Assembly: GCF_001426225.1 (NCBI RefSeq)
Contig: NZ_LMRT01000014.1
Location: 337,514-401,513, forward strand
DNA length: 64,000 bases
Direction: 5' to 3'
Source: Allobosea sp. Leaf344
GTDB taxonomy: Bacteria; Pseudomonadota; Alphaproteobacteria; Rhizobiales; Beijerinckiaceae
Shown piece after piece: positions 1-64,000 of this stretch. Position 1 is the first letter of the stretch, and every line of letters begins with the position of its first letter. The notes beneath the pieces are model-generated. The model ran no database searches. It had not been told where the DNA came from and was given only the letters and a program-made list of their open reading frames with translations. The position numbers and the translations under genes are program-made.

Positions 1-812
1 GCGATGCTCTCGTGCAGCGCGCGCCGGGCGAAGCCGAGCGCGGCCGCGCCGACCGTCGCGCGAAAAATGTCGAGCGTCGCCATCGCGACCTTGAAGCCTT
101 CGCCCGGCGCACCGATCCTGTTCTCGACCGGGATCCGGCAGCCATCGAAGCGCAGAGTGGCGAGCGGGTGCGGCGCGATCACGTCGATCCGTTCGCTGAT
201 CTCCAGCCCCGGCGTTCCCGCCTCGACCAGATAGGCCGAAAGCCCGCGCGCGCCCGGTGCCTCGCCGCTGCGGGCGAAGACGACATAGTGGTCGGCGATG
301 CCGCCATTCGAGATCCAGCTCTTCTCGCCGTCGATGCGGATATGGGCGTTGCCATCGGCCACCGCCGTCGTCGCCATCGCCGCGACATCCGAGCCGGCTT
401 CCTTCTCAGAGAGCGCGAAAGCGGCGATGCGGGTGCCTTCGCAGATGCCGGGCAGGATCTTGGCCTTCATCGCCTCCGATCCGGCGAGGCTGATCGCGCC
501 TGTGCCCAGCCCCTGCATGGCGAAGGCGAAATCGGCGAGCCCGTCGCGGGCGGCCAGGATCTCGCGGGCCAGGCAGAGTGTGCGCACGTCGAGCGCCGGA
601 GCGAGCCCGCCATAGGCCTCGGGCACCACCGCCCGCAGGAATCCGCCTTCGCCGAGTGCGGTCACGCGCGCGCGGCAGGCCGCGTCGACATCCTCATGCG
701 GCAGGCCGGGCAGGGTGGCATCGGCCCAATCCGCCAGGGTCTGGGCGAAATGCCGGTGCCGCGGCTCGAAGAAAGGCCAGTCGAGCGTATCGCCGAGAAT
801 GCCGTCCAGCAT
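1..812 (-). CDS. acyl-CoA dehydrogenase (3' end missing)
   Basis: The C-terminal part of the protein lies beyond the left edge; about 270 residues are visible. They include the FAD/substrate-loop block [17 protein letters not shown], the following KSWISNGG block and the [12 protein letters not shown] block, all hallmarks of the acyl-CoA dehydrogenase family, which removes two hydrogens alpha/beta to a CoA thioester and passes electrons to ETF. The start at 812 lies one base after the stop of the enoyl-CoA-hydratase-like gene, so the two are almost certainly cotranscribed and translationally coupled. In this setting it probably acts on a ring-derived CoA ester rather than a plain fatty acid; that is inference. 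The catalytic glutamate region is outside the window. Confidence 0.9.
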
Positions 813-813
813 G

Positions 814-1647
814 TCAGTTACCCTCGAAGACCGGCTTCTGCTTCGCCGCGAAGGCATGGTAGGCGCGCGCGAAATCCTCGGTCTGCATGCACAGAGCCTG
901 CGCCACCGCCTCGGCCTCGATCGCGCTCTCGACCGACATCGCCCATTCCATCTCGAGCATGCGCTTGGTCATGGCGTTGGCGAAGGTCGGGCCGTCGCCG
1001 AGTTCCGCGGCGAGCGCCTGCGCCTGATCGAGCAGGGCGGCGGGCTCCACGAGCCGGTTCAGGAAACCCCAGCGCTCCGCCTCCTCCCCGCGCAGCACCC
1101 GGCCGGTATAGAGCAGCTCCGCCGCCCGGCCCTGGCCGATGATCCGGGGCAGCATCGCGCAGGCGCCCATGTCGCAGCCGGCGAGGCCGACGCGGTTGAA
1201 CAGGAAGGCGATCTTGCTCTGTCCGGTGCCCAGCCTGATGTCGGAGGCCATCGCCATGATCGCGCCCGCGCCGGCGCAGATCCCGTCTATGGCGGCGATC
1301 ACCGGCTGCGGGCAGGCGCGCATCGCCTTGACCAGCTCCCCGGTCATGCGGGTGAATTTCAGCAGGTCCCTGGTCTCCATCGCGACGAGCGGACCGATGA
1401 TCTCGAAGACGTCGCCGCCGGAGCTGAAATTGCCGCCGGCGCCGGTGATCACGATCGCCTTGACCTGCTCTTCCTGCTGCGCGGCGAGGAAGAGATCGGT
1501 CAACTCGCGATAGCTCTCGAAGGTCAGCGGGTTCTTCTTCTCCGGCCGGTTCAGCGTCACGGTCGCGACCTTGCCGGCCACGGCGAGCTGGAAATGCCGC
1601 GGCGTGAAGCCGGCCAGCGGCAGGGTGGTGGCATTGGCCAGGCTCAT
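814..1647 (-). CDS. enoyl-CoA hydratase/isomerase family protein of an aromatic-CoA pathway
   Basis: A 277-residue crotonase-fold protein. The oxyanion-hole regions are visible: [15 protein letters not shown] near residue 67 and [20 protein letters not shown] in the middle. Where typical hydratases carry catalytic glutamates, this protein reads [15 protein letters not shown], so it may be a hydrolase or ring-opening crotonase rather than a simple hydratase; that is inference from the residues. Its ATG overlaps the MarR stop by four bases (ATGA) and the acyl-CoA dehydrogenase starts one base after its own stop, so SDR-MarR-this-dehydrogenase forms one tight leftward operon. Confidence 0.88.
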
Positions 1648-2177
1648 CGGCTCTCTCCCTTGCCCGCGGCACCGCGCTGGGCGATCGCATTGTGCAGCGA
1701 GCTCTTGGTGCGCCCCAGCAGCCGGAACAGCTGGGTGATTTCCATGGCGTCGAGCCCGGCGAACAGCTCAGCGATCCAGGCCTCGTGGCGCTCGGCCATG
1801 CCCCTGAACAGCTTGCGCCCCTGCGCCGTCAGCGTCAGCACCTGGACGCGCCGGTCCTGCAGCGCGGCCCGCTTGTCGACCAGCCCGTCGGCCAGCAGCC
1901 CCGCCACCACGGCCGTAACGTTGCCGTTGGAGACCATCAGCCGCTGCGAGACCTCGCCGACCGTCAGACCGGTGGTCGATTTCTCCAGCTGCGCCATCAG
2001 GTCGAAGCGGGGCAGGGTGGTCTTGAACTCCTCGCGCAGCCGGTTGCGGATCTCTGTCTCGATCAGCGTCGAGCAGGTCAGCATGCGCAGCCAGAGCCGC
2101 AGCTCGTCCTTATGGTCGCCGGGCCGTTCGCTGGCCTTTGTCTCGCGGTCGAGCACCAGATGGGCGGGGGTTTCCAT
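1644..2177 (-). CDS. MarR-family transcriptional regulator of the aromatic-CoA island
   Basis: A 177-residue winged-helix protein. The helix-turn-helix and wing are in the block [20 protein letters not shown] followed by [19 protein letters not shown], the usual MarR DNA-recognition plus beta-wing pattern (RRxxxLxLT). It is the second gene of the leftward operon, six bases after the SDR stop and overlapping the next gene by four bases. MarR proteins in aryl-CoA clusters (BadR, CouR, GenR types) are typically repressors released by the pathway CoA thioester; by analogy this one should bind the palindromes at 2977-3005 and 3135-3160. The ligand is not known from sequence. Confidence 0.92.
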
Positions 2178-2183
2178 GGCCGT

Positions 2184-2957
2184 CTAGAACTCCCCGCCAT
2201 TGATCAGCAGCGACTGGCCGGTGACGGAATCCGAGGAGGCGGCGCAGAGATAGAGCACCGCCGCCGCGATCTCCTCGGGCGAGATCAGCTTTCCCTGCGG
2301 GTTGCTCTTCACCAGCTGCGCCAGCGCCTCGTCCCGCGACAGGCCGGTCTTGGCGGTGATCGCATCGAGGCTGCCGGAGACCATGTCGGTATCGGTATAG
2401 CCGGGGCAGATGGCGTTGACCGTGATGCCGGAGCGGGCCGTCTCCAGCGCCAGCGAGCGCACCAGCCCGATCACCGCATGCTTGGCCGCGACATAGGCCG
2501 AGACATAGGCATAGCCGCGATGCCCGGCGGTGGAGGCGATGGCGATCAGCCGGCCGCGCCTGCGTGCCTGCATCCCGGGCAGGGCCGCGTGGAAGGCGTT
2601 GACGGTGCCGATCAGATTGATCTCGTACATCCGGCGGAAACGCTCGGCATCGCTGCCGGCGAAGGAGCCGGTCTCGACGGCGCCGGCATTGGCGACGACG
2701 ATGTCGATGGGCGCCGTCTCGCCGAGTTCGGAACAAGCCCGCGCCATCGCGGCCTCGTCGCGGACGTCACAGGCTCTGAATGCATCGGCGGCGCCCTGCG
2801 CCACGGCCTCCCGCAGCACGCCGGCGTCGCGCCCGACGATGCTGACGACCGCGCCCTGCGCCTTCAGCGCAGAGGCGACCGCGCGCCCGATGCCGCGCCC
2901 GCCGCCGGTCACCAGCGCATGCTGTCCGGCCAATGAGATCTGTCTCGCCGAAGACAT
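2184..2957 (-). CDS. SDR-family NAD(P)-dependent oxidoreductase (3-hydroxyacyl-CoA dehydrogenase-like)
   Basis: A 257-residue classical short-chain dehydrogenase. The cofactor motif TGGGRGIG is at residues 17-24, the NAG motif at 90-92, the catalytic Ser at 142, and Tyr155/Lys159 in YVAAK. I placed the start at 2957 because a good Shine-Dalgarno (GGGAGGG) precedes it; the open frame continues upstream to 3008 but would run through the operator palindrome. It is the first gene of the leftward catabolic operon, divergent from the hydroxylase/reductase fusion. A beta-oxidation-like oxidation of a ring-opened hydroxyacyl-CoA is the likely job, inferred from context. Confidence 0.9.
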   Translation of the reverse strand: MSSARQISLAGQHALVTGGGRGIGRAVASALKAQGAVVSIVGRDAGVLREAVAQGAADAFRACDVRDEAAMARACSELGETAPIDIVVANAGAVETGSFAGSDAERFRRMYEINLIGTVNAFHAALPGMQARRRGRLIAIASTAGHRGYAYVSAYVAAKHAVIGLVRSLALETARSGITVNAICPGYTDTDMVSGSLDAITAKTGLSRDEALAQLVKSNPQGKLISPEEIAAAVLYLCAASSDSVTGQSLLINGGEF

Positions 2958-2976
2958 CCGGACCCTCCCGATCTGG

Positions 2977-3005
2977 CCAATATATTTTAGGTCTAAAGTA
3001 TTTGG
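2977..3005. promoter_or_regulatory. palindromic operator (site 1) before the SDR-marR operon
   Basis: Imperfect palindrome with core TTTAG-GT-CTAAA and matching outer arms (11 of 14 pairs I checked are complementary). Read on the minus strand it contains AGACCTAAAATAT, the same string as site 2, starting 37 bases before the SDR ATG. TAAAAT inside it (2984-2989, minus strand) could serve as the -10 box; no strong -35 is visible. Likely target of the adjacent MarR regulator. Confidence 0.65.
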
Positions 3006-3125
3006 CAAGGCCGCTTGGGCCTTCGCGGCATTATGCGATTCCGCCGCAGTTCCGCGCGATATGGCAGGAAAATTCGGCGATCATCCCCAGCCAGCGGTCC
3101 GGTGAGGCACGCGGCAATCCGCCCC

Positions 3126-3160
3126 TTGAGATTCGATTATTTCAGACCTAAAATATTTTG
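3126..3160 (+). promoter_or_regulatory. sigma-70-type promoter with embedded operator (site 2) for the hydroxylase/reductase gene
   Basis: TTGAGA at 3126-3131, a 17-base spacer, and TAAAAT at 3149-3154 make a near-consensus sigma-70 promoter. The palindromic element (TTTCAG-AC-CTAAA, 3140-3152) fills the spacer and the -10, so a bound repressor would block polymerase. AGACCTAAAATAT is identical to site 1 and starts 39 bases before the gene's ATG. Confidence 0.7.
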
Positions 3161-3182
3161 GCAGTGGCTGGCGGAGGGTATC

Positions 3183-5507
3183 ATGCGCATCGCGATCGTA
3201 GGCGGGGGCCCGGCCGGGCTGTATTTCGCGCTGCTAATGAAGCGCGACTGGCCGAGCCTCGACGTCACCGTCTTCGAACGCAACCAGCCGGACGACACCT
3301 TCGGCTTCGGCGTCGTGTTCTCCGACCAGACCCTCGACACGTTCAAGGCGGCGGATGAGAAGAGCTACGCCGCCATTCGCGACAATTTCGCATATTGGGA
3401 CGATATCGAGATCCATTTCAAGGACAGCGTGCACCGGGTCTCCGGCAACGGCTTCTGCGGCTGTTCGCGCCGCTCGCTGCTGCTGCTGGTGCAGGCCCGG
3501 GCCCGCGAGCTCGGCGTCTCGCTTCGCTTCAGCGAAGAGGCGCCCGATATCGAGCAGCTGAAGCGCGATTACGATCTGGTGGTCGGCGCCGACGGCATAA
3601 ACAGCCGCATCCGCGAAGGCTGGCGCGATCGCTTCCAGCCCGAGACTGATCTGCGCCCGAACAAATTCACCTGGATGGGCTCGACCCGGCCCTTCGACGC
3701 CTTCACCTTCTTCTTCCGCGAGACCGAGCACGGCGTCTTCATCGCGCATTGCTACCAATATGAGAAAGGCCGCTCGACCTGGGTTCTGGAGACCGATCCG
3801 GAGACCTTCGCCAAGGCCGGTCTCGGCGCCATGGACGAGGCGCAATCCGCCGCCTTCCTGGAAAAGGTCTTCGCCGAGGAGCTGCAGGGCCACCGCCTGA
3901 TCACCAACCGCTCGCTCTGGCGCAATTTCCCGATGATCCGCTGCCGCCACTGGGTGGTGGAGAATGTCGTGCTGCTGGGCGATGCGAAATCGACCGCGCA
4001 TTTCTCGATCGGCTCCGGCACCAAGCTCGCGATGGAGGATGCGATCGCGCTGCATCGCTCCTTCCACGAGGCCGGTCTCGATGTCGGCCGGGCGCTGGCG
4101 CATTTCGAGACGACGCGGCGCGAGGAGGTGGAGAAGACCCAGCATGCGGCCGATGTCTCGCTGGTCTGGTTCGAACAGCTCGAGCGCTTCTGGGATTTCG
4201 CGCCGCTGCGCTTCGCCTTCGGGCTGATGACCCGGTCGAAGGCGATCACCTATGACAATCTCGCTTTGCGCGCGCCCGATTTCGTCGCCGCGGTCGATGC
4301 TCTCGTCGCGCAGGAACTCGGGCCGCTGGCGCGCCGCCGCAAGGACGGTTCCCCCGTCCCGCCGGCCTTCCAGCCCTTCCGGATGCGCGAGATGACGGTC
4401 GAGAACCGGCTCGTGCTCTCGCCCATGTGCCAATATTCGGCGCAGGACGGGCTGCCGGGCGATTGGCACCTGATGCATTACGGCTCGCGCGCCATCGGCG
4501 GGCCGGGGCTGATCTTCACGGAAATGACCTGCGTCGCCGCCGATGCCCGGATCACCCCCGGCTGCGCCGGCCTCTATACCGAGGCGCAGGAGGCCGCCTG
4601 GGCCCGGATCGTCGATTTCGTCCACGCCAATTCGGCGGCCAAGATCTGCCTGCAGCTCGGCCATGCCGGCCGCAAGGGCGCCTCGAAGCTGATGTGGGAC
4701 GGCATGGACCGGCCGCTGGAGGAGGGCGCCTGGCCGATCATCTCCGCCTCGCCCTTGCCCTATTATCCCGAGAGCCAGGTGCCGCGCGAAATGGACCGCG
4801 CCGATATGGACCGGGTCCGCGACGCCTTCGTCGCGGCGGCCGAGCGGGGGGAGCGCGCCGGCTTCGACATGCTGGAGCTGCATTGCGCCCATGGCTATCT
4901 CCTGGCGAGCTTCCTGTCGCCGCTGACCAACCAGCGCAGCGACGCCTATGGCGGCTCCGTCGAGAACCGGCTGCGCTATCCGCTCGAGGTCTTCGAGGCG
5001 CTGCGCAGCGTCTGGCCGCGGGAGAAGCCGATGTCGGTGCGCATTTCCGCGACCGATTGGAAGCAGGGCGGCGTCACGCCCGAGGACATGGTCGCCATCT
5101 CCAGCGCCTTCGCGCAGGCGGGCTGCGATCTCGTCGACGTCTCCACCGGGCAGACGGTGCGTGACGGCCGTCCGCTCTATGGCCGCATGTTCCAGACCCC
5201 GTTCTCCGACCAGATCCGCAACGAGGCCGAGGTCGCGACCATGTGCGTCGGCAACATCACCAGCGCCGACCAGGCCAACACCATCATCGCGGCGGGCCGT
5301 GCCGATCTCGTCGCGCTGGGCCGGCCGCATCTCGCCGATCCCTCCTTCGTCCTGCGCTCCGCCGCCTGGTATGGCGTCGACCTGGCCCAGCCGGTCCAGT
5401 ACCAGCCCGGCAAGGACCAGCTGATGCGCAACACCCCGCGCGAGCGGCAGGATCTCGAAGCGCTGAAACTCAAGGCCAAGCCGAGCCGCCACGCCGTCGC
5501 CTCCTGA
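3183..5507 (+). CDS. bifunctional FAD monooxygenase / OYE-like reductase (salicylyl-CoA or 2-aminobenzoyl-CoA 5-hydroxylase type)
   Basis: A 774-residue fusion. Residues 1 to about 380 are a p-hydroxybenzoate-hydroxylase-type flavoprotein: GGGPAG at 7-12, the DG motif [12 protein letters not shown], and the GD motif [18 protein letters not shown]. From about 395 to the end it is an old-yellow-enzyme domain: [44 protein letters not shown] and [20 protein letters not shown]. This architecture is known from 2-aminobenzoyl-CoA monooxygenase/reductase and from proteins annotated as salicylyl-CoA 5-hydroxylase. It hydroxylates, and may reduce, the ring of an ortho-substituted benzoyl-CoA. Start chosen at 3183 (GGAGGG four bases upstream); the frame extends upstream through the promoter. 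A short hairpin (GCCCGA/TCGGGC) follows the stop. No CoA ligase for the pathway is in the window, so the substrate (anthranilate or salicylate) is undecided. Confidence 0.93.
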
Positions 5508-5600
5508 GCCCGACCGGAACCTTCGGGCCCGGCCGGCGGTTTCCCGGACATCACATCCCGGATGTGCCGCGCGTCGCGGCCATCCCCAGAGGAGACGTCG

Positions 5601-5969
5601 ATGTTCGGATCTGTTTCGCGGACGGTTCTCACCGTGCTGGCCCTGTCGCTGAGTTCCGCTGCGGTGCCGGCGCAGGAGGCGCTGAAGGACCCTGTTCCCC
5701 AGAACCAGTCGCCGCCGCCCGGCGGGCCGCAGCCTACGGCGGGGGGCGCCAACGCCTCTGGGCTCGGCCCCAAGACCACCGATCCCAGCCAGATCGACAA
5801 GGGTCAGAACATGATCCTGCCTTCGGCCGGCAGCTCGGGAGAATCGCGCGCGCCGACCATGGTCTTCGACTGCAACAAGAACCCGCAGGATTGCACCAAG
5901 CCGCTCAACAGCGGCGACAAGGCTTCGGCGCCCGAGGTCTCCGCGCCACCAGCGACCTCGAAGCCCTGA
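5601..5969 (+). CDS. small secreted proline/glycine-rich hypothetical protein
   Basis: 122 residues, with AGAGGAG ideally placed before ATG 5601. The N-terminus is a Sec signal peptide ending near AAVPAQEA. The mature part is low-complexity (PPPGGPQPTAGGANASG) with two cysteines in FDCNKNPQDCTKP. I do not recognise a family. It is an isolated rightward gene between the hydroxylase and the VOC protein; a hairpin at 6032-6062 could end its transcript. Function unknown. Confidence 0.7.
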   Translation: MFGSVSRTVLTVLALSLSSAAVPAQEALKDPVPQNQSPPPGGPQPTAGGANASGLGPKTTDPSQIDKGQNMILPSAGSSGESRAPTMVFDCNKNPQDCTKPLNSGDKASAPEVSAPPATSKP

Positions 5970-6031
5970 GCGGCCGCAGCCGAGGCGAGCCTCGGCTAGA
6001 GTTTGCGCCGCTGCAATGTCTTCCTTGGGTA

Positions 6032-6062
6032 AGAGGCCCTGTTCCTTGCGGACGGGGCCTCT
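6032..6062 (+). terminator. hairpin after the small secreted protein gene
   Basis: AGAGGCCC pairs with GGGCCTCT over eight bases and the stem continues inward with wobble pairs around a short loop. The following tract (ATCTGTTG) is only weakly T-rich, so it is an imperfect intrinsic terminator or a leader hairpin of the next gene. Confidence 0.4.
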
Positions 6063-6114
6063 ATCTGTTGCGGCAGAGAGCAGGGTCCGATCCTGCCAGC
6101 AGCGAGACGACATC

Positions 6115-7062
6115 ATGACACTGACCGGCATCCACCACGTCACCGCGATCTCGGCCGATGCGCCGGGCAATCGCCGCTTCTATGTCGAGACGCTCGGCAT
6201 GCGCATGGTCAAGAAGACCGTGAACCAGGACGACACCTCGGCCTATCACCTCTTCTATGCCGATGGCGCGGGCTCGCCCGGCACCGATCTCACCTTCTTC
6301 GACTGGCCGGCGGCTCCCGCCCGGCGCGGCACCAATGCGATCATCCGCACGGCGCTGCGGGTCGCGGACGAGGCGTCGCTCGACTGGTGGCGCGAGCGGC
6401 TCGGCGAGGCCGGCGTCGCCGTCTCGCCGATCCGCCGGATCAATGGCCGCGCCGCGATCGATTTCGAGGATCCGGAGGGCCAGCGCCTGACGCTGCTCGC
6501 CGATGGCGGCACCATCCCCTTCGTCGTCTGGGAGAAGAGCCCGGTCCCGGCGGAGCATCAGATCCGCGGCCTGGGCCCCGTCACCATTTCGGTGCCGAAG
6601 CTCGAGCGCACCGAGACCGTGCTCACGAAGCTGCTCGGCCTGGTGCGGGAGGGCAGCTATCGCGACGCGGCCCATGCCGATGGCGAAATCCATGTCTTCC
6701 GGATCGGCGCCGGTGGCCCGGCGGCGGAGCTGCATGTCGCGGTCGAGCCGGATGCGCCGCAGGCGCGGGAAGGGGCGGGCGGCGTGCATCATCTCGCCTT
6801 GCGCACCCCGACCTTCGCGGATTACGACGCCTGGGCGGACAGGCTGCGCGAGGCCGGCTATCCCAATAGTGGCAAGATCGACCGGTTCTATTTCCGCTCG
6901 CTCTATCTGCGCGAGCCGAACGGCATCCTGATAGAGATCGCGACCGACGAGCCCGGCTTCTCCGCCGACGAGCCGGCCGAGACGATGGGCGAGAAGCTGG
7001 CGCTGCCGCCCTTCCTGGAGCCGCGCCGGGCGCAGATCGAGGCCGGGCTGAAGCCTCTCTAA
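6115..7062 (+). CDS. VOC-family ring-cleaving dioxygenase / glyoxalase-like protein
   Basis: A 315-residue protein with two vicinal-oxygen-chelate modules. The first begins TGIHHVTAISADAPGNRRFY, with GMRMVKKTVNQDD and a DWP segment typical of the family often annotated as ring-cleaving dioxygenase (MhqO/LinE-related). The second begins near residue 225 (GGVHHLALRTPTF) and ends in the metal-ligand block REPNGILIEIATDEPGF. The histidines of the two HH motifs and that Glu are the likely iron ligands. The start at 6115 matches the family N-terminus; its ribosome site is weak and the open frame reaches back to 6016. Substrate unknown. Confidence 0.85.
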   Translation: MTLTGIHHVTAISADAPGNRRFYVETLGMRMVKKTVNQDDTSAYHLFYADGAGSPGTDLTFFDWPAAPARRGTNAIIRTALRVADEASLDWWRERLGEAGVAVSPIRRINGRAAIDFEDPEGQRLTLLADGGTIPFVVWEKSPVPAEHQIRGLGPVTISVPKLERTETVLTKLLGLVREGSYRDAAHADGEIHVFRIGAGGPAAELHVAVEPDAPQAREGAGGVHHLALRTPTFADYDAWADRLREAGYPNSGKIDRFYFRSLYLREPNGILIEIATDEPGFSADEPAETMGEKLALPPFLEPRRAQIEAGLKPL

Positions 7063-7081
7063 GGCTGAGCTGAGCGGACGC

Positions 7082-7111
7082 TCCGAGACGGCCACGGCGG
7101 GCCGTCTCGGA
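7082..7111. terminator. perfect 12-bp hairpin between convergent genes
   Basis: TCCGAGACGGCC and GGCCGTCTCGGA pair without mismatch around the loop ACGGCG, lying between the VOC gene (rightward) and the TPP beta-subunit gene (leftward). There is no T-run on either side, so it may act with Rho or as a bidirectional 3'-end stabiliser. Confidence 0.6.
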
Positions 7112-7128
7112 ATGCGAAGCGCTGCGCG

Positions 7129-7752
7129 CTACCGCACCGGGAAGCCGAGATGCGCCCGCAGCCGGTTCTTGACATGGACCGCGTCGCGCGGCGGCAGGGA
7201 GCGCGGCGGGTTGTTCGGCTCGACCTTGATCACATAGAGCCGCGGCCCCTGCGCCGGCGCGTTCAGGGTCTCGGCCAGCTTTCCGACCTCTTCCATCGTC
7301 CACAGCGTCCGCGCCTCGGCGAAACCCGCCGCCGCGGCGATCGCCGCCAGGTCGATGCCGAGCCCGGTATGGCTCGCCTGCATCCCGGTCTCACCGAAAT
7401 GCTGGTTGTCGATCACCACCACCACCAGATTGAGCGGCTTCGCGATGGCGATGCTGGCGAGGCCGCCGAGCCCCATCAGCGCCTCGCCATCGCCGGTGAG
7501 CGCCATCACGGTCTTCGCCGGCTGGGCCTGCGCAAGCCCGAGCGCGACGAGCGCCGCCCCGCCCATGGCGCCCCAGAGATAGTAGTTGTCGTCGCGGTCT
7601 CCGGCGGCATGCAGATCATAGCTCGGCGAACCCAGCCCGGTGACGACGAGCAGGTTGCTGCGCCGGGACAGAAGCGTCGCGACGGCTTCGCGCCGGGCCA
7701 GCGTCGCGCTCTGCGGGGAGGTGGTCATGGCGGTGGTCATGGCGCTCACCAT
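7129..7752 (-). CDS. comE: TPP-dependent 2-oxoacid decarboxylase, beta subunit (ComE-like)
   Basis: A 207-residue protein carrying the TPP-pyrophosphate/Mg2+ motif TGDGEALMGLG ending in VVIDNQHFGETG, the GDG...N signature of thiamine-diphosphate enzymes. Its length and layout fit the separate beta subunit of sulfopyruvate decarboxylase (ComE); phosphonopyruvate decarboxylases are usually one chain. Its ATG at 7752 lies inside the end of the alpha-subunit gene (seven-base overlap, ATGGTGA), so the two are coupled. If the assignment holds, the enzyme converts sulfopyruvate to sulfoacetaldehyde and CO2, linking to the sulfolactate genes at 20.6-27.3 kb. The substrate is inference; another 2-oxoacid is possible. 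The N-terminus has several possible ATGs (MVSAMTTAM). Confidence 0.7.
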   Translation of the reverse strand: MVSAMTTAMTTSPQSATLARREAVATLLSRRSNLLVVTGLGSPSYDLHAAGDRDDNYYLWGAMGGAALVALGLAQAQPAKTVMALTGDGEALMGLGGLASIAIAKPLNLVVVVIDNQHFGETGMQASHTGLGIDLAAIAAAAGFAEARTLWTMEEVGKLAETLNAPAQGPRLYVIKVEPNNPPRSLPPRDAVHVKNRLRAHLGFPVR

Positions 7753-8291
7753 TTCTTCTTGCCGAGCAGGCGCTGGCCGATCAGCACCGCGACCTGCTGG
7801 TCGCCCTCATAGGCGAAGGCGGCGGCGGCGGTGACGGTGTCGACCAGATCCTCCGGCGTCTCGGCCCGGAACACCCGCAGGCCGATCGCCTCGAGGCTCG
7901 GCTGCGTCGCCTTGCTCATCGGCACCTGCCAGGGATTGAACTCCGCCCATTCGCCGCGCATCGTCACCAGCATCAGCAGCGGAAACCGGCCCTGCACCGG
8001 CAAAGACAGCATGTTGATGCAATTGCCGACGCCGCTCGACTGCATCAGCAGCACCGAGCGCTGCCCGCCGAGCCAGGCCCCGGCCGCGATCGCGATGCCT
8101 TCTTCCTCGGTGGTGAGGACATTGGTGACGACGTCTTCATCGCCGTGGAACAGCTTGATCAGCTGGCTGTGGCCGGCATCGGGCACATAGGCCATGTGCC
8201 GGACATCCGCCGCCTTCAGCGCCTCGTAGATCTGCCGCGGCCAGCTCTCGCTCGCCTGGCTGTCGGTCTTCTCCGCCTGTGCTGACTGCAC
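7746..8291 (-). CDS. comD: TPP-dependent 2-oxoacid decarboxylase, alpha subunit (ComD-like)
   Basis: A 181-residue pyrimidine-binding half of a TPP enzyme. The catalytic glutamate that activates the cofactor lies in TTEEEGIAIAAGAWLGG, followed by LLMQSSGVGNCINML, closely resembling the methanogen ComD pattern (EEEGIxxxAGAxLGG, LMQNSGxGN). The start is GTG at 8291 with AAGGGGG just upstream. It precedes and overlaps the beta subunit. The upstream dehydrogenase gene ends 132 bases away on the same strand and may belong to the same transcript. Confidence 0.7.
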   Translation of the reverse strand: MQSAQAEKTDSQASESWPRQIYEALKAADVRHMAYVPDAGHSQLIKLFHGDEDVVTNVLTTEEEGIAIAAGAWLGGQRSVLLMQSSGVGNCINMLSLPVQGRFPLLMLVTMRGEWAEFNPWQVPMSKATQPSLEAIGLRVFRAETPEDLVDTVTAAAAFAYEGDQQVAVLIGQRLLGKKKW

Positions 8292-8423
8292 GGGACCCCC
8301 TTGATCGAGAAAGGCTGAGGCCGCTGCCCTCGGCGCCGCGCCGCCGCCGCATCAGCGGGCGGGACGCGAGGGAGGGGCGGCCGGCGCCGGATTGGTCGGC
8401 AGGGCGCGGGCTGCGCCCGCTGC

Positions 8424-9323
8424 TCAGCGCTTCAGCCGCGGCTTGGCGATCCCGGCCGCCTGGCAATGCGCATCCACCATGGCGGAGAAATCCTTGCCGC
8501 CGAAGCCGGCGGCACGGGCCGCGCTGAAGGCCTCGCGCGCGGCCGCCACCATCGGCATCGGCACCTTGGCCGCATTGGCGGCCTCGACGATCAGGCTCAG
8601 ATCCTTATGGGCGAGATCGATGGTGAAGCCGGGTTCGATATCCCCCGCCAGCACCTTGGCCGGCCAGGCGATCTTGAGCTGTCCGTTGACCGCCGTCGTG
8701 CCGTAGAGCACCTCCAGCGTCTTCTCGATGTCGAGCCCGAAGCGCTGCGACAGCGAGAGCGCCTCCGCATTCATCTGGCAGGAGGCGACCGCGAGCAGAT
8801 TATTGACCAGCTTGGTGCGCATCCCGGCGCCGACCGGCCCGCAATGATAGACTGTGGTGCCCATCGCCTCGAGCAGCGGCTTCACCCGGGCGAAATCCGC
8901 GTCGCTGCCGCCGACCATGAAGAGCGACTCGCCCCGGTCGGCATGGGAGGCCAGGCGCCCCACCGGCGCATCGACATAGCCGATGCCCTTGGCGGCGGCC
9001 TGCTTGGCGAGAGCGTCGGTCAGCAGCGGATCGACCGTGCTCATATCCATGATCAGGCTGCCCGGCTTGGCATGCTCCAGAATGCCCGCGGCGCCCGCCA
9101 CCACCTCCTGCACCACCGCCGAGTTCGGCAGCATCGTCACGATGATGTCCGACTGGCCGGCGACGTCGGCGACCGATTCCCCGGCCCGGGCCTGCAGCGA
9201 TTCCAGCTCCTTGACCGCCTCGCTGTTGATGTCGTGAACCACGAGCCGGAAGTCCTTGCGGCACATATTCGAGGCCATCGGCCTGCCCATGCGGCCGAGA
9301 CCGACGAAACCAACCATCTCCAT
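8424..9323 (-). CDS. NAD(P)-dependent oxidoreductase, 3-hydroxyisobutyrate dehydrogenase family
   Basis: 299 residues. The Rossmann fingerprint VGFVGLGRMGRPMASNM is at the N-terminus; the substrate motif appears as YVDAPVGR, the conserved GPVGAGMRTKLVNNLL carries the catalytic lysine, and FTIDLAHKDLSL is the C-terminal family signature. The family includes 3-hydroxyisobutyrate dehydrogenase, tartronate-semialdehyde reductase and sulfolactaldehyde reductase. Start at 9323, eight bases after GGGGAG. Its neighbour is a TPP decarboxylase of ComDE type, so a sulfonated or other short hydroxyacid or aldehyde substrate is plausible, but the sequence does not decide it. Confidence 0.85.
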   Translation of the reverse strand: MEMVGFVGLGRMGRPMASNMCRKDFRLVVHDINSEAVKELESLQARAGESVADVAGQSDIIVTMLPNSAVVQEVVAGAAGILEHAKPGSLIMDMSTVDPLLTDALAKQAAAKGIGYVDAPVGRLASHADRGESLFMVGGSDADFARVKPLLEAMGTTVYHCGPVGAGMRTKLVNNLLAVASCQMNAEALSLSQRFGLDIEKTLEVLYGTTAVNGQLKIAWPAKVLAGDIEPGFTIDLAHKDLSLIVEAANAAKVPMPMVAAAREAFSAARAAGFGGKDFSAMVDAHCQAAGIAKPRLKR

Positions 9324-9422
9324 GCGTCTGCTCCCCAAGCGTCTTGTGCCGTCAACCAGCAGCACGCAGTGGAGCACGGATGCGCAGCACCCTGAAGCCC
9401 TCCAGGCGCATGCGTCCGCCGC

Positions 9423-10016
9423 TCATTTGATGGATGCCATCCGCTGCTCGACCCGCGCGAGAAAGGCCTCGCGCTGCGGCTGTGTGGCGGTGTCGATCCG
9501 GTGCAGCGCCACCCAGAGCTTGCGGCAGCGCGGATGGCAGAGCACCGCGATGCCGGTCAGCAGCACGCGCCGCCCGGGTGCGAACATCACGAGCTCCCAC
9601 CACCACCACGGGGCGCCGAGGGTCGAGACCGCCGCGACCAGCCGGATCTGCGTCAGCACCCGCCCGATCGGCTTGTTGCCCGACGGCATGGCGAAGGTCG
9701 CATGCGGCACCCAGACCCGGTCGAGCCAGCCCTTCAGGATCGCCGGCTGGCCGTACCACCAGGTGGGATAGACGAAGACGAGCCCCTCGCACCAGCGCAG
9801 CGCCTCCAGATGCGCCTCGACGCCCTGCTCGTTGACGCCGGCATCATGATAGTGGCGCCGCTGCTCGGCGCTCAGCACGGGGTCGAACCCCTCGGCATAG
9901 AGGTCGATCAGGCGGATCTCGTGCCCGGCGCGGGAGAGCCCGGCGAGCGTCCGCTCCCGCACCGCGTGATGGAAACTATCCTCGAGCGGGTGGCATGCGA
10001 CGACGAGGATCCTCAT
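9423..10016 (-). CDS. NAD(P)H-dependent oxidoreductase, flavodoxin-like fold (MdaB/KefF/NQO family)
   Basis: 197 residues. The N-terminus MRILVVACHPLEDSFHHAV is the phosphate-binding strand-loop of the flavodoxin-like quinone reductases, and YPTWWYGQPAILKGWLDRVW is the family hallmark. It is a cytosolic FMN/FAD enzyme that reduces quinones or similar electrophiles with two electrons. It lies 13 bases after the topA stop on the same strand, so it is probably transcribed with topA. The insertion APWWWWELVMF adds a hydrophobic patch near the cofactor site. Confidence 0.85.
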   Translation of the reverse strand: MRILVVACHPLEDSFHHAVRERTLAGLSRAGHEIRLIDLYAEGFDPVLSAEQRRHYHDAGVNEQGVEAHLEALRWCEGLVFVYPTWWYGQPAILKGWLDRVWVPHATFAMPSGNKPIGRVLTQIRLVAAVSTLGAPWWWWELVMFAPGRRVLLTGIAVLCHPRCRKLWVALHRIDTATQPQREAFLARVEQRMASIK

Positions 10017-10029
10017 GGCGCCGGCCCGC

Positions 10030-12771
10030 TCAGCCCTTCGCGGCCGCCTTGGGCTTCGGCGCGGCCGCGGATGCGCCTGTCGTTTTCGCCGAAGCCTTGG
10101 CCTTGGCCGGCGCCTTGGGCTTGGCCGCGGCTTTGGCCGCGGAACCGTCCGCCGCCTTGGCCTTGGCGGGAGCCTTGGCCCTGGCGGGCGCCTTGGCTTT
10201 CGCGGGTGCCTTGGCCTTGCCCTTGCCGCCGCCCTTCACGCCGCTGCTCTCGGCCTTGGCGTTGACCAACTCGACCGCCTGTTCGAGCGTGATCGAATCC
10301 TGCGCCAGGGCTTTCGGCAGCGTCGCGTTGACCTTGCCCCAATTGACATAGGGCCCGTATTTCCCGGCGCGCACGACGAGCGCGCCGCCGGCGGGATGTT
10401 CGCCGAGCTCGCGCCCCGGCACCGCGGCACCGCCTCCGAACCTGCGACCGCCGCCGCCGCTCTCCTTGGCGACGATCAGGTCGATCGCGCGATTGCCGCC
10501 GAGTTCGAGAATGTCGTCGTCCCGGTCGATATTCGCATAGGTCTTGCCGTGCTGGACATAGGGCCCGTAGCGCCCGATGCCGACCAGGATCGGCTCGCCG
10601 CTTTCGGGGTGGCGGGCCACCTCGCGCGGCAGGGAGAGCAGCGCCAGCGCCTTCTCCAGGCCGACATCGCCGGCGCTCATGCCCTTGGGCAGGCTGGAGC
10701 GCTTGGGCTTCTCGCCCTCGCCGAGCTGGACATAGGGGCCGAAGCGGCCGTCGCGCAGCGTGACCTCCTGCTCGGTGACCGGATCCTTGCCGAGGATGCG
10801 CACGCCCGGCGCGCCCTGGCCGCCCTCGGCCGTGGCTTCGCCATCGGCGGCCGACACCGTGAGCGGGCGGGTATAGCGGCACTCCGGATAGTTCGAGCAG
10901 CCGACGAAGGCGCCGAACTTGCCGAGCTTGAGCGAGAGCGTGCCCGTGCCGCAGACCTGGCAGGAGCGCGGATCGCCGCCATCCTCCCGCGTCGGGAAGA
11001 CATGGGCGCCCAGCACGCCGTTCAGCGCCTCCAGCACCTCCGTGACCCTGAGATCCTTGGTCTCGCCGATGGCCCGGGTGAACTCGTCCCAGAACTCGCG
11101 CAGCACCACCTTGAAGTCGATCTCGGCATTGGAGACCCGATCGAGCTTCTCCTCGAGATTGGCGGTGAAATCGAACTCGACATAGCGCTTGAAGAAGCTC
11201 TCGAGGAAGGCCGTGACGAGCATGCCCTTGTCCTCGGGCACCAGGCGCTTCTTCTCGATGCGGACATATTCGCGGTCGCGCAGGGTCGAGAGCGTCGCGG
11301 CATAGGTCGAGGGACGACCGATGCCGAGCTCCTCCATGCGCTTGACCAGGCTCGCCTCGGAATAGCGCGGCGGCGGCTCGGTGAAATGCTGGTCGGCGGC
11401 GATGGCGCGCTTCTCCAGCGGGTCGCCGGCCTTCATCGGCGGCAGCTTCCGGCTGTCCTCGTCTTCCTCGTCGTCGCGCCCTTCCTGATAGAGTTTCAGG
11501 AAGCCGTCGAACAGCACGACCTGGCCGCTGGCGCGCAGTTCGAGCTGACGGCCGGAGACCGTGGCGGAGATGTCGACGCTGGTGCGCTCCATCTCGGCCG
11601 ATTCCATCTGGCTCGCGATCGTCCGGGTCCAGATCAGCTCGTAGAGCTTCGCCTGTTCCGGCTCCAGATGGCGCGCCACCATCGCCGGCAGCCGCGCCAG
11701 ATCGGTCGGGCGGATGGCCTCATGCGCCTCCTGCGCGTTCTTCGCCTTGACCGTGTATTTGCGCGGCGCGTTCGGGACGTAGCGCGCGCCGAACTCCTTT
11801 GAGATCACCGAGCGGGCGGCGGCGATGGCGCTCGAATCCATGTCGACGCCGTCGGTGCGCATATAGGTGATGAGGCCGACGGTCTCCCCGCCGATATCGA
11901 CGCCCTCATAGAGCCGCTGCGCCACCTGCATCGCCCGGGCCGGCGCCATGCCGAGCTTGCGCGAGGCCTCCTGCTGCAGCGTCGAGGTCTGGAAGGGCGG
12001 GTGGGGATGCCGCTTGACCGGCTTGGCCTCGACATTCGAGACGGCGAAGGCCGCCGTCTCCAGCGCCGCCTTGAAGGCCTTCGCCTCCTCGCCCGTGCCG
12101 ATGTCGAGCCGCGAGATCTTCTTGCCGTCGGCGCCGACCAGCCGCGCCTCGAACTCGCCGCCCCTCGCGGTCGCCAGCGTCGCGACGAGCGACCAGTATT
12201 CGCGGGCGCGGAACGCCTCGATCTCGCGCTCGCGGTCGCAGACGATGCGCAACGCCACCGATTGCACCCGCCCGGCCGAACGGGCGCCGGGCAGCTTGCG
12301 CCACAGCACCGGCGACAGGGTGAAGCCGACGAGATAATCCAGGGCGCGGCGGGCCAGATAGGCGTCGACCAGCGCCTGGTCGACCTGCCGCGGATTGGCC
12401 AGCGCCTTCTGCACCGCGTCCTTGGTCACGGCGTTGAAGGTGACGCGCTCGACCGGAATGCCCTTCAGCGCCCGCTTCTGGTTCAGCGCCTCCAGCACAT
12501 GCCAGGAGATCGCCTCGCCCTCGCGGTCGGGGTCGGTGGCGAGGATCAGCTTGTCGGCACCTTTCAGTGCCTTGACGATCTCGGACACCTGCTTGGCGCC
12601 GCGCCCCTCGATCTCCCAGAGCATCCTGAAGTCATCCTCCGGATCGACCGAGCCATCCTTGGCCGGCAGATCGCGGATATGGCCGAAGGAGGCCACGACC
12701 TCGTAATCGGAGCCGAGATATTTGTTGATCGTCTTGGCCTTGGCCGGCGACTCGACGACGAGGAGCTTCAT
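10030..12771 (-). CDS. topA: DNA topoisomerase I
   Basis: 913 residues. TOPRIM domain at the N-terminus (MKLLVVESPAKAKTINKYLG, then ATDPDREGEAISWH); the catalytic tyrosine is in the GLITYMRTDGVDM block; one zinc ribbon is seen near residue 600 (CQVCG then CSNYPEC), followed by further TopA C-terminal repeats (GRFGPYVQLGEG, GRYGPYVQHGK, GKYGPYVNWGK). It relaxes negative supercoils. The last 80 or so residues are a lysine/alanine/proline tail of AKAPAKAKAPARAK repeats. It diverges from pyrB; a perfect TTGACA (12896-12901, minus strand) is a candidate -35. Confidence 0.97.
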   Translation of the reverse strand: MKLLVVESPAKAKTINKYLGSDYEVVASFGHIRDLPAKDGSVDPEDDFRMLWEIEGRGAKQVSEIVKALKGADKLILATDPDREGEAISWHVLEALNQKRALKGIPVERVTFNAVTKDAVQKALANPRQVDQALVDAYLARRALDYLVGFTLSPVLWRKLPGARSAGRVQSVALRIVCDREREIEAFRAREYWSLVATLATARGGEFEARLVGADGKKISRLDIGTGEEAKAFKAALETAAFAVSNVEAKPVKRHPHPPFQTSTLQQEASRKLGMAPARAMQVAQRLYEGVDIGGETVGLITYMRTDGVDMDSSAIAAARSVISKEFGARYVPNAPRKYTVKAKNAQEAHEAIRPTDLARLPAMVARHLEPEQAKLYELIWTRTIASQMESAEMERTSVDISATVSGRQLELRASGQVVLFDGFLKLYQEGRDDEEDEDSRKLPPMKAGDPLEKRAIAADQHFTEPPPRYSEASLVKRMEELGIGRPSTYAATLSTLRDREYVRIEKKRLVPEDKGMLVTAFLESFFKRYVEFDFTANLEEKLDRVSNAEIDFKVVLREFWDEFTRAIGETKDLRVTEVLEALNGVLGAHVFPTREDGGDPRSCQVCGTGTLSLKLGKFGAFVGCSNYPECRYTRPLTVSAADGEATAEGGQGAPGVRILGKDPVTEQEVTLRDGRFGPYVQLGEGEKPKRSSLPKGMSAGDVGLEKALALLSLPREVARHPESGEPILVGIGRYGPYVQHGKTYANIDRDDDILELGGNRAIDLIVAKESGGGGRRFGGGAAVPGRELGEHPAGGALVVRAGKYGPYVNWGKVNATLPKALAQDSITLEQAVELVNAKAESSGVKGGGKGKAKAPAKAKAPARAKAPAKAKAADGSAAKAAAKPKAPAKAKASAKTTGASAAAPKPKAAAKG

Positions 12772-13074
12772 GGGGCGTTCGTTCTCAAATGGACAATGCA
12801 GTCGCAGGCACGATCATGCCGGCAGGACGCAAATGGCTCGGTGCGGGTGATAGCTTGTCGGGCAGGGGCGTGAAAGTGGGTAAGGCCACCGCGCTTGTCA
12901 AACTCCGCGCCTGTTGCGCCAATGTCGCCGCTACGGCAGAGCATCGACGCGCCGGCCGGTGAGGGCGCCGCTCCGGCGCCCCCGGCTGCGGCCGCTGACG
13001 CGTCCGGTCAGAGCGCGGCGCGCCACGACGGCGCTTGCGCTGCATCCGAGTCGCGCCTAAACACCCTGCTTCAA
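12772..13074. other. intergenic region between divergent topA and pyrB
   Basis: 303 bases without a convincing gene. The pyrB frame is open through most of it (from 12895), but it encodes alanine-rich filler unlike any ATCase N-terminus. A TTGACA on the minus strand at 12896-12901 could be the topA -35; the base pattern 17 bases on (CACTTT) is a poor -10. No palindrome or pyrimidine-type attenuator was seen. Confidence 0.4.
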
Positions 13075-14019
13075 ATGACATCGCCAGCGCCGCTCTATCC
13101 GCACCGCCATCTCCTCGGGATCGAGGGGCTGTCGCATTTGGATATCGAGGCGCTGCTCGACCGGGCGGATGATTACGTCGCCCTGTCGCGGCAGGTCGAG
13201 AAGAAGACCGCCACCCTGCGCGGCCGCACCCAGATCAACCTGTTCTTCGAGCCGTCGACGCGGACGCAGGCCTCCTTCGAGCTCGCCGGCAAGCGCCTCG
13301 GCGCGGATGTGATGAACATGTCCGTCGCCTCCTCCTCGGTGAAGAAGGGCGAGACGCTGATCGACACCGCCGCGACGCTGAACGCGATGCGGCCCGACAT
13401 TCTGGTGGTGCGCCACCAGGCGGCCGGCGCGGTCAATCTGCTCGCCCGCAAGGTCGACTGCTCGGTCGTCAATGCCGGCGACGGCGCCCATGAACATCCC
13501 ACCCAGGCGCTGCTCGACGCGCTGACCATCCGCCGCAACAAGGGCCGGATCATGGGGCTGACGGTGGCGATCTGCGGCGACATCCTGCATTCCCGCGTCG
13601 CCCGCTCCAACATCATCCTGCTCAACGCGCTCGGCGCCAAGGTCCGCCTGATCGCGCCCTCCAGCCTGCTGCCGGCCGGCATCGACAGGATGGGCGTCGC
13701 GGTCTTCACCGACATGAAGAAAGGGCTCGAAGGCGCTGACATCGTGATGATGCTGCGCCTTCAGCTGGAGCGGATGCACGGCGCCTTCGTGCCCTCGATG
13801 AAGGAGTATTTCCGCTATTTCGGCCTGGATCGCGAAAAGCTCGACCTCGCCGCGCCGGATGCGCTGGTGATGCATCCGGGCCCCATGAATCGCGGCGTCG
13901 AGATCTCCTCGGAGGTGGCCGACGGCGCGCAATCGCTCATCCGCGAGCAGGTCGAGATGGGCGTCGCCGTCCGGATGGCCGTGCTCGACGCGCTGGCCCA
14001 GCACCTGCCCAATGGCTGA
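13075..14019 (+). CDS. pyrB: aspartate carbamoyltransferase catalytic subunit
   Basis: 314 residues, matching ATCase catalytic chains. The carbamoyl-phosphate motif is [13 protein letters not shown], with a KKGET loop, the [12 protein letters not shown] aspartate-domain motif and [12 protein letters not shown] near the C-terminus. It condenses carbamoyl phosphate and aspartate in de novo pyrimidine synthesis. Start at 13075 fits the family; no strong Shine-Dalgarno is present. The next gene, a DHOase-like protein, starts eight bases before its stop, as in Pseudomonas pyrBC' where the two products form one complex. No regulatory pyrI subunit is present. Confidence 0.96.
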
Positions 14020-15331
14020 CGGACCCATGGCCGAGCATCAGGATTTCGCGATCGTCGACGCCCGCCTGCTCGATCCCGCCAGCGGGCGGGAGGAGCGCGG
14101 CGCGGTGCTGGTGCGCGGCGGGCTGATCGCCGACGTCGTCTGGGGGCAGGGCGCGCCCGAGACGCCGCAGGGCCTGGAGCGGCGCGATGCGCGCGGCCTC
14201 CTTCTCGCGCCGGGGTTGGTCGATCTGCGGGCCTTTTTGGGCGAGCCCGGCGCCGAGTTCCGCGAGACGCTGGGCACCGGCTCGCAGGCCGCGGCGGCCG
14301 GCGGCGTCACCACCATCGTCTGCCGGCCCGATACCGATCCGCCGATCGACGACCCCGCCATCATCGATTTCCTGAAGCGCCGCGCCCGCGACAAGGCCAT
14401 CGTCAACGTCCTGCCCTGCGCCGCGCTGAGCAAGGGCATCCAGGGCAAGGAGATCACCGAATTCGGCCTGCTGCTCGAGGCCGGTGCCGTCGCCTTCGGC
14501 GATGGCGCGAAGGCGGTGCGCAACCCGCAGCTGATGCGCCGGGCCATGATCTATGGCCGCGATTTCGACGCGCTGATCATGAACCATGTCGAGGATCCCG
14601 ATCTGCGCGGCTCCGGCGTGATGAACGAAGGCGAATTCGCCACCCGCAAGGGGCTGCCCGGCATACCGCGCGAGGCCGAGACGGTGATGCTGGAGCGCGA
14701 CATCCGGCTCGCCCGCGCTACCGGCGCCCGCTACCACGCCGCGATGATCTCCTGCGCCGATTCGGTCGAGCTGGTGCGCCGCGCCAAGGCCGACGGGCTC
14801 AGGGTGAGCTGCGGCGTCTCCATCAACAACCTCACGCTGAACGAGAACGACGTCGGCGACTACCGCACCTTCTGCAAGGTCTCGCCGCCTCTGCGTCTCG
14901 AGGACGAGCGGCTGGCGATGGTCGCGGCGCTGGCCGAGGGCGTGATCGACGTCGTCGTCTCCGATCACGACCCGCAGGATGTCGAGACCAAGCGCCAGCC
15001 ATTCGCCGACGCCGCCGATGGCGCGCTCGGCATCGAGACCCTTCTGGCGGCGGCGCTGCGGCTGTTCCATGCCGGGCAGGTGCCGCTGCCGGTCCTGCTC
15101 GCGGCGTTGACGCAGCGCCCGGCCGCTCTGCTCGGGCTCGGCTGCGGGCGGCTGGTCAAGGGAGCGCCGGCGGATCTGATCCTGCTCGATCCCGACGCGC
15201 CCTTCATCGTCGACAAGCGCACGCTGAAATCGCGCGCCAAGAACTCGCCCTTCGACGAGGCCAGGCTACAGGGCCTGGTGCGCACGACAATCGTCGCGGG
15301 CCGGGTGGTTTACGAAAACGCGGCGGTCTAA
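14012..15331 (+). CDS. dihydroorotase-like protein PyrC', probably non-catalytic
   Basis: 439 residues (an inner ATG at 14027 is an alternative start). The amidohydrolase frame is clear ([58 protein letters not shown]), but metal-site residues are missing. The HxH that normally follows GLVD reads DLRAF at residues 71-75, the usual PHHL is INNL, and the second His of the HxxH block is Met. This matches the Pseudomonas PyrC' type, a structural partner needed for ATCase assembly. Overlap with pyrB supports that role. Conventional annotation calls it dihydroorotase; I expect the active enzyme elsewhere. Confidence 0.85.
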
Positions 15332-15364
15332 GCTGTCGCCTGCTGACGCAGGGGAATGTTTCGC

Positions 15365-15988
15365 ATGGCTGAGTTGATCACCACGGGGCTCCCGCCGGCC
15401 CTCGTCGCCGCGGCATTGGCGATCGGCTATCTCCTCGGCTCGATACCCTTCGGCATCATCCTGACCCGCCTGGCCGGCGGGCCCGATCTGCGCAGCATCG
15501 GCTCCGGCAATATCGGCGCGACCAATGTGCTGCGCACCGGCAACAAGAAGCTCGCGGCGCTGACTTTGGCCGGCGACATGCTCAAGGGCACGCTGGCGGT
15601 GATCCTCTGCTTCCATCTGCTCGGCGGCAAATCGGCGGCGGTGCTCGCCGGCATCGGCGCCTTCGTCGGGCATGTCTTCCCGGTCTGGCTCCGCTTCAAG
15701 GGCGGGAAAGGCGTCGCCACCTATCTCGGCGTGCTGATCGGGCTGAAATTCTCCATCGCGATCGTCTTCGCCGCGATCTGGCTCAGCACCGCCTATCTCT
15801 CGCGCTATTCCTCGCTCTCGGCGCTGCTGGCGAGCCTGCTGACGCCACTGCTGCTCTGGTTCTGGGCCGGCGAGCGCCAGATGGCGCTGGCGATGGCGCT
15901 GCTCACGCTGCTGCTGTTCATCATGCACCGGAGCAATATCGCGAGGCTTCTGGCCGGGACCGAAGGCAAGATCGGGCAGAAGGGCTGA
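15365..15988 (+). CDS. plsY: glycerol-3-phosphate acyltransferase PlsY
   Basis: 207 residues with about five membrane spans. Hallmarks are [12 protein letters not shown], the conserved [17 protein letters not shown] loop and [18 protein letters not shown]. It moves an acyl group from acyl-phosphate to glycerol-3-phosphate, the first step of phospholipid synthesis, at the inner membrane. Start at 15365 is preferred because GGGGA lies nine bases upstream; the ATG at 15356 would sit on that site. It follows the PyrC' gene by 33 bases and is five bases from dprA, so the four genes look like one operon. Confidence 0.95.
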
Positions 15989-15993
15989 GTGCC

Positions 15994-17211
15994 ATGGCCG
16001 GGATCGCGCTCACCGATCGCCAGCGCCTCGATTGGCTCAGGCTGATCCGCAGCGAGAGCGTCGGCCCGCGGACCTTCCGCTCGCTGATGAACCGGTTCGG
16101 CGGCGCGGCCGCGGCGCTCGACGCCCTGCCGGACATCGCCCGCCAGGCCGGCCGCAGGCTGCGCCTGTGCAGCCCGAGCGAGGCCGAGCGGGAGATGGTC
16201 GCGCTGGAGCGGCTGGGCGGCGTCTTCCTCGCCATGGGAGAGGCCGGCTACCCCACCGCGCTCCAGGCCATCGACACCGCGCCGCCGCTGATCGCCGTGA
16301 TCGGGCAGGCTCAGGTTCTGGCCAGGCCCGCCGTGGCGCTTGTGGGCTCGCGCAACGCCTCGGCGGCGGGGCTGAAATTCGCCGGCCGGCTGGCGCGCGA
16401 ACTCGGCGAGGCCGGTTTCGCCATCACCTCCGGCCTGGCCAGGGGCATCGATACCGCCGCCCATGAAGCCAGCCTCGGCAGCGGCACGATCGCCGTGCTG
16501 GCCGGCGGGCTCGACCAGCCCTATCCGCCGGAAAACCTGCCCTTGCTCGCGAGGCTCCAGGAGCAGGGGGCGGCCATCAGCGAGATGCCGCTCGGCTGGG
16601 TGCCGCGCGGCCGGGATTTCCCGCGGCGCAACCGCATCGTCTCCGGGCTCTCGCTCGGCACGGTGGTGGTCGAGGCGGCGCGGAAATCGGGCTCGCTCAT
16701 CACCGCGCGCTTCGCCAATGAGCAGGGGCGGCTGGTCTTCGCGGTGCCGGGTTCGCCGCTCGATCCGCGCGCCGAAGGCGGGAATCATCTGATCCGCGAA
16801 GGTGCGATCCTCTGTGCGGAGGCCGCTCACATCATCGAGGCCCTGGCGCCGCTGCTCGCCGCCGATCCCGCCGCCGCGCATCGCGGATCGCAGCTATGGG
16901 ATGCGCTGCCGGCCGAGGAGGAGCCGCTCTGGGACGAGCTCGACCTGCCCGATATCGCGCCGGCCCCACGGGCGCCGGCCGCCCTCGGCGATCCGCCGCT
17001 GCGGCAGGCCGAGCCCGCCGCGGCCGGAGACAGCGCGAGCGCCCCGCCTCCGGACCTGCTGGAGCTGATCGGCCTGGCGCCCTTGTCGCTCGACGATCTC
17101 GTCAGGGCGAGCGCCCGCCCGGCCCGCGACGTCAGCCGGGCGCTGCTCGAGCTGGAACTGAGCGGCGCGGTGCTGCGCCATCCCGGCGGCTCCGTCAGCC
17201 GGGCGCTCTAG
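15994..17211 (+). CDS. dprA: DNA-processing protein DprA
   Basis: 405 residues. An N-terminal helical domain is followed by the Rossmann-like domain with VALVGSRNASAAG, GFAITSGLARGIDTAAHEAS, FPRRNRIVSGLS and GSLITARFANEQGR, all DprA motifs. The C-terminus (from LLELIGLAPLSLDDL) is a winged-helix domain separated by a long proline/alanine linker. DprA loads RecA on incoming single-stranded DNA in transformation and occurs in many non-competent bacteria. Last gene of the pyrB rightward run; its stop overlaps the stop of the small convergent gene by three bases. Confidence 0.95.
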   Translation: MAGIALTDRQRLDWLRLIRSESVGPRTFRSLMNRFGGAAAALDALPDIARQAGRRLRLCSPSEAEREMVALERLGGVFLAMGEAGYPTALQAIDTAPPLIAVIGQAQVLARPAVALVGSRNASAAGLKFAGRLARELGEAGFAITSGLARGIDTAAHEASLGSGTIAVLAGGLDQPYPPENLPLLARLQEQGAAISEMPLGWVPRGRDFPRRNRIVSGLSLGTVVVEAARKSGSLITARFANEQGRLVFAVPGSPLDPRAEGGNHLIREGAILCAEAAHIIEALAPLLAADPAAAHRGSQLWDALPAEEEPLWDELDLPDIAPAPRAPAALGDPPLRQAEPAAAGDSASAPPPDLLELIGLAPLSLDDLVRASARPARDVSRALLELELSGAVLRHPGGSVSRAL

Positions 17212-17492
17212 CCGTCGCTCTGCCCCAGCACGCCGTCGGCACGCTCGGCGACCTGGACCGACGCTTCGATCCGGACCATTTCGAGGAAGTAGGCGAGGGT
17301 GTCGAGCCGCACCGCCATCGCCATCACGCGCAATTCCGCGGCGATGGATTCGATGTAGCACGCTACCGAGAGTTGTGTGACCGGCAGGGGACCGGCGGCC
17401 TGGAGCGGTCCCGTCACGAGCGCATGGCCTGCGCCATTCTCCGCATTGGCGGGCCGATCATAGGGAGCGGGCATCGGTTTACTGCCGGGCAT
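17208..17492 (-). CDS. small conserved-looking hypothetical protein
   Basis: 94 residues from the ATG at 17492 (weak AGAGAA upstream; the open frame reaches back to 17579). The C-terminal half, YIESIAAELRVMAMAVRLDT then LAYFLEMVRIEASVQ, is an amphipathic helical region of a kind common as short uncharacterised proteins in Rhizobiales, which is why I keep it. The N-terminal half is proline-rich and probably disordered. It converges on dprA with overlapping stop codons. Function unknown. Confidence 0.6.
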   Translation of the reverse strand: MPGSKPMPAPYDRPANAENGAGHALVTGPLQAAGPLPVTQLSVACYIESIAAELRVMAMAVRLDTLAYFLEMVRIEASVQVAERADGVLGQSDG

Positions 17493-17602
17493 TGCGTTCT
17501 CTGGCTGGCACAGCAGCACGACGTGAGATACGGCGCTGCGCGGCATGCAACCTATAAGAGCATACGCAGTTCCTGGCAACCGTCCTGACGTTTTCCGCTA
17601 GG

Positions 17603-18517
17603 TCAATTCAGCATCAGGACCATCAGCGGCAGGGTGGCGAGCGCCAGCAGCGTCTGCAGCGTCGTAATCTCGGCCATCAGCGGCGCGTCGCCGCCGAGAT
17701 CCCGCGCCAGGAAATAGGCCGCCGTCGCCGTCGGCACGCTGCTGGCGATCACCGTCATGGTCAGCGCCGTTCCGGTCACGCCGAATTGCCGCGCCAGCGT
17801 CCAGGCCAGCAGCGGCATCACGATCAGCTTCAGGACGAGCGCCAGCCCATGCGCGGGGCGGGGCGCCGCCAGGCGCTTCAGATCCAGCCCCGCACCGACG
17901 ACCAGCAGCCCGACCCCGAGCGCAGCCCGACCCATGATGTCGACATAGGTGGCGACGGCGGTGGGGATCATCCACTGCATCTGGTTCAGGACGAGCCCCA
18001 GCGCCGAAGACCAGATGAAGGGGTTGAACAGGATCGAGCGCAGCGTCGCCCCCGCGCTCATCCGCTGGCCGGCGGCGAATTGCGCGAGAACCAGCACGCA
18101 CATGATGTTCAGCACCGGGATCATCGCGGCGACGGCGATGGCCATCAGCGTCGCGCCCTCGCGCCCGTTCAGACCGGCGGCGAGGGCGAGCGCGACGAAG
18201 GTGTTCCAGCGCACCGAACCCTGGAAGATCGAGGTGAAGGCCGGCCCGTCTATGCCGATCCGCAGCAGCAGCGGGCGGATGGCGAGCAGCAGCCCGGCGA
18301 CGATCAGGATCGCCAGGACCAGGCTCATCCCCATCGCCAGCACGGGGAGCCGGCCGAGATCGGCCATCGCCAGCGTGTAGACGACCACCGCCGGGAACAG
18401 CACCTGATAGGTCAGGCGCTCCACCCCCAGCCAATGCGCGGGCGACAGCACTCCGCGGGCCTTGAGCGCCCATCCGGTAGCGATGACGAGAAAAACGGCG
18501 ATCAGACTGTCGGTCAT
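17603..18517 (-). CDS. AEC-family (auxin efflux carrier) transporter
   Basis: 304 residues with about ten hydrophobic segments in the two-half AEC arrangement (DSLIAVFLVIATGWALKARG at the start, VIASSVPTATAAYFLARDLG near the end). Members export or import small carboxylates such as malate in bacteria. The ATG at 18517 aligns with the usual AEC N-terminus; an in-frame start at 18598 adds a proline-rich leader of 27 residues and has an equally weak ribosome site. No neighbouring gene indicates a substrate. Confidence 0.85.
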   Translation of the reverse strand: MTDSLIAVFLVIATGWALKARGVLSPAHWLGVERLTYQVLFPAVVVYTLAMADLGRLPVLAMGMSLVLAILIVAGLLLAIRPLLLRIGIDGPAFTSIFQGSVRWNTFVALALAAGLNGREGATLMAIAVAAMIPVLNIMCVLVLAQFAAGQRMSAGATLRSILFNPFIWSSALGLVLNQMQWMIPTAVATYVDIMGRAALGVGLLVVGAGLDLKRLAAPRPAHGLALVLKLIVMPLLAWTLARQFGVTGTALTMTVIASSVPTATAAYFLARDLGGDAPLMAEITTLQTLLALATLPLMVLMLN

Positions 18518-18750
18518 GGAGATCAATGGCGCAGGGGTTGTCGGCAGGGGCGCTGGTGGAACCGGCGCGATGAGATCGGCGTTGTTCGGGAGGTTCATGT
18601 ACCTGTCATGGCCCCGCTCGCGTCACAAGCGCAGCGCCGGCACGGGGGTCTGCAATGGCCGCATTGCCGCCGCGATTGGTTCAGGGGCGGTTCAAGACAG
18701 GCGCTGCAGGATGCGCGCAGTCGCAGCCCTCGCTCAACCCGGAGGATCCT

Positions 18751-19167
18751 ATGACACGCTTCACCGCCAAGCCCGCCGCCTCGCTCGCCATCGTCGCGCT
18801 GGTCGCGGGGGTCTGGGCGGCTCCCGCCGCTGCGCAGGCCCTGCCGGCGCCGCAGGCCGAGCGGCTCGACGCCGCCGCCGCCGATTATTCCTATTATCGC
18901 CACCGCGGCTGGCGCGGCAATCGCGGCGCCTTCGTCGCCGGTGCGGTCGGTCTCGGCGTGCTCGGCGCGGCGGTGGCGGCGAGCCAGCCCGCCTATGGCT
19001 ATGGCTACGGCTATGCCGAACCGGTCTATGTCGAGCCGGAGCCCTATGCCTATGGCTATGGTTATGCGCCGGTCTACGAGGTGCCGGTCGCGCCCTATCC
19101 GCGGCGCCGCGGACCCTATGCCGACACCTATCGCGGGGCGCCGGATCCGGCGCGCGGCGGGCGCTGA
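18751..19167 (+). CDS. tyrosine/glycine-rich secreted protein (first of three)
   Basis: 138 residues with GGAGGA before the ATG. The signal peptide ends at AAPAAAQA. After a short spacer (YSYYRHRGWRGNRGAFVAG) a glycine-alanine hydrophobic stretch follows, then YGYGYGYAEPVY and AYGYGYAPVYEVP repeats and a basic tail. The layout resembles small glycine-zipper-like envelope proteins common in Rhizobiales. It is followed by two other Tyr/Arg/Gly-rich secreted proteins on the same strand. No function can be assigned. Confidence 0.8.
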   Translation: MTRFTAKPAASLAIVALVAGVWAAPAAAQALPAPQAERLDAAAADYSYYRHRGWRGNRGAFVAGAVGLGVLGAAVAASQPAYGYGYGYAEPVYVEPEPYAYGYGYAPVYEVPVAPYPRRRGPYADTYRGAPDPARGGR

Positions 19168-19235
19168 GCCCTGCGGCGGACGCAGGATCACGCATTCCAT
19201 TCAACAGGCCGTGCTGCGGCCGGAAGGTAGCGACC

Positions 19236-19586
19236 ATGAAACGTATGACAGGGCTCCTGCTGGGCTGCGCGAGCCTGGCTCTCGCCGCGCTGGCCTCGGC
19301 TCAGCCCGCCGCAGCGCAATATGGCTGGCGCGGCTATGATCGCTATGACGGCTATGGCCGATATGAGCGCTATGACCGCCGCTACGACCGCGGGCCGCGC
19401 TATGGCCGCGCTCCGAGCCGGGAGTATTACGCGCCGCGCGGCCAGGCCCGCGGGCCGGTGATCGTCAATCCCGGCCGCAATATCCCCGGCGGCAATGCCT
19501 ATCGGATGCAGCCCGGCCCCTATGGCAGCTACGCAGTGCCGGTTCAGCCGGGCAATGAGGGGCGCTACGGCAACCCGAACAACTGA
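19236..19586 (+). CDS. tyrosine/arginine-rich secreted protein (second of three)
   Basis: 116 residues. A Sec signal peptide ends at AQPAAAQ, followed by a highly repetitive WRGYDRYDGYGRYERYDR segment and a proline/glycine-rich end (GPVIVNPGRNIPGGNAYRMQ). AAGGTAGC upstream of the ATG is a modest ribosome site. It lies 68 bases after the first member and shares its signal-peptide type and tyrosine richness, but the repeat units differ. Function unknown; an extracytoplasmic matrix or envelope role is a guess. Confidence 0.78.
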   Translation: MKRMTGLLLGCASLALAALASAQPAAAQYGWRGYDRYDGYGRYERYDRRYDRGPRYGRAPSREYYAPRGQARGPVIVNPGRNIPGGNAYRMQPGPYGSYAVPVQPGNEGRYGNPNN

Positions 19587-19642
19587 TCGGTGAACTCGCA
19601 CCGCCGGCCTGCGGCGTCGATGTCGCAGCCGGCGATGCTTCG

Positions 19643-19650
19643 TTAACCAT
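19643..19650 (+). promoter_or_regulatory. possible CtrA half-site TTAACCAT
   Basis: An exact match to the alphaproteobacterial CtrA half-site, 73 bases upstream of the third secreted-protein gene in otherwise GC-rich DNA. An eight-base match can occur by chance. Confidence 0.3.
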
Positions 19651-19722
19651 AGGAGAGTGATATACCCGGGATAGGGGCCGATTCCGCCGCGGGCGGCGCG
19701 GCCGGTGTCATGGGGGGCAGGG

Positions 19723-20055
19723 ATGGTTCAGCGGATCTGGCTCGTCGGTCTGGCGAGCGTGGCGGTTTCGATGTTCGGAGCGGCCGGCGCAGCGGCGCAA
19801 TATTTCGATGACGGCTACCGCCGCGGTTACGATCGCGGCTATTCGCGTGGCTATGAGCGCGGCTACGAGCGTCCGAGCCGTTATGAGCGCGGCTATGACC
19901 GCGGCTATGACGACCGGCGCGGCTATGGTTCGCGGCAGCAAATGCGCTCGAATGATCCGATGGCGGGCATGTCGCTCGAGGAGCGCAAGCAGGCGATCAA
20001 GAACCATCGCGAAGCGCAGAAGAAGGCGATCAAGCGCGGCTACGTCATTCCTTGA
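19723..20055 (+). CDS. tyrosine/arginine-rich secreted protein (third of three)
   Basis: 110 residues with a G-rich ribosome site (GGGGGGCAGGG). The signal peptide ends at GAAGAAAQ; the mature part begins [20 protein letters not shown] and continues with RGY-D/E repeats, then a charged helical C-terminus ([20 protein letters not shown]). That charged end is absent from the two upstream relatives. The last 11 bases overlap the end of convergent ruvX. A TTAACCAT at 19643 is a possible CtrA site. Function unknown. Confidence 0.78.
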
Positions 20056-20569
20056 GCGGGATGGTCTCCTGCTCGGCATCGGCGATCTCGGGCTGAGGCG
20101 GCTCCATCCGCATCAGCCTGTCGAGCGCGCCCTGGAGGATGTAGGCGGCGGCCATCTTGTCGACCACGGCCGCACGCTTGGCCCGCGACGCATCGGCGAA
20201 GAGCAGGGTGCGGGTCACCGCCAGGGTCGACATGCGTTCGTCCCAGAAGGCGATCGGCAGCGGCGTCAGTGGCACCAGATTGCGCACGAAGGCGCGCGTG
20301 GACTGCACGCGCGGACCCTCCGTCCCGTCCATGTTGAGCGGCAGCCCGATCACCAGCCCGGCCACCTGATGCTGCGCCGCGATCTTCAGAAGCTGCGCGG
20401 CATCGAGCCCGAACTTGACCCGCTTGATGGTCTCGAGCGGTGTCGCGATCTGCCGTTCGACATCCGACAGGGCGAGGCCGATGGTCTTGGTGCCGAGGTC
20501 CAGCCCGAGCAGCCTGGCGTGATCGGGCAGGGCGAGAAAGGCTTCGAGCGGCACGAGATTGCTGGACAT
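20045..20569 (-). CDS. ruvX: RuvX/YqgF family putative Holliday junction resolvase
   Basis: 174 residues. RNase-H-like fold with [17 protein letters not shown] (first catalytic Asp), [28 protein letters not shown] (catalytic Glu) and [14 protein letters not shown] (last Asp). The E. coli homologue YqgF is essential and linked to 16S rRNA 5' maturation. Start at 20569 matches the family N-terminus, and the open frame extends to 20704 without support. It overlaps the convergent secreted-protein gene by 11 bases. Confidence 0.93.
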
Positions 20570-20627
20570 GGCAGAGGGCCTAGCATGCGCCGCCGCCCGG
20601 GGCGAGCGGCGCATGGTCTCGATTCGA

Positions 20628-21605
20628 TCAGCCCTGCGGCTTGATGCCCGCAGCCGCGAGCGACTGCGCCCATTTCTCGATTTCCTCGGCGAAGAGCTTG
20701 GCATGCGCCTCGCGGGTCCATTGCGCCTCCGGGAAGGTGCTGGTGCCGAAGGCCTTGAAGCGCTCCTGCACCGCAGGCTGCTTCAACGCCTCGCGCAGGG
20801 CAGCGTTGAGCTTGTCGAGCACCGCGGCCGGCGTCGCCTTGGGCGCGTAGAGCCCGTGCCAGATCGTCATGTCGAGCTTGGCACCGGCCTCGGTCATCGT
20901 CGGCGTCTCGGGCAGGACGTCGAGGCGCTCGGCGGAGGTCACCGCATAGGCGCGGATCTTCTGGCCCTGGATCTGCGGGATCGCCGAGGTCGACTGGTCG
21001 CAGAGGATGTCGATCTGGCCGCCGACGAGATCATTCATCGCCGGGCCGGTGCCGCGATAGGCCACCTGGGTGAATTTCGCACCGAGCTGCTGCGACATCA
21101 GCACCGCGCAGAGATGCGAATTGGAGCCGACGCCGGCATGGGCGATCGTCAGCTTCTCGGCATTCTGCTTGATATAGGGGAAGAAGGCCTTGGCATCCTG
21201 CGGCGGCAAGGCGAGCTTGCTGGCGATGACCATCGGGCCGGTATTGACGAGGCCGATGGCCGCGAAATCGGTCTTGGTGTTGTAGCCGAGATTGCCATAG
21301 AGGGCCGGCGCCGCCGCCAGCGCGAGATGGTGGATCAGCAGCGTGTGCCCGTCCGGCTCCGCCGCGGCCAGGCGCTTGGCCCCGGCCGTGCCGCCGGCGC
21401 CGGCGACGTTCTCGATCAGGATCGGCTGGCCGAGCGTCTTGCTCATCTGCTCGCCGAGCAGCCGGGCGATCACGTCGCTGGGGCCGCCGGCCGCGAAGGA
21501 CACGATGATCGTGATCGGCTTGGTCGGATAGGCCTGCGCCATCGCGGGCGTGGAGAGCCCCAATGCCATCAGCCCGGCAAGGGCGGCTCGTCTCGTGATG
21601 CTCAT
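20628..21605 (-). CDS. Bug-family periplasmic binding protein of a tripartite tricarboxylate transporter (probable sulfolactate uptake)
   Basis: 325 residues with GGAGGAAG before ATG 21605. A signal peptide ([20 protein letters not shown]) is followed by the Bug signature [19 protein letters not shown], then [35 protein letters not shown] and [11 protein letters not shown]. These proteins capture carboxylates in the periplasm for TctAB-type permeases. It is 71 bases downstream of the GntR regulator and divergent from suyAB. In Chromohalobacter sulfolactate clusters a TTT transporter (SlcHFG) supplies sulfolactate, so that substrate is likely. The two membrane subunits are not in this window. 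Confidence 0.85.
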
Positions 21606-21676
21606 GCGTCTTCCTCCGTCGTTGAAAAATGCCGCTCTGTGTCGGCTTCGGGTGGGTGAAATCGGCCCGCCGCGCC

Positions 21677-22441
21677 TCAGCGCAGATCGGACAAATAATG
21701 CGCCTCCTGGGTCAGGCACAGGCTGGTGCGCAGCTCGACCGGCGAACCGTCGAGCGAGAGCGCGATCCGGTCGATCGCCAGGGCAGGGGTGCCGGGCGCG
21801 ACGCCGAGATGCCCGGCCTGCTCGGCGTCGAGCGCCACCGCCTTCAGCCGCTCGCGCGCATGGGCGACGGTGATGCCGTAGCGGGTCGCGAACAGGCTGT
21901 AGAGATTGTTCGGCACCGGCCCGTCCTCTAGCCCGGGCACGATGCGCGCCGGCAGGACGATCGTCTCCAGCACCAGCGGCGAGGTGCCGAGCGAGCGGAT
22001 GCGCCTGATGCGCAGGACCGGCTCTGTCTCCCCGAGCTCCAGCGCCTGCCGCTCGCGCGGATCGGCGCCGCCGCCGGCGATGCCGATCACCCGGCTGTCG
22101 GGAAAGCGGGGGATGCCGTCATCGGGCACCAGCTTGAAGAATTGGAACAGGATGCGCCGCTCGTCATGCTCGGCGACGAAGGTGCCGCGGCCCTGGCGGC
22201 GGACCAGCAGGTTCTCGGCCGCCAGCTCGTCCAGCGCCTTGCGGACCGTGCCCTGGCTGACGCCGATCTCGCTCGCGAGCTGGCCCTCGCTGGGCAGCGC
22301 CATGCCGGGCGCCCACACGCCCTCGACGAGTCGGCGGACGAAAATCGCCTTCACCTGCCGGTAAAGCGGGCGGAACCCCAGAATTTCGGCTCCGGCGGCC
22401 TGATCTGGCCGCGCTGCAAATTCGAGCTTGTGCTCAGTCAT
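21677..22441 (-). CDS. GntR-family (HutC-type) regulator of the sulfolactate module
   Basis: 254 residues. N-terminal winged helix (PSEGQLASEIGVSQGTVRKA, LVRRQGRGTFVAEH) followed by a UTRA ligand domain (LRIRRIRSLGTSPLVLETIV, LAIDRIALSLDGSPVEL). The ATG at 22441 is three bases from the perfect palindrome GTCTTATATAAGAC and has no Shine-Dalgarno; TATAAG inside the palindrome would start a leaderless or near-leaderless message. It lies between the binding-protein gene it probably shares a transcript with and divergent suyAB, so it should control both arms, with sulfolactate or a derivative as inducer (inference). Confidence 0.9.
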   Translation of the reverse strand: MTEHKLEFAARPDQAAGAEILGFRPLYRQVKAIFVRRLVEGVWAPGMALPSEGQLASEIGVSQGTVRKALDELAAENLLVRRQGRGTFVAEHDERRILFQFFKLVPDDGIPRFPDSRVIGIAGGGADPRERQALELGETEPVLRIRRIRSLGTSPLVLETIVLPARIVPGLEDGPVPNNLYSLFATRYGITVAHARERLKAVALDAEQAGHLGVAPGTPALAIDRIALSLDGSPVELRTSLCLTQEAHYLSDLR

Positions 22442-22443
22442 GT

Positions 22444-22457
22444 GTCTTATATAAGAC
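22444..22457. promoter_or_regulatory. perfect 14-bp palindrome in the divergent gntR / suyAB promoter
   Basis: GTCTTAT/ATAAGAC, perfectly symmetrical and AT-rich in GC-rich DNA. It contains TATAAG on both strands. Rightward, TTGTGC at 22428-22433 lies 16 bases upstream of that -10, giving a suyA leader of about 60 bases; leftward, the -10 places the start of transcription at or next to the GntR ATG. A single bound GntR dimer could shut both promoters. Confidence 0.7.
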
Positions 22458-22522
22458 TGTTCGCAAGGCCGGTCGAGTCCTGTTTTGGCTGCCGGACACG
22501 AGATCGCTGAGAGGAGACACCC

Positions 22523-22810
22523 ATGAGCAAGCCCCACCTCCTGGTGCACGAGAAGAAGGACACCGTCGGCGTCGTCGTCGTCGAGGGTCTCAAGGCCGGC
22601 ACCGACATGCTGTGCGTCGTCACGCACGACAATTCCGACTTCCGCCTCACCGCCAAGATGGACATCCCGATCGGCCACAAGGTCGCGCTCAAGGACATCA
22701 AGAAGGGCGAGACGATCTGGAAATACGGCCAGGACATCGGCCAGGCCCGGGCGGATGTGAAGCAGGGCGAGCACCTGCACGTCCACAACGCCAAGACCAA
22801 GCGCTGGTGA
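22523..22810 (+). CDS. suyA: (2R)-sulfolactate sulfo-lyase subunit alpha (UxaA-type SAF domain)
   Basis: 95 residues forming a stand-alone SAF domain: VVVVEGLKAGTDMLCVVTHD, AKMDIPIGHKVALKDIKKGE and ending HLHVHNAKTKRW. In altronate dehydratases this domain is the N-terminal part; SuyA is the split form. AGAGGAG precedes the ATG. With the large subunit 89 bases downstream it should desulfonate (R)-3-sulfolactate to pyruvate and sulfite in the cytosol. Altronate or galactarate dehydration is the alternative, disfavoured by the exporter and two sulfolactate-type dehydrogenases downstream. Confidence 0.82.
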   Translation: MSKPHLLVHEKKDTVGVVVVEGLKAGTDMLCVVTHDNSDFRLTAKMDIPIGHKVALKDIKKGETIWKYGQDIGQARADVKQGEHLHVHNAKTKRW

Positions 22811-22899
22811 GCCCGCGCCGCCCCGCCTAGAGGGTCGGCTTCCCCATTCTCCGGGCTCCCCGAGCGGTCGAGCCCAATTCCTCTGAAAGGACCTGAACC

Positions 22900-24180
22900 A
22901 TGTCGATCGTCGCGAATTTCGATCTCGTGAAGGGCAAGCTCGGCCGGATCAAGGGCCGCAAGATCGAGGCGCCCGAATTCAAGGCCCCGATGATCAAGCG
23001 CCCCTCCGGCCGCAGCCTCGATTCCTTCGTCGGCTGGCGCCGTGAGAACGGCCGTGTCGGCGTGCGCAACCATGTGCTGCTGCTGCCGCTGGACGATCTC
23101 TCCAACGCCGCCTGCGAGGCCGTCGCCAACAACGTCAAGGGCACGCTGGCGATCCCGCACGCCTATGGCCGCCTGCAGTTCGGCGAGGATCTCGAGCTGC
23201 ATTTCCGGACGCTGATCGGCACCGGATCGAACCCGAACGTCGCGGCCGTCGTCGTCATCGGCATCGAGGATGGCTGGACCAAGCGCGTCGTCGACGGCAT
23301 CGCCAAGACCGGCAAGCCCGTGGTCGGCTTCGGCATCGAGGGCCATGGCGACATCGCCACCATCGCCAAGGCCTCCTATGTCGCCAAGGAATTCGTGCAG
23401 TGGGCGACCGAGCTGCAGCGCGAGAAATGCGGCATCGAGGAGCTCTGGGTCTCGACCAAATGCGGCGAGTCCGACACCACCACGGGCCTGTCCTCCTGCC
23501 CGACCGTCGGCAACATGTATGACAAATGGATCCCGCGCGGCGTCTACGGCGTCTTCGGCGAGACCTCCGAGATCACCGGCGCCGAGCATCTCTGCAAGGC
23601 CCGCGCCGCCACGCCGGAAGTCGGCGAGCGCTGGTACAAGATGTGGAAGGCCTATCAGGACGACGTGATCGAGGCCCACAAGACCGATGATCTCTCGGAT
23701 TCGCAGCCGACCAAGGGCAACATCGCCGGCGGCCTGACCACGATCGAGGAGAAGGCGCTCGGCAATCTCGAGAAGATCGGCCGCGAGTGCAAATACATCG
23801 ACATCCTGCAGCCGGCGGAAGCGCCGACCAAGGGTCCGGGCCTGTATTACATGGACACCTCCTCCGCCGCGGCGGAATGCGTGACCCTGATGGCGGCGGG
23901 CGGCTATGTCGTGCACACCTTCCCGACCGGCCAGGGCAACGTCATCGGCAATCCGATCGTCCCGGTCATCAAGATCACCGGCAATCCCAAGACGATGCGC
24001 ACCATGCCGGAGCATATCGACGTCGACGTCTCCGGCATCCTGCGCCGCGACATGACGATCCCGCAGGCGGGCGACGCGCTGATCCAGACGATCGTGCGCA
24101 CGGCCAATGGCCGCCTGACCGCGGCCGAGGCGCTGGGCCATCGCGAATTCTCGATGACCAAGCTCTATCGCTCGGCCTGA
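22900..24180 (+). CDS. suyB: (2R)-sulfolactate sulfo-lyase subunit beta (UxaA family)
   Basis: 426 residues of the altronate dehydratase catalytic region: [62 protein letters not shown] and [20 protein letters not shown]. Conserved cysteines in TKCGES and SSCPT are candidate ligands for the Fe2+ centre. AAAGGACC lies before the ATG. The sequence around [20 protein letters not shown] and TKRVVDGI is as I recall for SuyB proteins. A strong 11-bp hairpin follows the stop before the exporter gene and may set the relative transcript levels. Confidence 0.82.
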
Positions 24181-24197
24181 CCTGACCTAACGTCGAC

Positions 24198-24222
24198 GAC
24201 GCGCGGCGAGCCGCCGCGCGTC
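24198..24222 (+). other. 11-bp hairpin between suyB and the exporter gene
   Basis: GACGCGCGGCG and CGCCGCGCGTC pair perfectly around the loop AGC, 17 bases after the suyB stop. No T-run follows, so it looks like an RNA-processing or stabilising stem, or a partial attenuator, rather than a full terminator. Confidence 0.5.
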
Positions 24223-24273
24223 ACGGGGCCCGGGGCTGAGCCGCGCCGGTGCCCGAGCCTTCGGAGCGCCGTC

Positions 24274-25332
24274 GTGTCCACCGCCATTTCCGCCCGCCCG
24301 GGCGTGATCCGTCCGCTTGTCGACGGTGTCGCCCTGTCCGTCGTCGTCGCGGTCGCGGCCGCTCTGGCCGAACCCGCCGTGAAGGCGGCCGCGGGCGGGC
24401 GGTTCGGCCTCCCGGCCGTGGTGATCGCGCTGATCTTCGGCATGCTGCTGCACCCGCTGGCCAACAGGCAGCGCTTCCAGCCGGGCATGGTGTTCTGCGT
24501 CAAGAAGATGCTGCGCTGGGCGATCGCGCTGCTCGGTCTGCGCGTCGCGCTCGGCGACATCGTCGCGCTCGGCCTGACGACCGCGCTGATCGTCATCGCG
24601 TCGATGGCCGCCACCGTCGCATCCGGCTTCGTGCTGGCGCGCTTTCTCGGCCGCGAGACCGGCATGGGCGCGCTCGCCGGCGTCGCGACCGCGGTCTGCG
24701 GCGCCTCGGCCGCCCTGGCGACCGCGACCGTCGTCCCGGATTATCGCAGCAAGGCCGCCGACGTCGCCTTCACCGTGATCGCCATGAACGCGCTGTCGAC
24801 GCTGGCGATGCTGTTCTACCCCTTGCTCTGCGTCTGGCTCGGCCTGACGCAGGCGCAGACCGGCGTGATGCTGGGCGCCACCATCCATGACGTGGCCCAG
24901 GTCGTCGGGGCGGGGCAGGCGGTCTCGATCGAGGCCGCCAATGCGGCGATCATCGTCAAGCTGTTCCGCGTCTTCCTGCTGCTGCCGGCGGTGCTCATCG
25001 TCGGCTGGTGGCTGGTCCGGGACGGCGCCGATGCCGACGTCTCCGGCAAGGCGAAGGTGCCGGTGCCGGTCTTCGCCATCATGTTCCTGGTGCTGTGCCT
25101 GGCCAACAGCCTGCTCTCGACACTGCCCTCCCTGGCTGGCACCTATGGCCCCCTTCGCGACCTGCTGCTGGAGATCTCGCGCTGGGGCCTGCTCGTCGCC
25201 ATCGCGGCGTTGGGGCTCGGCACCTCCATCGGCGCGATGGCGAGGCTCGGCTGGCGGCATCTGCTGCTGGTCACCGGCACGAGCCTCGTCATCCTGGTCG
25301 TCGTCACCGGCAGCCTGCTCGCGCTGGGCTGA
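24274..25332 (+). CDS. suyZ: YeiH-family putative sulfate exporter (SuyZ/TauZ type)
   Basis: 352 residues, about ten membrane spans, beginning at GTG 24274 with GGAGCG upstream. Family marks of YeiH/UPF0324 are visible: FGLPAVVIALIFGMLLHPLA, VKKMLRWAIALLGLRVALGD, ATAVCGASAALATATVV and MLGATIHDVAQVVGAGQAVS. Members beside sulfonate lyases (TauZ, CuyZ, SuyZ) are thought to export the sulfate formed from released sulfite. Placement between suyAB and two sulfolactate-type dehydrogenases fits that role. Confidence 0.82.
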   Translation: MSTAISARPGVIRPLVDGVALSVVVAVAAALAEPAVKAAAGGRFGLPAVVIALIFGMLLHPLANRQRFQPGMVFCVKKMLRWAIALLGLRVALGDIVALGLTTALIVIASMAATVASGFVLARFLGRETGMGALAGVATAVCGASAALATATVVPDYRSKAADVAFTVIAMNALSTLAMLFYPLLCVWLGLTQAQTGVMLGATIHDVAQVVGAGQAVSIEAANAAIIVKLFRVFLLLPAVLIVGWWLVRDGADADVSGKAKVPVPVFAIMFLVLCLANSLLSTLPSLAGTYGPLRDLLLEISRWGLLVAIAALGLGTSIGAMARLGWRHLLLVTGTSLVILVVVTGSLLALG

Positions 25333-25358
25333 CCGCAACCCTCTGGAGCACGCTGATC

Positions 25359-26288
25359 ATGGCCGATATCGTCATCACCGAATTCATGGACGAGGCTGCG
25401 GTGGCGGCGCTGCGGGCGCGCTACAGCGTGCATCACGATCCCGAGCTCTTCGCCAAGCCCGACGAGCTGGCGCGGCATCTCGCCGAGGCGCCGGCCCTGA
25501 TCGTGCGCAACCAGACTCAGGTGCGCGGCGCCGTGCTGGAGGCGGCAAAGGCGCTGAAGGTCGTCGGCCGCCTCGGCGTCGGCCTCGACAATATCGATAT
25601 GGAGGCCTGCGCCGCCCGCGGCATCAAGGTCTTCCCGGCGACCGGCGCCAACAGCCTCTCGGTGGTGGAATATGTGATCTGCAGCGCCATGGTGCTGCTG
25701 CGCGGCGCCTATTTCTCCAATGCCGCGATGCTGGCCGGGGAATTCCCCAAGACCAGGCTGATCGGCCGCGAGATCGCGGGCAAGACGCTGGGGCTGATCG
25801 GCTTCGGCGCCATCGCCCGAGACACCGCCCATCACGCCCGCGCGCTCGGCATGAGCGTGATCGCCTATGATCCTTACGTCGCGGCCGACGACAAGGCCTG
25901 GCACGCGACGGAGCGGCTCGAACTCGACGGCGTCCTGTCCAATGCCGACGTCATCAGCATTCATCTGCCGCTGACGCCGGAAACCAAGGGGCTGATCGGC
26001 AAGGAGGCCTTCGCGAAGATGAAGCCGGATGCGGTGCTGGTGAACGCCGCCCGCGGCGGGGTCATGGACGAGGAGGCGCTGGTCGCGGCGCTGAAGGCCG
26101 GTAGGTTGGGTGGCGCCGCCCTCGACGTCTTCGCCGAGGAGCCGCTGCGCGAGGGCGCCAAGCTGTTCAAGGACACGCCGAACCTGATCCTGACGCCGCA
26201 TATCGCCGGCAACACGGTGGAATCCAACGGGCGCGTCTCCGGCCTGGTCGCCGATCGGGTGATCGCGGCGCTGGAGGGCAGGCTATGA
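25359..26288 (+). CDS. slcC: D-2-hydroxyacid dehydrogenase, probable (S)-sulfolactate dehydrogenase
   Basis: 309 residues of the D-2-hydroxyacid dehydrogenase family. The NAD motif is LGLIGFGAIARDTAHHARAL; the substrate arginine is in VNAARGGVMDE; the acid/base His is in LTPHIAGNT and the Glu in FAEEPLREG. SlcC-type enzymes oxidise (S)-sulfolactate to sulfopyruvate with NAD+. It follows the exporter by 26 bases and its stop overlaps the comC start (ATGA), so the two are translationally coupled, as expected for enzymes that together racemise sulfolactate. Other 2-hydroxyacids, such as glycerate, are possible by sequence alone. Confidence 0.8.
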   Translation: MADIVITEFMDEAAVAALRARYSVHHDPELFAKPDELARHLAEAPALIVRNQTQVRGAVLEAAKALKVVGRLGVGLDNIDMEACAARGIKVFPATGANSLSVVEYVICSAMVLLRGAYFSNAAMLAGEFPKTRLIGREIAGKTLGLIGFGAIARDTAHHARALGMSVIAYDPYVAADDKAWHATERLELDGVLSNADVISIHLPLTPETKGLIGKEAFAKMKPDAVLVNAARGGVMDEEALVAALKAGRLGGAALDVFAEEPLREGAKLFKDTPNLILTPHIAGNTVESNGRVSGLVADRVIAALEGRL

Positions 26289-27265
26289 CGCAGGTGTCGT
26301 TCGAGCGCGCGGAAGCGCGATTGACCGAGCTCTTCGCGGCCGCCGGGGCCTCGGCGGCCAATTCCGCATCCGTCGCCTGGGCGCTGGTCATGGCCGAGGC
26401 CGATGGGCTCAAGGGTCACGGCCTGTCGCGGGTGCCGACCTATCTCGCCATGCTGAAGGCCGGCAAGATCGACGGGCAGGCGGTGCCGAAGGCGACGCGC
26501 CCGAAGCCCGGCGTGCTGGCGATCGATGCCGCGCACGGCTTCGCCTATCCGGCGATCGACCTCGCCATCGTCGAATTGCCGGAGCTGGTCCGCGAGCAGG
26601 GCGTGATGGCCGCGCCGATCCGGCGCTCCAGCCATTGCGGGGCGGCCGGCCTGCATGTCGAGAGACTGGCCGAGCAGGGGCTGGTCGCGCTGCTCTTCGC
26701 CAATACGCCCGGTGCGATCGCGCCCTGGGGCGGCTCGAAACCGGTCTTCGGCACCAATCCGATCGCCTTCGCCGCGCCGCTGGCGGGGCGGGAGCCGGTC
26801 GTTATCGACATGGCGCTGTCGAAGGTCGCGCGCGGGCCGATCGTCGCCGCCCGGCAGAAGGGGCAACCCATCCCCGAGGGCTGGGCGCTGGATGTCGACG
26901 GCAAGCCGACCACCGATGCGGCCGCGGCGCTGGCCGGGACGATGGTGCCGCTCGGCGATGCCAAGGGCGCGACTTTGGCGATGATGGTCGAGATCCTGTC
27001 GGCGGCGCTGGTCGGGGCGCATTTCGGCTTCCAGGCCTCGTCCTTCATCGACGACAAGGGCGGGCCGCCCGATACCGGCCAGCTGATCCTGGCGATCGAC
27101 CCCGCCGCGATGGGCGGCAACTGGTTCGACGAGCGCATGCGGGTCCTCGCCCATGCGATCGAGGAGCAGGAGGGCACGCGGCTGCCGGGGGTCAGGCGCC
27201 TGACTCTGCGTGCCAAGGCGCGCGCCGAAGGCATTGACATGCCTGCCGAACTTCTTTCGGACTGA
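26285..27265 (+). CDS. comC: malate/L-lactate dehydrogenase family protein, probable (R)-sulfolactate dehydrogenase
   Basis: 326 residues of the type-2 malate/L-lactate dehydrogenase (LDH2/MDG) family, which lacks a Rossmann fold. Typical blocks are EADGLKGHGLSRVPTYLAML, IRRSSHCGAAGLHVERLAEQ, PVFGTNPIAFAAPL and IDMALSKVARGPIVAARQKG. ComC enzymes of this family interconvert sulfopyruvate and (R)-sulfolactate. Coupled to slcC by a four-base overlap. Together the pair would convert the (S) isomer to the (R) isomer that SuyAB can cleave. It is the last gene of the rightward arm and converges on adenine deaminase. Confidence 0.82.
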   Translation: MTQVSFERAEARLTELFAAAGASAANSASVAWALVMAEADGLKGHGLSRVPTYLAMLKAGKIDGQAVPKATRPKPGVLAIDAAHGFAYPAIDLAIVELPELVREQGVMAAPIRRSSHCGAAGLHVERLAEQGLVALLFANTPGAIAPWGGSKPVFGTNPIAFAAPLAGREPVVIDMALSKVARGPIVAARQKGQPIPEGWALDVDGKPTTDAAAALAGTMVPLGDAKGATLAMMVEILSAALVGAHFGFQASSFIDDKGGPPDTGQLILAIDPAAMGGNWFDERMRVLAHAIEEQEGTRLPGVRRLTLRAKARAEGIDMPAELLSD

Positions 27266-27334
27266 GATCGCCGTTCAGGCGCTGCCGACACCCCGAGACG
27301 CCGCTTTCAGCGGCCCTCTGGGATCGCGGCCCGC

Positions 27335-29035
27335 TCAGACGAAGGCGAAGGCATCGACATCGACCAGGCCGCGGTCGGTGATCTTGAGATGCGGGATGAC
27401 CGGCAGCGTCAGGAAGGCGACCTGCAGGAAGGGCTCGGCCAGAACGACGCCGAGCCCCTTCGCGGCGGCCCGCAGCGCCTCCAGATCATGGCGGACGGTT
27501 TCGAAAGGCCGGTCGCTCATCAGCCCGGCGATCGGCAAGGCGAGCTCCGCCACCACCGCGCCGGCATCGGCCACGGCGAAGCCGCCGCCGATCTCGATCA
27601 GCCGGTTCGCGGCGGCCGCCATCGAGGCCTCGTCCACGCCGACCACGCAGAGATTGTGGCTGTCATGGCCGACCGAGGAGGCGATCGCCCCATGCTTCAT
27701 GCCGAAGCCATGGACGAAGCCGCTGGCGCTGCCGCCATGCCGGCCATGGCGCTCGATCACGCTGACGCGGATCACGTCCCGGGCGAGATCGGGCAGGGCG
27801 ATGCCGTCCCGGGCCGGCAGCTGCATGGCCAGGCGCTCGGTGATGATCCGCCCCGGCACCACGCCGATGACGGGGGTCTCGCCGTCGCGCGCCTCGCATC
27901 GGAAATCGGCCTCGGCCAGACGGCGGCTCCTGACGCTGCCGAGCCCGACCGGCGCAACCGGCACCCGGTCCGCGAAGAGCGCGTCCTCGACCAGCCTGCC
28001 GGCGCAGAACACCTGCTTCACCGAACAGGAGGCGAGATCCTCGACCAGCACGATGTCGGCGCGCTTGCCCGGCCCGATGAAGCCGCGATCGGTGAGGCCG
28101 AACAGGCGGGCGGCGGAGTGGCTGGCGATCCGGTAGGTCGCCAGCGGATCGGCCCCGTTCGCGATCGCGGTGCGGATCATGAAATCGAGATGCCCCTCTT
28201 CGCCGATGTCGAGCGGGTTGCGGTCATCGGTGCAGAAGGCGAGGAAGGCCGAGGCATCGCGCGAGATCAGCGGGATGAGCTGATGCAGATCCTTCGAGAC
28301 CGAACCCTCGCGGATCAGGATCGCCATGCCCTTCATCAGCTTCTCGCGGGCTTCATCGGGGCTGGTGGTCTCGTGATCGGTCCGGATGCCGGCCGCGAGA
28401 TAGCCGTTGAGGTCGAGCCCGCGCAGGAGCGGCGCGTGCCCATCGATCGGACGCTCGGAAAACGCCTCGAGCTTGGCGAGGCAGCCGGGATCGCGATGGA
28501 GAACCCCTGGGAAATTCATGAATTCGGCGAGGCCGATCACCTTGGGGTGATGCATCAGGGCGACGAGATCGGCCGCTTCCAGCGCGGCGCCGGCCGTCTC
28601 CAGATGCGTTGCCGGCACGCAGCTCGACAATTGCACCCGCAGATCCATGCGCATCGCCTCGGCGCAGCGCAGGAAATAGGCGATGCCCTCGATCCCCAGC
28701 ACATTGGCGATCTCATGCGGATCGCAGATCGCCGTGGTGACGCCGTGCGGCAGCACGCAGCGCTCGAATTCGAAGGGCGTCACCAGCGAGGATTCGACAT
28801 GGAGATGCGTGTCGATGAAACCCGGCACAGCGATCAGCCCGCGCGCATCATGCTCGCGGCGGCCCTGATAGCGGCCATGCGTGCCGACGACGACATCCCC
28901 GCACAGGGCGATATCGCTCTCGACCAGCGCGCCCGTCAGGAGATCGAGCAGCCTCGCGCCGCGGATCACGAGATCGGCGGGCTCGTCGCCGCGGCCCTGG
29001 GCGATGCGGCGGGAGAGGGTGGCGGCGTCGATCAT
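27335..29035 (-). CDS. ade: adenine deaminase
   Basis: 566 residues from the ATG at 29035 (AGGATG upstream; the frame is open to 29068). Amidohydrolase metal site [16 protein letters not shown], then [29 protein letters not shown] and the C-terminal block [15 protein letters not shown] and [10 protein letters not shown] are characteristic of Ade. It deaminates adenine to hypoxanthine in purine salvage and uses a dinuclear metal centre. It converges with comC and stands alone as a leftward gene, with a divergent MBL hydrolase upstream. Confidence 0.94.
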
Positions 29036-29190
29036 CGGCATCATCCTGTCGGGGGCTGAAATCTGCATGGCGGGCCGGCGATTGTCGACCGTTTCAGCCG
29101 CGGCGCGAGCTCGGAGCAGTCGATGGCCCTGCCTTTCGCCCCGGCTTGGTCTATAGGGAGCGGCAGTCGCCCCTCGCTCCGGAGATCTCC

Positions 29191-29889
29191 ATGAAGCTCA
29201 CCTGGTTCGGCCACTCCGCCTTCCGCATCGATCTCGCCGGGACCTCCCTGCTGATCGACCCGTTCTTCACCGGCAACCCGGCATTCGAGGGCGATATCGC
29301 AGAGGCCTCCCGGGGGATCAGCCATATCGTCATCACCCATGGCCATGGCGATCACATCGGCGACTCGCTGACCCTCGCCGAGGCGACGGGGGCGACGGTC
29401 GTCACCAATTACGACCTCTGCATGTATCTCGCCGCCAAGGGGCTGACATCCTACGAGCCGATGAACACCGGCGGCACGGTCGATTGCGGCGCCTTCAGCG
29501 TCAGCCTGGTGCGGGCGGACCATTCCGCGGGTCTGGTCGAGGCCGGGGTCGGCTTCCCCCTCGGCAACGCCAATGGCGCGATCATCAAGGCCGCGGGCGA
29601 GAAGACGCTCTGGCATATGGGCGATACCGACATCTTCCCGGGCATGGAGCTGATCAGCGAGATCCACGGCGTCGACATCTGCATCTGCCCGATCGGCGAC
29701 CGCTTCACCATGGGCGGCAAGGTGGCGGCGCTGGCGATGACGCGCTTCGTCAAGCCGGAGATCGCGATCCCCTGCCATTACGGCTCGTTCCCGCTGGTCG
29801 ATGCCGGGCCGGAGGCCTTCCTAGCCGGGCTGTCCGGCAGCAGCGTGAAGGCGATGGTGCCGCGCAAGGGCGAGGCGCTGAGCCTCTGA
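29191..29889 (+). CDS. metal-dependent hydrolase, UPF0173 family (MBL fold)
   Basis: 232 residues, GGAG seven bases before ATG 29191. Metallo-beta-lactamase fold: [26 protein letters not shown], the HxHxDH-type site [29 protein letters not shown] and a late PCHYGSFPL. The family is widespread and hydrolase activity is inferred from the fold; the substrate is unknown. It lies upstream of gatC, separated by 117 bases, and may be transcribed with gatCA. Confidence 0.9.
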
Positions 29890-30006
29890 GGCGCCGGCGC
29901 GCCTGCCACGCGCCTGCCGCCCGCGATCCTTGCGAGCGGCCTGTCCTCACCTTATAGCCCTGAGCAGCCAGCGGCGCGCCCCGCGCCCCCCATCCAGGAG
30001 TCCGCC

Positions 30007-30294
30007 ATGTCGGTCGATCTCGCCACCGTCAAGCGCGTCGCGCATCTCGCGCGCATTGCCGTTCCGGAGGCCGATCTGCCGAAGCTGCAAGGCGAGCTCA
30101 ACGCGATTCTCGGCTTCGTCGAGCAGTTGAACGAGGTCGACGTCACCGGGGTCGAGCCGATGACCTCCGTCACGCCGATGGCGATGAAGCAGCGCGAGGA
30201 TGTGGTCAGCGATGGCGGCATCGCCGCCCGCATCGTCGCCAACGCGCCGGCGGCCGAGGATAATTACTTCATGGTGCCGAAGGTGATCGAATAG
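30007..30294 (+). CDS. gatC: aspartyl/glutamyl-tRNA amidotransferase subunit C
   Basis: 95 residues with AGGAG upstream. It begins [20 protein letters not shown] and contains [19 protein letters not shown] and [16 protein letters not shown], standard GatC blocks; it ends [10 protein letters not shown]. GatC wraps GatA and GatB in the complex that converts Glu-tRNA(Gln) or Asp-tRNA(Asn) to the amide. gatA follows after 61 bases; gatB is 4.9 kb away beyond an RND operon. Confidence 0.96.
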
Positions 30295-30355
30295 AGGCCC
30301 GCCACCCGCCTCCGTCCCGACCTCCCGCCGACAGCCTTCATCCGGAATTGAGCCC

Positions 30356-31870
30356 GTGACCGATCTGACCCGCCTGACCCTCACCGAAGCCCGCGACGGG
30401 CTGACGGCCAAGAGCTTTTCCGCGACGGAACTGGCGCAGGCCCATATCGCCGCGGTGGAGCAGGCGCGGGCGCTCAACGCCTATGTGCTGGAAACGCCCG
30501 AACAGGCGCTGAAACAGGCCGCCGCCTCCGATGCCAGGCTGGCGAAGGGCGAGGCCGGACCGCTGGAGGGGCTGCCGCTCGGCATCAAGGATCTCTTCGC
30601 GACAGAGGGCGTGCGCACCACCGCCTGCTCGAAGATCCTCGGCGATTTCGTGCCGCCCTATGAATCCACCGTCTCCAGCCAGCTCTGGCGGGACGGGGCG
30701 GTGATGCTCGGCAAGCTCAACAACGACGAATTCGCGATGGGCTCCTCGAACGAGACCTCGGCCTTCGGCAATGTCGTCAATCCGTGGCGGCGCAAGGGCT
30801 CGAATGTCGGGGCTGGCGCGGCCAATGCGATCGAGGGCAATCACCTGGTGCCCGGCGGCTCCTCGGGCGGCTCCGCCTCGGCCGTCGCGGCGCATCTCTG
30901 CCTCGCGGCGACCGCGACCGACACCGGCGGCTCGATCCGCCAGCCTGCCGCCTTCACCGGCACGGTCGGCATCAAGCCGACTTATGGCCGCTGCTCGCGC
31001 TGGGGCATCGTCGCCTTCGCCTCCTCGCTCGACCAGGCCGGGCCGATCGGCAAGAGCGTCCGCGATTGCGCGGTGATGCTGCGCTCGATGGCCGGCCATG
31101 ACCCGAAGGACACCACCTCCGTCGACAGGGCGGTGCCCGATTACGAGAAGGCGATCGGCCGCTCGGTCAAGGGCATGAAGATCGGCATCCCGAAGGAGTA
31201 CCGGCTGGACGGGCTCAATCCCGAGATCGACGCGCTCTGGCAGCGGGGCATCGACTGGCTGAGGGCGGCCGGCGCCGAGATCGTCGAGATCTCGCTGCCT
31301 CACACGAAATACGCCCTGCCGGCCTATTACATCGTCGCGCCCGCCGAGGCCTCCTCCAACCTCGCCCGCTATGACGGCGTCCGCTACGGCTTGCGCGAAC
31401 AGGGTCGCGACATCGTCGAGATGTATGAGAAGACGCGGGCGGCGGGTTTCGGCGCCGAGGTCAAGCGCCGCATCATGATCGGCACCTATGTCCTCTCCGC
31501 CGGCTATTACGACGCCTATTACCTGCGCGCGCAGAAGGTCCGGACCCTGATCAAGCGGGATTTCGACGATGCCTATGCGGCCGGCATCGATGCGGTGCTG
31601 ACGCCGGCGACCCCCTCCGCCGCCTTCGGCATCGGCGAGAAGGGCTCGGCCGATCCGGTCGAGATGTACCTCAACGACATCTTCACCGTCACCGTGAACA
31701 TGGCCGGCCTGCCCGGCATCGCGGTGCCGGCGGGGCTCGACAGCCAGGGGTTGCCGCTCGGCCTGCAGCTGATCGGCCGCCCCTTCGACGAGGAAACCCT
31801 GTTCGCGCTGGGCGAAGTGATCGAGCAGGCGGCCGGCCGCTTCCCGGTGACCGAGCGCTGGTGGGCCTGA
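30356..31870 (+). CDS. gatA: aspartyl/glutamyl-tRNA amidotransferase subunit A
   Basis: 504 residues from a GTG start. Amidase signature with catalytic Lys in [14 protein letters not shown] and the Ser-cisSer-Lys triad region [16 protein letters not shown] and [14 protein letters not shown]. It releases ammonia from glutamine for the GatB kinase. Between NPWRRKGSN and LVPGGSS there are about ten extra residues ([13 protein letters not shown]) compared with GatA sequences I remember, close to the active-site serine loop. A terminator at 32033-32064 follows 160 bases downstream. Confidence 0.96.
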
Positions 31871-32032
31871 GGGGCCCGCCAATAGGCTCTCGATAGGCCA
31901 AACTGCGAGCCTAGGATCCCGCGCCCCGGCTCCTGCCGGCGCCCTGCCGCTCGCCGCCGCGCCAAGGCGGCCTCGTCCGATCGCGCGAGTGAAGCGGGGC
32001 AGGGGCCGTCCGCTTACCCGGTCAGTCAGCTC

Positions 32033-32064
32033 ACTGCGCCAGCTTTCCGCGGCGCAGTATTTTT
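32033..32064 (+). terminator. intrinsic terminator downstream of gatA
   Basis: ACTGCGCC pairs with GGCGCAGT around a ten-base loop and is followed by ATTTTT. It lies just outside the end of the convergent RND permease gene. Confidence 0.75.
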
Positions 32065-32074
32065 CAGCGGCGGC

Positions 32075-35000
32075 TCAATGCGCCGCCGCGGCCGGTTCGG
32101 TCTTCTTCACCGGCTGCTCGCGCCGGCCGAGCCGCCCGAGCCAGCGCACCACCACATAGAACACCGGCGTGAACAGCAGGCCGAACAGCGTCACGCCGAT
32201 CATCCCGGAGAACACGGCCACGCCCATGGACTGGCGCATTTCGGCGCCGGCCCCCGTCGCGATGGCGAGCGGCAGCACGCCGAGGATGAAGGCGAGCGAA
32301 GTCATCAGGATCGGCCGCAGGCGCGTCTTCGCGGCGGCCACCGCAGCCTCGCGCGCCGTCATGCCCTCATCCTCCGCCTGGCGTGCGAATTCGACGATCA
32401 GGATCGCGTTCTTGGCGGCGAGGCCGACGAGCACCACGAGGCCGATATCGACCAGCACGTTGCGGTCGAGCTCCTGCGAATTCACCCCGATCATCGCGGC
32501 GAGAATGCACATCGGCACGATCATGATCACCGCCAGCGGCAGCAGCCAGCTCTCGTAGAGCGCCGCCAGCAGCAGGAAGACGAAGACCACGGCGAGGCCG
32601 AAGGCGAGGATCGCCGTATTGCCCGCGAGCTTCTCCTGCAGGGCGATCTCCGTCCATTCGAAGCCGAAGCCGGAAGGCAGCCGCTCCGCCGCGATCTTCT
32701 CCACCGCCGCGATGCCCTGGCCGGTCGAATAGCCGCGCGCCATCGAGAGCTGCACCTCGGCTGCGGGATAGAGGTTGTAGCGCGGCACGCGATAGGCGCC
32801 GGTGGTGTTGGAGAAGGAGGCGACGGAGCCGATCGGCACCATCTCGCCCGAGGCGTTGCGGGTCTTCAGATCCGCGACGTCGCGCAGATCGAGCCGGTAG
32901 GGGTTGTCGGCCTGCGCCGTCACCCGGTAGGTCCGCCCGAGCAGGTTGAAGTCGTTGATATAGGCCGAGCCCATATAGACCGAGAGCGTCTCGAAGATCC
33001 GGGTGATCGGCACGCCCAGCATCTCGGCCTTGGTGCGGTCGATATCGGCGAAGACCTGCGGCGTCTTCGTCGAGAACAGCGTGAAGGGCTGCTGGATGCC
33101 GGGGACCTGTCCCGCCGAGCCGGCGACGATCCAGGTCGCGCCTTCGAGCGCCGCCAGGCCGCGGCCGCTGCGATCCTGCACATAGCCCTTGAGGCCGCCG
33201 CCGCTGCCGATGCCCGGCACGGCCGGCGGCTCGATCACGAGGGCGAAGGCCTCGCTGATCGCGAACATCTGCTGGCGCAGATCGTTCAGGATGCCCTGCG
33301 TCGTCAGCCCTTCCTTTTCGCGGTCGACGAAGGGCTTCAGCGTCACGAAGACCACGCCGGAATTGGGCGCGATGGTGAAGGTCGCGCCGTCGAGCCCGGC
33401 GAAAGCGACGGCATGGGCGACGCCCGGCCGCGACAGCACGACATCGGTCGCGCGACGGATCACCGCGTCGGTACGGGGCAGGGACGCGCCCGGCGGCAGC
33501 TGCAGCGCGGCGATGAAATAGCCGCGGTCGAGCTGCGGCACCAGGCCGGTCGGCGTCGCGGTCAGGCGCTGGCCGGTGACCGCGATCAGCGCGGCATAGA
33601 CCAGCAGCAGCAGCACCGAGAAGCGGATGAACCGCGCGGTCACGGCGCCATAGGCGCGCGAGAGCCAGTCGAAGGCGGCGTTGAAGCCGCGGAAGAACCA
33701 GCGCACCGGCGCGCCGATCGCCCCGAAGAAGCCCTTCGGCTCCTCATGGCTGTGCGGCTTGAGCAGGATCGCCGACATCGCCGGCGACAGGGTCAGCGAG
33801 ACGAAGGCGGAAATCGCCGTCGAGGCCGCGATGGTCACGGCGAATTGCTGGTAGAAGGTGCCCTGCAGCCCGCTGATGAAGGCCGTGGGGATGAACACCG
33901 CGCAGAGCACGAGGGCGATCGCGACCAGCGCGCCGCCGACCTCGTCCATGGTCTTGTGCGCGGCCTCCTTGGGCGACAGGCCCTGCGCCAGATAGCGCTC
34001 GACATTCTCCACCACCACGATCGCGTCGTCCACGACGATGCCGATCGCCAGAACCAGCGCCAGCAGCGAGATGGTGTTGAAGGAGATGCCGACCGCGCTC
34101 ATCACCAGGAAGGTACCGACGAGCGACACCGGAATGGCCACGATCGGGATGATCGCCGCCCGCCAGGTCTGCAGGAACAGGATGACGACGATGACGACGA
34201 GCGCCACCGCCTCGATCAGCGTCGTCACCACGGCGCTGACCGATTCCGAGATGAATTCGGTCGGGTTGTAGATGATGCGGTATTCGACGCCGGAGGGGAA
34301 ATCCCGCGCCTGCGCCTTCATCGTCGCGATCAGCGCGTCGGAGGTGGCGAGCGCGTTCGATCCCGGCCGCTGGAAGATGCCGATGGCGACCGCGTCCTTG
34401 TTATCGAGATAGGCGTTGGTGGTGTAGTCCTGCGAGCCGAGCTCGACGCGGGCGATGTCGCGCACACGGATGGTGCCGCCATCGGGCTCGGCGCGCACGA
34501 CGATGTTCTCGAACTCCGCGATGTCGGTCAGGCGGCCGAGCGTGTTCACCGACAGCTGGAAAGCGCCCTGAGACTGCGCCGGCGGCTGGTTGATCGCACC
34601 GGCCGCGACCTGGACGTTGGCGGCGCGCAAAGCGGCGACGACGTCGCCCGCGGTCAGGTTGCGCGAGGCGACCTTGGCGGGATCGAGCCAGATGCGCATC
34701 GCGAAATCGCGGGCGCCGAAGACCTGGACGTTGCCGACGCCTTCGACGCGGGTCAGCACGTCCTTCACATAGAGCGTCGCGTAGTTGGAGAGATATTGCG
34801 CATCGCGCGACCCGTCCGGCGAGATCATGTTGATGACCATCATCAGATCGGGGGAGGCCTTGCGCGTCTGGATGCCGAGCTGCCTCACCTCCTGCGGCAG
34901 CCTGGGCTCCGCCGCCGAGACGCGGTTCTGGACGAGCACCTGCGCCTGGTCGACATCGACGCCGGCCTTGAACACGACGTTGATCGTCACCCGCCCGTCG

Positions 35001-35260
35001 CCGGTCGATTGCGAGTTGATGTAGAGCATGTCGTCGACGCCGTTCACCTCCTGCTCGATCGGCGTCGCCACCGTCGCGGCCACGACCTCGGCCGAGGCGC
35101 CCGGATAGGTCGCGGTGATCGAGACGGTCGGCGGCGCGATCTCGGGATATTCGGCGATCGGCAGGCCGCGCTGCGCAATGGCGCCCGCGATGGTGAGGAG
35201 CACCGACAGCACGGTCGCGAAGATCGGCCGGTCGATGAAGAAATGCGCGAAGCGGAACAT
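32075..35260 (-). CDS. RND multidrug efflux permease (HAE1 family, AcrB/MexB-like)
   Basis: 1061 residues with 12 membrane segments and two large periplasmic loops. It begins MFRFAHFFIDRPIFATVLSV. The proton-relay aspartates are in IGIVVDDAIVVVENVE and the TM10 lysine in VGLAAKNAILIVEFA. It exports drugs or other amphiphiles using the proton gradient. The adaptor gene lies 64 bases upstream on the same strand. No outer-membrane channel gene or local TetR repressor is present, so it probably borrows a shared OprM/TolC-type channel. Confidence 0.95.
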   Translation of the reverse strand: MFRFAHFFIDRPIFATVLSVLLTIAGAIAQRGLPIAEYPEIAPPTVSITATYPGASAEVVAATVATPIEQEVNGVDDMLYINSQSTGDGRVTINVVFKAGVDVDQAQVLVQNRVSAAEPRLPQEVRQLGIQTRKASPDLMMVINMISPDGSRDAQYLSNYATLYVKDVLTRVEGVGNVQVFGARDFAMRIWLDPAKVASRNLTAGDVVAALRAANVQVAAGAINQPPAQSQGAFQLSVNTLGRLTDIAEFENIVVRAEPDGGTIRVRDIARVELGSQDYTTNAYLDNKDAVAIGIFQRPGSNALATSDALIATMKAQARDFPSGVEYRIIYNPTEFISESVSAVVTTLIEAVALVVIVVILFLQTWRAAIIPIVAIPVSLVGTFLVMSAVGISFNTISLLALVLAIGIVVDDAIVVVENVERYLAQGLSPKEAAHKTMDEVGGALVAIALVLCAVFIPTAFISGLQGTFYQQFAVTIAASTAISAFVSLTLSPAMSAILLKPHSHEEPKGFFGAIGAPVRWFFRGFNAAFDWLSRAYGAVTARFIRFSVLLLLVYAALIAVTGQRLTATPTGLVPQLDRGYFIAALQLPPGASLPRTDAVIRRATDVVLSRPGVAHAVAFAGLDGATFTIAPNSGVVFVTLKPFVDREKEGLTTQGILNDLRQQMFAISEAFALVIEPPAVPGIGSGGGLKGYVQDRSGRGLAALEGATWIVAGSAGQVPGIQQPFTLFSTKTPQVFADIDRTKAEMLGVPITRIFETLSVYMGSAYINDFNLLGRTYRVTAQADNPYRLDLRDVADLKTRNASGEMVPIGSVASFSNTTGAYRVPRYNLYPAAEVQLSMARGYSTGQGIAAVEKIAAERLPSGFGFEWTEIALQEKLAGNTAILAFGLAVVFVFLLLAALYESWLLPLAVIMIVPMCILAAMIGVNSQELDRNVLVDIGLVVLVGLAAKNAILIVEFARQAEDEGMTAREAAVAAAKTRLRPILMTSLAFILGVLPLAIATGAGAEMRQSMGVAVFSGMIGVTLFGLLFTPVFYVVVRWLGRLGRREQPVKKTEPAAAAH

Positions 35261-35324
35261 GTCGTGTCCTGGCCTGACGGCGGGAAGAAGATGACGGCGC
35301 GGCTGGCGCGCCGTCGCGCTGGGC

Positions 35325-36479
35325 TCAGTTGCCGGCGGGCGGCTTGATCTCGGCCGGCTGCGGCGTCACCGGCGCGCCTGGGCGCACCATCGGGTTGGCG
35401 AGGCCGCCGATGATCACCTTGTCGCCGGGCGCCAGCCCGTTGGTGACGACGCGCAACCCGTCGCTCATCTGGCCGAGCGTCACCGGCTTCGGCACCACCT
35501 TGTTCTCCGGCCCGACCGTCAGCACGATCTTGCTGGCCTGGTCCGAGACGATGGAATCATCCGGAACCAGCAGCGCCGGGCTCTCGCCGGCGAAGACGCG
35601 CAGCCGGCCGAAGGTGCCGGGCGTCAGGAACTGGTCCTTGTTCGGGAAGACGACGCGCTGCCGGATGGTGCCCGAGCGCGCGTTCAGGGCATTGTCGACG
35701 AAGTCGATCTTGCCGCGGCGCTTCCACTCCCGCTCATCGGCGAGGCGCACCTCGGCCGGCGTCCCGTTCTCCGGGCTGACCGTGCCGTTGCGTGGCGAGC
35801 GCCGGGAATAGCGCAGGAAATCCGCCTCCGACGCGTCGAAGGTGAAGTAGATCGGGTCGACGGCGACGATGGTGGTGAGCAGCGTCGCGCCCGACTGGCC
35901 GCCGGCGATCAGATTGCCCGGATCGACGCGCCGGCTCGAGATGCGTCCCGCCAGAGGCGCGCGGACCTGCGTCCATTCGAGATTGAGCTCGGCCGTCTTC
36001 AGATTGGCCTCGGCCGCCTGCTGCGTTCCCAGCGCGCTGTTGAGATTGGCGCGCCGCTGGTCGACGTCGCGCGCCGTGATCGTGCGGTTCTGCGTCAGGC
36101 CCTCGGCCCGCTCGACCTCGTTCTGCGACAGCTCGACCTGCGCCTTGGCGCGCGCCAGATCGGCCCTGGCGACATCGACGGCCAGCTTGTAGGGGCGCTG
36201 GTCGATGGTGAAGAGCAGATCGCCCTTCTGCACCAGCGCGCCGTCCTGGAAATGCAGTGACTCGATGAAGCCCGAGACGCGGGCCCGGATCTCGACCTGC
36301 TCGCTCGCCTCGAAGCGCCCGGTATACTCGTCCCAATTCGCCACCGTCTTCGCCAGCGGCGCGGCGACCTGGACGGGAGGCGCCGGCGGCGCACCCTGGG
36401 CGAGCGCCAGCGGGGCGCCCAGCAGGAATGCGCCAGAGGCGGCGGCGAGAGCGAAGCCCGCGGCGCGGCGATGTGTCAT
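35325..36479 (-). CDS. RND efflux periplasmic adaptor subunit (membrane fusion protein)
   Basis: 384 residues. A cleavable signal peptide ends near LALAQGAPPAP; there is no lipobox cysteine, so it is anchored differently from lipoprotein AcrA. Then come the barrel-sandwich half-motif ARVSGFIESLHFQDGALVQK, a coiled-coil hairpin (ARADLARAKAQVELSQNEVE), VRAPLAGRISSRRVDPGNLI and a beta-barrel/MP domain. It joins the permease to an outer-membrane channel. First gene of the leftward RND operon; a TTGACA at 36560-36565 (minus strand) and the palindrome at 36572-36585 lie upstream. Confidence 0.94.
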   Translation of the reverse strand: MTHRRAAGFALAAASGAFLLGAPLALAQGAPPAPPVQVAAPLAKTVANWDEYTGRFEASEQVEIRARVSGFIESLHFQDGALVQKGDLLFTIDQRPYKLAVDVARADLARAKAQVELSQNEVERAEGLTQNRTITARDVDQRRANLNSALGTQQAAEANLKTAELNLEWTQVRAPLAGRISSRRVDPGNLIAGGQSGATLLTTIVAVDPIYFTFDASEADFLRYSRRSPRNGTVSPENGTPAEVRLADEREWKRRGKIDFVDNALNARSGTIRQRVVFPNKDQFLTPGTFGRLRVFAGESPALLVPDDSIVSDQASKIVLTVGPENKVVPKPVTLGQMSDGLRVVTNGLAPGDKVIIGGLANPMVRPGAPVTPQPAEIKPPAGN

Positions 36480-36571
36480 AGGATAACTCCGGAGCCTAAA
36501 GCCGCGTCAATTCGACGAAATCGCGGCGTGACAGCGTACAAAGGGCGGCAAGTGACGATTGTCAAGATCCA

Positions 36572-36585
36572 TCACTCGACAGTGA
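36572..36585. promoter_or_regulatory. short palindrome TCACT-CGAC-AGTGA upstream of the RND operon
   Basis: Five-base arms around CGAC, directly upstream of TTGACA (minus strand, 36560-36565), a candidate -35 for the RND operon. This 286-base gap (36480-36765) between the RND operon and gatB holds no gene. A repressor site is plausible; the recogniser is unknown. Confidence 0.35.
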
Positions 36586-36765
36586 CCGCATTCACGTTCC
36601 CAATAGCCCAATAGCTGCCGAAAGGTGACAGGATAGCAACAGGCGCTTGCCCGGGGCGTCGCGAGGTCGTAACCGAAGACGGAACCGATTGGATCGAATT
36701 CCGGCGGTCCCGATCTCCGGTCCGGAGCGGGAGCCGCCGGGTTTCGCTCAGGACTGGAAGCTCAC

Positions 36766-38247
36766 ATGAACGCGCATGTTCGCCCTGCCGACCCCAAGAA
36801 GCTGCTCAAGGGCGCGACCGGGGATTGGGAAGTGGTCATCGGCATGGAAATCCATGCGCAGGTCACCTCCAACGCCAAGCTGTTCTCCGGGGCCTCCACC
36901 ACCTTCGGCTCCGAGCCCAACGACAATGTCAGCCTCGTCGATGCGGCGATGCCCGGCATGCTGCCGGTGATCAACGCCGAATGCGTGCGGCAGGCGGTGC
37001 GCACCGGGCTCGGGCTCAACGCGCGGATCAACAAGCGCTCGGTCTTCGACCGGAAGAACTATTTTTATCCCGACCTGCCGCAGGGCTACCAGATCAGCCA
37101 GTACAAGAGCCCGATCGTCGGCGAGGGCGAGATCGTCGTCGATCTCTCGCCGACCGAGCAGATCACCGTCGGCGTCGAGCGGCTGCATCTCGAGCAGGAT
37201 GCCGGCAAGTCGATCCACGACCAGCATCCGACGATGAGCTTCGTCGATCTCAACCGCTCCGGCGTCGCGCTGATGGAGATCGTCTCCAAGCCCGATCTGC
37301 GCTCGGCGGAGGAGGCGCGCGCCTATGTCACGAAGCTGCGCACCATCCTGCGCTATCTCGGCACCTGCGACGGCGACATGGAGAAGGGCAATCTCCGCGC
37401 GGACGTCAACGTCTCGGTCCGGCGTCCGGGCGAGGGGCTAGGCACGCGCTGCGAGATCAAGAACGTCAATTCCATCCGCTTCATCGGCCAGGCGGTCGAG
37501 GTCGAGGCCCGTCGCCAGATCGGCATCCTCGAGGATGGCGGCACCATCGACCAGGAGACCCGCCTCTACGACCCCGGCAAGGGCGAGACGCGCTCGATGC
37601 GCTCCAAGGAGGAGGCGCATGATTATCGCTACTTCCCGGATCCGGACCTGCTGCCGCTGGAATTCGACGATGCCTTCGTCGCGGCGCTGAAGGCGGCGCT
37701 GCCGGAGCTGCCGGACGCCAAGAAGGCCCGTTTCATCGCCGAATACGGGCTCTCGCCCTATGATGCCGCGGTGCTGGTCGCGGAGCGCGAACAGGCCGAT
37801 TATTTCGAGGCGGTGGCCAAGGGACGCGACGGCAAGGCCGCGGCCAATTGGGTGATCAACGAGCTGTTCGGGCGGTTGAACAAGGAGGGCCGCGAGATCG
37901 CGGCCTCGCCGGTCTCCGCCGCCCAGCTCGGCGGGCTGGTCGATCTGATCGGCGAGGGGGTGATCTCCGGGCGCATCGCCAAGGATCTGTTCGAGATCCT
38001 CTGGACCGAGGGTGGCGATCCCCGCTCCATCGTCGAGAGCCGCGGCATGAAGCAGGTCACCGACACCGCCGCGATCGAAAAGGCGGTGGACGAGCTGATC
38101 GCCGCCAATCCCGACAAGGTCGAGCAGGTCAAGGCCAAGCCGACCATGCTCGGCTGGTTCGTCGGCCAGGCGATGAAGGCCTCCGGCGGCAAGGCCAATC
38201 CGCAGGCCCTGAACGAGATCCTGAAGGCCAGGCTGGGGATCGAGTGA
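36766..38247 (+). CDS. gatB: aspartyl/glutamyl-tRNA amidotransferase subunit B
   Basis: 493 residues. [66 protein letters not shown] and [18 protein letters not shown] are core GatB motifs; the C-terminal YqeY-like domain ends [14 protein letters not shown]. It phosphorylates the misacylated tRNA for amidation. Separated from gatCA by the opposite-strand RND operon. A GNAT gene starts inside its stop codon (GTGA). Confidence 0.97.
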
Positions 38248-38747
38248 GCGCAGCGGGTCTGATCATCCGGGACGCCGAAGCCGCCGATCTGCCGGCGGTC
38301 CGCGCCCTTTTGGTCGAGACCTGGCACGCCACCTATGACGGCATCTATGGCTGGCGGCGCGTGGCGGAGATCACCAATGCCTGGCATTCGCTGGACAATC
38401 TCCAGGCGCAGCTCGCGCGCGGCGAGATCTTCCTGGTCGGCCTGATCGGCGACGAGATCATCGCCACCGCCTCGGCGCGGCTGGAGCGGGACCGCGCGGC
38501 GCTGCTGACCAGGCTCTACGTCCTGCCCGCGCGCCAGGGGGTGGGAATCGGCCGCACCCTGCTGCAGGTGACGCTCGCCTGCTTCCCGCATGCGCCGGTG
38601 GCGCGCCTCGAGGTCGAGAGCCAGAACGAGCCGGCCATCGCCTTCTATGAGCGCATGGGCTTCGCGCTGCAGCGGCAGGCGCGCTTCGACGGCCGCGAAG
38701 ACACGCCCAACACGCTGCTGATGGCCAAGCGCCTCTTCGCCGAATGA
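38244..38747 (+). CDS. GNAT-family N-acetyltransferase, coupled to gatB
   Basis: 167 residues beginning at GTG, which overlaps the gatB stop by four bases. The acetyl-CoA loop is [11 protein letters not shown] and the C-terminal motif is [20 protein letters not shown]. The N-terminus [20 protein letters not shown] is standard GNAT strand-helix. Translational coupling to gatB suggests co-production, but the substrate (an amine or a protein N-terminus) cannot be read from sequence. Confidence 0.85.
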
Positions 38748-38811
38748 GCCCGGCCATTCCCGCCGCCGGGCGCTTCTGCTAGAGCCGCGCCGGGAACGGG
38801 CAGGAGCATGC

Positions 38812-39300
38812 ATGATGGCTAAGCCGGTCGACGAGGCCGAGATCACCCTGAGGGTCGCGCGGCGGGAGGATGTGCGGCGCATCGCCAGCCTGATCCTGAT
38901 GGGCTCGGCGACGCAGTCGCTGACCGCCGAGGAGGTCGCGGCCGAAGCGGCTCTGCCGGACTATGAGCGCGCCTTCGACGAGGTCGCGGCGAGCCCCGAG
39001 AGCACGCTCTTCGTCGCGGAGCGCGGCGGCGAGGTGGTCGGCACCTATCAGGTCACGTTGATCCCGGGCATCGCGGCCCGCGGCCGCAAGCGCGCGAAAT
39101 TCGAGAGCGTGCATGTCGCGCCGGAATGCCGGGGCATGGGCATCGGCGCGATCATGATTCGCCACGCTTTGGCCTTCGCCAAGGCGGAAGGGGCGGAGCT
39201 GGTCGAGCTGAGCTCGAACAAATGCCGCAGCGACGCCCATCGCTTCTACCGCAATCTCGGCTTCGACCAGAGCCATGAAGGCTTCAAGATCGTGATCTGA
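38812..39300 (+). CDS. GNAT-family N-acetyltransferase
   Basis: 162 residues, CAGGAG upstream; an ATG one codon later is an equally good start. Core motifs are LRVARREDVRRIASLIL, VHVAPECRGMGIGAIMIR (acetyl-CoA loop) and SDAHRFYRNLGFDQSHEGFK. It lies 64 bases after the previous GNAT and could be in the gatB transcript. The two share only the fold, so this is not a recent duplication. Substrate unknown. Confidence 0.85.
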   Translation: MMAKPVDEAEITLRVARREDVRRIASLILMGSATQSLTAEEVAAEAALPDYERAFDEVAASPESTLFVAERGGEVVGTYQVTLIPGIAARGRKRAKFESVHVAPECRGMGIGAIMIRHALAFAKAEGAELVELSSNKCRSDAHRFYRNLGFDQSHEGFKIVI

Positions 39301-39316
39301 AGCCGGGCGGCGCGGT

Positions 39317-39628
39317 TCAGCGCCCCTGGGCGGCCAGCCGCTTGCGGCACTCGCCGGAATATTTGATCCAGTTATAGCCCTGCGCCGTCAGCTTGGCCTT
39401 GTTGGCGCGCCATTCGGCGCCGCAGGCGCGCAGGCGGTTGTCGTTCTTCAGCTGCGCCTCCGAGCGCGGCCGCTTCGGCTTGGCCGCCTCCGTCGTCGCA
39501 TTCTCCTTGGCCGATGCCGCCGGAGCGGTGGCGCCGGGGCGGGGCTGCAGCGGATTGCCGGCGGTCTGCGCCGCCGCGGGCAGGGAGAGAGCCATGAGGC
39601 AGGCGGTGATCAGCAAAATGGGGCGCAT
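39317..39628 (-). CDS. small secreted protein with a conserved cysteine domain
   Basis: 103 residues from ATG 39628, which has GAGGAC at the right spacing (an ATG two codons upstream sits on it). A signal peptide ends at PAAAQT; a proline/alanine/lysine linker follows, then RLRACGAEWRANKAKLTAQG and YNWIKYSGECRKRL with two cysteines that could form a disulfide. Such CGAEW...CR proteins are frequent short uncharacterised ORFs in Rhizobiales. Convergent with the GNAT gene. Confidence 0.7.
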   Translation of the reverse strand: MRPILLITACLMALSLPAAAQTAGNPLQPRPGATAPAASAKENATTEAAKPKRPRSEAQLKNDNRLRACGAEWRANKAKLTAQGYNWIKYSGECRKRLAAQGR

Positions 39629-39861
39629 GGGCATGTCCTCGTCGCGGCCGCCGCAGTCACGGCGAAACTCGCCTCGCTCGGCCGGCGCGCAGTCTCGGCC
39701 GGGTCCGAGCCGTTTGACAAGAGGCGGCGGCGGCGGCGCTGCGCCCGCGGGCTTCGCTCACGACATCGAGAGTCTGCGCGCCACGCATCGGGCCGCCCTT
39801 CCGGCGCGCGCCGAGCCGGCCTACATCTGCGCTGCCTTGCAACCGCGACAGGATCTGCATC

Positions 39862-40569
39862 ATGACGACCAGCCAGACCAAGCCGATCGAGCTGTATTAC
39901 TGGCCCACGCCGAATGGCTGGAAGATCACCATCATGCTGGAGGAGTGCGGGCTGCCCTACACCGTGCACCCCGTGAACATCGGCAAGGGCGATCAGTTCA
40001 AGCCGGAATTCCTGGCCTTCTCGCCCAATAACCGCATGCCCGCGATCATCGATCCCGAAGGGCCGGACGGGCAGCCGATCTCGGTCTTCGAATCCGGGGC
40101 GATCCTGCAATATCTCGGGCGCAAGACCGGGAAGTTCTACCCGCAGGACGAGCGCGGCCGCGTCGAGGTCGATGAATGGCTGATGTGGCAGATGGGCGGT
40201 TTCGGCCCGATGCTGGGGCAGACGCATCATTTCCGCCTCTACGCGCCGGAACAGGTCCCCTATGCGATCGACCGCTACACCAACGAGGCCAACCGCCTCT
40301 ACGGCGTGCTGAACCGGCGTCTCGCCGGCCGCGACTATATCTGCGGCGCCTATTCCATCGCCGACATGGCCTGCATCGGCTGGGCGCGCGGCTGGGAGAA
40401 GCAGGGCCAGGACATCAAGCAGTTCCCGCATGTCGAGGCCTGGATCGAGCGCATGCTGGCCCGTCCGGCAGTGGCGGCCGGGCTCGCCGTCGCGGCCGAG
40501 CTGCGCAATCCCGCCGGCATCCGTACCCCCGAGGAACATGCGGTGCTGTTCGGCCAGAAGGCCCGCTGA
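39862..40569 (+). CDS. glutathione S-transferase family protein (Nu-class, YfcG/YghU-like)
   Basis: 235 residues. Thioredoxin-like N-terminal domain LYYWPTPNGWKITIMLEECG with the TPNGWK motif that defines YfcG/YghU (Nu-class) enzymes, where the Thr/Asn contact glutathione instead of a catalytic Tyr or Ser. RMPAIIDPEG holds the cis-proline; VFESGAILQYLGRK binds the gamma-glutamyl end; an all-helical C-terminal domain ends near YSIADMACIGWARGWEKQG. Disulfide reductase activity is typical. Single-gene unit. Confidence 0.9.
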   Translation: MTTSQTKPIELYYWPTPNGWKITIMLEECGLPYTVHPVNIGKGDQFKPEFLAFSPNNRMPAIIDPEGPDGQPISVFESGAILQYLGRKTGKFYPQDERGRVEVDEWLMWQMGGFGPMLGQTHHFRLYAPEQVPYAIDRYTNEANRLYGVLNRRLAGRDYICGAYSIADMACIGWARGWEKQGQDIKQFPHVEAWIERMLARPAVAAGLAVAAELRNPAGIRTPEEHAVLFGQKAR

Positions 40570-40639
40570 TCCGGCGTGACCGGTAGACCGTGACCGGCGG
40601 CGGGCGCTCTCGGCGCCGCTGCCGGTCACATCACCGCGC

Positions 40640-41035
40640 TCAGTTCGACCGCGCCCATTGCACCGAGCGGCAGATCAGCCCGCCCAGCACGCAGCCCGAG
40701 GTGGTCAGCCCGTCGCCCGACAGCGTCATCGTGCCGGAATAGGTTTTGCCATCCTCCGGATTGAAGGCGCTGCCGCTCCATTTGCCCGGGCCCGCCGGCT
40801 TCATGTCGTAGAAGATGCGCTGGCCGACCTTGGCCGGACCGGACGGGTCCTTCAGCCAGGACAAGGTCCCGCAGAGCGCGTCCCCGCAGCGGGTGAAGCG
40901 GACCTTCGACGCGCCGGTGTCGCGCAGCCAGACCCCGGTGACGTCCTGCGCTGCCGCCGGCGCCGCCCATGCCAGGGCCGACAGCCCGATGATCGCGGCC
41001 GACAGGGCCGTCTCGACTGGTTTTCTGAAGCCCAT
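40640..41035 (-). CDS. DUF2147 domain secreted protein
   Basis: 131 residues from ATG 41035 (GGGAGG upstream at good spacing; an ATG one codon earlier is too close). The signal peptide ends at AAPAAAQD, then the DUF2147 pattern DVTGVWLRDTGASKVRFTRC, GDALCGTLSWLKDP, GKWSGSAFNPEDGKTYSGTM and a C-terminal Cys pair. Such proteins are periplasmic and uncharacterised. A perfect palindrome (41067-41080) lies about 30 bases upstream of the start, so the gene is probably regulated. Confidence 0.85.
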   Translation of the reverse strand: MGFRKPVETALSAAIIGLSALAWAAPAAAQDVTGVWLRDTGASKVRFTRCGDALCGTLSWLKDPSGPAKVGQRIFYDMKPAGPGKWSGSAFNPEDGKTYSGTMTLSGDGLTTSGCVLGGLICRSVQWARSN

Positions 41036-41066
41036 CATATCCTCCCTGGACCAGCTATCCTGCTTG

Positions 41067-41080
41067 GTTCACATGTGAAC
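41067..41080. promoter_or_regulatory. perfect 14-bp palindrome GTTCACATGTGAAC
   Basis: Fully symmetrical site 32 bases upstream of the DUF2147 gene's ATG, next to CTATAG on the reading strand. It resembles operators of MarR- or GntR-type regulators. No cognate regulator is adjacent. Confidence 0.6.
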
Positions 41081-41473
41081 TATAGCCCAGCCGGCCGCCG
41101 CCTCCAAGCCGCTTTCGCGGTGCGGCGGCCAATGCGATCCCCCGAAAGCTCCGCCGCCCGGCAGGCCTCCTCGGCGGACGCGCCGGTCGCCTCTCCAGCC
41201 CCGTCCCGGAGCGGGAAAACCTGCGCCGTCGCGCTTCAGAGTGAATCCTCCGTCAACGCGGCAGCTCGAATGCGACTTGCATGGCCTTGAGGATAAAGCC
41301 TTTTTCGCGCCGGCAGGATGAATCGATCCTTGCGTTAACCCGGCGATTACGGGTTGTTGAGCTCCGATTCATCGCAATTTTTAGCGTCGCCTTTAATGGC
41401 TGGCCGCCAGTTTCGCATCACAAGCCGGGGCCTTGGACGGGTGGCCGGCGCAGAAGACGAAAGGGTGGTTGTC
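41081..41473. other. long intergenic region with a structured element
   Basis: 393 bases without a convincing gene between the DUF2147 palindrome and the SEL1 gene. It contains a nested inverted repeat: outer arms GATGAATCG (41317-41325) and CGATTCATC (41365-41373), and inside them AACCCG/CGGGTT around a seven-base loop, followed by a run of five T at 41378-41382. This looks like a small RNA 3' end or a leader/terminator structure. TTAACCCGGCGATTA (41335-41349) also resembles a CtrA-type TTAA-N7-TTAA site. Confidence 0.4.
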
Positions 41474-41743
41474 ATGGCACGCATGGAGATGAGCGCGATC
41501 CCCGCTTCGCTGGTGATCCCGACCGAAGCCTCGGCAGAGGCCTATTACGAACTCGGCCTGATGTATGCGGCGGGCCGGCATCAGCCGGTCGATCTAGTCG
41601 CCGCGCAGAAATGGTTCAACATCGCCCAGGCCCGTGGCTGCAGCCGCGCCGCCGCCCATCGCCAGGAGCTGGCGCTGGAAATGTCGCGCGACGAGATCGC
41701 CAGGGCGCTGAAGGAGGCGCGCGCCTTCCTGACCCGCCACTGA
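41474..41743 (+). CDS. small SEL1-repeat-like protein
   Basis: 89 residues with AAGGGTGG before the ATG. It contains one SEL1-like/TPR unit, AEAYYELGLMYAAGRHQPVD then AAQKWFNIAQARGCSRAAAH, and a second helical half-unit. There is no signal peptide, so it is probably cytosolic; such single-unit proteins act as small adaptors. The upstream frame is open to 41354. It precedes ndk by 151 bases on the same strand. Confidence 0.75.
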   Translation: MARMEMSAIPASLVIPTEASAEAYYELGLMYAAGRHQPVDLVAAQKWFNIAQARGCSRAAAHRQELALEMSRDEIARALKEARAFLTRH

Positions 41744-41894
41744 ACCGGGTTCCAGCGACGCGACGTTGCGATCGGATCGACGGGATTACAGGCCGGGCGG
41801 GAGCCGAACCGGCATCGGCGGGGCAGCCTTGTCCCTCGGGGAGGTGGCCGCTATAAGCGCGCCGCATCCCCCGACATGTCCCAAGGAATGATCG

Positions 41895-42317
41895 ATGTCC
41901 GTCCAGCGTACCTTCTCCATCCTCAAGCCCGACGCCACGCGGCGCAATCTGACCGGCGCGGTCAATGCCGTGATCGAGAAGGCCGGGCTTCGCATCGTCG
42001 CGCAGAAGCGCATTCAGATGACGAAGGCGCAGGCCGAGACCTTCTATGCCGTCCATAAGGAGCGGCCCTTCTTCGGCGAGCTCGTCTCCTTCATGACCTC
42101 GGGCCCGGTCGTCGTGCAGGTGCTGGAAGGCGAGAACGCCATCTCCCGCTATCGCGACGTGATGGGCGCCACCAACCCGGCCAACGCCGCCGAGGGCACG
42201 ATCCGCAAGCTCTTCGCCGAATCCGTCGGCGAGAACACCGTCCATGGCTCCGATGCGCCGGAGACCGCCGCCATCGAGATCGCGCAGTTCTTCGCCGGCA
42301 ACGAGATCACCGGCTGA
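41895..42317 (+). CDS. ndk: nucleoside diphosphate kinase
   Basis: 140 residues, full family length. Starts [19 protein letters not shown]; has the phosphohistidine motif [13 protein letters not shown] and [10 protein letters not shown]. It balances nucleoside triphosphate pools with a ping-pong phosphohistidine mechanism. AAGGA precedes the start, and an intrinsic terminator at 42345-42372 follows. Confidence 0.98.
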
Positions 42318-42344
42318 TCCAGCGATCGCTGTCTTTGCATGAGA

Positions 42345-42372
42345 GGCGGGCCGCATCGCGGTCCGCCCTTTT
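42345..42372 (+). terminator. intrinsic terminator after ndk
   Basis: GGCGGGCCGC pairs with GCGGTCCGCC (one G-T pair) around a three-base loop and is followed by CTTTT. It sits between convergent ndk and the merR gene. Confidence 0.8.
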
Positions 42373-42380
42373 GCATGGGC

Positions 42381-42821
42381 TCAACCGGTCGCCATGCCGG
42401 ATCCATGCTCATGGGTGCAGAGGCTGTGATCGGCCAGCGTCTCGATGACCCGGCATTCCGCCAGCGACCCGTGGCGACAATCCCCGATCATCCGGGCGAG
42501 CTCGTCCCGTAGCGCCTCCAACTGCGCGATGCGCCGCCGCACCGCGGCCAGATGCCGCTCGGCGATGCTGTCCGCCCCCGCGCAGGAGGCCCGGGGATCG
42601 CGCGTCATCGCCAGCAATTCCCGGATATCCTCGACCGAAAAGCCGAGATCGCGGCCATGGCGGATGAATTGCAGCCGCTTCAGATGCTCCTGGCCATAGC
42701 TGCGCCTGTTGCTGGCGGTCCGGGCCGGGGCCGGCATCAGGCCGATCTGCTCATAGAAGCGGATCGTCGGCACCTTGACCCCGGCCGCCTCCGACAGCGT
42801 TCCGATCGGCATCTCCTGCAT
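42381..42821 (-). CDS. MerR-family metal-responsive regulator (CadR/ZntR/PbrR type)
   Basis: 146 residues. N-terminal HTH IGTLSEAAGVKVPTIRFYEQ and LMPAPARTASNRRSY, then the dimerisation helix. Cys80, Cys115 and Cys123 occupy the positions of the metal cysteines in ZntR/CadR, and a fourth, Cys135, lies in a C-terminal THEHGSGM tail with histidines. It should sense a divalent soft metal (Zn, Cd, Pb or Co) and twist the long-spacer promoter of the divergent CDF exporter gene (operator 42849-42879). Confidence 0.93.
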   Translation of the reverse strand: MQEMPIGTLSEAAGVKVPTIRFYEQIGLMPAPARTASNRRSYGQEHLKRLQFIRHGRDLGFSVEDIRELLAMTRDPRASCAGADSIAERHLAAVRRRIAQLEALRDELARMIGDCRHGSLAECRVIETLADHSLCTHEHGSGMATG

Positions 42822-42848
42822 CGAAGGTGTCTCCCACCAGATTTTCGC

Positions 42849-42879
42849 TTGATCCTCTAGTCGCTAGAGCATGTAGCGT
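42849..42879 (+). promoter_or_regulatory. MerR-type operator/promoter for the metal exporter
   Basis: TTGATC (-35, 42849-42854), then the dyad CTCTAG-TCG-CTAGAG (42855-42869), then TAGCGT (42874-42879) as a poor -10. The 19-base spacing is the overlong arrangement typical of MerR-activated promoters, and the dyad closely matches those of ZntR/PbrR/CadR targets. Confidence 0.82.
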
Positions 42880-42908
42880 TCGGGCCTCTACGATGAAAGG
42901 CCTACCCG

Positions 42909-43637
42909 ATGAGCGATTCCTGCACGAGACATCATGATCATGCCGCCGCGACCCCAGCCGCGCCCGAAGCGAGCTGCGGCTGCTCCGGCAACCCGGTCTT
43001 CGACGGCGTCGACCCCACCTATAAGCGCATCCTCTGGACCGTGATCGCGCTGAACGGGGTGATGTTCCTGGTCGAACTCGTCTCGGGGCGGCTCGCCGGC
43101 TCGCAGGCGCTGCAGGCCGATGCGCTGGATTTCCTCGGCGACACCCTGACCTATGGCCTCAGCCTCGCCGTGATCGGCATGACGCTGCGCACGCGCTCGC
43201 TCGCCGCCATGGCGAAGGGCCTGTCGCTGAGCGTGATGGGCCTCTGGGTTCTGGGCTCGACGCTCTATCAGCTGCTCGGGCCGGGGCTGCCCAAGGCCGA
43301 GATCATGGGCGTGGTCGGGTTTCTGGCGCTCGCGGCCAATCTCGCCAGCGTGCTGCTGCTCGCCCGCTACAAGGATGGCGACGCCAATGTCCGCTCGGTC
43401 TGGCTCTGCTCGCGCAATGACGCGATCGGCAATGTCGTCGTGATGATCGCTGCGCTCGGCGTCTGGGGCAGCGCCACGGCCTGGCCCGATCTGGCCGTCG
43501 CGGCGATCATGGCCGGCCTGTTCCTGCACTCCTCGAGCCTGATCCTGCGCCAGAGCTGGCGCGAGCTGCGGGCCGGGCGCGATCTCGGCGCGCTGGCGAG
43601 CCATGGCCATGCGCATGGTCATGATCACGCCCATTGA
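42909..43637 (+). CDS. cation diffusion facilitator family metal exporter
   Basis: 242 residues, six membrane helices between histidine/cysteine-rich ends (CTRHHDHAAAT and CGCSG at the front, SHGHAHGHDHAH at the back). The expected intramembrane metal site reads D74-x3-D78 in helix 2 (DALDFLGD) but C167-x3-D171 in helix 5 (CSRND), where YiiP-type Zn exporters have H-x3-D. It exports a divalent metal in exchange for protons. Controlled by the divergent MerR protein through the operator just upstream. The short length means it lacks the usual C-terminal cytosolic CDF domain. Confidence 0.88.
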   Translation: MSDSCTRHHDHAAATPAAPEASCGCSGNPVFDGVDPTYKRILWTVIALNGVMFLVELVSGRLAGSQALQADALDFLGDTLTYGLSLAVIGMTLRTRSLAAMAKGLSLSVMGLWVLGSTLYQLLGPGLPKAEIMGVVGFLALAANLASVLLLARYKDGDANVRSVWLCSRNDAIGNVVVMIAALGVWGSATAWPDLAVAAIMAGLFLHSSSLILRQSWRELRAGRDLGALASHGHAHGHDHAH

Positions 43638-43702
43638 AAGCCTTCTGCCAACCGGGCCGGGACCGCGTCGCCGCGGCTCCCGGATCGGACGGGGCAGGGC
43701 GA

Positions 43703-44524
43703 TCAGAAGCCGAGATCGAAGGCGTAGCTGGCGGAGACGCCGATGGTGAAGGAATCGCGCGAGCCGAATGTCTTGACGATCGGGGTCCGCACGGCGTCGC
43801 CCATCAGGTGCTTGTATTCGACATAGCCGGTGGTGGAGAGCCGTTCCGTCCAGTTGTAGGTCGCCTGCGCCAGCACGCCGACGGAGTGGACGCCGGAATT
43901 ATAGCGCTGCAGCAGCCCGCCGGTGCCGATGCCCGAGAGCGGCCCGAAATAGGTGCGCAGGTAATCGGCGCTGACCAGCGTCATGCGCGGCCCGGCGCCG
44001 ATCTCCCAAGCGCTGCCGATGCGGGTGAAGGCATCGAGCTTGACCTCGGCGACCATGGCGTCATGGGCGATGAAGCCGCGGCGCAGATCGACGCGGCCGC
44101 GCAGCCAGGAGGTCGGATAGAACTCGACGAAGCCGCCGGCCTCGAAGCCAAATTTGGTGTTGCCGACCAGCGAGAGGGCGGGGTTGGTGCTGGCCCGGCG
44201 CTCCCAGAGCAGATTGCCGGAGAAGCCGATCCGCCAGCCCTGGCCGGAGAAGAAGCCGATCGAGAGCCCGTCATCCTCGGAGGACCACCAGGTGCTCTTG
44301 ATGCCGCGCCCCAGCGAGATGATCGGCCGCGGCCGGAAGATGTAATCGTCCGAGCCGGCGTAATCGGGTTGATACCGCAGCCCGGCGCCGAGCTTCAGAT
44401 TCCAGTTCTGGGCGGATTGGGGGGAGGTCAGGGTGCTGTAGTCGCTGGATTGCGCGGCAGCGCGCTCCACCGGCGACAGGACGAGGCAGGCGAGAAGCCC
44501 GGCGACAAACGCAACGCAACGCAT
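43703..44524 (-). CDS. MipA/OmpV family outer-membrane protein
   Basis: 273 residues from ATG 44524 (GGAG eight bases upstream); the frame is open to 44569. Signal peptide ends VERAAAQS. The mature part starts with WNLKLGAGLRYQPDYAGSDD, the typical MipA opening, and consists of alternating beta strands ending in an aromatic-terminated strand (YAFDLGF), as in outer-membrane barrels. Its role is unknown; relatives are called MltA-interacting proteins. Divergent from the molybdopterin enzyme. Confidence 0.9.
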   Translation of the reverse strand: MRCVAFVAGLLACLVLSPVERAAAQSSDYSTLTSPQSAQNWNLKLGAGLRYQPDYAGSDDYIFRPRPIISLGRGIKSTWWSSEDDGLSIGFFSGQGWRIGFSGNLLWERRASTNPALSLVGNTKFGFEAGGFVEFYPTSWLRGRVDLRRGFIAHDAMVAEVKLDAFTRIGSAWEIGAGPRMTLVSADYLRTYFGPLSGIGTGGLLQRYNSGVHSVGVLAQATYNWTERLSTTGYVEYKHLMGDAVRTPIVKTFGSRDSFTIGVSASYAFDLGF

Positions 44525-44752
44525 CGACACAACTCCGGCGCGACAGCGCCTTCCGATCAGGAATTTCATGCAATCTGACCCGTTAGTGTTAATTGCGCGT
44601 TGATATCTGCGCGGTGCTCGCCGGCGGCGCCGGGACGATCCCCGGGGACATGTCCCGCCGGCGGGATTCGCCGAGGCCCTTGCACCCTAGGCCGGGCCGG
44701 CTCTGCAAGGAACCGCATTCCCAATCACGGTTGCGTCGGCTACCAGTTGAGC

Positions 44753-46879
44753 ATGACAGAATTGCCCCGCATCGCGCATCACCCCTCGGTCTGCCCGCAT
44801 GATTGCCCCTCCGCCTGTTCGCTGGAGGTCGAGGTGATCGACGGGCGCAGCATCGGCCGCGTCAGGGGTTCGAAGCGCCAGAGCTACACCGATGGCGTGA
44901 TCTGCGCCAAGGTCGCGCGCTATTCCGAGCGCATCCACCATCCCGACCGGCTCCTCCATCCGCTGCGTCGCGTCGGCCCCAAGGGCTCCGGGCAGTTCGC
45001 GCGGATCAGCTGGGACGAGGCGCTGGACGAGATCGCCGAGCGCTTTCTCGGGATCGAGGCGGAATTCGGCGCCGAGGCGGTCTGGCCCTATTACTATGCC
45101 GGCACCATGGGGCTGGTGATGCGCGACGGCATCAACCGGCTGCGCCACGCCAAGCGCTATTCCGGGCAATATTCCACGATCTGCACCACCATGGCCTGGA
45201 CCGGCTTCATCGCCGGCACCGGCCGTCTCGCCGGGCCCGATCCGCGCGAGATGGCGAAATCGGATTGCGTGGTGATCTGGGGGACCAACGCGGTCCATAC
45301 CCAGGTCAATGTGATGAACCACGCCGTCAAGGCGCGGAAGACGCGGGGCGCCAAGATCGTCGCGATCGACATCTATCGCAACGCCACGCTCGACCAGGCC
45401 GATCTCGGGCTGGTGCTGCGGCCGGGTACCGATGCCGCGCTGGCCTGCGGCGTCATGCACATCCTGTTTCGCGACGGCCATGCCGACCGCGACTATCTCG
45501 CCCGTCACACCGACGCGCCGGCCGAGCTGGAAGCGCATCTGAAGACGCGCACGCCGGAATGGGCCGCCGCCATCACCGGGCTGAGCGTCGCCGAGATCGA
45601 GGAATTCGCCGCGCTGGTCGGCACCAACAAGCGCAGCTTCTTCCGTCTCGGCTATGGCTTTGCGCGCCAGCGCAACGGTGCCGTCTCGATGCATGCCGCG
45701 CTCTGCGTGCCGACGGTGACGGGCGCCTGGCAGCATGAGGGAGGCGGCGCCTTCCACAGCAACAGCGGCATCTACAAATGGCGCAAGAGCCTGATCGAGG
45801 GGCTCGACGTGATGGACCGCTCGGTGCGCCAGCTCGACCAGTCGCAGATCGGCCGCGTCCTCACCGGCGATGCCGAGGCGCTGCGCCAGCGTGGCCCGGT
45901 CAAGGCGCTCTTCATCCAGAACACCAACCCGGTCTCGGTCGCTCCGGAGCAGGAGCTGGTCAAGCGCGGCTTCGCCCGCGACGATCTCTACACCGTGGTC
46001 CACGAGCAGTTCATGACCGAGACGGCCGCGATGGCCGACATCGTGCTGCCGGCGACGCAGTTCATGGAGCATGACGACATCTATCAGGGCGGCGGCCACC
46101 AGCACATCATGTGGGGCGGGAAACTCGTCGATCCGCCGGGCGAATGCCGCTCGAACCATGAGGTGATCTGCGCGCTGGCCGCGCGGCTCGGCGCCAGCCA
46201 TCGCGGCTTCGCCATGACCGCGCGCGAGATCGTCGACTGGACGCTGCGGGAAAGCGGCCGCGGCACGCTGGACGAGCTGATCGCCACTGATTTCACCGAT
46301 GTACAGCCGGATTTTCGCACGGCGCATTATCTCGACGGCTTCGGCTATCGCGACCGCAAATTCCGCTTCAAGCCGGATTGGCCGGCCGTGCCGAACGCCA
46401 ATGACGGGGCGGTCGGGCCCTGGCAGCAGATGCCGGCGCTGCCGGATTACTGGAACGTGCTGGAAAGCGCCGACGAGGCCCATCCCTTCCGCCTCGCGAC
46501 CAGCCCGGCGCGCAGTTTCCTGAACTCGACCTTCACGGAGACGCCGGGTTCGCTGAAGAAGGAGGGCCGCCCGACGCTGATGCTGCACCCGCTCGACGCC
46601 GCGGCGCTCGGCATCGGCGAAGGCGACGAGGTCGAGATCGGCAATGGCCGCGGCAGCGTCTTCCTGCACGCCGTGCTGTTCGACGGCGTGGTCAGGGGGG
46701 TGGCGATCGCCGAATCGATCTGGCCCAACAGCGCCCATAGGCACGGGCGCGGCATCAACACCATCACCGGCGCGGACGCAGTCGCGCCCTTCGGCGGGGC
46801 CGCCTTCCACGACAACAAGATCTGGGTCCGCAAGGCGGCGCTCGGCGATGCCGCGCAGCCCGTGAGCGGCGCGGGCTGA
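44753..46879 (+). CDS. molybdopterin-dependent oxidoreductase with one 4Fe-4S cluster (bis-MGD family)
   Basis: 708 residues. The N-terminal 4Fe-4S site is C14-x3-C18-x3-C22-x28-C51 (CPHDCPSAC then GVICAK). Molybdopterin domains follow (ISWDEALDEIAERFL, VVIWGTNAVHTQVNVM, ALFIQNTNPVSVAPEQEL, MADIVLPATQFMEHDD) and the C-terminal dinucleotide-binding beta-barrel (LMLHPLDAAALGIGEGDEVE). There is no Tat signal, so it is cytosolic. No partner electron-transfer subunits or cofactor genes are nearby. Substrate unknown. Start placed at 44753 with no clear Shine-Dalgarno. Confidence 0.9.
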   Translation: MTELPRIAHHPSVCPHDCPSACSLEVEVIDGRSIGRVRGSKRQSYTDGVICAKVARYSERIHHPDRLLHPLRRVGPKGSGQFARISWDEALDEIAERFLGIEAEFGAEAVWPYYYAGTMGLVMRDGINRLRHAKRYSGQYSTICTTMAWTGFIAGTGRLAGPDPREMAKSDCVVIWGTNAVHTQVNVMNHAVKARKTRGAKIVAIDIYRNATLDQADLGLVLRPGTDAALACGVMHILFRDGHADRDYLARHTDAPAELEAHLKTRTPEWAAAITGLSVAEIEEFAALVGTNKRSFFRLGYGFARQRNGAVSMHAALCVPTVTGAWQHEGGGAFHSNSGIYKWRKSLIEGLDVMDRSVRQLDQSQIGRVLTGDAEALRQRGPVKALFIQNTNPVSVAPEQELVKRGFARDDLYTVVHEQFMTETAAMADIVLPATQFMEHDDIYQGGGHQHIMWGGKLVDPPGECRSNHEVICALAARLGASHRGFAMTAREIVDWTLRESGRGTLDELIATDFTDVQPDFRTAHYLDGFGYRDRKFRFKPDWPAVPNANDGAVGPWQQMPALPDYWNVLESADEAHPFRLATSPARSFLNSTFTETPGSLKKEGRPTLMLHPLDAAALGIGEGDEVEIGNGRGSVFLHAVLFDGVVRGVAIAESIWPNSAHRHGRGINTITGADAVAPFGGAAFHDNKIWVRKAALGDAAQPVSGAG

Positions 46880-47007
46880 GGCTCGCGGTGGCGACGCCGC
46901 GCTGCGTCGACGCCACGCTTGACCTTTGCCGATCGCTATGGACCATCGCAGCGCGCGGATGGGCCGGCCCTTAGGCTGAGTCTCCGCAACCATGGGAATG
47001 TCTCGCG

Positions 47008-47370
47008 ATGATGATTCGGCGGATGGGTGCGGCTGTTCTGGCCGCTGGGGTGGCTGCGCTGCTGTCGGTGGCGGCACAGGCCGCGAGCAGCCAGGCGCCG
47101 TTGCCGCCGCCCGATCCCACGGCGAAGAACCTCAGCCCCTACCGCATCCAGCTGCGCGCCTTCGACGCCTGCCTGGTCACCCAGTCGCGGCTGATGGGCA
47201 CCACCCGCGAGGCCGTGCATTCCGCCTGCAGCTGCTACGCCAAGGGCACTGTGGGGTCGATGACGAAGGCGGAGCTCCAGGCCTTCCGCGACACCGGCTA
47301 TTTCGACGACAGCACCCGCGCCAAGGCGCTCGGCTTCATCGATAGCTGCCGGCTGCGCCGCCCGATCTGA
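47008..47370 (+). CDS. small secreted cysteine-containing hypothetical protein
   Basis: 120 residues. The signal peptide ends at AAQAASSQ. The mature domain has cysteines in AFDACLVTQSRL, HSACSCYAKGTVG and FIDSCRLRR, four in all, likely two disulfides. I do not recognise the family, although short AFDACL...CSCYAKG proteins occur in related genomes. It lies upstream of the WYL regulator with a palindrome (47373-47385) in between. Confidence 0.7.
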   Translation: MMIRRMGAAVLAAGVAALLSVAAQAASSQAPLPPPDPTAKNLSPYRIQLRAFDACLVTQSRLMGTTREAVHSACSCYAKGTVGSMTKAELQAFRDTGYFDDSTRAKALGFIDSCRLRRPI

Positions 47371-47372
47371 CG

Positions 47373-47385
47373 GGTTGTTACAACC
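47373..47385. promoter_or_regulatory. palindrome GGTTGT-T-ACAACC upstream of the WYL regulator
   Basis: Six-base perfect arms around one base, two bases after the upstream gene's stop and 128 bases before the WYL start. A second copy of GGTTGT follows at 47391. It could be an operator (possibly autoregulatory) or a weak hairpin. Confidence 0.4.
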
Positions 47386-47512
47386 GGGCGGGTTGTATCC
47401 TCGCCCTGTTCCTGACATGTTCTGGCAGGAGGCTGCGACAATCTGTTCCATGAACGGAGCGGCCGCAGCGCTGCATCCGGCCGCAGCCATTTCAGGACAG
47501 GACATTCAAGCG

Positions 47513-48313
47513 ATGCAACGCGCCGAACGTTTGCTCGATCTGATCCAGAGCCTGCGCCGCCGCCGCCGGCCGGTCACGGCCGATACGCTCGCCGCCGAGC
47601 TCGACGTCTCGGTTCGCACCGTCTATCGCGATATCGGCGCGCTGACGCGCCAGGGCGTGCCGGTGCGCGGCGAGGCCGGCATCGGCTACATCCTCGACGC
47701 CGGCTTCGACATGCCGCCGCTGATGCTCTCGCCGGACGAGATCGAGGCGGTGCTGGTCGGCATGCGCTGGCTGACCGAACGGGCCGATCCGGTGCTCGCC
47801 CGCGCCGCCGAGGATGTCGTCAGCAAAGTGGCAGCGGTGCTGCCTGCGCATCTCAAGCCGATCCTGCTCGACGGGGCGCTGTTCGCGCCCGTCTACGGCG
47901 CCGACAAGCCGGTCGATCAGGTCGATGTCGCCGCGGTGCGCGCCGCCATCCGCCAGGGGCGCAAGCTCCAGGTGCGCTATCGCGACGAGGCCGGCCGCGA
48001 ATCCGAGCGGATGATCTGGCCGATCGGCATGACCTTCTTCGACAGGGTGCGGATCGTCATCGCCTGGTGCGAATTGCGCGGCGCCTTCCGTCATTTCCGC
48101 ACCGACAGGCTGACCGATCTCGTGGTGCGGGAGGAGCGCTATCCCGCCCGCCGGGCCGATCTGTTCCGGCGCTGGCAGGCGGAGGAGGCGCAGGCCCAGC
48201 GCGACGGCGAGGCCTGCGAGAAGAATCGCGGCGCGGCCGACCAGGCTCAGCGCGCGACCAGCGCCCCGTCGACCAGCGCCACGCGGCCGGAGGCGAGCTG
48301 CGCCAGGGCCTGA
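47513..48313 (+). CDS. WYL-domain transcriptional regulator (YafY-type)
   Basis: 266 residues. N-terminal helix-turn-helix QRAERLLDLIQSLRRRRRPV and LAAELDVSVRTVYRDIGALT, then the WYL ligand domain with WPIGMTFFDRVRIVIAWCEL and AFRHFRTDRLTDL. The family senses small molecules or nucleic acids. The start matches the family; the frame is open to 47375. The last 35 or so residues (after WQAEEAQAQ) have no family counterpart that I know and run 67 bases into the 3' end of convergent purN, suggesting the original stop codon was lost. Confidence 0.88.
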   Translation: MQRAERLLDLIQSLRRRRRPVTADTLAAELDVSVRTVYRDIGALTRQGVPVRGEAGIGYILDAGFDMPPLMLSPDEIEAVLVGMRWLTERADPVLARAAEDVVSKVAAVLPAHLKPILLDGALFAPVYGADKPVDQVDVAAVRAAIRQGRKLQVRYRDEAGRESERMIWPIGMTFFDRVRIVIAWCELRGAFRHFRTDRLTDLVVREERYPARRADLFRRWQAEEAQAQRDGEACEKNRGAADQAQRATSAPSTSATRPEASCARA

Positions 48314-48866
48314 GGATAGATCACATGCTCCTGCGCCAGCACGCGGCGGGCGAGGGTCTCCTCATCGTCGCCCGGCAGCACCGGCACGCGCGCCTGTGCG
48401 ATCACCGGCCCGGCATCGAGCTCCGGCACGACGAAATGCACGCTGCAGCCATGTTCGGCGACGCCCGCCTCCAGCGCCTGGCGATGGGTGTGCGTGCCCT
48501 TGAACAGCGGCAGCAGCGAGGGGTGGATATTGATCATCCGCCCCTCCCAGCGCCGTACGAACCAGGGCGTCATGATCCGCATGAAGCCGGCGAGTGCGAT
48601 CAGCTCGATCTGGTTGACCCGCAACACCTCGTCCATCGCCCGCTCGAAGGCCTCGCGATCGCCCTGGAAGGCGCGATGATCGACGATGGCGGTGGCGATG
48701 CCGAAGCCGCGGGCCCGCTCCAGCCCGCCGGCATCGGGCCGGTTGGAGAGCACCAGCGCGATCTCGGCCGGATGGTCCGGCGCCTGCGCCGCCTCGACCA
48801 GCGACACCATGTTCGAGCCGCGGCCGGAGATCAGGATCGCCGTGCGCTTGCGCGGATGGGTCCGGC

Positions 48867-48870
<4 letters not shown>
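48247..48870 (-). CDS. purN: phosphoribosylglycinamide formyltransferase
   Basis: 207 residues. [33 protein letters not shown], the catalytic block [20 protein letters not shown] and [18 protein letters not shown] define PurN, which adds the first formyl group in purine synthesis from 10-formyl-tetrahydrofolate. Its ATG overlaps the purM stop by four bases, so it is translationally coupled to purM. Its 3' end is overlapped by the convergent WYL gene. Confidence 0.97.
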
Positions 48871-49940
<1,070 letters not shown>

Positions 49941-50074
49941 GTCTCGCGCCTCGCTTGGATCAGCGCGAGCGATAGGCAAGCACGGCCCGGCTGGCAAGCC
50001 GGGAAGGGCCGCCGACCTTGCCGATCCACCGTTTCCGGGGCTAGCGTCGCCGCCCATCGCCGGGAAAGCGCGCC

Positions 50075-50605
50075 ATGACCCTGCCGAACCTGATCACCAT
50101 CGGAAGGCTGGTTTTAGTGCCGGTGCTGATCATGATGATCGTCAACGAGCGCTGGCAGGGCGCCTTCATCCTCTTCCTGATCGCCGGCCTGTCGGATGCG
50201 CTCGACGGCTATCTCGCCAAGCATCACGGCATGGCGAGCGAGCTCGGCGCCTATCTCGACCCGATCGCCGACAAGGCGCTGATCGTCTCGATCTACATCA
50301 CGCTCGCGGTCGTCGGCGTGATCCCCTCCTGGATCGTCATCCTCGTGGTCTCCCGCGACATCATGATCGTCTCGGCGGTGATCCTGTCCTGGGTGATGCT
50401 GCGGCCGGTGCCCATCGCCCCGATGATCATCAGCAAGCTCAACACGGTCGCGCAGATCGGCTTCGCCGCGCTGGTCCTCGGCAGCAAGGGCTTCGGGCTG
50501 GATCCCGGCCCGGCGCTGCAGATCGCGCAGGGGCTGGTGGCGCTGTTGACGCTCGGTTCGATGGCGGCCTATCTCGGCTATTGGCTGCGGCACATGGCCA
50601 GCTGA
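50075..50605 (+). CDS. CDP-alcohol phosphatidyltransferase family protein (PgsA-like)
   Basis: 176 residues with four to six membrane helices. The family motif is present as [10 protein letters not shown], then [15 protein letters not shown]; the usual DGxxAR arginine is lysine here. Members condense CDP-diacylglycerol with glycerol-3-phosphate or another polyol phosphate in the inner membrane. The start [16 protein letters not shown] is typical of PgsA/cardiolipin-type enzymes. Followed by the AI-2E permease and hdaA on the same strand. Confidence 0.88.
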
Positions 50606-50702
50606 ACCGACCGTCCGGGTTCGGCGCCGACGCCTTGGAAGACCGACTGCCCATCCCCATTATCCGCCTCCGGGCGCCGCCGAGCACGAGAGATCGAGAC
50701 AG

Positions 50703-51812
50703 ATGACATTGCAGCGGCAGATCGGCTTCTGGCTGGCCTCTCTCTTCCTGCTCGTCCTGCTGCTGGTGCTGCTGCGCGACGTGCTGCTTCCCTTCATCGC
50801 CGCGCTCGCTCTGGCCTATCTGCTCGATCCGCTCGCCGACAGGCTGGAGCGCCTGGGCATGAGCCGGCTCGCCGCCACCCTCGTCATCCTGGTCGTCTTC
50901 CTGCTGCTCTTCGTGCTCGCCCTCGTGCTTCTCGTGCCGCTGCTCGGCCAGCAGCTCTCCGCGCTGGTGCAGAAGCTGCCGACCGACGCCGCGCGGCTGC
51001 AGAGCCTGGTGCTCGAGCGCGGCGGGCCCTGGCTGGAGCGGCTCGGCGGGGCGGAACTGGCCAAGGATGCGCAGAGCTCGCTCGGCAACATCGTCGGCGA
51101 GGCGACGAAATGGGTCGGCAGCGTGCTGCAGGGGCTGTGGACCGGCGGCACCGCGATCATCGGCCTGTTCTCGCTGCTGGTGCTGACGCCGGTAATCGCC
51201 TTCTACCTGCTGGTCGATTGGGATCGCATGGTCGCGACCGTCGATGGCTGGCTGCCGCTCGACCATCGCGAGACGATCCGCGGGCTGCTGCACGAGATGG
51301 ACCGCTCGATCGCCGGCTTCCTGCGCGGGCAGGCGCTGGTCTGCCTGCTGCTCGGCCTGTTCTACGCCGTCGGGCTCAGCCTGCTCGGCGTCAATTTCGG
51401 CGCGCTGATCGGCATCATCTCGGGCTTCCTCTCCTTCATCCCCTATGTCGGCTCGCTGACCGGGCTCGTCCTCTCGGTCGGCGTCGCGATCGTGCAGTTC
51501 TGGCCGGACTGGACCATGCCCCTGGCGACGCTGGCGGTCTTCGCCGCCGGGCAATTCCTGGAGGGCAACATCTTCCAGCCGAAATTCGTCGGCGATTCCA
51601 TCGGCGTGCACCCGGTCTGGCTGATGTTCGCGCTGCTCGCCTTCGGCACGCTGTTCGGCTTCGTCGGGCTGCTGCTGGCGGTACCGCTGGCGGCGGTGAT
51701 CGGCGTGCTCTGCCGCTTCGCCCTGCGGCAATATCTGGCGAGCAACATCTATCATGGCGGCAGCGCCGCCAGGGCGGCCGAAGCCGCGGCCAAGATCCGG
51801 GCCGAGGGCTGA
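50703..51812 (+). CDS. AI-2E family transporter (PerM-like membrane protein)
   Basis: 369 residues with about eight hydrophobic segments, beginning RQIGFWLASLFLLVLLLVLL. Family marks are PFIAALALAYLLDPLADRLE, LTPVIAFYLLVDWDRM and FLEGNIFQPKFVGDSIGVHP near the C-terminus. The family name comes from TqsA; most members have no proven autoinducer role. In alphaproteobacteria this gene commonly precedes hdaA, as here (35 bases). Confidence 0.9.
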   Translation: MTLQRQIGFWLASLFLLVLLLVLLRDVLLPFIAALALAYLLDPLADRLERLGMSRLAATLVILVVFLLLFVLALVLLVPLLGQQLSALVQKLPTDAARLQSLVLERGGPWLERLGGAELAKDAQSSLGNIVGEATKWVGSVLQGLWTGGTAIIGLFSLLVLTPVIAFYLLVDWDRMVATVDGWLPLDHRETIRGLLHEMDRSIAGFLRGQALVCLLLGLFYAVGLSLLGVNFGALIGIISGFLSFIPYVGSLTGLVLSVGVAIVQFWPDWTMPLATLAVFAAGQFLEGNIFQPKFVGDSIGVHPVWLMFALLAFGTLFGFVGLLLAVPLAAVIGVLCRFALRQYLASNIYHGGSAARAAEAAAKIRAEG

Positions 51813-51847
51813 GCCGGCCCCGCAATGCCATGGAAGAGCCCGCAGCC

Positions 51848-52543
51848 ATGACCGAGGCGCCCCGCAAGCCGCGCCAGCTCGCCTTCGACCTGCCGGTGGA
51901 CAGCCGCCACGGCGTCGAGGATTTCCTCATCGGCCCCTCCAACGAGGCGGCCTATGCGCTGATCGAGGCCTGGCCCGCCTGGCCCGAGGCCTGGCTGCGG
52001 CTGATCGGGCCGGAAGGCGCCGGCAAGACCCATCTCGCGGCGATCTGGGCGAAAACCTCGCATGCCTGGACGGTGCAGGCGCAGGAGGTCACCCAGGCCG
52101 ATGTGCCGCATCTCGTGTCGCAGGGCGCGCTCGTGGTCGAGGATTGCGATTCCGGCCGCCTCGACGAGCCGGCGCTGTTCCACCTGATGAACGCGGTGAA
52201 GGCCAAGCGCGGCACGCTGCTGCTGACCGCCCGGAGCGCGCCCGATCGCTGGGGCCTGACGGTGCCGGACCTGCTGTCGCGGCTGCGGCTCGCTCCGCAT
52301 GCGGTGATCGAGCCGCCCGATGACGCGCTGCTGCGGGCCGTGCTGGTCAAGCTGTTCATCGACCGCCAGCTGATCGTCGACACCGGCATCATCGAGATGC
52401 TGGCGCAGCGCATGGAACGCTCCTTCGCCGGCGCGCGCGCTCTGGTCGACGGGCTCGACCGTCTGTCGCTGGAGCGCGGCCGCCGCGTCACCCGCGCTCT
52501 GGCCGGCGAGGCGCTGGCGGCGCTGTTTCCGGACACGCCCTAG
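51848..52543 (+). CDS. hdaA: DnaA-homologue regulatory inactivator HdaA
   Basis: 231 residues from ATG 51848 (GGAAGAG upstream; an in-frame ATG at 51830 lacks a ribosome site). The N-terminal QLAFDLPV matches a beta-clamp-binding motif; the AAA+ P-loop is GPEGAGKTHLAAIWA and Walker B LVVEDCDSG. It lacks the DnaA DNA-binding domain. HdaA with the clamp stimulates ATP hydrolysis by DnaA and prevents re-initiation. Placement after the AI-2E gene is conserved in the order. Confidence 0.9.
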   Translation: MTEAPRKPRQLAFDLPVDSRHGVEDFLIGPSNEAAYALIEAWPAWPEAWLRLIGPEGAGKTHLAAIWAKTSHAWTVQAQEVTQADVPHLVSQGALVVEDCDSGRLDEPALFHLMNAVKAKRGTLLLTARSAPDRWGLTVPDLLSRLRLAPHAVIEPPDDALLRAVLVKLFIDRQLIVDTGIIEMLAQRMERSFAGARALVDGLDRLSLERGRRVTRALAGEALAALFPDTP

Positions 52544-52578
52544 AAGCGCCCGCCAAGCGGCGCAACCCTTCCAGCGCC

Positions 52579-53322
52579 TCAGGCCGGCGGCTGCGGCGTC
52601 AGCACTTTGCCTTGCGGGAAATCGAAGATCTTGCCGGTCTCGGTCCAGCCGGGCGAGGCGAGCTGCAGGAGATGCGGCGCGAGTTCCTCCGGCGTCTTCA
52701 GCGTCAGCGGGTCTTCGCCCGGCATCGCCTCGGCCCGCATCCGCGTCCGCAGCGGCCCCGGATTGACCAGCATCACCTTCATCGGCGTCGTCGCGGTCTC
52801 CGCGGCATAGGTGCGCGCCATCGCCTCGACGGCGGCCTTGGAGATCGAATAGGGGCCCCAATAGGCCAGGCATCTATGCGCCGCGCCGGACGAGAGCATG
52901 ATCACCCGCGGCGCATCCGAGGCCTGCAGCGCCGGTTCGACGCTCTTCAGCAGGCGCCAATTCGCGCTGACATTGATGTCGAAGACCCGGTTCCATTCCT
53001 TGGGCGATGCATGGGTCAGCGGGGTCAGCGGCCCCAGTATCCCGGCATTGGCGAGCAGGATGTCGAGCTTGCCCCAGCGCTGCAGCAGGGCGGGGCCGAG
53101 CTTCTCGATCGCCGCCGCATCCGCCAGATCGACCGGGACCAGCGTCGCGCCCTCGCTGCCGGTCGCCTTGATCTCGTCATCGAGCTCCTCGAGCGCGCCG
53201 GAGGTGCGGGCCAGCGCCACGACATGCGCCCCCGCGCCGGCGAAAGCGAGCGCCGCCGCCCGGCCGATGCCACGCGAGGCGCCGGTGACGAGCGCGACGC
53301 GCCCTTGCAGAGGCTTGGTCAT
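52579..53322 (-). CDS. SDR-family NAD(P)-dependent oxidoreductase
   Basis: 247 residues of the classical SDR type: TGASRGIG at 13-20, NAG at 92-94, Ser145 and the catalytic pair Tyr158/Lys162 (YSISK). It follows purF by 93 bases on the same strand; the purF-SDR pair is common in Rhizobiales. Substrate unknown. The tail KIFDFPQGKVLTPQPPA is typical of this particular SDR subgroup. Confidence 0.9.
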   Translation of the reverse strand: MTKPLQGRVALVTGASRGIGRAAALAFAGAGAHVVALARTSGALEELDDEIKATGSEGATLVPVDLADAAAIEKLGPALLQRWGKLDILLANAGILGPLTPLTHASPKEWNRVFDINVSANWRLLKSVEPALQASDAPRVIMLSSGAAHRCLAYWGPYSISKAAVEAMARTYAAETATTPMKVMLVNPGPLRTRMRAEAMPGEDPLTLKTPEELAPHLLQLASPGWTETGKIFDFPQGKVLTPQPPA

Positions 53323-53415
53323 CCTGTGGATCCCTGTCGCGGTAGAGCGGAGCTCCGGGGGCGCGACGCCGTCTTGCGGGTCGCGCCGGAGATCCGCGGA
53401 GAGGCCCGGCGCCGG

Positions 53416-54888
53416 TCAGCCCGCCTCGGCCAGAAGCGAGATCTGCTGCTTGGCGCTCTCGCCGATCACGTCGGTCAGCGAGGTCGGGTAGTCGCCGGTG
53501 AAGCAATGATCGGTGAATTGCGGCCGCACCGGATCGCGGCGGTCATGGCCCATCGCGCGGTAGAGCCCGTCCACCGACAGGAAGGCCAGCGAATCGGCGC
53601 CGACGAACTGCCGCATCTCCTCCAGGGAATGCGTCGCGGCCAGCAGCTTCTCGCGGTCCGGCGTGTCGATGCCGTAATAATCGGGATGGGTGATCGGCGG
53701 CGAGGAGATGCGGAAATGCACCTCGCGCGCCCCGGCCTCGCGCATCATCTTGACGATCTTAAAGCTGGTCGTGCCGCGCACGATCGAATCGTCGACGAGC
53801 ACGATGCTCTTGCCCTCGACCACGCTGCGATTGGCAGAATGCTTCAGCCTGACGCCGAGCTCGCGGACCTTCTGCGTCGGCTCGATGAAGGTGCGCCCGA
53901 CATAATGGTTGCGGATGATGCCGAGCTCGAAGGGGATGCCGCTGGCCTGCGCGAAGCCGAGTGCCGCCGGCACCCCGGAATCGGGAACGGGCACGATGAC
54001 GTCGGCATTGGCCGGAGCCTCCTGTGCCAGCACCGCGCCCATCTGCTTGCGGCGCTCATAGATGCTGCGCCCCTTCACGATGGAATCGGGCCGGGCGAAA
54101 TAGATGTATTCGAAGATGCAGGGCCGCTCCGCGGTCGGCGGGAAGGGCTTGTGGCTCTCGATCCCCGCTTCGGAGACGACCACCACCTCGCCATTCTCGA
54201 CCTCGCGGATGAATTTCGCGCCGATGATGTCGAGCGCGCAGGTCTCCGAGGTCAGGATCGGGCAGCCATCGAGCTCGCCCAGCACGAGCGGGCGGATGCC
54301 GAGCGGATCGCGCGCGCCGATCAGCTTCTTGTTGGTCATGCCGACGAAGGCATAGGCGCCCTCGATCTGGCGGATCGCCTCGACGAAGCGCTCGATGAAC
54401 TGGCCCTTACGGCTGCGCGCCACCAGATGCAGCAGCACCTCGGTATCGGAGGTCGACTGATAGATCGCCCCGTCCCGCACCAGATTGCGGCGCAGGGTCA
54501 GCCCATTGGTCAGATTGCCGTTATGCGCCACGGCGAAGCCGCCGCCATGCAACTCGGCGAAGAGCGGCTGGACATTGCGCAGGATGGTCTCGCCGGTGGT
54601 GGAGTAGCGGACATGGCCGATGGCCTGCGCGCCCTTGAGCTTCTCGATGACGGCGGCCTCCGAGAAGGTGTCGCCGACGAGGCCCATGCGCCGCTCGGAA
54701 TGGAAGCGGCTGCCGTCGAAGGAGACGATGCCCGCCGCCTCCTGGCCGCGATGCTGCAGGGCGTGCAGCCCGAGCGCGGTCAGCGCCGCGGCATCGGCAT
54801 GGCCAAAAATGCCGAAGACGCCGCATTCCTCCCGCAGCCGGTCGGCATTGGGGTCGAAAGCGTCGTCAGGCACGATCTGCGGGTTCAT
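53416..54888 (-). CDS. purF: amidophosphoribosyltransferase
   Basis: 490 residues from ATG 54888, which has GGAG six bases upstream (an ATG at 54900 overlaps that site). The first 21 residues are a propeptide ending at Glu before the catalytic Cys of CGVFGIFGHA. Glutaminase blocks ALGLHALQHRGQEAAGI and VAHNGNLTNG, and the PRPP loop VLVDDSIVRGTTS are present. It makes phosphoribosylamine, the first committed step of purine synthesis. Downstream of cvpA as in many bacteria. Confidence 0.97.
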   Translation of the reverse strand: MNPQIVPDDAFDPNADRLREECGVFGIFGHADAAALTALGLHALQHRGQEAAGIVSFDGSRFHSERRMGLVGDTFSEAAVIEKLKGAQAIGHVRYSTTGETILRNVQPLFAELHGGGFAVAHNGNLTNGLTLRRNLVRDGAIYQSTSDTEVLLHLVARSRKGQFIERFVEAIRQIEGAYAFVGMTNKKLIGARDPLGIRPLVLGELDGCPILTSETCALDIIGAKFIREVENGEVVVVSEAGIESHKPFPPTAERPCIFEYIYFARPDSIVKGRSIYERRKQMGAVLAQEAPANADVIVPVPDSGVPAALGFAQASGIPFELGIIRNHYVGRTFIEPTQKVRELGVRLKHSANRSVVEGKSIVLVDDSIVRGTTSFKIVKMMREAGAREVHFRISSPPITHPDYYGIDTPDREKLLAATHSLEEMRQFVGADSLAFLSVDGLYRAMGHDRRDPVRPQFTDHCFTGDYPTSLTDVIGESAKQQISLLAEAG

Positions 54889-54931
54889 CGCGGTCTCCAT
54901 GCATCAGGTCCCGGAGGGTCCTGCGCCAGAA

Positions 54932-55603
54932 TTACGGACGTGTCGTGGCAGGCTTGCTGGTATCGATGATGCGCTGCAGGGCGGCGCGGTCGCCGGCGCC
55001 GGGGGCTTCGGTCCGGCGCTGCGGATCGGAGGTCGGGCTGGCCGGGGTGCGCGGCTCCTCGGCCGGGGCCTCGGTCGGCTCGTCGCCGGTCTTCGGCTTC
55101 AGCCGCTGGATGAAGTCCGTGTTGATCTCGGCCGGCAGCATGGTCAGCAGCGAGCGCCCGGTCTGCTCCAGGATCGGCCGCGCCTTGGCGTCCCGCGCCC
55201 AGGGCGGCATCTTGGTGTCGCCGATCAGCGAGGAGAACAGGAGATAGCCGATCACCGCCAGCAGCAGCCCGCGCCCGGCGCCGAAGACGAAGCCGAGGGT
55301 GCGGTCCAAGGCGCCGATGCGCGAATCGAGGACAAAATCCGAAATCCGCGCCGTGATCAGCGAGACGATGATCAGCGTGACCAGGAACAGCGCCGCGATG
55401 GTGGCGATCAACGCAATGGTGTCGTTCGGAATATATTGCTTGGCGAGGGGCAGCAGCGAGGGGTGAAACACCCAGGCGACCGCGGCCGCCGCGGCCCAGG
55501 AGGCGATGGCGAGCACTTCGCGCGTCAGCCCCCTGACAGCGGCCAGCAACGCCGAGATCAGCACCACGCCGATGACGACGAGATCGAGAATTGTCACTGG
55601 CAT
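54932..55603 (-). CDS. cvpA: CvpA family membrane protein
   Basis: 223 residues: four membrane helices (ILDLVVIGVVLISALLAAVR, then VLAIASWAAAAAVAWVF, IALIATIAALFLVTLIIVSL and GRGLLLAVIGYLLFSSLIG) and a long polar, proline-rich tail. CvpA was named for colicin V production, and its gene is often found directly upstream of purF, as here (43-base gap). Its molecular role is unsettled; relatives act in envelope stress tolerance. No clear Shine-Dalgarno. Confidence 0.9.
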   Translation of the reverse strand: MPVTILDLVVIGVVLISALLAAVRGLTREVLAIASWAAAAAVAWVFHPSLLPLAKQYIPNDTIALIATIAALFLVTLIIVSLITARISDFVLDSRIGALDRTLGFVFGAGRGLLLAVIGYLLFSSLIGDTKMPPWARDAKARPILEQTGRSLLTMLPAEINTDFIQRLKPKTGDEPTEAPAEEPRTPASPTSDPQRRTEAPGAGDRAALQRIIDTSKPATTRP

Positions 55604-55708
55604 GGACGGGCCGCTTCGCTCGAATTGGGGATGGCCTGCAGCAAATGGGCGGGCCGCGTTGGTTTTGCTATACGCGCTCGCGTCCGCGGCGTCACCATAG
55701 CCGCGGCT

Positions 55709-57106
55709 TCATTTCACATCTCTGCGAGGCGCGCGCGCCGCGATATCGGCAACGAGCTCCGTGACATGGCCGAAGCGGCGCAGCATCAGCCCGCCGCCAT
55801 CCCCGGCATCGGCACCGCCGGCCGGCATCAGCGCCGCCTCGAAGCCGAGCTTGGACGCTTCGCGCAGCCGCGCGGCGGCGACCGAGACCGGCCGAATCGC
55901 GCCCGACAGGGCGATCTCGCCGAAATACACCGCCTCGGGCGGCAGGATCGCCCCCGTCAGCGACGAGACCAGCGCCGCCGCCACCGCGACATCGGCGGCC
56001 GGTTCGTTGACGCGCATGCCGCCAGCGACGTTGAGATAGACGTCGTGCTGGCCGAGCCGCAGCCCGCCATGCGTCTCGAGCACGGCGAGCACCATGGCGA
56101 GCCGGCTGTTCTCCCAGCCGACCACGGCGCGGCGCGGCGTCCCGAGCGAAGTCGGCGCGACCAGCGCCTGGATTTCGACCAGCACCGGCCGCGTCCCCTC
56201 GATCCCGGCGAAGACGGCAGCACCCGGCGCCGCCTGGTCGCGCCCGGCCAGGAACAGCGCCGAGGGGTTGGAGACCTCCGACAGGCCCATGCCGGTCATC
56301 TCGAAGACGCCGATCTCGTCGGTCGGCCCGAAGCGGTTCTTCTGCGCGCGCAGGATGCGGAAGGCGTGCACGCCTTCTCCCTCGAAGGAGAGCACGGCAT
56401 CGACCATATGCTCGACGACGCGCGGCCCGGCGATCTGGCCGTCCTTGGTGACGTGGCCGACGAGGATGAGGCAGGCGCCAGAGGTCTTGGCGTAGCGGAT
56501 CAGCGCCTGCGCCGAGCCGCGCACCTGCGTCACAGTGCCGGGCGCGCTCTCGACCTCGCCGGACCACATGGTCTGAATCGAATCGATCACCACCAGCGCC
56601 GGCCTGGTACCCTGGTTCAGCGTCGCGACGATATCCTCGACATTGGTCTCGGCGGCCAGGTCGACCGGCGCCTCGGCCAGCCCCATCCGCTCGGCGCGCA
56701 GCCGCACCTGCCCGGTCGATTCCTCGCCCGAGACATAGACGACGCGGCGCCCCGCCTGCGCCAGCGCCGCGCAGGCCTGCATCAGCAGGGTGGATTTGCC
56801 GATGCCGGGATTGCCGCCGATCAGCAGCACCGAGCCCGGCACGAAGCCGCCGCCGGTGACGCGGTCGAGCTCGCCGATGCCCGCGGTGATGCGCGGCGCG
56901 TCCTGGGTCTCGCCCTTCAGCGTCTCCAGCGCGAAGACACGCCCGCGCGCCCGTCCGCCGGCCGCCGGCCGGCCGCCCGGAACCGGCGCCGCCTGCGCCT
57001 CCTCCGACAGCGAGGACCAGGTGCCGCAGGCATCGCATTTGCCCTGCCAGCGATGATAGACCGCGCCGCAGGCCTGGCAGATATAGGTCGGTCCGCGCTT
57101 GGCCAT
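55709..57106 (-). CDS. radA: DNA repair protein RadA
   Basis: 465 residues. N-terminal zinc finger YICQACGAVYHRWQGKCDAC, RecA-type ATPase with Walker A GGNPGIGKSTLLMQ, the RadA-specific KNRFGPTDEIGVFEM motif and a C-terminal Lon-like domain (DVYLNVAGGMRVNEPAADVA). RadA drives branch migration during recombination. Its start overlaps no neighbour; alr lies upstream on the same strand. Confidence 0.96.
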   Translation of the reverse strand: MAKRGPTYICQACGAVYHRWQGKCDACGTWSSLSEEAQAAPVPGGRPAAGGRARGRVFALETLKGETQDAPRITAGIGELDRVTGGGFVPGSVLLIGGNPGIGKSTLLMQACAALAQAGRRVVYVSGEESTGQVRLRAERMGLAEAPVDLAAETNVEDIVATLNQGTRPALVVIDSIQTMWSGEVESAPGTVTQVRGSAQALIRYAKTSGACLILVGHVTKDGQIAGPRVVEHMVDAVLSFEGEGVHAFRILRAQKNRFGPTDEIGVFEMTGMGLSEVSNPSALFLAGRDQAAPGAAVFAGIEGTRPVLVEIQALVAPTSLGTPRRAVVGWENSRLAMVLAVLETHGGLRLGQHDVYLNVAGGMRVNEPAADVAVAAALVSSLTGAILPPEAVYFGEIALSGAIRPVSVAAARLREASKLGFEAALMPAGGADAGDGGGLMLRRFGHVTELVADIAARAPRRDVK

Positions 57107-57194
57107 CTAGCCGGCCCGCCCGCCGCGCGCCGGCAGGATGCGAGCGTGTTCCGGGATCGATGCCGTGGCGCTGCGGCAGGGCGCAGCCGCCGGC

Positions 57195-58316
57195 TCAGAG
57201 CCCGACATAGCGGCGGCCATAGCGGCGTCCGAGGCTGGTCAGGATCTCGTAGCCGATGGTCTTGGCGCCCGCTCCCACCGCCTCGAGATCGAGCGGCCCG
57301 CCGAGAAGCGTCACCGCCTCGCCGCGCGCCGCCGAAGGCGCATCGGTGACGTCGAGGATGATCAGATCCATCGAGACCGAGCCGACGAAGGGACAGGCGA
57401 CCCCGCCGACCAGCGCCGTGCCGCCGGGGAGGGCGTCGGTGCCGCTGGCATTGCGCGGATAGCCATCGGCATAGCCGAGGCAGATGGTGGCGAGGAGGCT
57501 GCGGCGGGGTGCCGTCCAGCGGCCATTATAGCCCACCTGCGCTCCGGCCTCGACGCTGCGCAGCTGGATGATGCGGGCCTCGAGGCCGACGACCTGGCGC
57601 ATCGGATTGGCGCGGCCCGGCGTCGGATTGCCGCCATAGAGCGCATAGCCCGGGCGGGTCAGGGCGTAGGAGGGGCAATCCGGCAGGAAATGGCCGGAGG
57701 AGTTCTTGAGCGAGGCCGGCAGCCCGGGAAAGGCCGCGGCGATCGTGGCGAAGTCGGCGGCCTGCCGCTCGCTGGCGGGATCGGCCTCGTCCTCGGAGGC
57801 CGAGAAATGCGTCATCAGCAGGCCGATCCCGGCGGCCGCGACCGCGTCATGCCCGCGCGCCAGATCGAGCGCTTCGGACGGCTGCAGGCCCAGCCGGTTC
57901 ATGCCGGTATCGACATGCAGGGCGGCCGGGCGCACCGCCGCGCCCGTCGCCCGGAAGCCGCTCCACTCCGCCAGCTCGTCCCGCGAGCCCAGCACCGGCG
58001 ACAGGGCGTGCTCGGCGTAGACCGCGCATCGACCAGGCAGCAGCCCGTTCAGCACATAGATCGTCGCCTCCGGCGCGACGCTGCGCGCCCTGATGCCCTC
58101 GGAGAGATGCGCGACGAAGAAGCTCCGGCAGCCGGCGCCGGAAAGCGCCGTGACCGCCGGCTCGATGCCGATGCCATAGGCGTCGGCCTTGACCACGGCG
58201 CCCGCTTCGCTCCCCGCCAGCGCCGCCAGCTGGCGCCAATTCGCCACCAGCGCGCCGAGATCGACGGTCAGCGTCGCGGCGTCGGTGTGGGGCTGGACCG
58301 TGTCGAAGCGGCTCAT
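57195..58316 (-). CDS. alr: alanine racemase
   Basis: 373 residues. PLP lysine at residue 43 in AVVKADAYGIG; HVDTGMNRLGL; the second catalytic residue Tyr in AQVGYNGRWTAP; and CLGYADGYPRN. It makes D-alanine for peptidoglycan. The start overlaps the dnaB stop by four bases (ATGA), giving the dnaB-alr-radA order found across Rhizobiales. The PLP block reads KADAYGIG where most racemases have KANAYGHG. Confidence 0.95.
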   Translation of the reverse strand: MSRFDTVQPHTDAATLTVDLGALVANWRQLAALAGSEAGAVVKADAYGIGIEPAVTALSGAGCRSFFVAHLSEGIRARSVAPEATIYVLNGLLPGRCAVYAEHALSPVLGSRDELAEWSGFRATGAAVRPAALHVDTGMNRLGLQPSEALDLARGHDAVAAAGIGLLMTHFSASEDEADPASERQAADFATIAAAFPGLPASLKNSSGHFLPDCPSYALTRPGYALYGGNPTPGRANPMRQVVGLEARIIQLRSVEAGAQVGYNGRWTAPRRSLLATICLGYADGYPRNASGTDALPGGTALVGGVACPFVGSVSMDLIILDVTDAPSAARGEAVTLLGGPLDLEAVGAGAKTIGYEILTSLGRRYGRRYVGL

Positions 58317-59800
58317 AGACGATCCGGCAGATGCGATTCATCGGCGCGGTCGGAGAAGCGCGTGACATCGGCGTCGAATTGCAGCTGCACCGTGCCGGTG
58401 GGGCCGTGGCGCTGCTTGCCGATGATCAGCTCGGCCAGCCCATGCGCCTGCTCCATCTCGATCTGCCATTTATTGTGCTCTTCGGTGCCGGGGCGCGGCT
58501 CCTTGCCCTTGAGGTAATATTCCTCGCGATAGACGAACATCACCACGTCGGCATCCTGCTCGATCGAGCCGGATTCGCGCAGATCCGACAATTGCGGGCG
58601 CTTGTCGTCGCGGCTCTCGACCTGGCGCGAGAGCTGCGACAGCGCGATGATCGGCACCGACAGCTCCTTGGCCAGCGCCTTCAGGCTGGTGGTGATCTCG
58701 GTCAGCTCCTGCACGCGGTTCTGGCCGTTCTTGCCGGAGCCCGAGAGCAGCTGGAGATAGTCGATGAACAGGACGTCCAGCCCCTTCTGGCGCTTGAGCC
58801 GGCGGGCGCGGGCGACGAGCTGGGCGATCGAGATGCCGCCGGTCTGGTCGATATAGAGCGGCAGCTTCTCGATCTGCGCCGCGACATCGGTCAGCCGCGC
58901 GAAATCGGCCTCGGTGATACGGCCCTGCCTGATCTTGTAGGAGGAGATGCCGGACTGCTCGGCGACGATACGCGTGGCCAGCTGGTCGGCCGACATTTCC
59001 AGCGAGAAGAAGGCGACGATGCCGCCGTCGACGCTCTTGATCGAGCCGTCGGGCTGGCGCTCGCCGCGCCAGTTCTTGGCGATGTTGAAGGCGATGTTGG
59101 TGGCGAGCGAGGTCTTGCCCATGGCCGGGCGCCCGGCCAGCACGATCAGGTCCGAAGGCTGCAGCCCGCCCATGCGCTGGTCGAGGTCGCGCAGCCCGGA
59201 CGAAATGCCGGACAGGCCGCCGGCGCGCTGATAGGCGCTCGCCGCCATGTCGATGGCGAGGCGCAGCGCCCCGTCGAATTTCTGGAAGCCGCCCTCGTAG
59301 CGGCCTTTTTCCGCCAGCTCGTAGAGCTTGCGCTCGGCCTCCTCGATCTGCTCGCGCGGCGGCAGGTCGACCGGCGCGTCATAGGCGACGTTGACCAGAT
59401 CCTCGCCGACGCCGATCAGCTGGCGGCGGATGGCGAGGTCGTAGACGGTGCGCCCGTAATCCTGGGCGTTGATCACGGTCGTCGCTTCGGCCGCCAGCCG
59501 CGCCAGATATTGCGAGGCGGTGATGCCGCCGAGATCCATCTCGCCGACGAAGGTCTTCAGCGTGATCGGCGTGGCGATCTTGCCGGCGCGGATCAGGCTC
59601 GCCATCAGCTCGAAGACGCGCTGGTGGATCGGCTCGAAGAAATGCTCCGGCAGCAGGAAATCGGAAACCCGGTAGAAAGCCTCGTTATTGACCAGGATCG
59701 CGCCCAGCAGCGCCTGCTCGGCCTCGATGTTCTGGGGCTGGACGCGGTAATCCGGCTCGCGAGTGTCGAGGCGGGCGACGAGGGCGGTTGCTGTGGCCAT
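58313..59800 (-). CDS. dnaB: replicative DNA helicase DnaB
   Basis: 495 residues from ATG 59800. N-terminal domain PQNIEAEQALLGAILVNNEA, then the RecA-type motor with Walker A LAGRPAMGKTSLATNIAFN, FFSLEMSADQLATRI, VLFIDYLQLLSG (Walker B) and LSDLRESGSIEQDADVVMFV. The hexamer unwinds DNA at the fork. The open frame reaches 59857 but lacks support. No intein or other insertion is present. Confidence 0.97.
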   Translation of the reverse strand: MATATALVARLDTREPDYRVQPQNIEAEQALLGAILVNNEAFYRVSDFLLPEHFFEPIHQRVFELMASLIRAGKIATPITLKTFVGEMDLGGITASQYLARLAAEATTVINAQDYGRTVYDLAIRRQLIGVGEDLVNVAYDAPVDLPPREQIEEAERKLYELAEKGRYEGGFQKFDGALRLAIDMAASAYQRAGGLSGISSGLRDLDQRMGGLQPSDLIVLAGRPAMGKTSLATNIAFNIAKNWRGERQPDGSIKSVDGGIVAFFSLEMSADQLATRIVAEQSGISSYKIRQGRITEADFARLTDVAAQIEKLPLYIDQTGGISIAQLVARARRLKRQKGLDVLFIDYLQLLSGSGKNGQNRVQELTEITTSLKALAKELSVPIIALSQLSRQVESRDDKRPQLSDLRESGSIEQDADVVMFVYREEYYLKGKEPRPGTEEHNKWQIEMEQAHGLAELIIGKQRHGPTGTVQLQFDADVTRFSDRADESHLPDRL

Positions 59801-59965
59801 GGCCTTCGATAGGTCAGAATCGGCGGGCAGGGAAACCGAAACAAAAAGAGAACACAAGATTTAGGCGGAACTCTGCCCGCTGTCCACAGGCCGGCTGCGT
59901 CCCCGCTATCGGCGCCGACCGATTCTGCCTCCTGCGCGCGTGCCGCGCCTGCCGCCGGGCCCATG

Positions 59966-59996
59966 AAAAAGGGCGCCGCGATCGCTCGCGGCGCCC
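59966..59996 (-). terminator. strong intrinsic terminator of the rpsF-rpsR-DUF2232-rplI operon
   Basis: GGGCGCCGCGA and TCGCGGCGCCC pair perfectly over 11 bases around a four-base loop; on the minus strand five T follow. It lies 27 bases beyond the rplI stop. The plus-strand side also has CTGTTTTC, so it may work weakly in the other direction. Confidence 0.88.
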
Positions 59997-60023
59997 CTGT
60001 TTTCGGTCCGGCGTCGCGTGCGA

Positions 60024-60587
60024 TCAGCGATCGTCTTCGCCGGCCTCGGCCAGCGCGGCGCCGACCTCGAGCCCGAGATCGTCGAGGTCGAACTCCTCGC
60101 GGGCGGTGACGTTCTCGCCGCGGACCTGGCGCTCGGCCTCCTCGGCGGAGCGGGCGACGTTGATCGTCACCGTCACCGAGACTTCAGGGTGCAGCACGAC
60201 CGGGACGGTGTGCAGGCCGAGCGTCTTGATCGGCGCGTTGAGCGTGACCTGGCTGCGCGCGACGTTGAAGCCGTCGGCGGTCAGCGATTCCGCGATGTCG
60301 CGGGTCGAGACCGAGCCGTAGAGCACGCCGGACTCGCCGGACTGGCGCAGGATCACGACCGAATGCCCGTTCAGCGTCTCGGCGACCGATTCGGCCTCCG
60401 ACTTCAGCTCGAGATTGCGGGTCTCGAGCTCGAGCTTCTGGCTTTCGAAGCGCTTGCGGTTCTCTTCGGTGGCGCGCAGCGCCTTGCCGCGGGCGAGCAG
60501 GTAGTTGCGGCCGAAGCCGTCGCGGACGCGGACGACTTCGCCCATCTGGCCGAGCTTGGCGACGCGTTCGAGCAGGATCACTTCCAT
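60024..60587 (-). CDS. rplI: 50S ribosomal protein L9
   Basis: 187 residues. [20 protein letters not shown] and [20 protein letters not shown] are the L9 N-terminal domain; a long charged helix follows; the C-terminal domain contains [20 protein letters not shown] and [20 protein letters not shown]. About 35 extra acidic residues at the end ([20 protein letters not shown]) extend beyond the E. coli protein. Last gene of the S6/S18 operon. Confidence 0.97.
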
Positions 60588-60620
60588 GGTCTTCTTCTCC
60601 GTGATGAGTCTGGTGGATGG

Positions 60621-61562
60621 TCAGGCGTTGGGTGGTGGCGGGGGAGCCAGCCGCTTGCGCAGGCTGAACAGGGTGTCGAGGAAGCCGGCCAGGACCAGCA
60701 GGGGGGTCAGCACGGCCTGCATCACGACGAGCGCGACATACACCGAGATCAGCATCGGCATGCGCCAGGGCCGGCCGCGCGAGGCGTCGTGCAGGAAAGC
60801 GAGGCCGGTGAACATGAAGGCGGCGAGCAGCGCGCCGGTCAGCGCCGCGCCGGCGACGCCGATGAAGCCGCCCAGCGCCGAGGCGACCAGCGCCAGCACC
60901 AGCAGCAGCAGGGCCTGGCGGGGCAGGGCGGTGGAGGGGATGAAGGGCCAGGGCCGCGCCAGACGGCCCGAGACCTGCACCACCTTGGCGGCGATCCAGA
61001 GATTGAGCGCGATGGTGGTGACGAAGGAGGCGCCGATGCCGACCGGAACGGCCGGGGCCAGCGTCTGCGCGAGATCGCGCACGCCGACATCGGAGGGCAG
61101 GTTGACCAGCTTGGCCCGCGACATCTCGGTCAGCAGGTTCTCGATCATCCGGGTGATGACGCCGCGATAAGATTCGTAATCGGTGGTCATCACCAGCGCG
61201 CTGCCGACCGTGACCAGGGCCGCCGTACCGGCGATCCAGAGCAGCAGCCGGCCGAGTGGGTACCATTCGACGCCATGCTCCTCCTGCCGTGCGAGCAGCG
61301 CGAGATAGGCGATCCACCAGGCGGGGAGGGCGATGATCACGGCATAGGCGGCGCCGGCCGAGGCCACGAGCACGATGGCGATGGCGATCGCCCCGGTGAG
61401 GCTGGCGACGAGGCCCGACCGGTGGTTCCAGCCCAGCGCGGCGATGAAGATGGGAAGCGGGGCCGCGGAGTACAGCAGCAGCGCCAGCGGCGATCCCGTG
61501 ATCACCACTGCGAAGAGCAGAGCCGAAACGAGGCCTGCGCCGATGCCGACGGTTGCGAGCAT
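60621..61562 (-). CDS. DUF2232 multi-pass membrane protein
   Basis: 313 residues with about eight hydrophobic segments (LVSALLFAVVITGSPLALLL, AVIIALPAWWIAYLALLARQ, LLLLVLALVASALGGFIGVA and others) and a proline-rich end. In Rhizobiales a DUF2232 gene sits between rpsR and rplI, which is exactly its place here (33 bases before rplI). The function is unknown; membership of the ribosomal operon implies growth-linked expression. Confidence 0.88.
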   Translation of the reverse strand: MLATVGIGAGLVSALLFAVVITGSPLALLLYSAAPLPIFIAALGWNHRSGLVASLTGAIAIAIVLVASAGAAYAVIIALPAWWIAYLALLARQEEHGVEWYPLGRLLLWIAGTAALVTVGSALVMTTDYESYRGVITRMIENLLTEMSRAKLVNLPSDVGVRDLAQTLAPAVPVGIGASFVTTIALNLWIAAKVVQVSGRLARPWPFIPSTALPRQALLLLVLALVASALGGFIGVAGAALTGALLAAFMFTGLAFLHDASRGRPWRMPMLISVYVALVVMQAVLTPLLVLAGFLDTLFSLRKRLAPPPPPNA

Positions 61563-61717
61563 GTCCTGTCCTGCTGTCCCGCTGCTCGCAGCCTCGCGGC
61601 CGGCAGGGTGAGAGGCGCTTTCGCCTCAACGAACCAGGCGGGGTTTCACCGCCGGGCGACCAGATGGAAAGAGAAGGCCCGGCGGCGCCCGAAGACGCCG
61701 CCGGAAAACGTATGAGC

Positions 61718-61963
61718 TCAGCGGATGACGTAGGGCAGCAGGCCGAGGAAGCGGGCGCGCTTGATGGCCTGGGCCAGCTCGCGCTGCTTCTTGGCCGACA
61801 CCGCGGTGATCCGCGACGGCACGATCTTGCCGCGCTCCGAGATGTAGCGCGAGAGCAGGCGCACATCCTTGTAGTCGATCTTCGGGGCGCCCTCGCCCGA
61901 GAAGGGGCAGGATTTGCGGCGGCGGAAGAAGGGGCGGCGTGCGCCGGCTGATGCAGTCGACAT
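61718..61963 (-). CDS. rpsR: 30S ribosomal protein S18
   Basis: 81 residues. [40 protein letters not shown] and [20 protein letters not shown] cover nearly the whole S18 family signature. It pairs with S6 on the platform of the small subunit. Only three bases separate it from rpsF. Confidence 0.98.
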
Positions 61964-61966
61964 GGC

Positions 61967-62422
61967 TCAGGCCTCCGCGCCGGTGGTTTCGGTGGTCTCG
62001 TCGTCGCGACGCGGGCGGTCGCGACGTGGGCCGCGATCGAAGCGATCGCCGCCGCCGCTGCGGTCGAAGCGGTCGCCCCGCTCGCCGCGATCGTCACGGT
62101 CGCGCTTCTGCAGCATGGCCGACTGGCCTTCCTCGAGCTCCTCGACGCGCACGGTCAGGAAGCGCAGCACATCTTCGTTGATGCGCATCTGGCGCTCCAT
62201 CTCCAGCACGGCGGCGGAGGGGGCGTCGATGTTCAGCAGCGAGTAATGCGCCTTGCGGTTCTTCTTGATGCGATAGCCCAGCGACTTCACGCCCCAATAC
62301 TCGACCTTGGGAACCGAACCGCCATTCGCCTCGATGATGCCCTTGAACTGCTCGACAAGGGTCTCGACCTGCTGCGCGCTGACGTCTTGTCGCGCGAGCA
62401 TGATATGCTCGTACAATGCCAT
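61967..62422 (-). CDS. rpsF: 30S ribosomal protein S6
   Basis: 151 residues from ATG 62422 (AGAAGGG upstream); the longer open frame to 62635 is intergenic. The S6 fold spans the first 100 residues ([56 protein letters not shown]). The remainder is an Arg/Asp/Gly-rich tail with DRFDR repeats, much longer than in E. coli. First gene of the operon, divergent from fabD. Confidence 0.97.
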
Positions 62423-62770
62423 TGATTGGCCCTTCTGTTTCACCTGCTTCGCCCGGCGCGGAGCCCTCCGAGCCCTGGAACAGGCCCGACAGGATTTCAT
62501 CGAAGGCGGAGACACGGGATGACGGCGCCTGGAGAAGAGCCTGCGAGCCGTGCCTGCGGGCAGGACTCGCCATCCGTTCAGCCTCCGGCCGAACAAGCAG
62601 GGCTGCTCGATACAGCGTCGCCTTGCCCCGCGCAACCGAAATCGCGGCGGTAACCCTGTGAATTTGCATAAAATACCGGCTGAAAGCTTGACGAGGGCGC
62701 GCCTGCAATGTGACAGCGCCGGTCCGACGCTGTTTTACCCGCCGTTAATCCTTCAGTCGACCGAGGGCAC
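62423..62770. other. intergenic region between divergent rpsF and fabD
   Basis: 348 bases with no gene I can support. The open frames on both strands are GC-driven. The only AT-rich segment, 62660-62676 (AATTTGCATAAAATA), is the most likely promoter core. TTGACG at 62688-62693 points towards fabD but lacks a good -10. The rpsF leader may hold an S6:S18 autoregulatory structure; I could not identify one by eye. Confidence 0.4.
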
Positions 62771-63715
62771 ATGACCATCGCTTTCATCTTCCCGGGACAG
62801 GGCTCGCAGGCCGTCGGCATGGGCAAGAGCCTCGCCGAGCAGTTTCCCGCCGCGCGCGCCGTCTTCTCCGAGGTCGACGACGCCCTGTCGCAGAAGCTCT
62901 CGACGCTGATGTTCGAGGGACCCCTCGACGAGCTGACCCTCACGGCGAACGCCCAGCCGGCGCTGATGGCGGCGAGCCTCGCCGTGCTGCGCGTGCTGGA
63001 GGCGGAGGCCGGGCTCTCGATCGGCCGCGACGCGGCCTTCGTGGCCGGCCATTCGCTCGGCGAATATTCGGCGCTCGCCGCGGCTGGCGCGCTGACGGTG
63101 GCCGACGCCGCCCGCCTGCTGCGGATCCGCGGCGACGCCATGCAGAAGGCGGTGCCGGCGGGCGAGGGCGCGATGGCCGCGCTGCTCGGTGCGGAGCTCG
63201 ATCTCGCCCGCGCGATCGCCGCGGATGCGGCGCAGGGCGAGGTCTGCGAGGCGGCCAACGACAATGGCGGCGGCCAGGTCGTGCTCTCCGGCGCCAAAGC
63301 CGCCGTCGAGCGCGCCATCCTCCTCGCCGGCGAGCGCGGCGTGCGGCGCGCCATGCTGCTGCCCGTCTCCGCGCCCTTCCATTGCGCGCTGATGCAGCCG
63401 GCGGCCGCGCTGATGCGCGATGCGCTGGCGCAGGTGGAGCTGAAGGCCCCCGCCGTGCCGGTGATGGCCAATGTCGGGGCGGCGCCCTTGTCCGATCCCG
63501 ACGCGATCCGCGCCTCGCTCGTCGCGCAGGTCACGGGCACGGTGCGCTGGCGCGAATGCGTGCTCGCCATGGCAGCCGCCGGAGTGACCGAATTCATCGA
63601 GCTCGGCAGCGGCAAGGTGCTGGCCGGGTTGGTCAAGCGCATCGTCGCGGGCGGCGCCACCATGTCGGTGGGAACCGCCGACGACGTGGCGGCTTATAAG
63701 GCGCGGTCCAACTGA
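62771..63715 (+). CDS. fabD: malonyl-CoA:ACP transacylase
   Basis: 314 residues. IAFIFPGQGSQAVGMGKSLA, the active-site serine in VAGHSLGEYSALAAAGAL, the catalytic His region LPVSAPFHCALMQPAA and VPVMANVGAAPLSD identify FabD, which loads malonyl groups onto ACP for fatty acid synthesis. GAGGGC lies before the ATG. fabG follows 33 bases later in the conserved fabD-fabG order. Confidence 0.97.
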   Translation: MTIAFIFPGQGSQAVGMGKSLAEQFPAARAVFSEVDDALSQKLSTLMFEGPLDELTLTANAQPALMAASLAVLRVLEAEAGLSIGRDAAFVAGHSLGEYSALAAAGALTVADAARLLRIRGDAMQKAVPAGEGAMAALLGAELDLARAIAADAAQGEVCEAANDNGGGQVVLSGAKAAVERAILLAGERGVRRAMLLPVSAPFHCALMQPAAALMRDALAQVELKAPAVPVMANVGAAPLSDPDAIRASLVAQVTGTVRWRECVLAMAAAGVTEFIELGSGKVLAGLVKRIVAGGATMSVGTADDVAAYKARSN

Positions 63716-63748
63716 CAACGGCGGAAAGCCGGAGCACGGGGAGAGACG

Positions 63749-64000
63749 ATGTTTGAGCTCACGGGGAAGAAGGCGCTGGTGACCGGCGCGACGGGCGGGC
63801 TCGGCGGCGAGATCGCCAGGCTGCTGCACCGGCAGGGCGCATCGGTGGCGCTGTCGGGCACGCGGGTCGAGGCGCTGGAGGCGCTGGCGGCCGAACTCGG
63901 CGAGCGGGCCTTCGTCACGCCCTGCAACCTCTCCGACAAGGATTCGGTCGAAGCGCTTGTCCCTGCGGCGGAGGCCGCGCTGGGCGGGCTCGACATCCTC
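63749..64000 (+). CDS. fabG: 3-oxoacyl-ACP reductase FabG (truncated by window end)
   Basis: The first 84 residues are visible. MFELTGKKALVTGATGGLGG carries the TGxxxGxG cofactor motif, and the chain runs to GGLDIL where the window ends. GGGGAGAG precedes the ATG. Downstream of fabD this is the housekeeping ketoacyl-ACP reductase. The catalytic Ser-Tyr-Lys lies outside the window. Confidence 0.93.
   Translation, partial: MFELTGKKALVTGATGGLGGEIARLLHRQGASVALSGTRVEALEALAAELGERAFVTPCNLSDKDSVEALVPAAEAALGGLDIL

Follow-up and report, generated by a model that had tools for sequence, protein, structure and literature searches.

In Chromohalobacter, the cluster for sulfolactate degradation reportedly consists of suyR, suyAB, slcHFG, slcC and comC, an arrangement that Denger and Cook (2010, as cited in PMC5812351, PMC6303947 and PMC12421959) are said to have described. 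The excerpts available for other bacteria report suyAB-suyZ in Paracoccus pantotrophus (Rein et al., 2005, as cited in PMC11582611), SlcC/ComC-SuyAB in sulfofucose use by Paracoccus wurundjeri (PMC12421959) and the differential expression of SlcC, ComC and SuyAB on sulfolactate in Taurinivorans muris (PMC10507020).

We are confident that a seven-gene locus within the 64,000-nucleotide stretch analysed here (the window) is a sulfolactate catabolic operon, in which SuyAB is joined by SlcC and ComC acting as a two-dehydrogenase racemase, with export by SuyZ and repression by a GntR-type protein at a palindrome. The assignment of SuyAB plus the SlcC/ComC racemase is supported by the agreement of orthology, neighbourhood and active-site motifs. 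With this locus, the SlcC/ComC-SuyAB route for C3 sulfonates, already known, extends to a further lineage of Alphaproteobacteria.

Gene content and neighbourhood

Reading of the ORFs and domain searches agree that the seven genes are real and contiguous at 20628-27265 (Table 1), as the first-pass annotation had it; the split SuyA/SuyB and the ATGA overlap that it described were likewise recovered, the latter directly from the letters. The binding protein and the regulator are encoded on the minus strand, and suyA, suyB, suyZ, slcC and comC on the plus strand. Two starts were corrected. That of tctC is placed nearer 21605 and that of gntR at 22441, a 369-aa ORF over-extending across the suyA region. 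The overlap between slcC and comC makes their translational coupling possible.

Table 1. Features of the sulfolactate locus, in window coordinates.
Feature	Position	Strand	Basis or remark
tctC-like TTT (Bug) substrate-binding protein	20628..21605	-	PF03401, E 3.6e-58; same position in genus mates
GntR/UTRA (HutC-type) regulator, candidate SuyR	21677..22441	-	PF00392 + PF07702
Perfect palindrome GTCTTATATAAGAC, candidate SuyR operator	22444..22457	.	between gntR and suyA
suyA, predicted small (SAF-domain) subunit of R-sulfolactate sulfo-lyase	22523..22810	+	95 aa; SAF 23.5 bits, cut-off 21 (weak match)
suyB, predicted large subunit of R-sulfolactate sulfo-lyase	22900..24180	+	PF04295 + PF20629 (GD_AH_second, GD_AH_C)
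suyZ, predicted YeiH/PSE-type exporter of sulfite or sulfate	24274..25332	+	PF03601, E 3.3e-64
slcC, predicted (S)-sulfolactate dehydrogenase, 2-hydroxyacid dehydrogenase (SerA-like) fold	25359..26288	+	PF02826 + PF00389 (2-Hacid_dh_C, 2-Hacid_dh); NAD-type Asp171
comC, predicted (R)-sulfolactate dehydrogenase, Ldh_2 family	26285..27265	+	PF02615, E 4.6e-99
ATGA overlap, slcC stop / comC start	26285..26288	+	read from sequence

The neighbourhoods of 58 loci selected by SuyB were surveyed against 20 UxaA control loci. SuyA accompanies SuyB in 57 of the 58. SlcC was found in 43, ComC in 48 and both, adjacent and on the same strand, in 41; GntR occurs in 38, SuyZ in 18 and TauE in 3. None of these last five, singly or as the SlcC-ComC pair, was found in the 20 controls. 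HpsN lies beside SuyB in 10 of the 58. All seven gene kinds come together in 13 SuyB loci versus no control locus, and their exact order recurs in genus mates; thus, the association goes beyond chance. Neither dehydrogenase gene is present in 8 SuyB loci, while 7 have only ComC and 2 only SlcC.

It had been suggested that gene order and regulator type might depart from described examples. With regard to order, the presence of suyZ and the placement of TctC do differ from Chromohalobacter, but the order is not novel, since tctC-gntR-suyAB-suyZ-slcC-comC is found again beside ruvX in the genus. As for the regulator, of the 38 loci with both genes, 33 have a divergently oriented GntR relative immediately upstream of suyA, and Chromohalobacter marismortui also has GntR at this place, so that the idea of a novelty was abandoned.

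Loci with slcC/comC relatives and no suyAB were considered as a sign of another substrate. The look-up took in ten genomes, with Chromohalobacter as positive control. The proposal was rejected for G725, G660 and the genomes of L125, L127 and L128, in all of which SuyB is present (in the last two, probably a few kb past the stretch examined). It may still apply to the four that gave no SuyB-type match: G117 and G196, which belong to the same family and whose ComC is 61-62% identical, and the genomes from which L136 and L137, named loci carrying relatives of ComC, were taken.

Predicted identity of the sulfo-lyase and of the two dehydrogenases

SuyA and SuyB form a two-gene pair of SAF small subunit and GD_AH large subunit, the N end of SuyB being about 35-40 aa longer than in four of the five homologues compared. 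The domains of SuyB are common to galactarate and altronate dehydratases. Moreover, its sole NCBIfam match is TIGR03248, far under the cut-off (127 versus 731), and among the enzymes of the locus the best solved relatives are GarD, phosphoglycerate dehydrogenase and a piperideine-carboxylate reductase. These observations would fit a UxaA/GarD-type dehydratase of sugar acids, with two dehydrogenases acting on another 2-hydroxyacid, a reading that we nevertheless consider highly improbable because a clear identity gap separates SuyB from UxaA types. Across 297 genomes of the order, identities to SuyB are bimodal, full-length matches lying at 72-100% and then, among the matches listed, at 36% or less; pieces of SuyB at contig ends reach 77-91%. 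On plasmids, 13 of 316 records hold a SuyB of at least 60% identity, and the next highest value among the best 40 listed is 38.9%. The window SuyB is 69% identical to that of Cupriavidus pinatubonensis, located beside hpsNO, and about 80% to that of Paracoccus. Judged by identity, it groups with known sulfolactate/DHPS degraders, apart from UxaA and GarD. The neighbourhoods point the same way: SlcC, ComC, SuyZ and this GntR are absent from the 20 UxaA loci, and SuyB is found repeatedly with hpsN/hpsO, sulfite exporters and TTT genes. The identity gap and the UxaA controls led us to reject the sugar-acid reading. An outcome named beforehand as fatal to the sulfolactate assignment, a SuyAB homologue confined to altronate or galactarate as substrate, appears unlikely in view of this gap and of the neighbourhood data.

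The two dehydrogenase genes are adjacent and co-oriented with suyAB, a layout consistent with a racemising pair. The window SlcC is 52% identical to SlcC of C. marismortui versus 28-40% to seven paralogues in its own genome. In the SlcC tree, the window SlcC falls with that of C. marismortui and apart from its own paralogues. A single starred group takes in 30 SlcC rows, and Rhodococcus branches next to it, on a topology whose outgroup branches are long and whose bootstrap is not settled; the seven own paralogues are included, and an eighth (L203), which gave no match, was left out. The window SlcC carries NAARGG, EEPL and TPHIAG, motifs that we take to place the catalytic triad of Arg, Glu and His, together with the NAD-type Asp at D171. 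An Asp at this place is the mark of NAD use (PMC6303947). Further evidence against another 2-hydroxyacid as substrate comes from the RN-x-T motif, present in the window SlcC, kept in 67 of the 68 SlcC rows (66 distinct loci) outside the slcC-only group discussed below and in none of the seven own paralogues, which have RSAT, RSRT, RERT or something unlike. The window ComC is 50% identical to ComC of C. marismortui versus 31% to its only own paralogue. Since the ComC tree has one outgroup row, the tree alone cannot set ComC apart. The solved structure closest to it in sequence is 1wtj, entered as a delta1-piperideine-2-carboxylate reductase; archaeal ComC (2x06) ranks behind. The window ComC, the sole bacterial ComC scored, stays under the cut-off of NF040650 (L-sulfolactate dehydrogenase; 189 versus 500 bits) and is not filed there.

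Proposed route, supply and control

By analogy with characterised relatives, from which substrates, stereochemistry, flux direction, transport roles, repression and effector are taken, outside sulfolactate would enter via TctC and a permease coded elsewhere, or sulfolactate would be formed when Hps enzymes oxidise 2,3-dihydroxypropanesulfonate. SlcC would convert (S)-sulfolactate and NAD+ to sulfopyruvate, ComC would turn sulfopyruvate into (R)-sulfolactate, and SuyAB would split the latter into pyruvate and sulfite. YeiH-type SuyZ would then export sulfite (or sulfate). The first-pass annotation had already invoked this Chromohalobacter logic, from the S form through sulfopyruvate to the R form used by SuyAB, and the C. 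marismortui cluster, the orthology and the motifs all agree with it. What the present analysis establishes is gene identity, gene order, orthology and the conservation of motifs and palindrome.

SuyZ is a PF03601 member inside the suy cluster. It scores far under the cut-off of the YeiH subfamily TIGR00698 (128 versus 232.6 bits) and is not filed there. The TctC-like protein is a candidate sulfolactate binder with an SlcH-like role. The module had been called complete. This is too strong, since the cluster at 20628-27265 holds the TTT binding protein and no TTT permease, so that TctC, TctA and TctB do not stand together there as SlcHFG. Four TctA permeases are encoded elsewhere in the genome. 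The genome also encodes three PF00174 proteins, one of which has a Mo-co dimerisation domain, which we take to be a feature of sulfite oxidases; it is a sulfite-oxidase-type protein. No Xsc match exceeds the TIGR03457 cut-off in this genome, nor in 14 control genomes, and a bifurcated Xsc route was rejected on its absence here.

On another contig of the same genome (C1), hpsN (71% identity), hpsO (60%) and a zinc ADH gene stand in a row. According to an excerpt of PMC11131964, R-DHPS is turned into sulfolactate by HpsN, and HpsP gives access to the S-DHPS route. The hpsN and hpsO genes are a likely source of sulfolactate. With these genes in the same genome and HpsN beside some SuyB loci, as counted above, the module could serve mainly (R)-sulfolactate made from (R)-DHPS by HpsN, SlcC and ComC being a side salvage of S-sulfolactate. 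This is a different emphasis inside the same pathway rather than an exclusive rival. It seems to us somewhat doubtful, as the hps genes lie on a separate contig, no copy of the candidate operator palindrome within 2 mismatches occurs in the surrounding 19 kb, and the module includes a TTT binding protein.

In the operon as we propose it, the divergent GntR/UTRA protein would bind the palindrome before its own start codon, repress transcription and be released when sulfolactate or a product binds. Of 74 gaps between gntR and suyA, 68 contain this palindrome, a candidate SuyR operator, with at most 2 mismatches. At this tolerance it has a single match across the whole window, where shuffles give 0.02, and no site in 16 slcC-only, 10 module-free and 20 UxaA loci. 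A divergent GntR gene with a kept palindrome before many suy operons offers a handle on the regulon.

Lone slcC genes and comparison with known systems

At the ruvX site, 16 of 67 genus genomes have slcC without suyAB and comC. In these 16 loci tctC, gntR, suyAB and comC have gone from the site with no detectable remains. What is left is an intact slcC under purifying selection, in most cases behind a GNAT acetyltransferase gene and in some accompanied by suyZ. All 16 have His in place of the NAD-marking Asp and Arg at the second residue after it, whereas the Asp is retained in all 68 other SlcC rows (66 distinct); the lone enzymes have probably switched to NADP(H). It is quite conceivable, if a little short of an even chance, that one branch of the genus dismantled the sulfolactate module and kept and rebuilt SlcC, from a catabolic NAD+ dehydrogenase to an NADPH-linked reductase. 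Such an enzyme would, for example, reduce sulfopyruvate from cysteate deamination to (S)-sulfolactate for excretion. If so, the window operon shows the ancestral arrangement, from before the pathway broke down and one of its enzymes was put to another use, and the case is open to testing. The genus provides a natural experiment at one site, which in different genomes has the whole operon, slcC alone or none of the module, and the lone enzyme has a predicted cofactor switch.

Comparison with known suy/slc clusters, a step suggested in the first-pass annotation, finds suyAB-slcC-comC with a divergent GntR gene in C. marismortui (L129, used here rather than C. salexigens), whose cluster reads GntR, SuyA, SuyB, TctC, TctA, TctB, SlcC, ComC. 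The two loci share suyAB, slcC, comC, the divergent GntR gene, TTT-type uptake and the same 4-base overlap of slcC and comC (in L129, ORFs 9075-10004 and 10001-11002). However, the window locus has the TTT binding protein only, encoded beyond gntR as seen from suyA, and its suyZ sits between suyB and slcC. Plasmid pTAV3 of Paracoccus versutus likewise has a divergent GntR gene, suyA, suyB and, directly after suyB, a YeiH-type exporter, with hpsN/O-like genes nearby; unlike the window, it gives no slcC/comC match within 9 kb on each side. In P. wurundjeri, the excerpt of PMC12421959 gives suyA, suyB, slcC and comC consecutive locus numbers, a grouping shared with the present locus, but inside a sulfofucose cluster and with a TauE-like exporter in another cluster. 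Finally, Taurinivorans muris is a taurine-respiring gut bacterium with two neighbouring clusters, slcHFG-slcC-comC and hpsN-dctPQM-suyAB, and differs in this from the window; according to the part of PMC10507020 available, it nevertheless has the same three-enzyme route, with expression shown there.

Identity and neighbourhoods of the sulfolactate module

Sequence reading places the seven genes where the first-pass annotation had put them, their domains bear out the names it had used, and the ATGA overlap that it claimed between slcC and comC is present. The genome is a 4.35-Mb draft in 15 contigs, with the window on contig C13.

Features of the module, its putative operator and the related slcC-only loci
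Feature	Position or loci	Strand	Domain or context
tctC		minus	TctC
gntR	start 22441	minus	GntR with UTRA; true start placed here, not at the end of the longest ORF
palindrome GTCTTATATAAGAC (perfect)	22444-22457		between divergent gntR and suyA
suyA		plus	SAF
suyB		plus	GD_AH_second and GD_AH_C
suyZ		plus	PF03601 (YeiH type)
slcC		plus	2-hydroxyacid dehydrogenase
slcC/comC overlap	26285-26288		ATGA
comC		plus	Ldh_2
slcC-only loci (n=16)	L315, L320, L322-L326, L330-L336, L339, L344		beside ruvX

Matches to the window SuyB (UxaA superfamily, E 1e-20 or better) occur in 195 of the 297 genomes of the order. Among the matches listed, full-length places fall at 72-100% identity and then at 36% and less, with none between, and contig-end pieces from the same 297-genome search fall at 77-91%. 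On plasmids, SuyB-type identity of at least 60% is found in 13 of the 316 matching records (Methylobacterium, Sinorhizobium mexicanum, Paracoccus, a Rhodobacteraceae strain, Cupriavidus pinatubonensis, Caballeronia and Rhodococcus), the Cupriavidus pinatubonensis relative adjoining hpsN and hpsO; the top identity under 60% is 38.9% among the matches listed (40 of 316).

Neighbourhoods were read, with identity thresholds of 35-55% by gene and 60% coverage, for 58 loci chosen by SuyB, some of the SuyB-type places listed. As controls, 20 UxaA-type loci were read in the same way, of which the window's own genome supplied three. SuyA lies near 57 of the 58 SuyB loci, ComC near 48, SlcC near 43, a GntR relative near 38, TctC near 25, SuyZ near 18, HpsN near 10 and TauE near three, and the full set of seven gene kinds occurs together at 13. 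At the same thresholds, SlcC, ComC, SuyZ, TauE, GntR and HpsN were each found at 0/20 controls, and TctC and TctA at 1/20. Both dehydrogenases are near 41/58 SuyB loci, on the same strand in all 41, with match ends 0-120 bases apart. The pair is common, not universal, since eight loci have neither dehydrogenase, seven have ComC alone and two have SlcC alone. Rhodobacteraceae clusters (L149, L152, L160, L165, L176 and similar) consist of GntR, comC, suyA, suyB and suyZ, with slcC not found; because comC, suyA, suyB and suyZ occur there without a detected slcC, the pair is not obligatory.

ComC proteins 61-62% identical to that of the window are also present in two members of the family (G117 and G196; L102 and L103), in whose genomes a SuyB-type gene was not found. 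Judged by eye, the genes around ComC in L102 look unrelated.

The SuyB identity gap, the neighbourhoods and the likeness to Chromohalobacter indicate that the earlier reading as a sulfolactate module is right in substance. As judged from sequence, the module is an ordinary, well-conserved sulfolactate operon, with predicted substrates and activity. What makes it of interest is mainly a candidate operator and what became of slcC in sister species.

A candidate SuyR operator

At two mismatches or fewer, GTCTTATATAAGAC has a single match in the 64-kb window, where shuffles give 0.02. The operator survey covered 118 loci including the window; in 74 of them, gntR and suyA diverge across a gap of 20-700 bases. 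Sites at this cut-off occur in 68 of the 74 gaps, from several families (39/39 in the genus, 29/35 outside it), a count that includes the one-mismatch sites of L257 and L260 and in which two genomes are entered twice (L097/L113 and L098/L134). Among gaps without such a site, L097/L113, L126 and L129 (Chromohalobacter) stand at four mismatches and L248 at eight. In L256, gntR is placed between suyB and suyA, with a one-mismatch site ahead of suyB instead. At two mismatches or fewer, no site was found at the 16 slcC-only, 10 module-free ruvX or 20 UxaA loci, nor at the genome's own hps locus.

Unlike most HutC-type sites, which have four-base spacing (excerpt of PMC4494728), the palindrome has its outer GT and AC ten bases apart. 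The available portions of the papers listed on sulfolactate, suyR/suyZ and GntR-family operators, among them PMC6018796, PMC4334477, PMC11582611 and PMC4494728, hold no recognised description of it. It can be proposed that the palindrome is the operator of the module's GntR protein, for which SuyR would be a candidate name.

The ruvX site and lone slcC genes in the genus

All 67 genomes of the genus have ruvX. The reading of its flank covers 65 of them, namely the window, L093, L094 and 62 further stretches; the contig of G792 stops at ruvX, and the module of G728 was read elsewhere (L095), with the ruvX flank not included. The full module is present in 38/67 (the window and 37 others, including G728, where it adjoins ade, not ruvX), and in one genome (L343) it is cut off by the contig end after suyB. 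At the ruvX site, 16 genomes hold slcC without suyAB and comC, four have ade and no slcC, six lack both ade and the module, and two are unreadable (L358, G792). A GNAT acetyltransferase gene stands between suyB and suyZ (or slcC) in 16 of the 37 other full modules (e.g. L093, L094, L095, L321, L337), and is absent from the window module and the other 21 full copies. It is kept with lone slcC in 14/16, the layouts being ruvX-GNAT-slcC (11), ruvX-GNAT-suyZ-slcC (three) and ruvX-suyZ-slcC (two). For tctC, gntR, suyA, suyB and comC, no match at E 0.01 was found in the 16 slcC-only and four ade-only loci.

All 16 lone slcC genes are intact (310 aa in 15, 315 aa in one). Their median pairwise dN/dS (Nei-Gojobori) is 0.118 (range 0.037-0.217, 120 pairs), and that of slcC in 37 module copies is 0.176 (666 pairs). 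A branch of the SlcC tree with SH-aLRT 98 (quick method) separates the lone proteins from the rest. In the GatA-AdeC-RuvX backbone tree (57 rows), the 15 slcC-only species that could be placed and the four ade-only species make up one group (support 99), nested among full-module species. The full-module species of L347 also falls inside this group; a single loss, the simple story, does not explain its place, which may reflect regain, transfer or misplacement.

Lone SlcC proteins keep TPHIAG and RNQT, as well as the form of the Arg and Glu motifs (NTARGG, QEPL), and all 16 carry D171H and Y173R. D171 is present in the 68 other SlcC rows (66 distinct), and Asp occupies this position in all five solved phosphoglycerate dehydrogenases compared. 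According to an excerpt of PMC6303947, a conserved Asp in this loop accompanies NADH preference, and NAD+ is the sole cofactor for nearly all dehydrogenases of SlcC's family. From this Asp rule and the two substitutions in 16/16, we infer a switch of lone SlcC towards NADP(H), with a putative reductive role. As a precedent, sulfolactate is reportedly excreted from cysteate in Cupriavidus necator (Mayer et al. 2012, as cited in PMC10413263).

Possible substrate source and sulfite fate, and likeness to Chromohalobacter

Elsewhere in the genome, hpsN (71%) and hpsO (60%) are followed by a zinc alcohol dehydrogenase gene, a candidate HpsP (L364:3699-11585, with upstream ABC genes). Upstream of hpsN lie two ABC permease genes, an ATPase gene, a DegT/DnrJ-type gene and, at a distance of about 5 kb, a LacI relative. 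Downstream of these ABC transporter genes, hpsN, hpsO and the dehydrogenase gene are likely a DHPS operon, and the set fits the DHPS route described in part of PMC11131964. No sulfoacetaldehyde acetyltransferase was found above the cut-off in the genome. Three PF00174 proteins are encoded, one with a Mo-co dimerisation domain, a domain known from sulfite oxidases. For SuyZ-type proteins, a section of PMC11582611 argues for sulfite, rather than sulfate, as the export substrate.

The characterised cluster is that of Chromohalobacter salexigens, as cited in excerpts of PMC5812351, PMC6303947 and PMC12421959. In a genome scan for relatives of two halomonad ComC proteins, the best 80 of 213 include Chromohalobacter marismortui DSM 6770 (L129) and do not include Chromohalobacter salexigens. 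The direct comparison was made with Chromohalobacter marismortui DSM 6770. The window SlcC is 52% identical to that of Chromohalobacter marismortui and 28-40% to seven 2-hydroxyacid dehydrogenases of its own genome, and in the SlcC tree suy-linked proteins are separate from the genome's paralogues, some outgroup branches being long and the bootstrap not settled. ComC is 50% identical to its Chromohalobacter marismortui counterpart and 31% to the sole other Ldh_2 protein of the genome; the argument for ComC rests on identities, because its tree has a single outgroup row. In Chromohalobacter marismortui, the order is GntR (divergent), suyA, suyB, TctC, TctA, TctB, slcC, comC, and slcC and comC overlap by four bases too (slcC end 10004, comC start 10001). 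Unlike the Chromohalobacter cluster, the window module has suyZ inside the operon and is without TTT permease genes; four TctA genes are located at other places in the genome.
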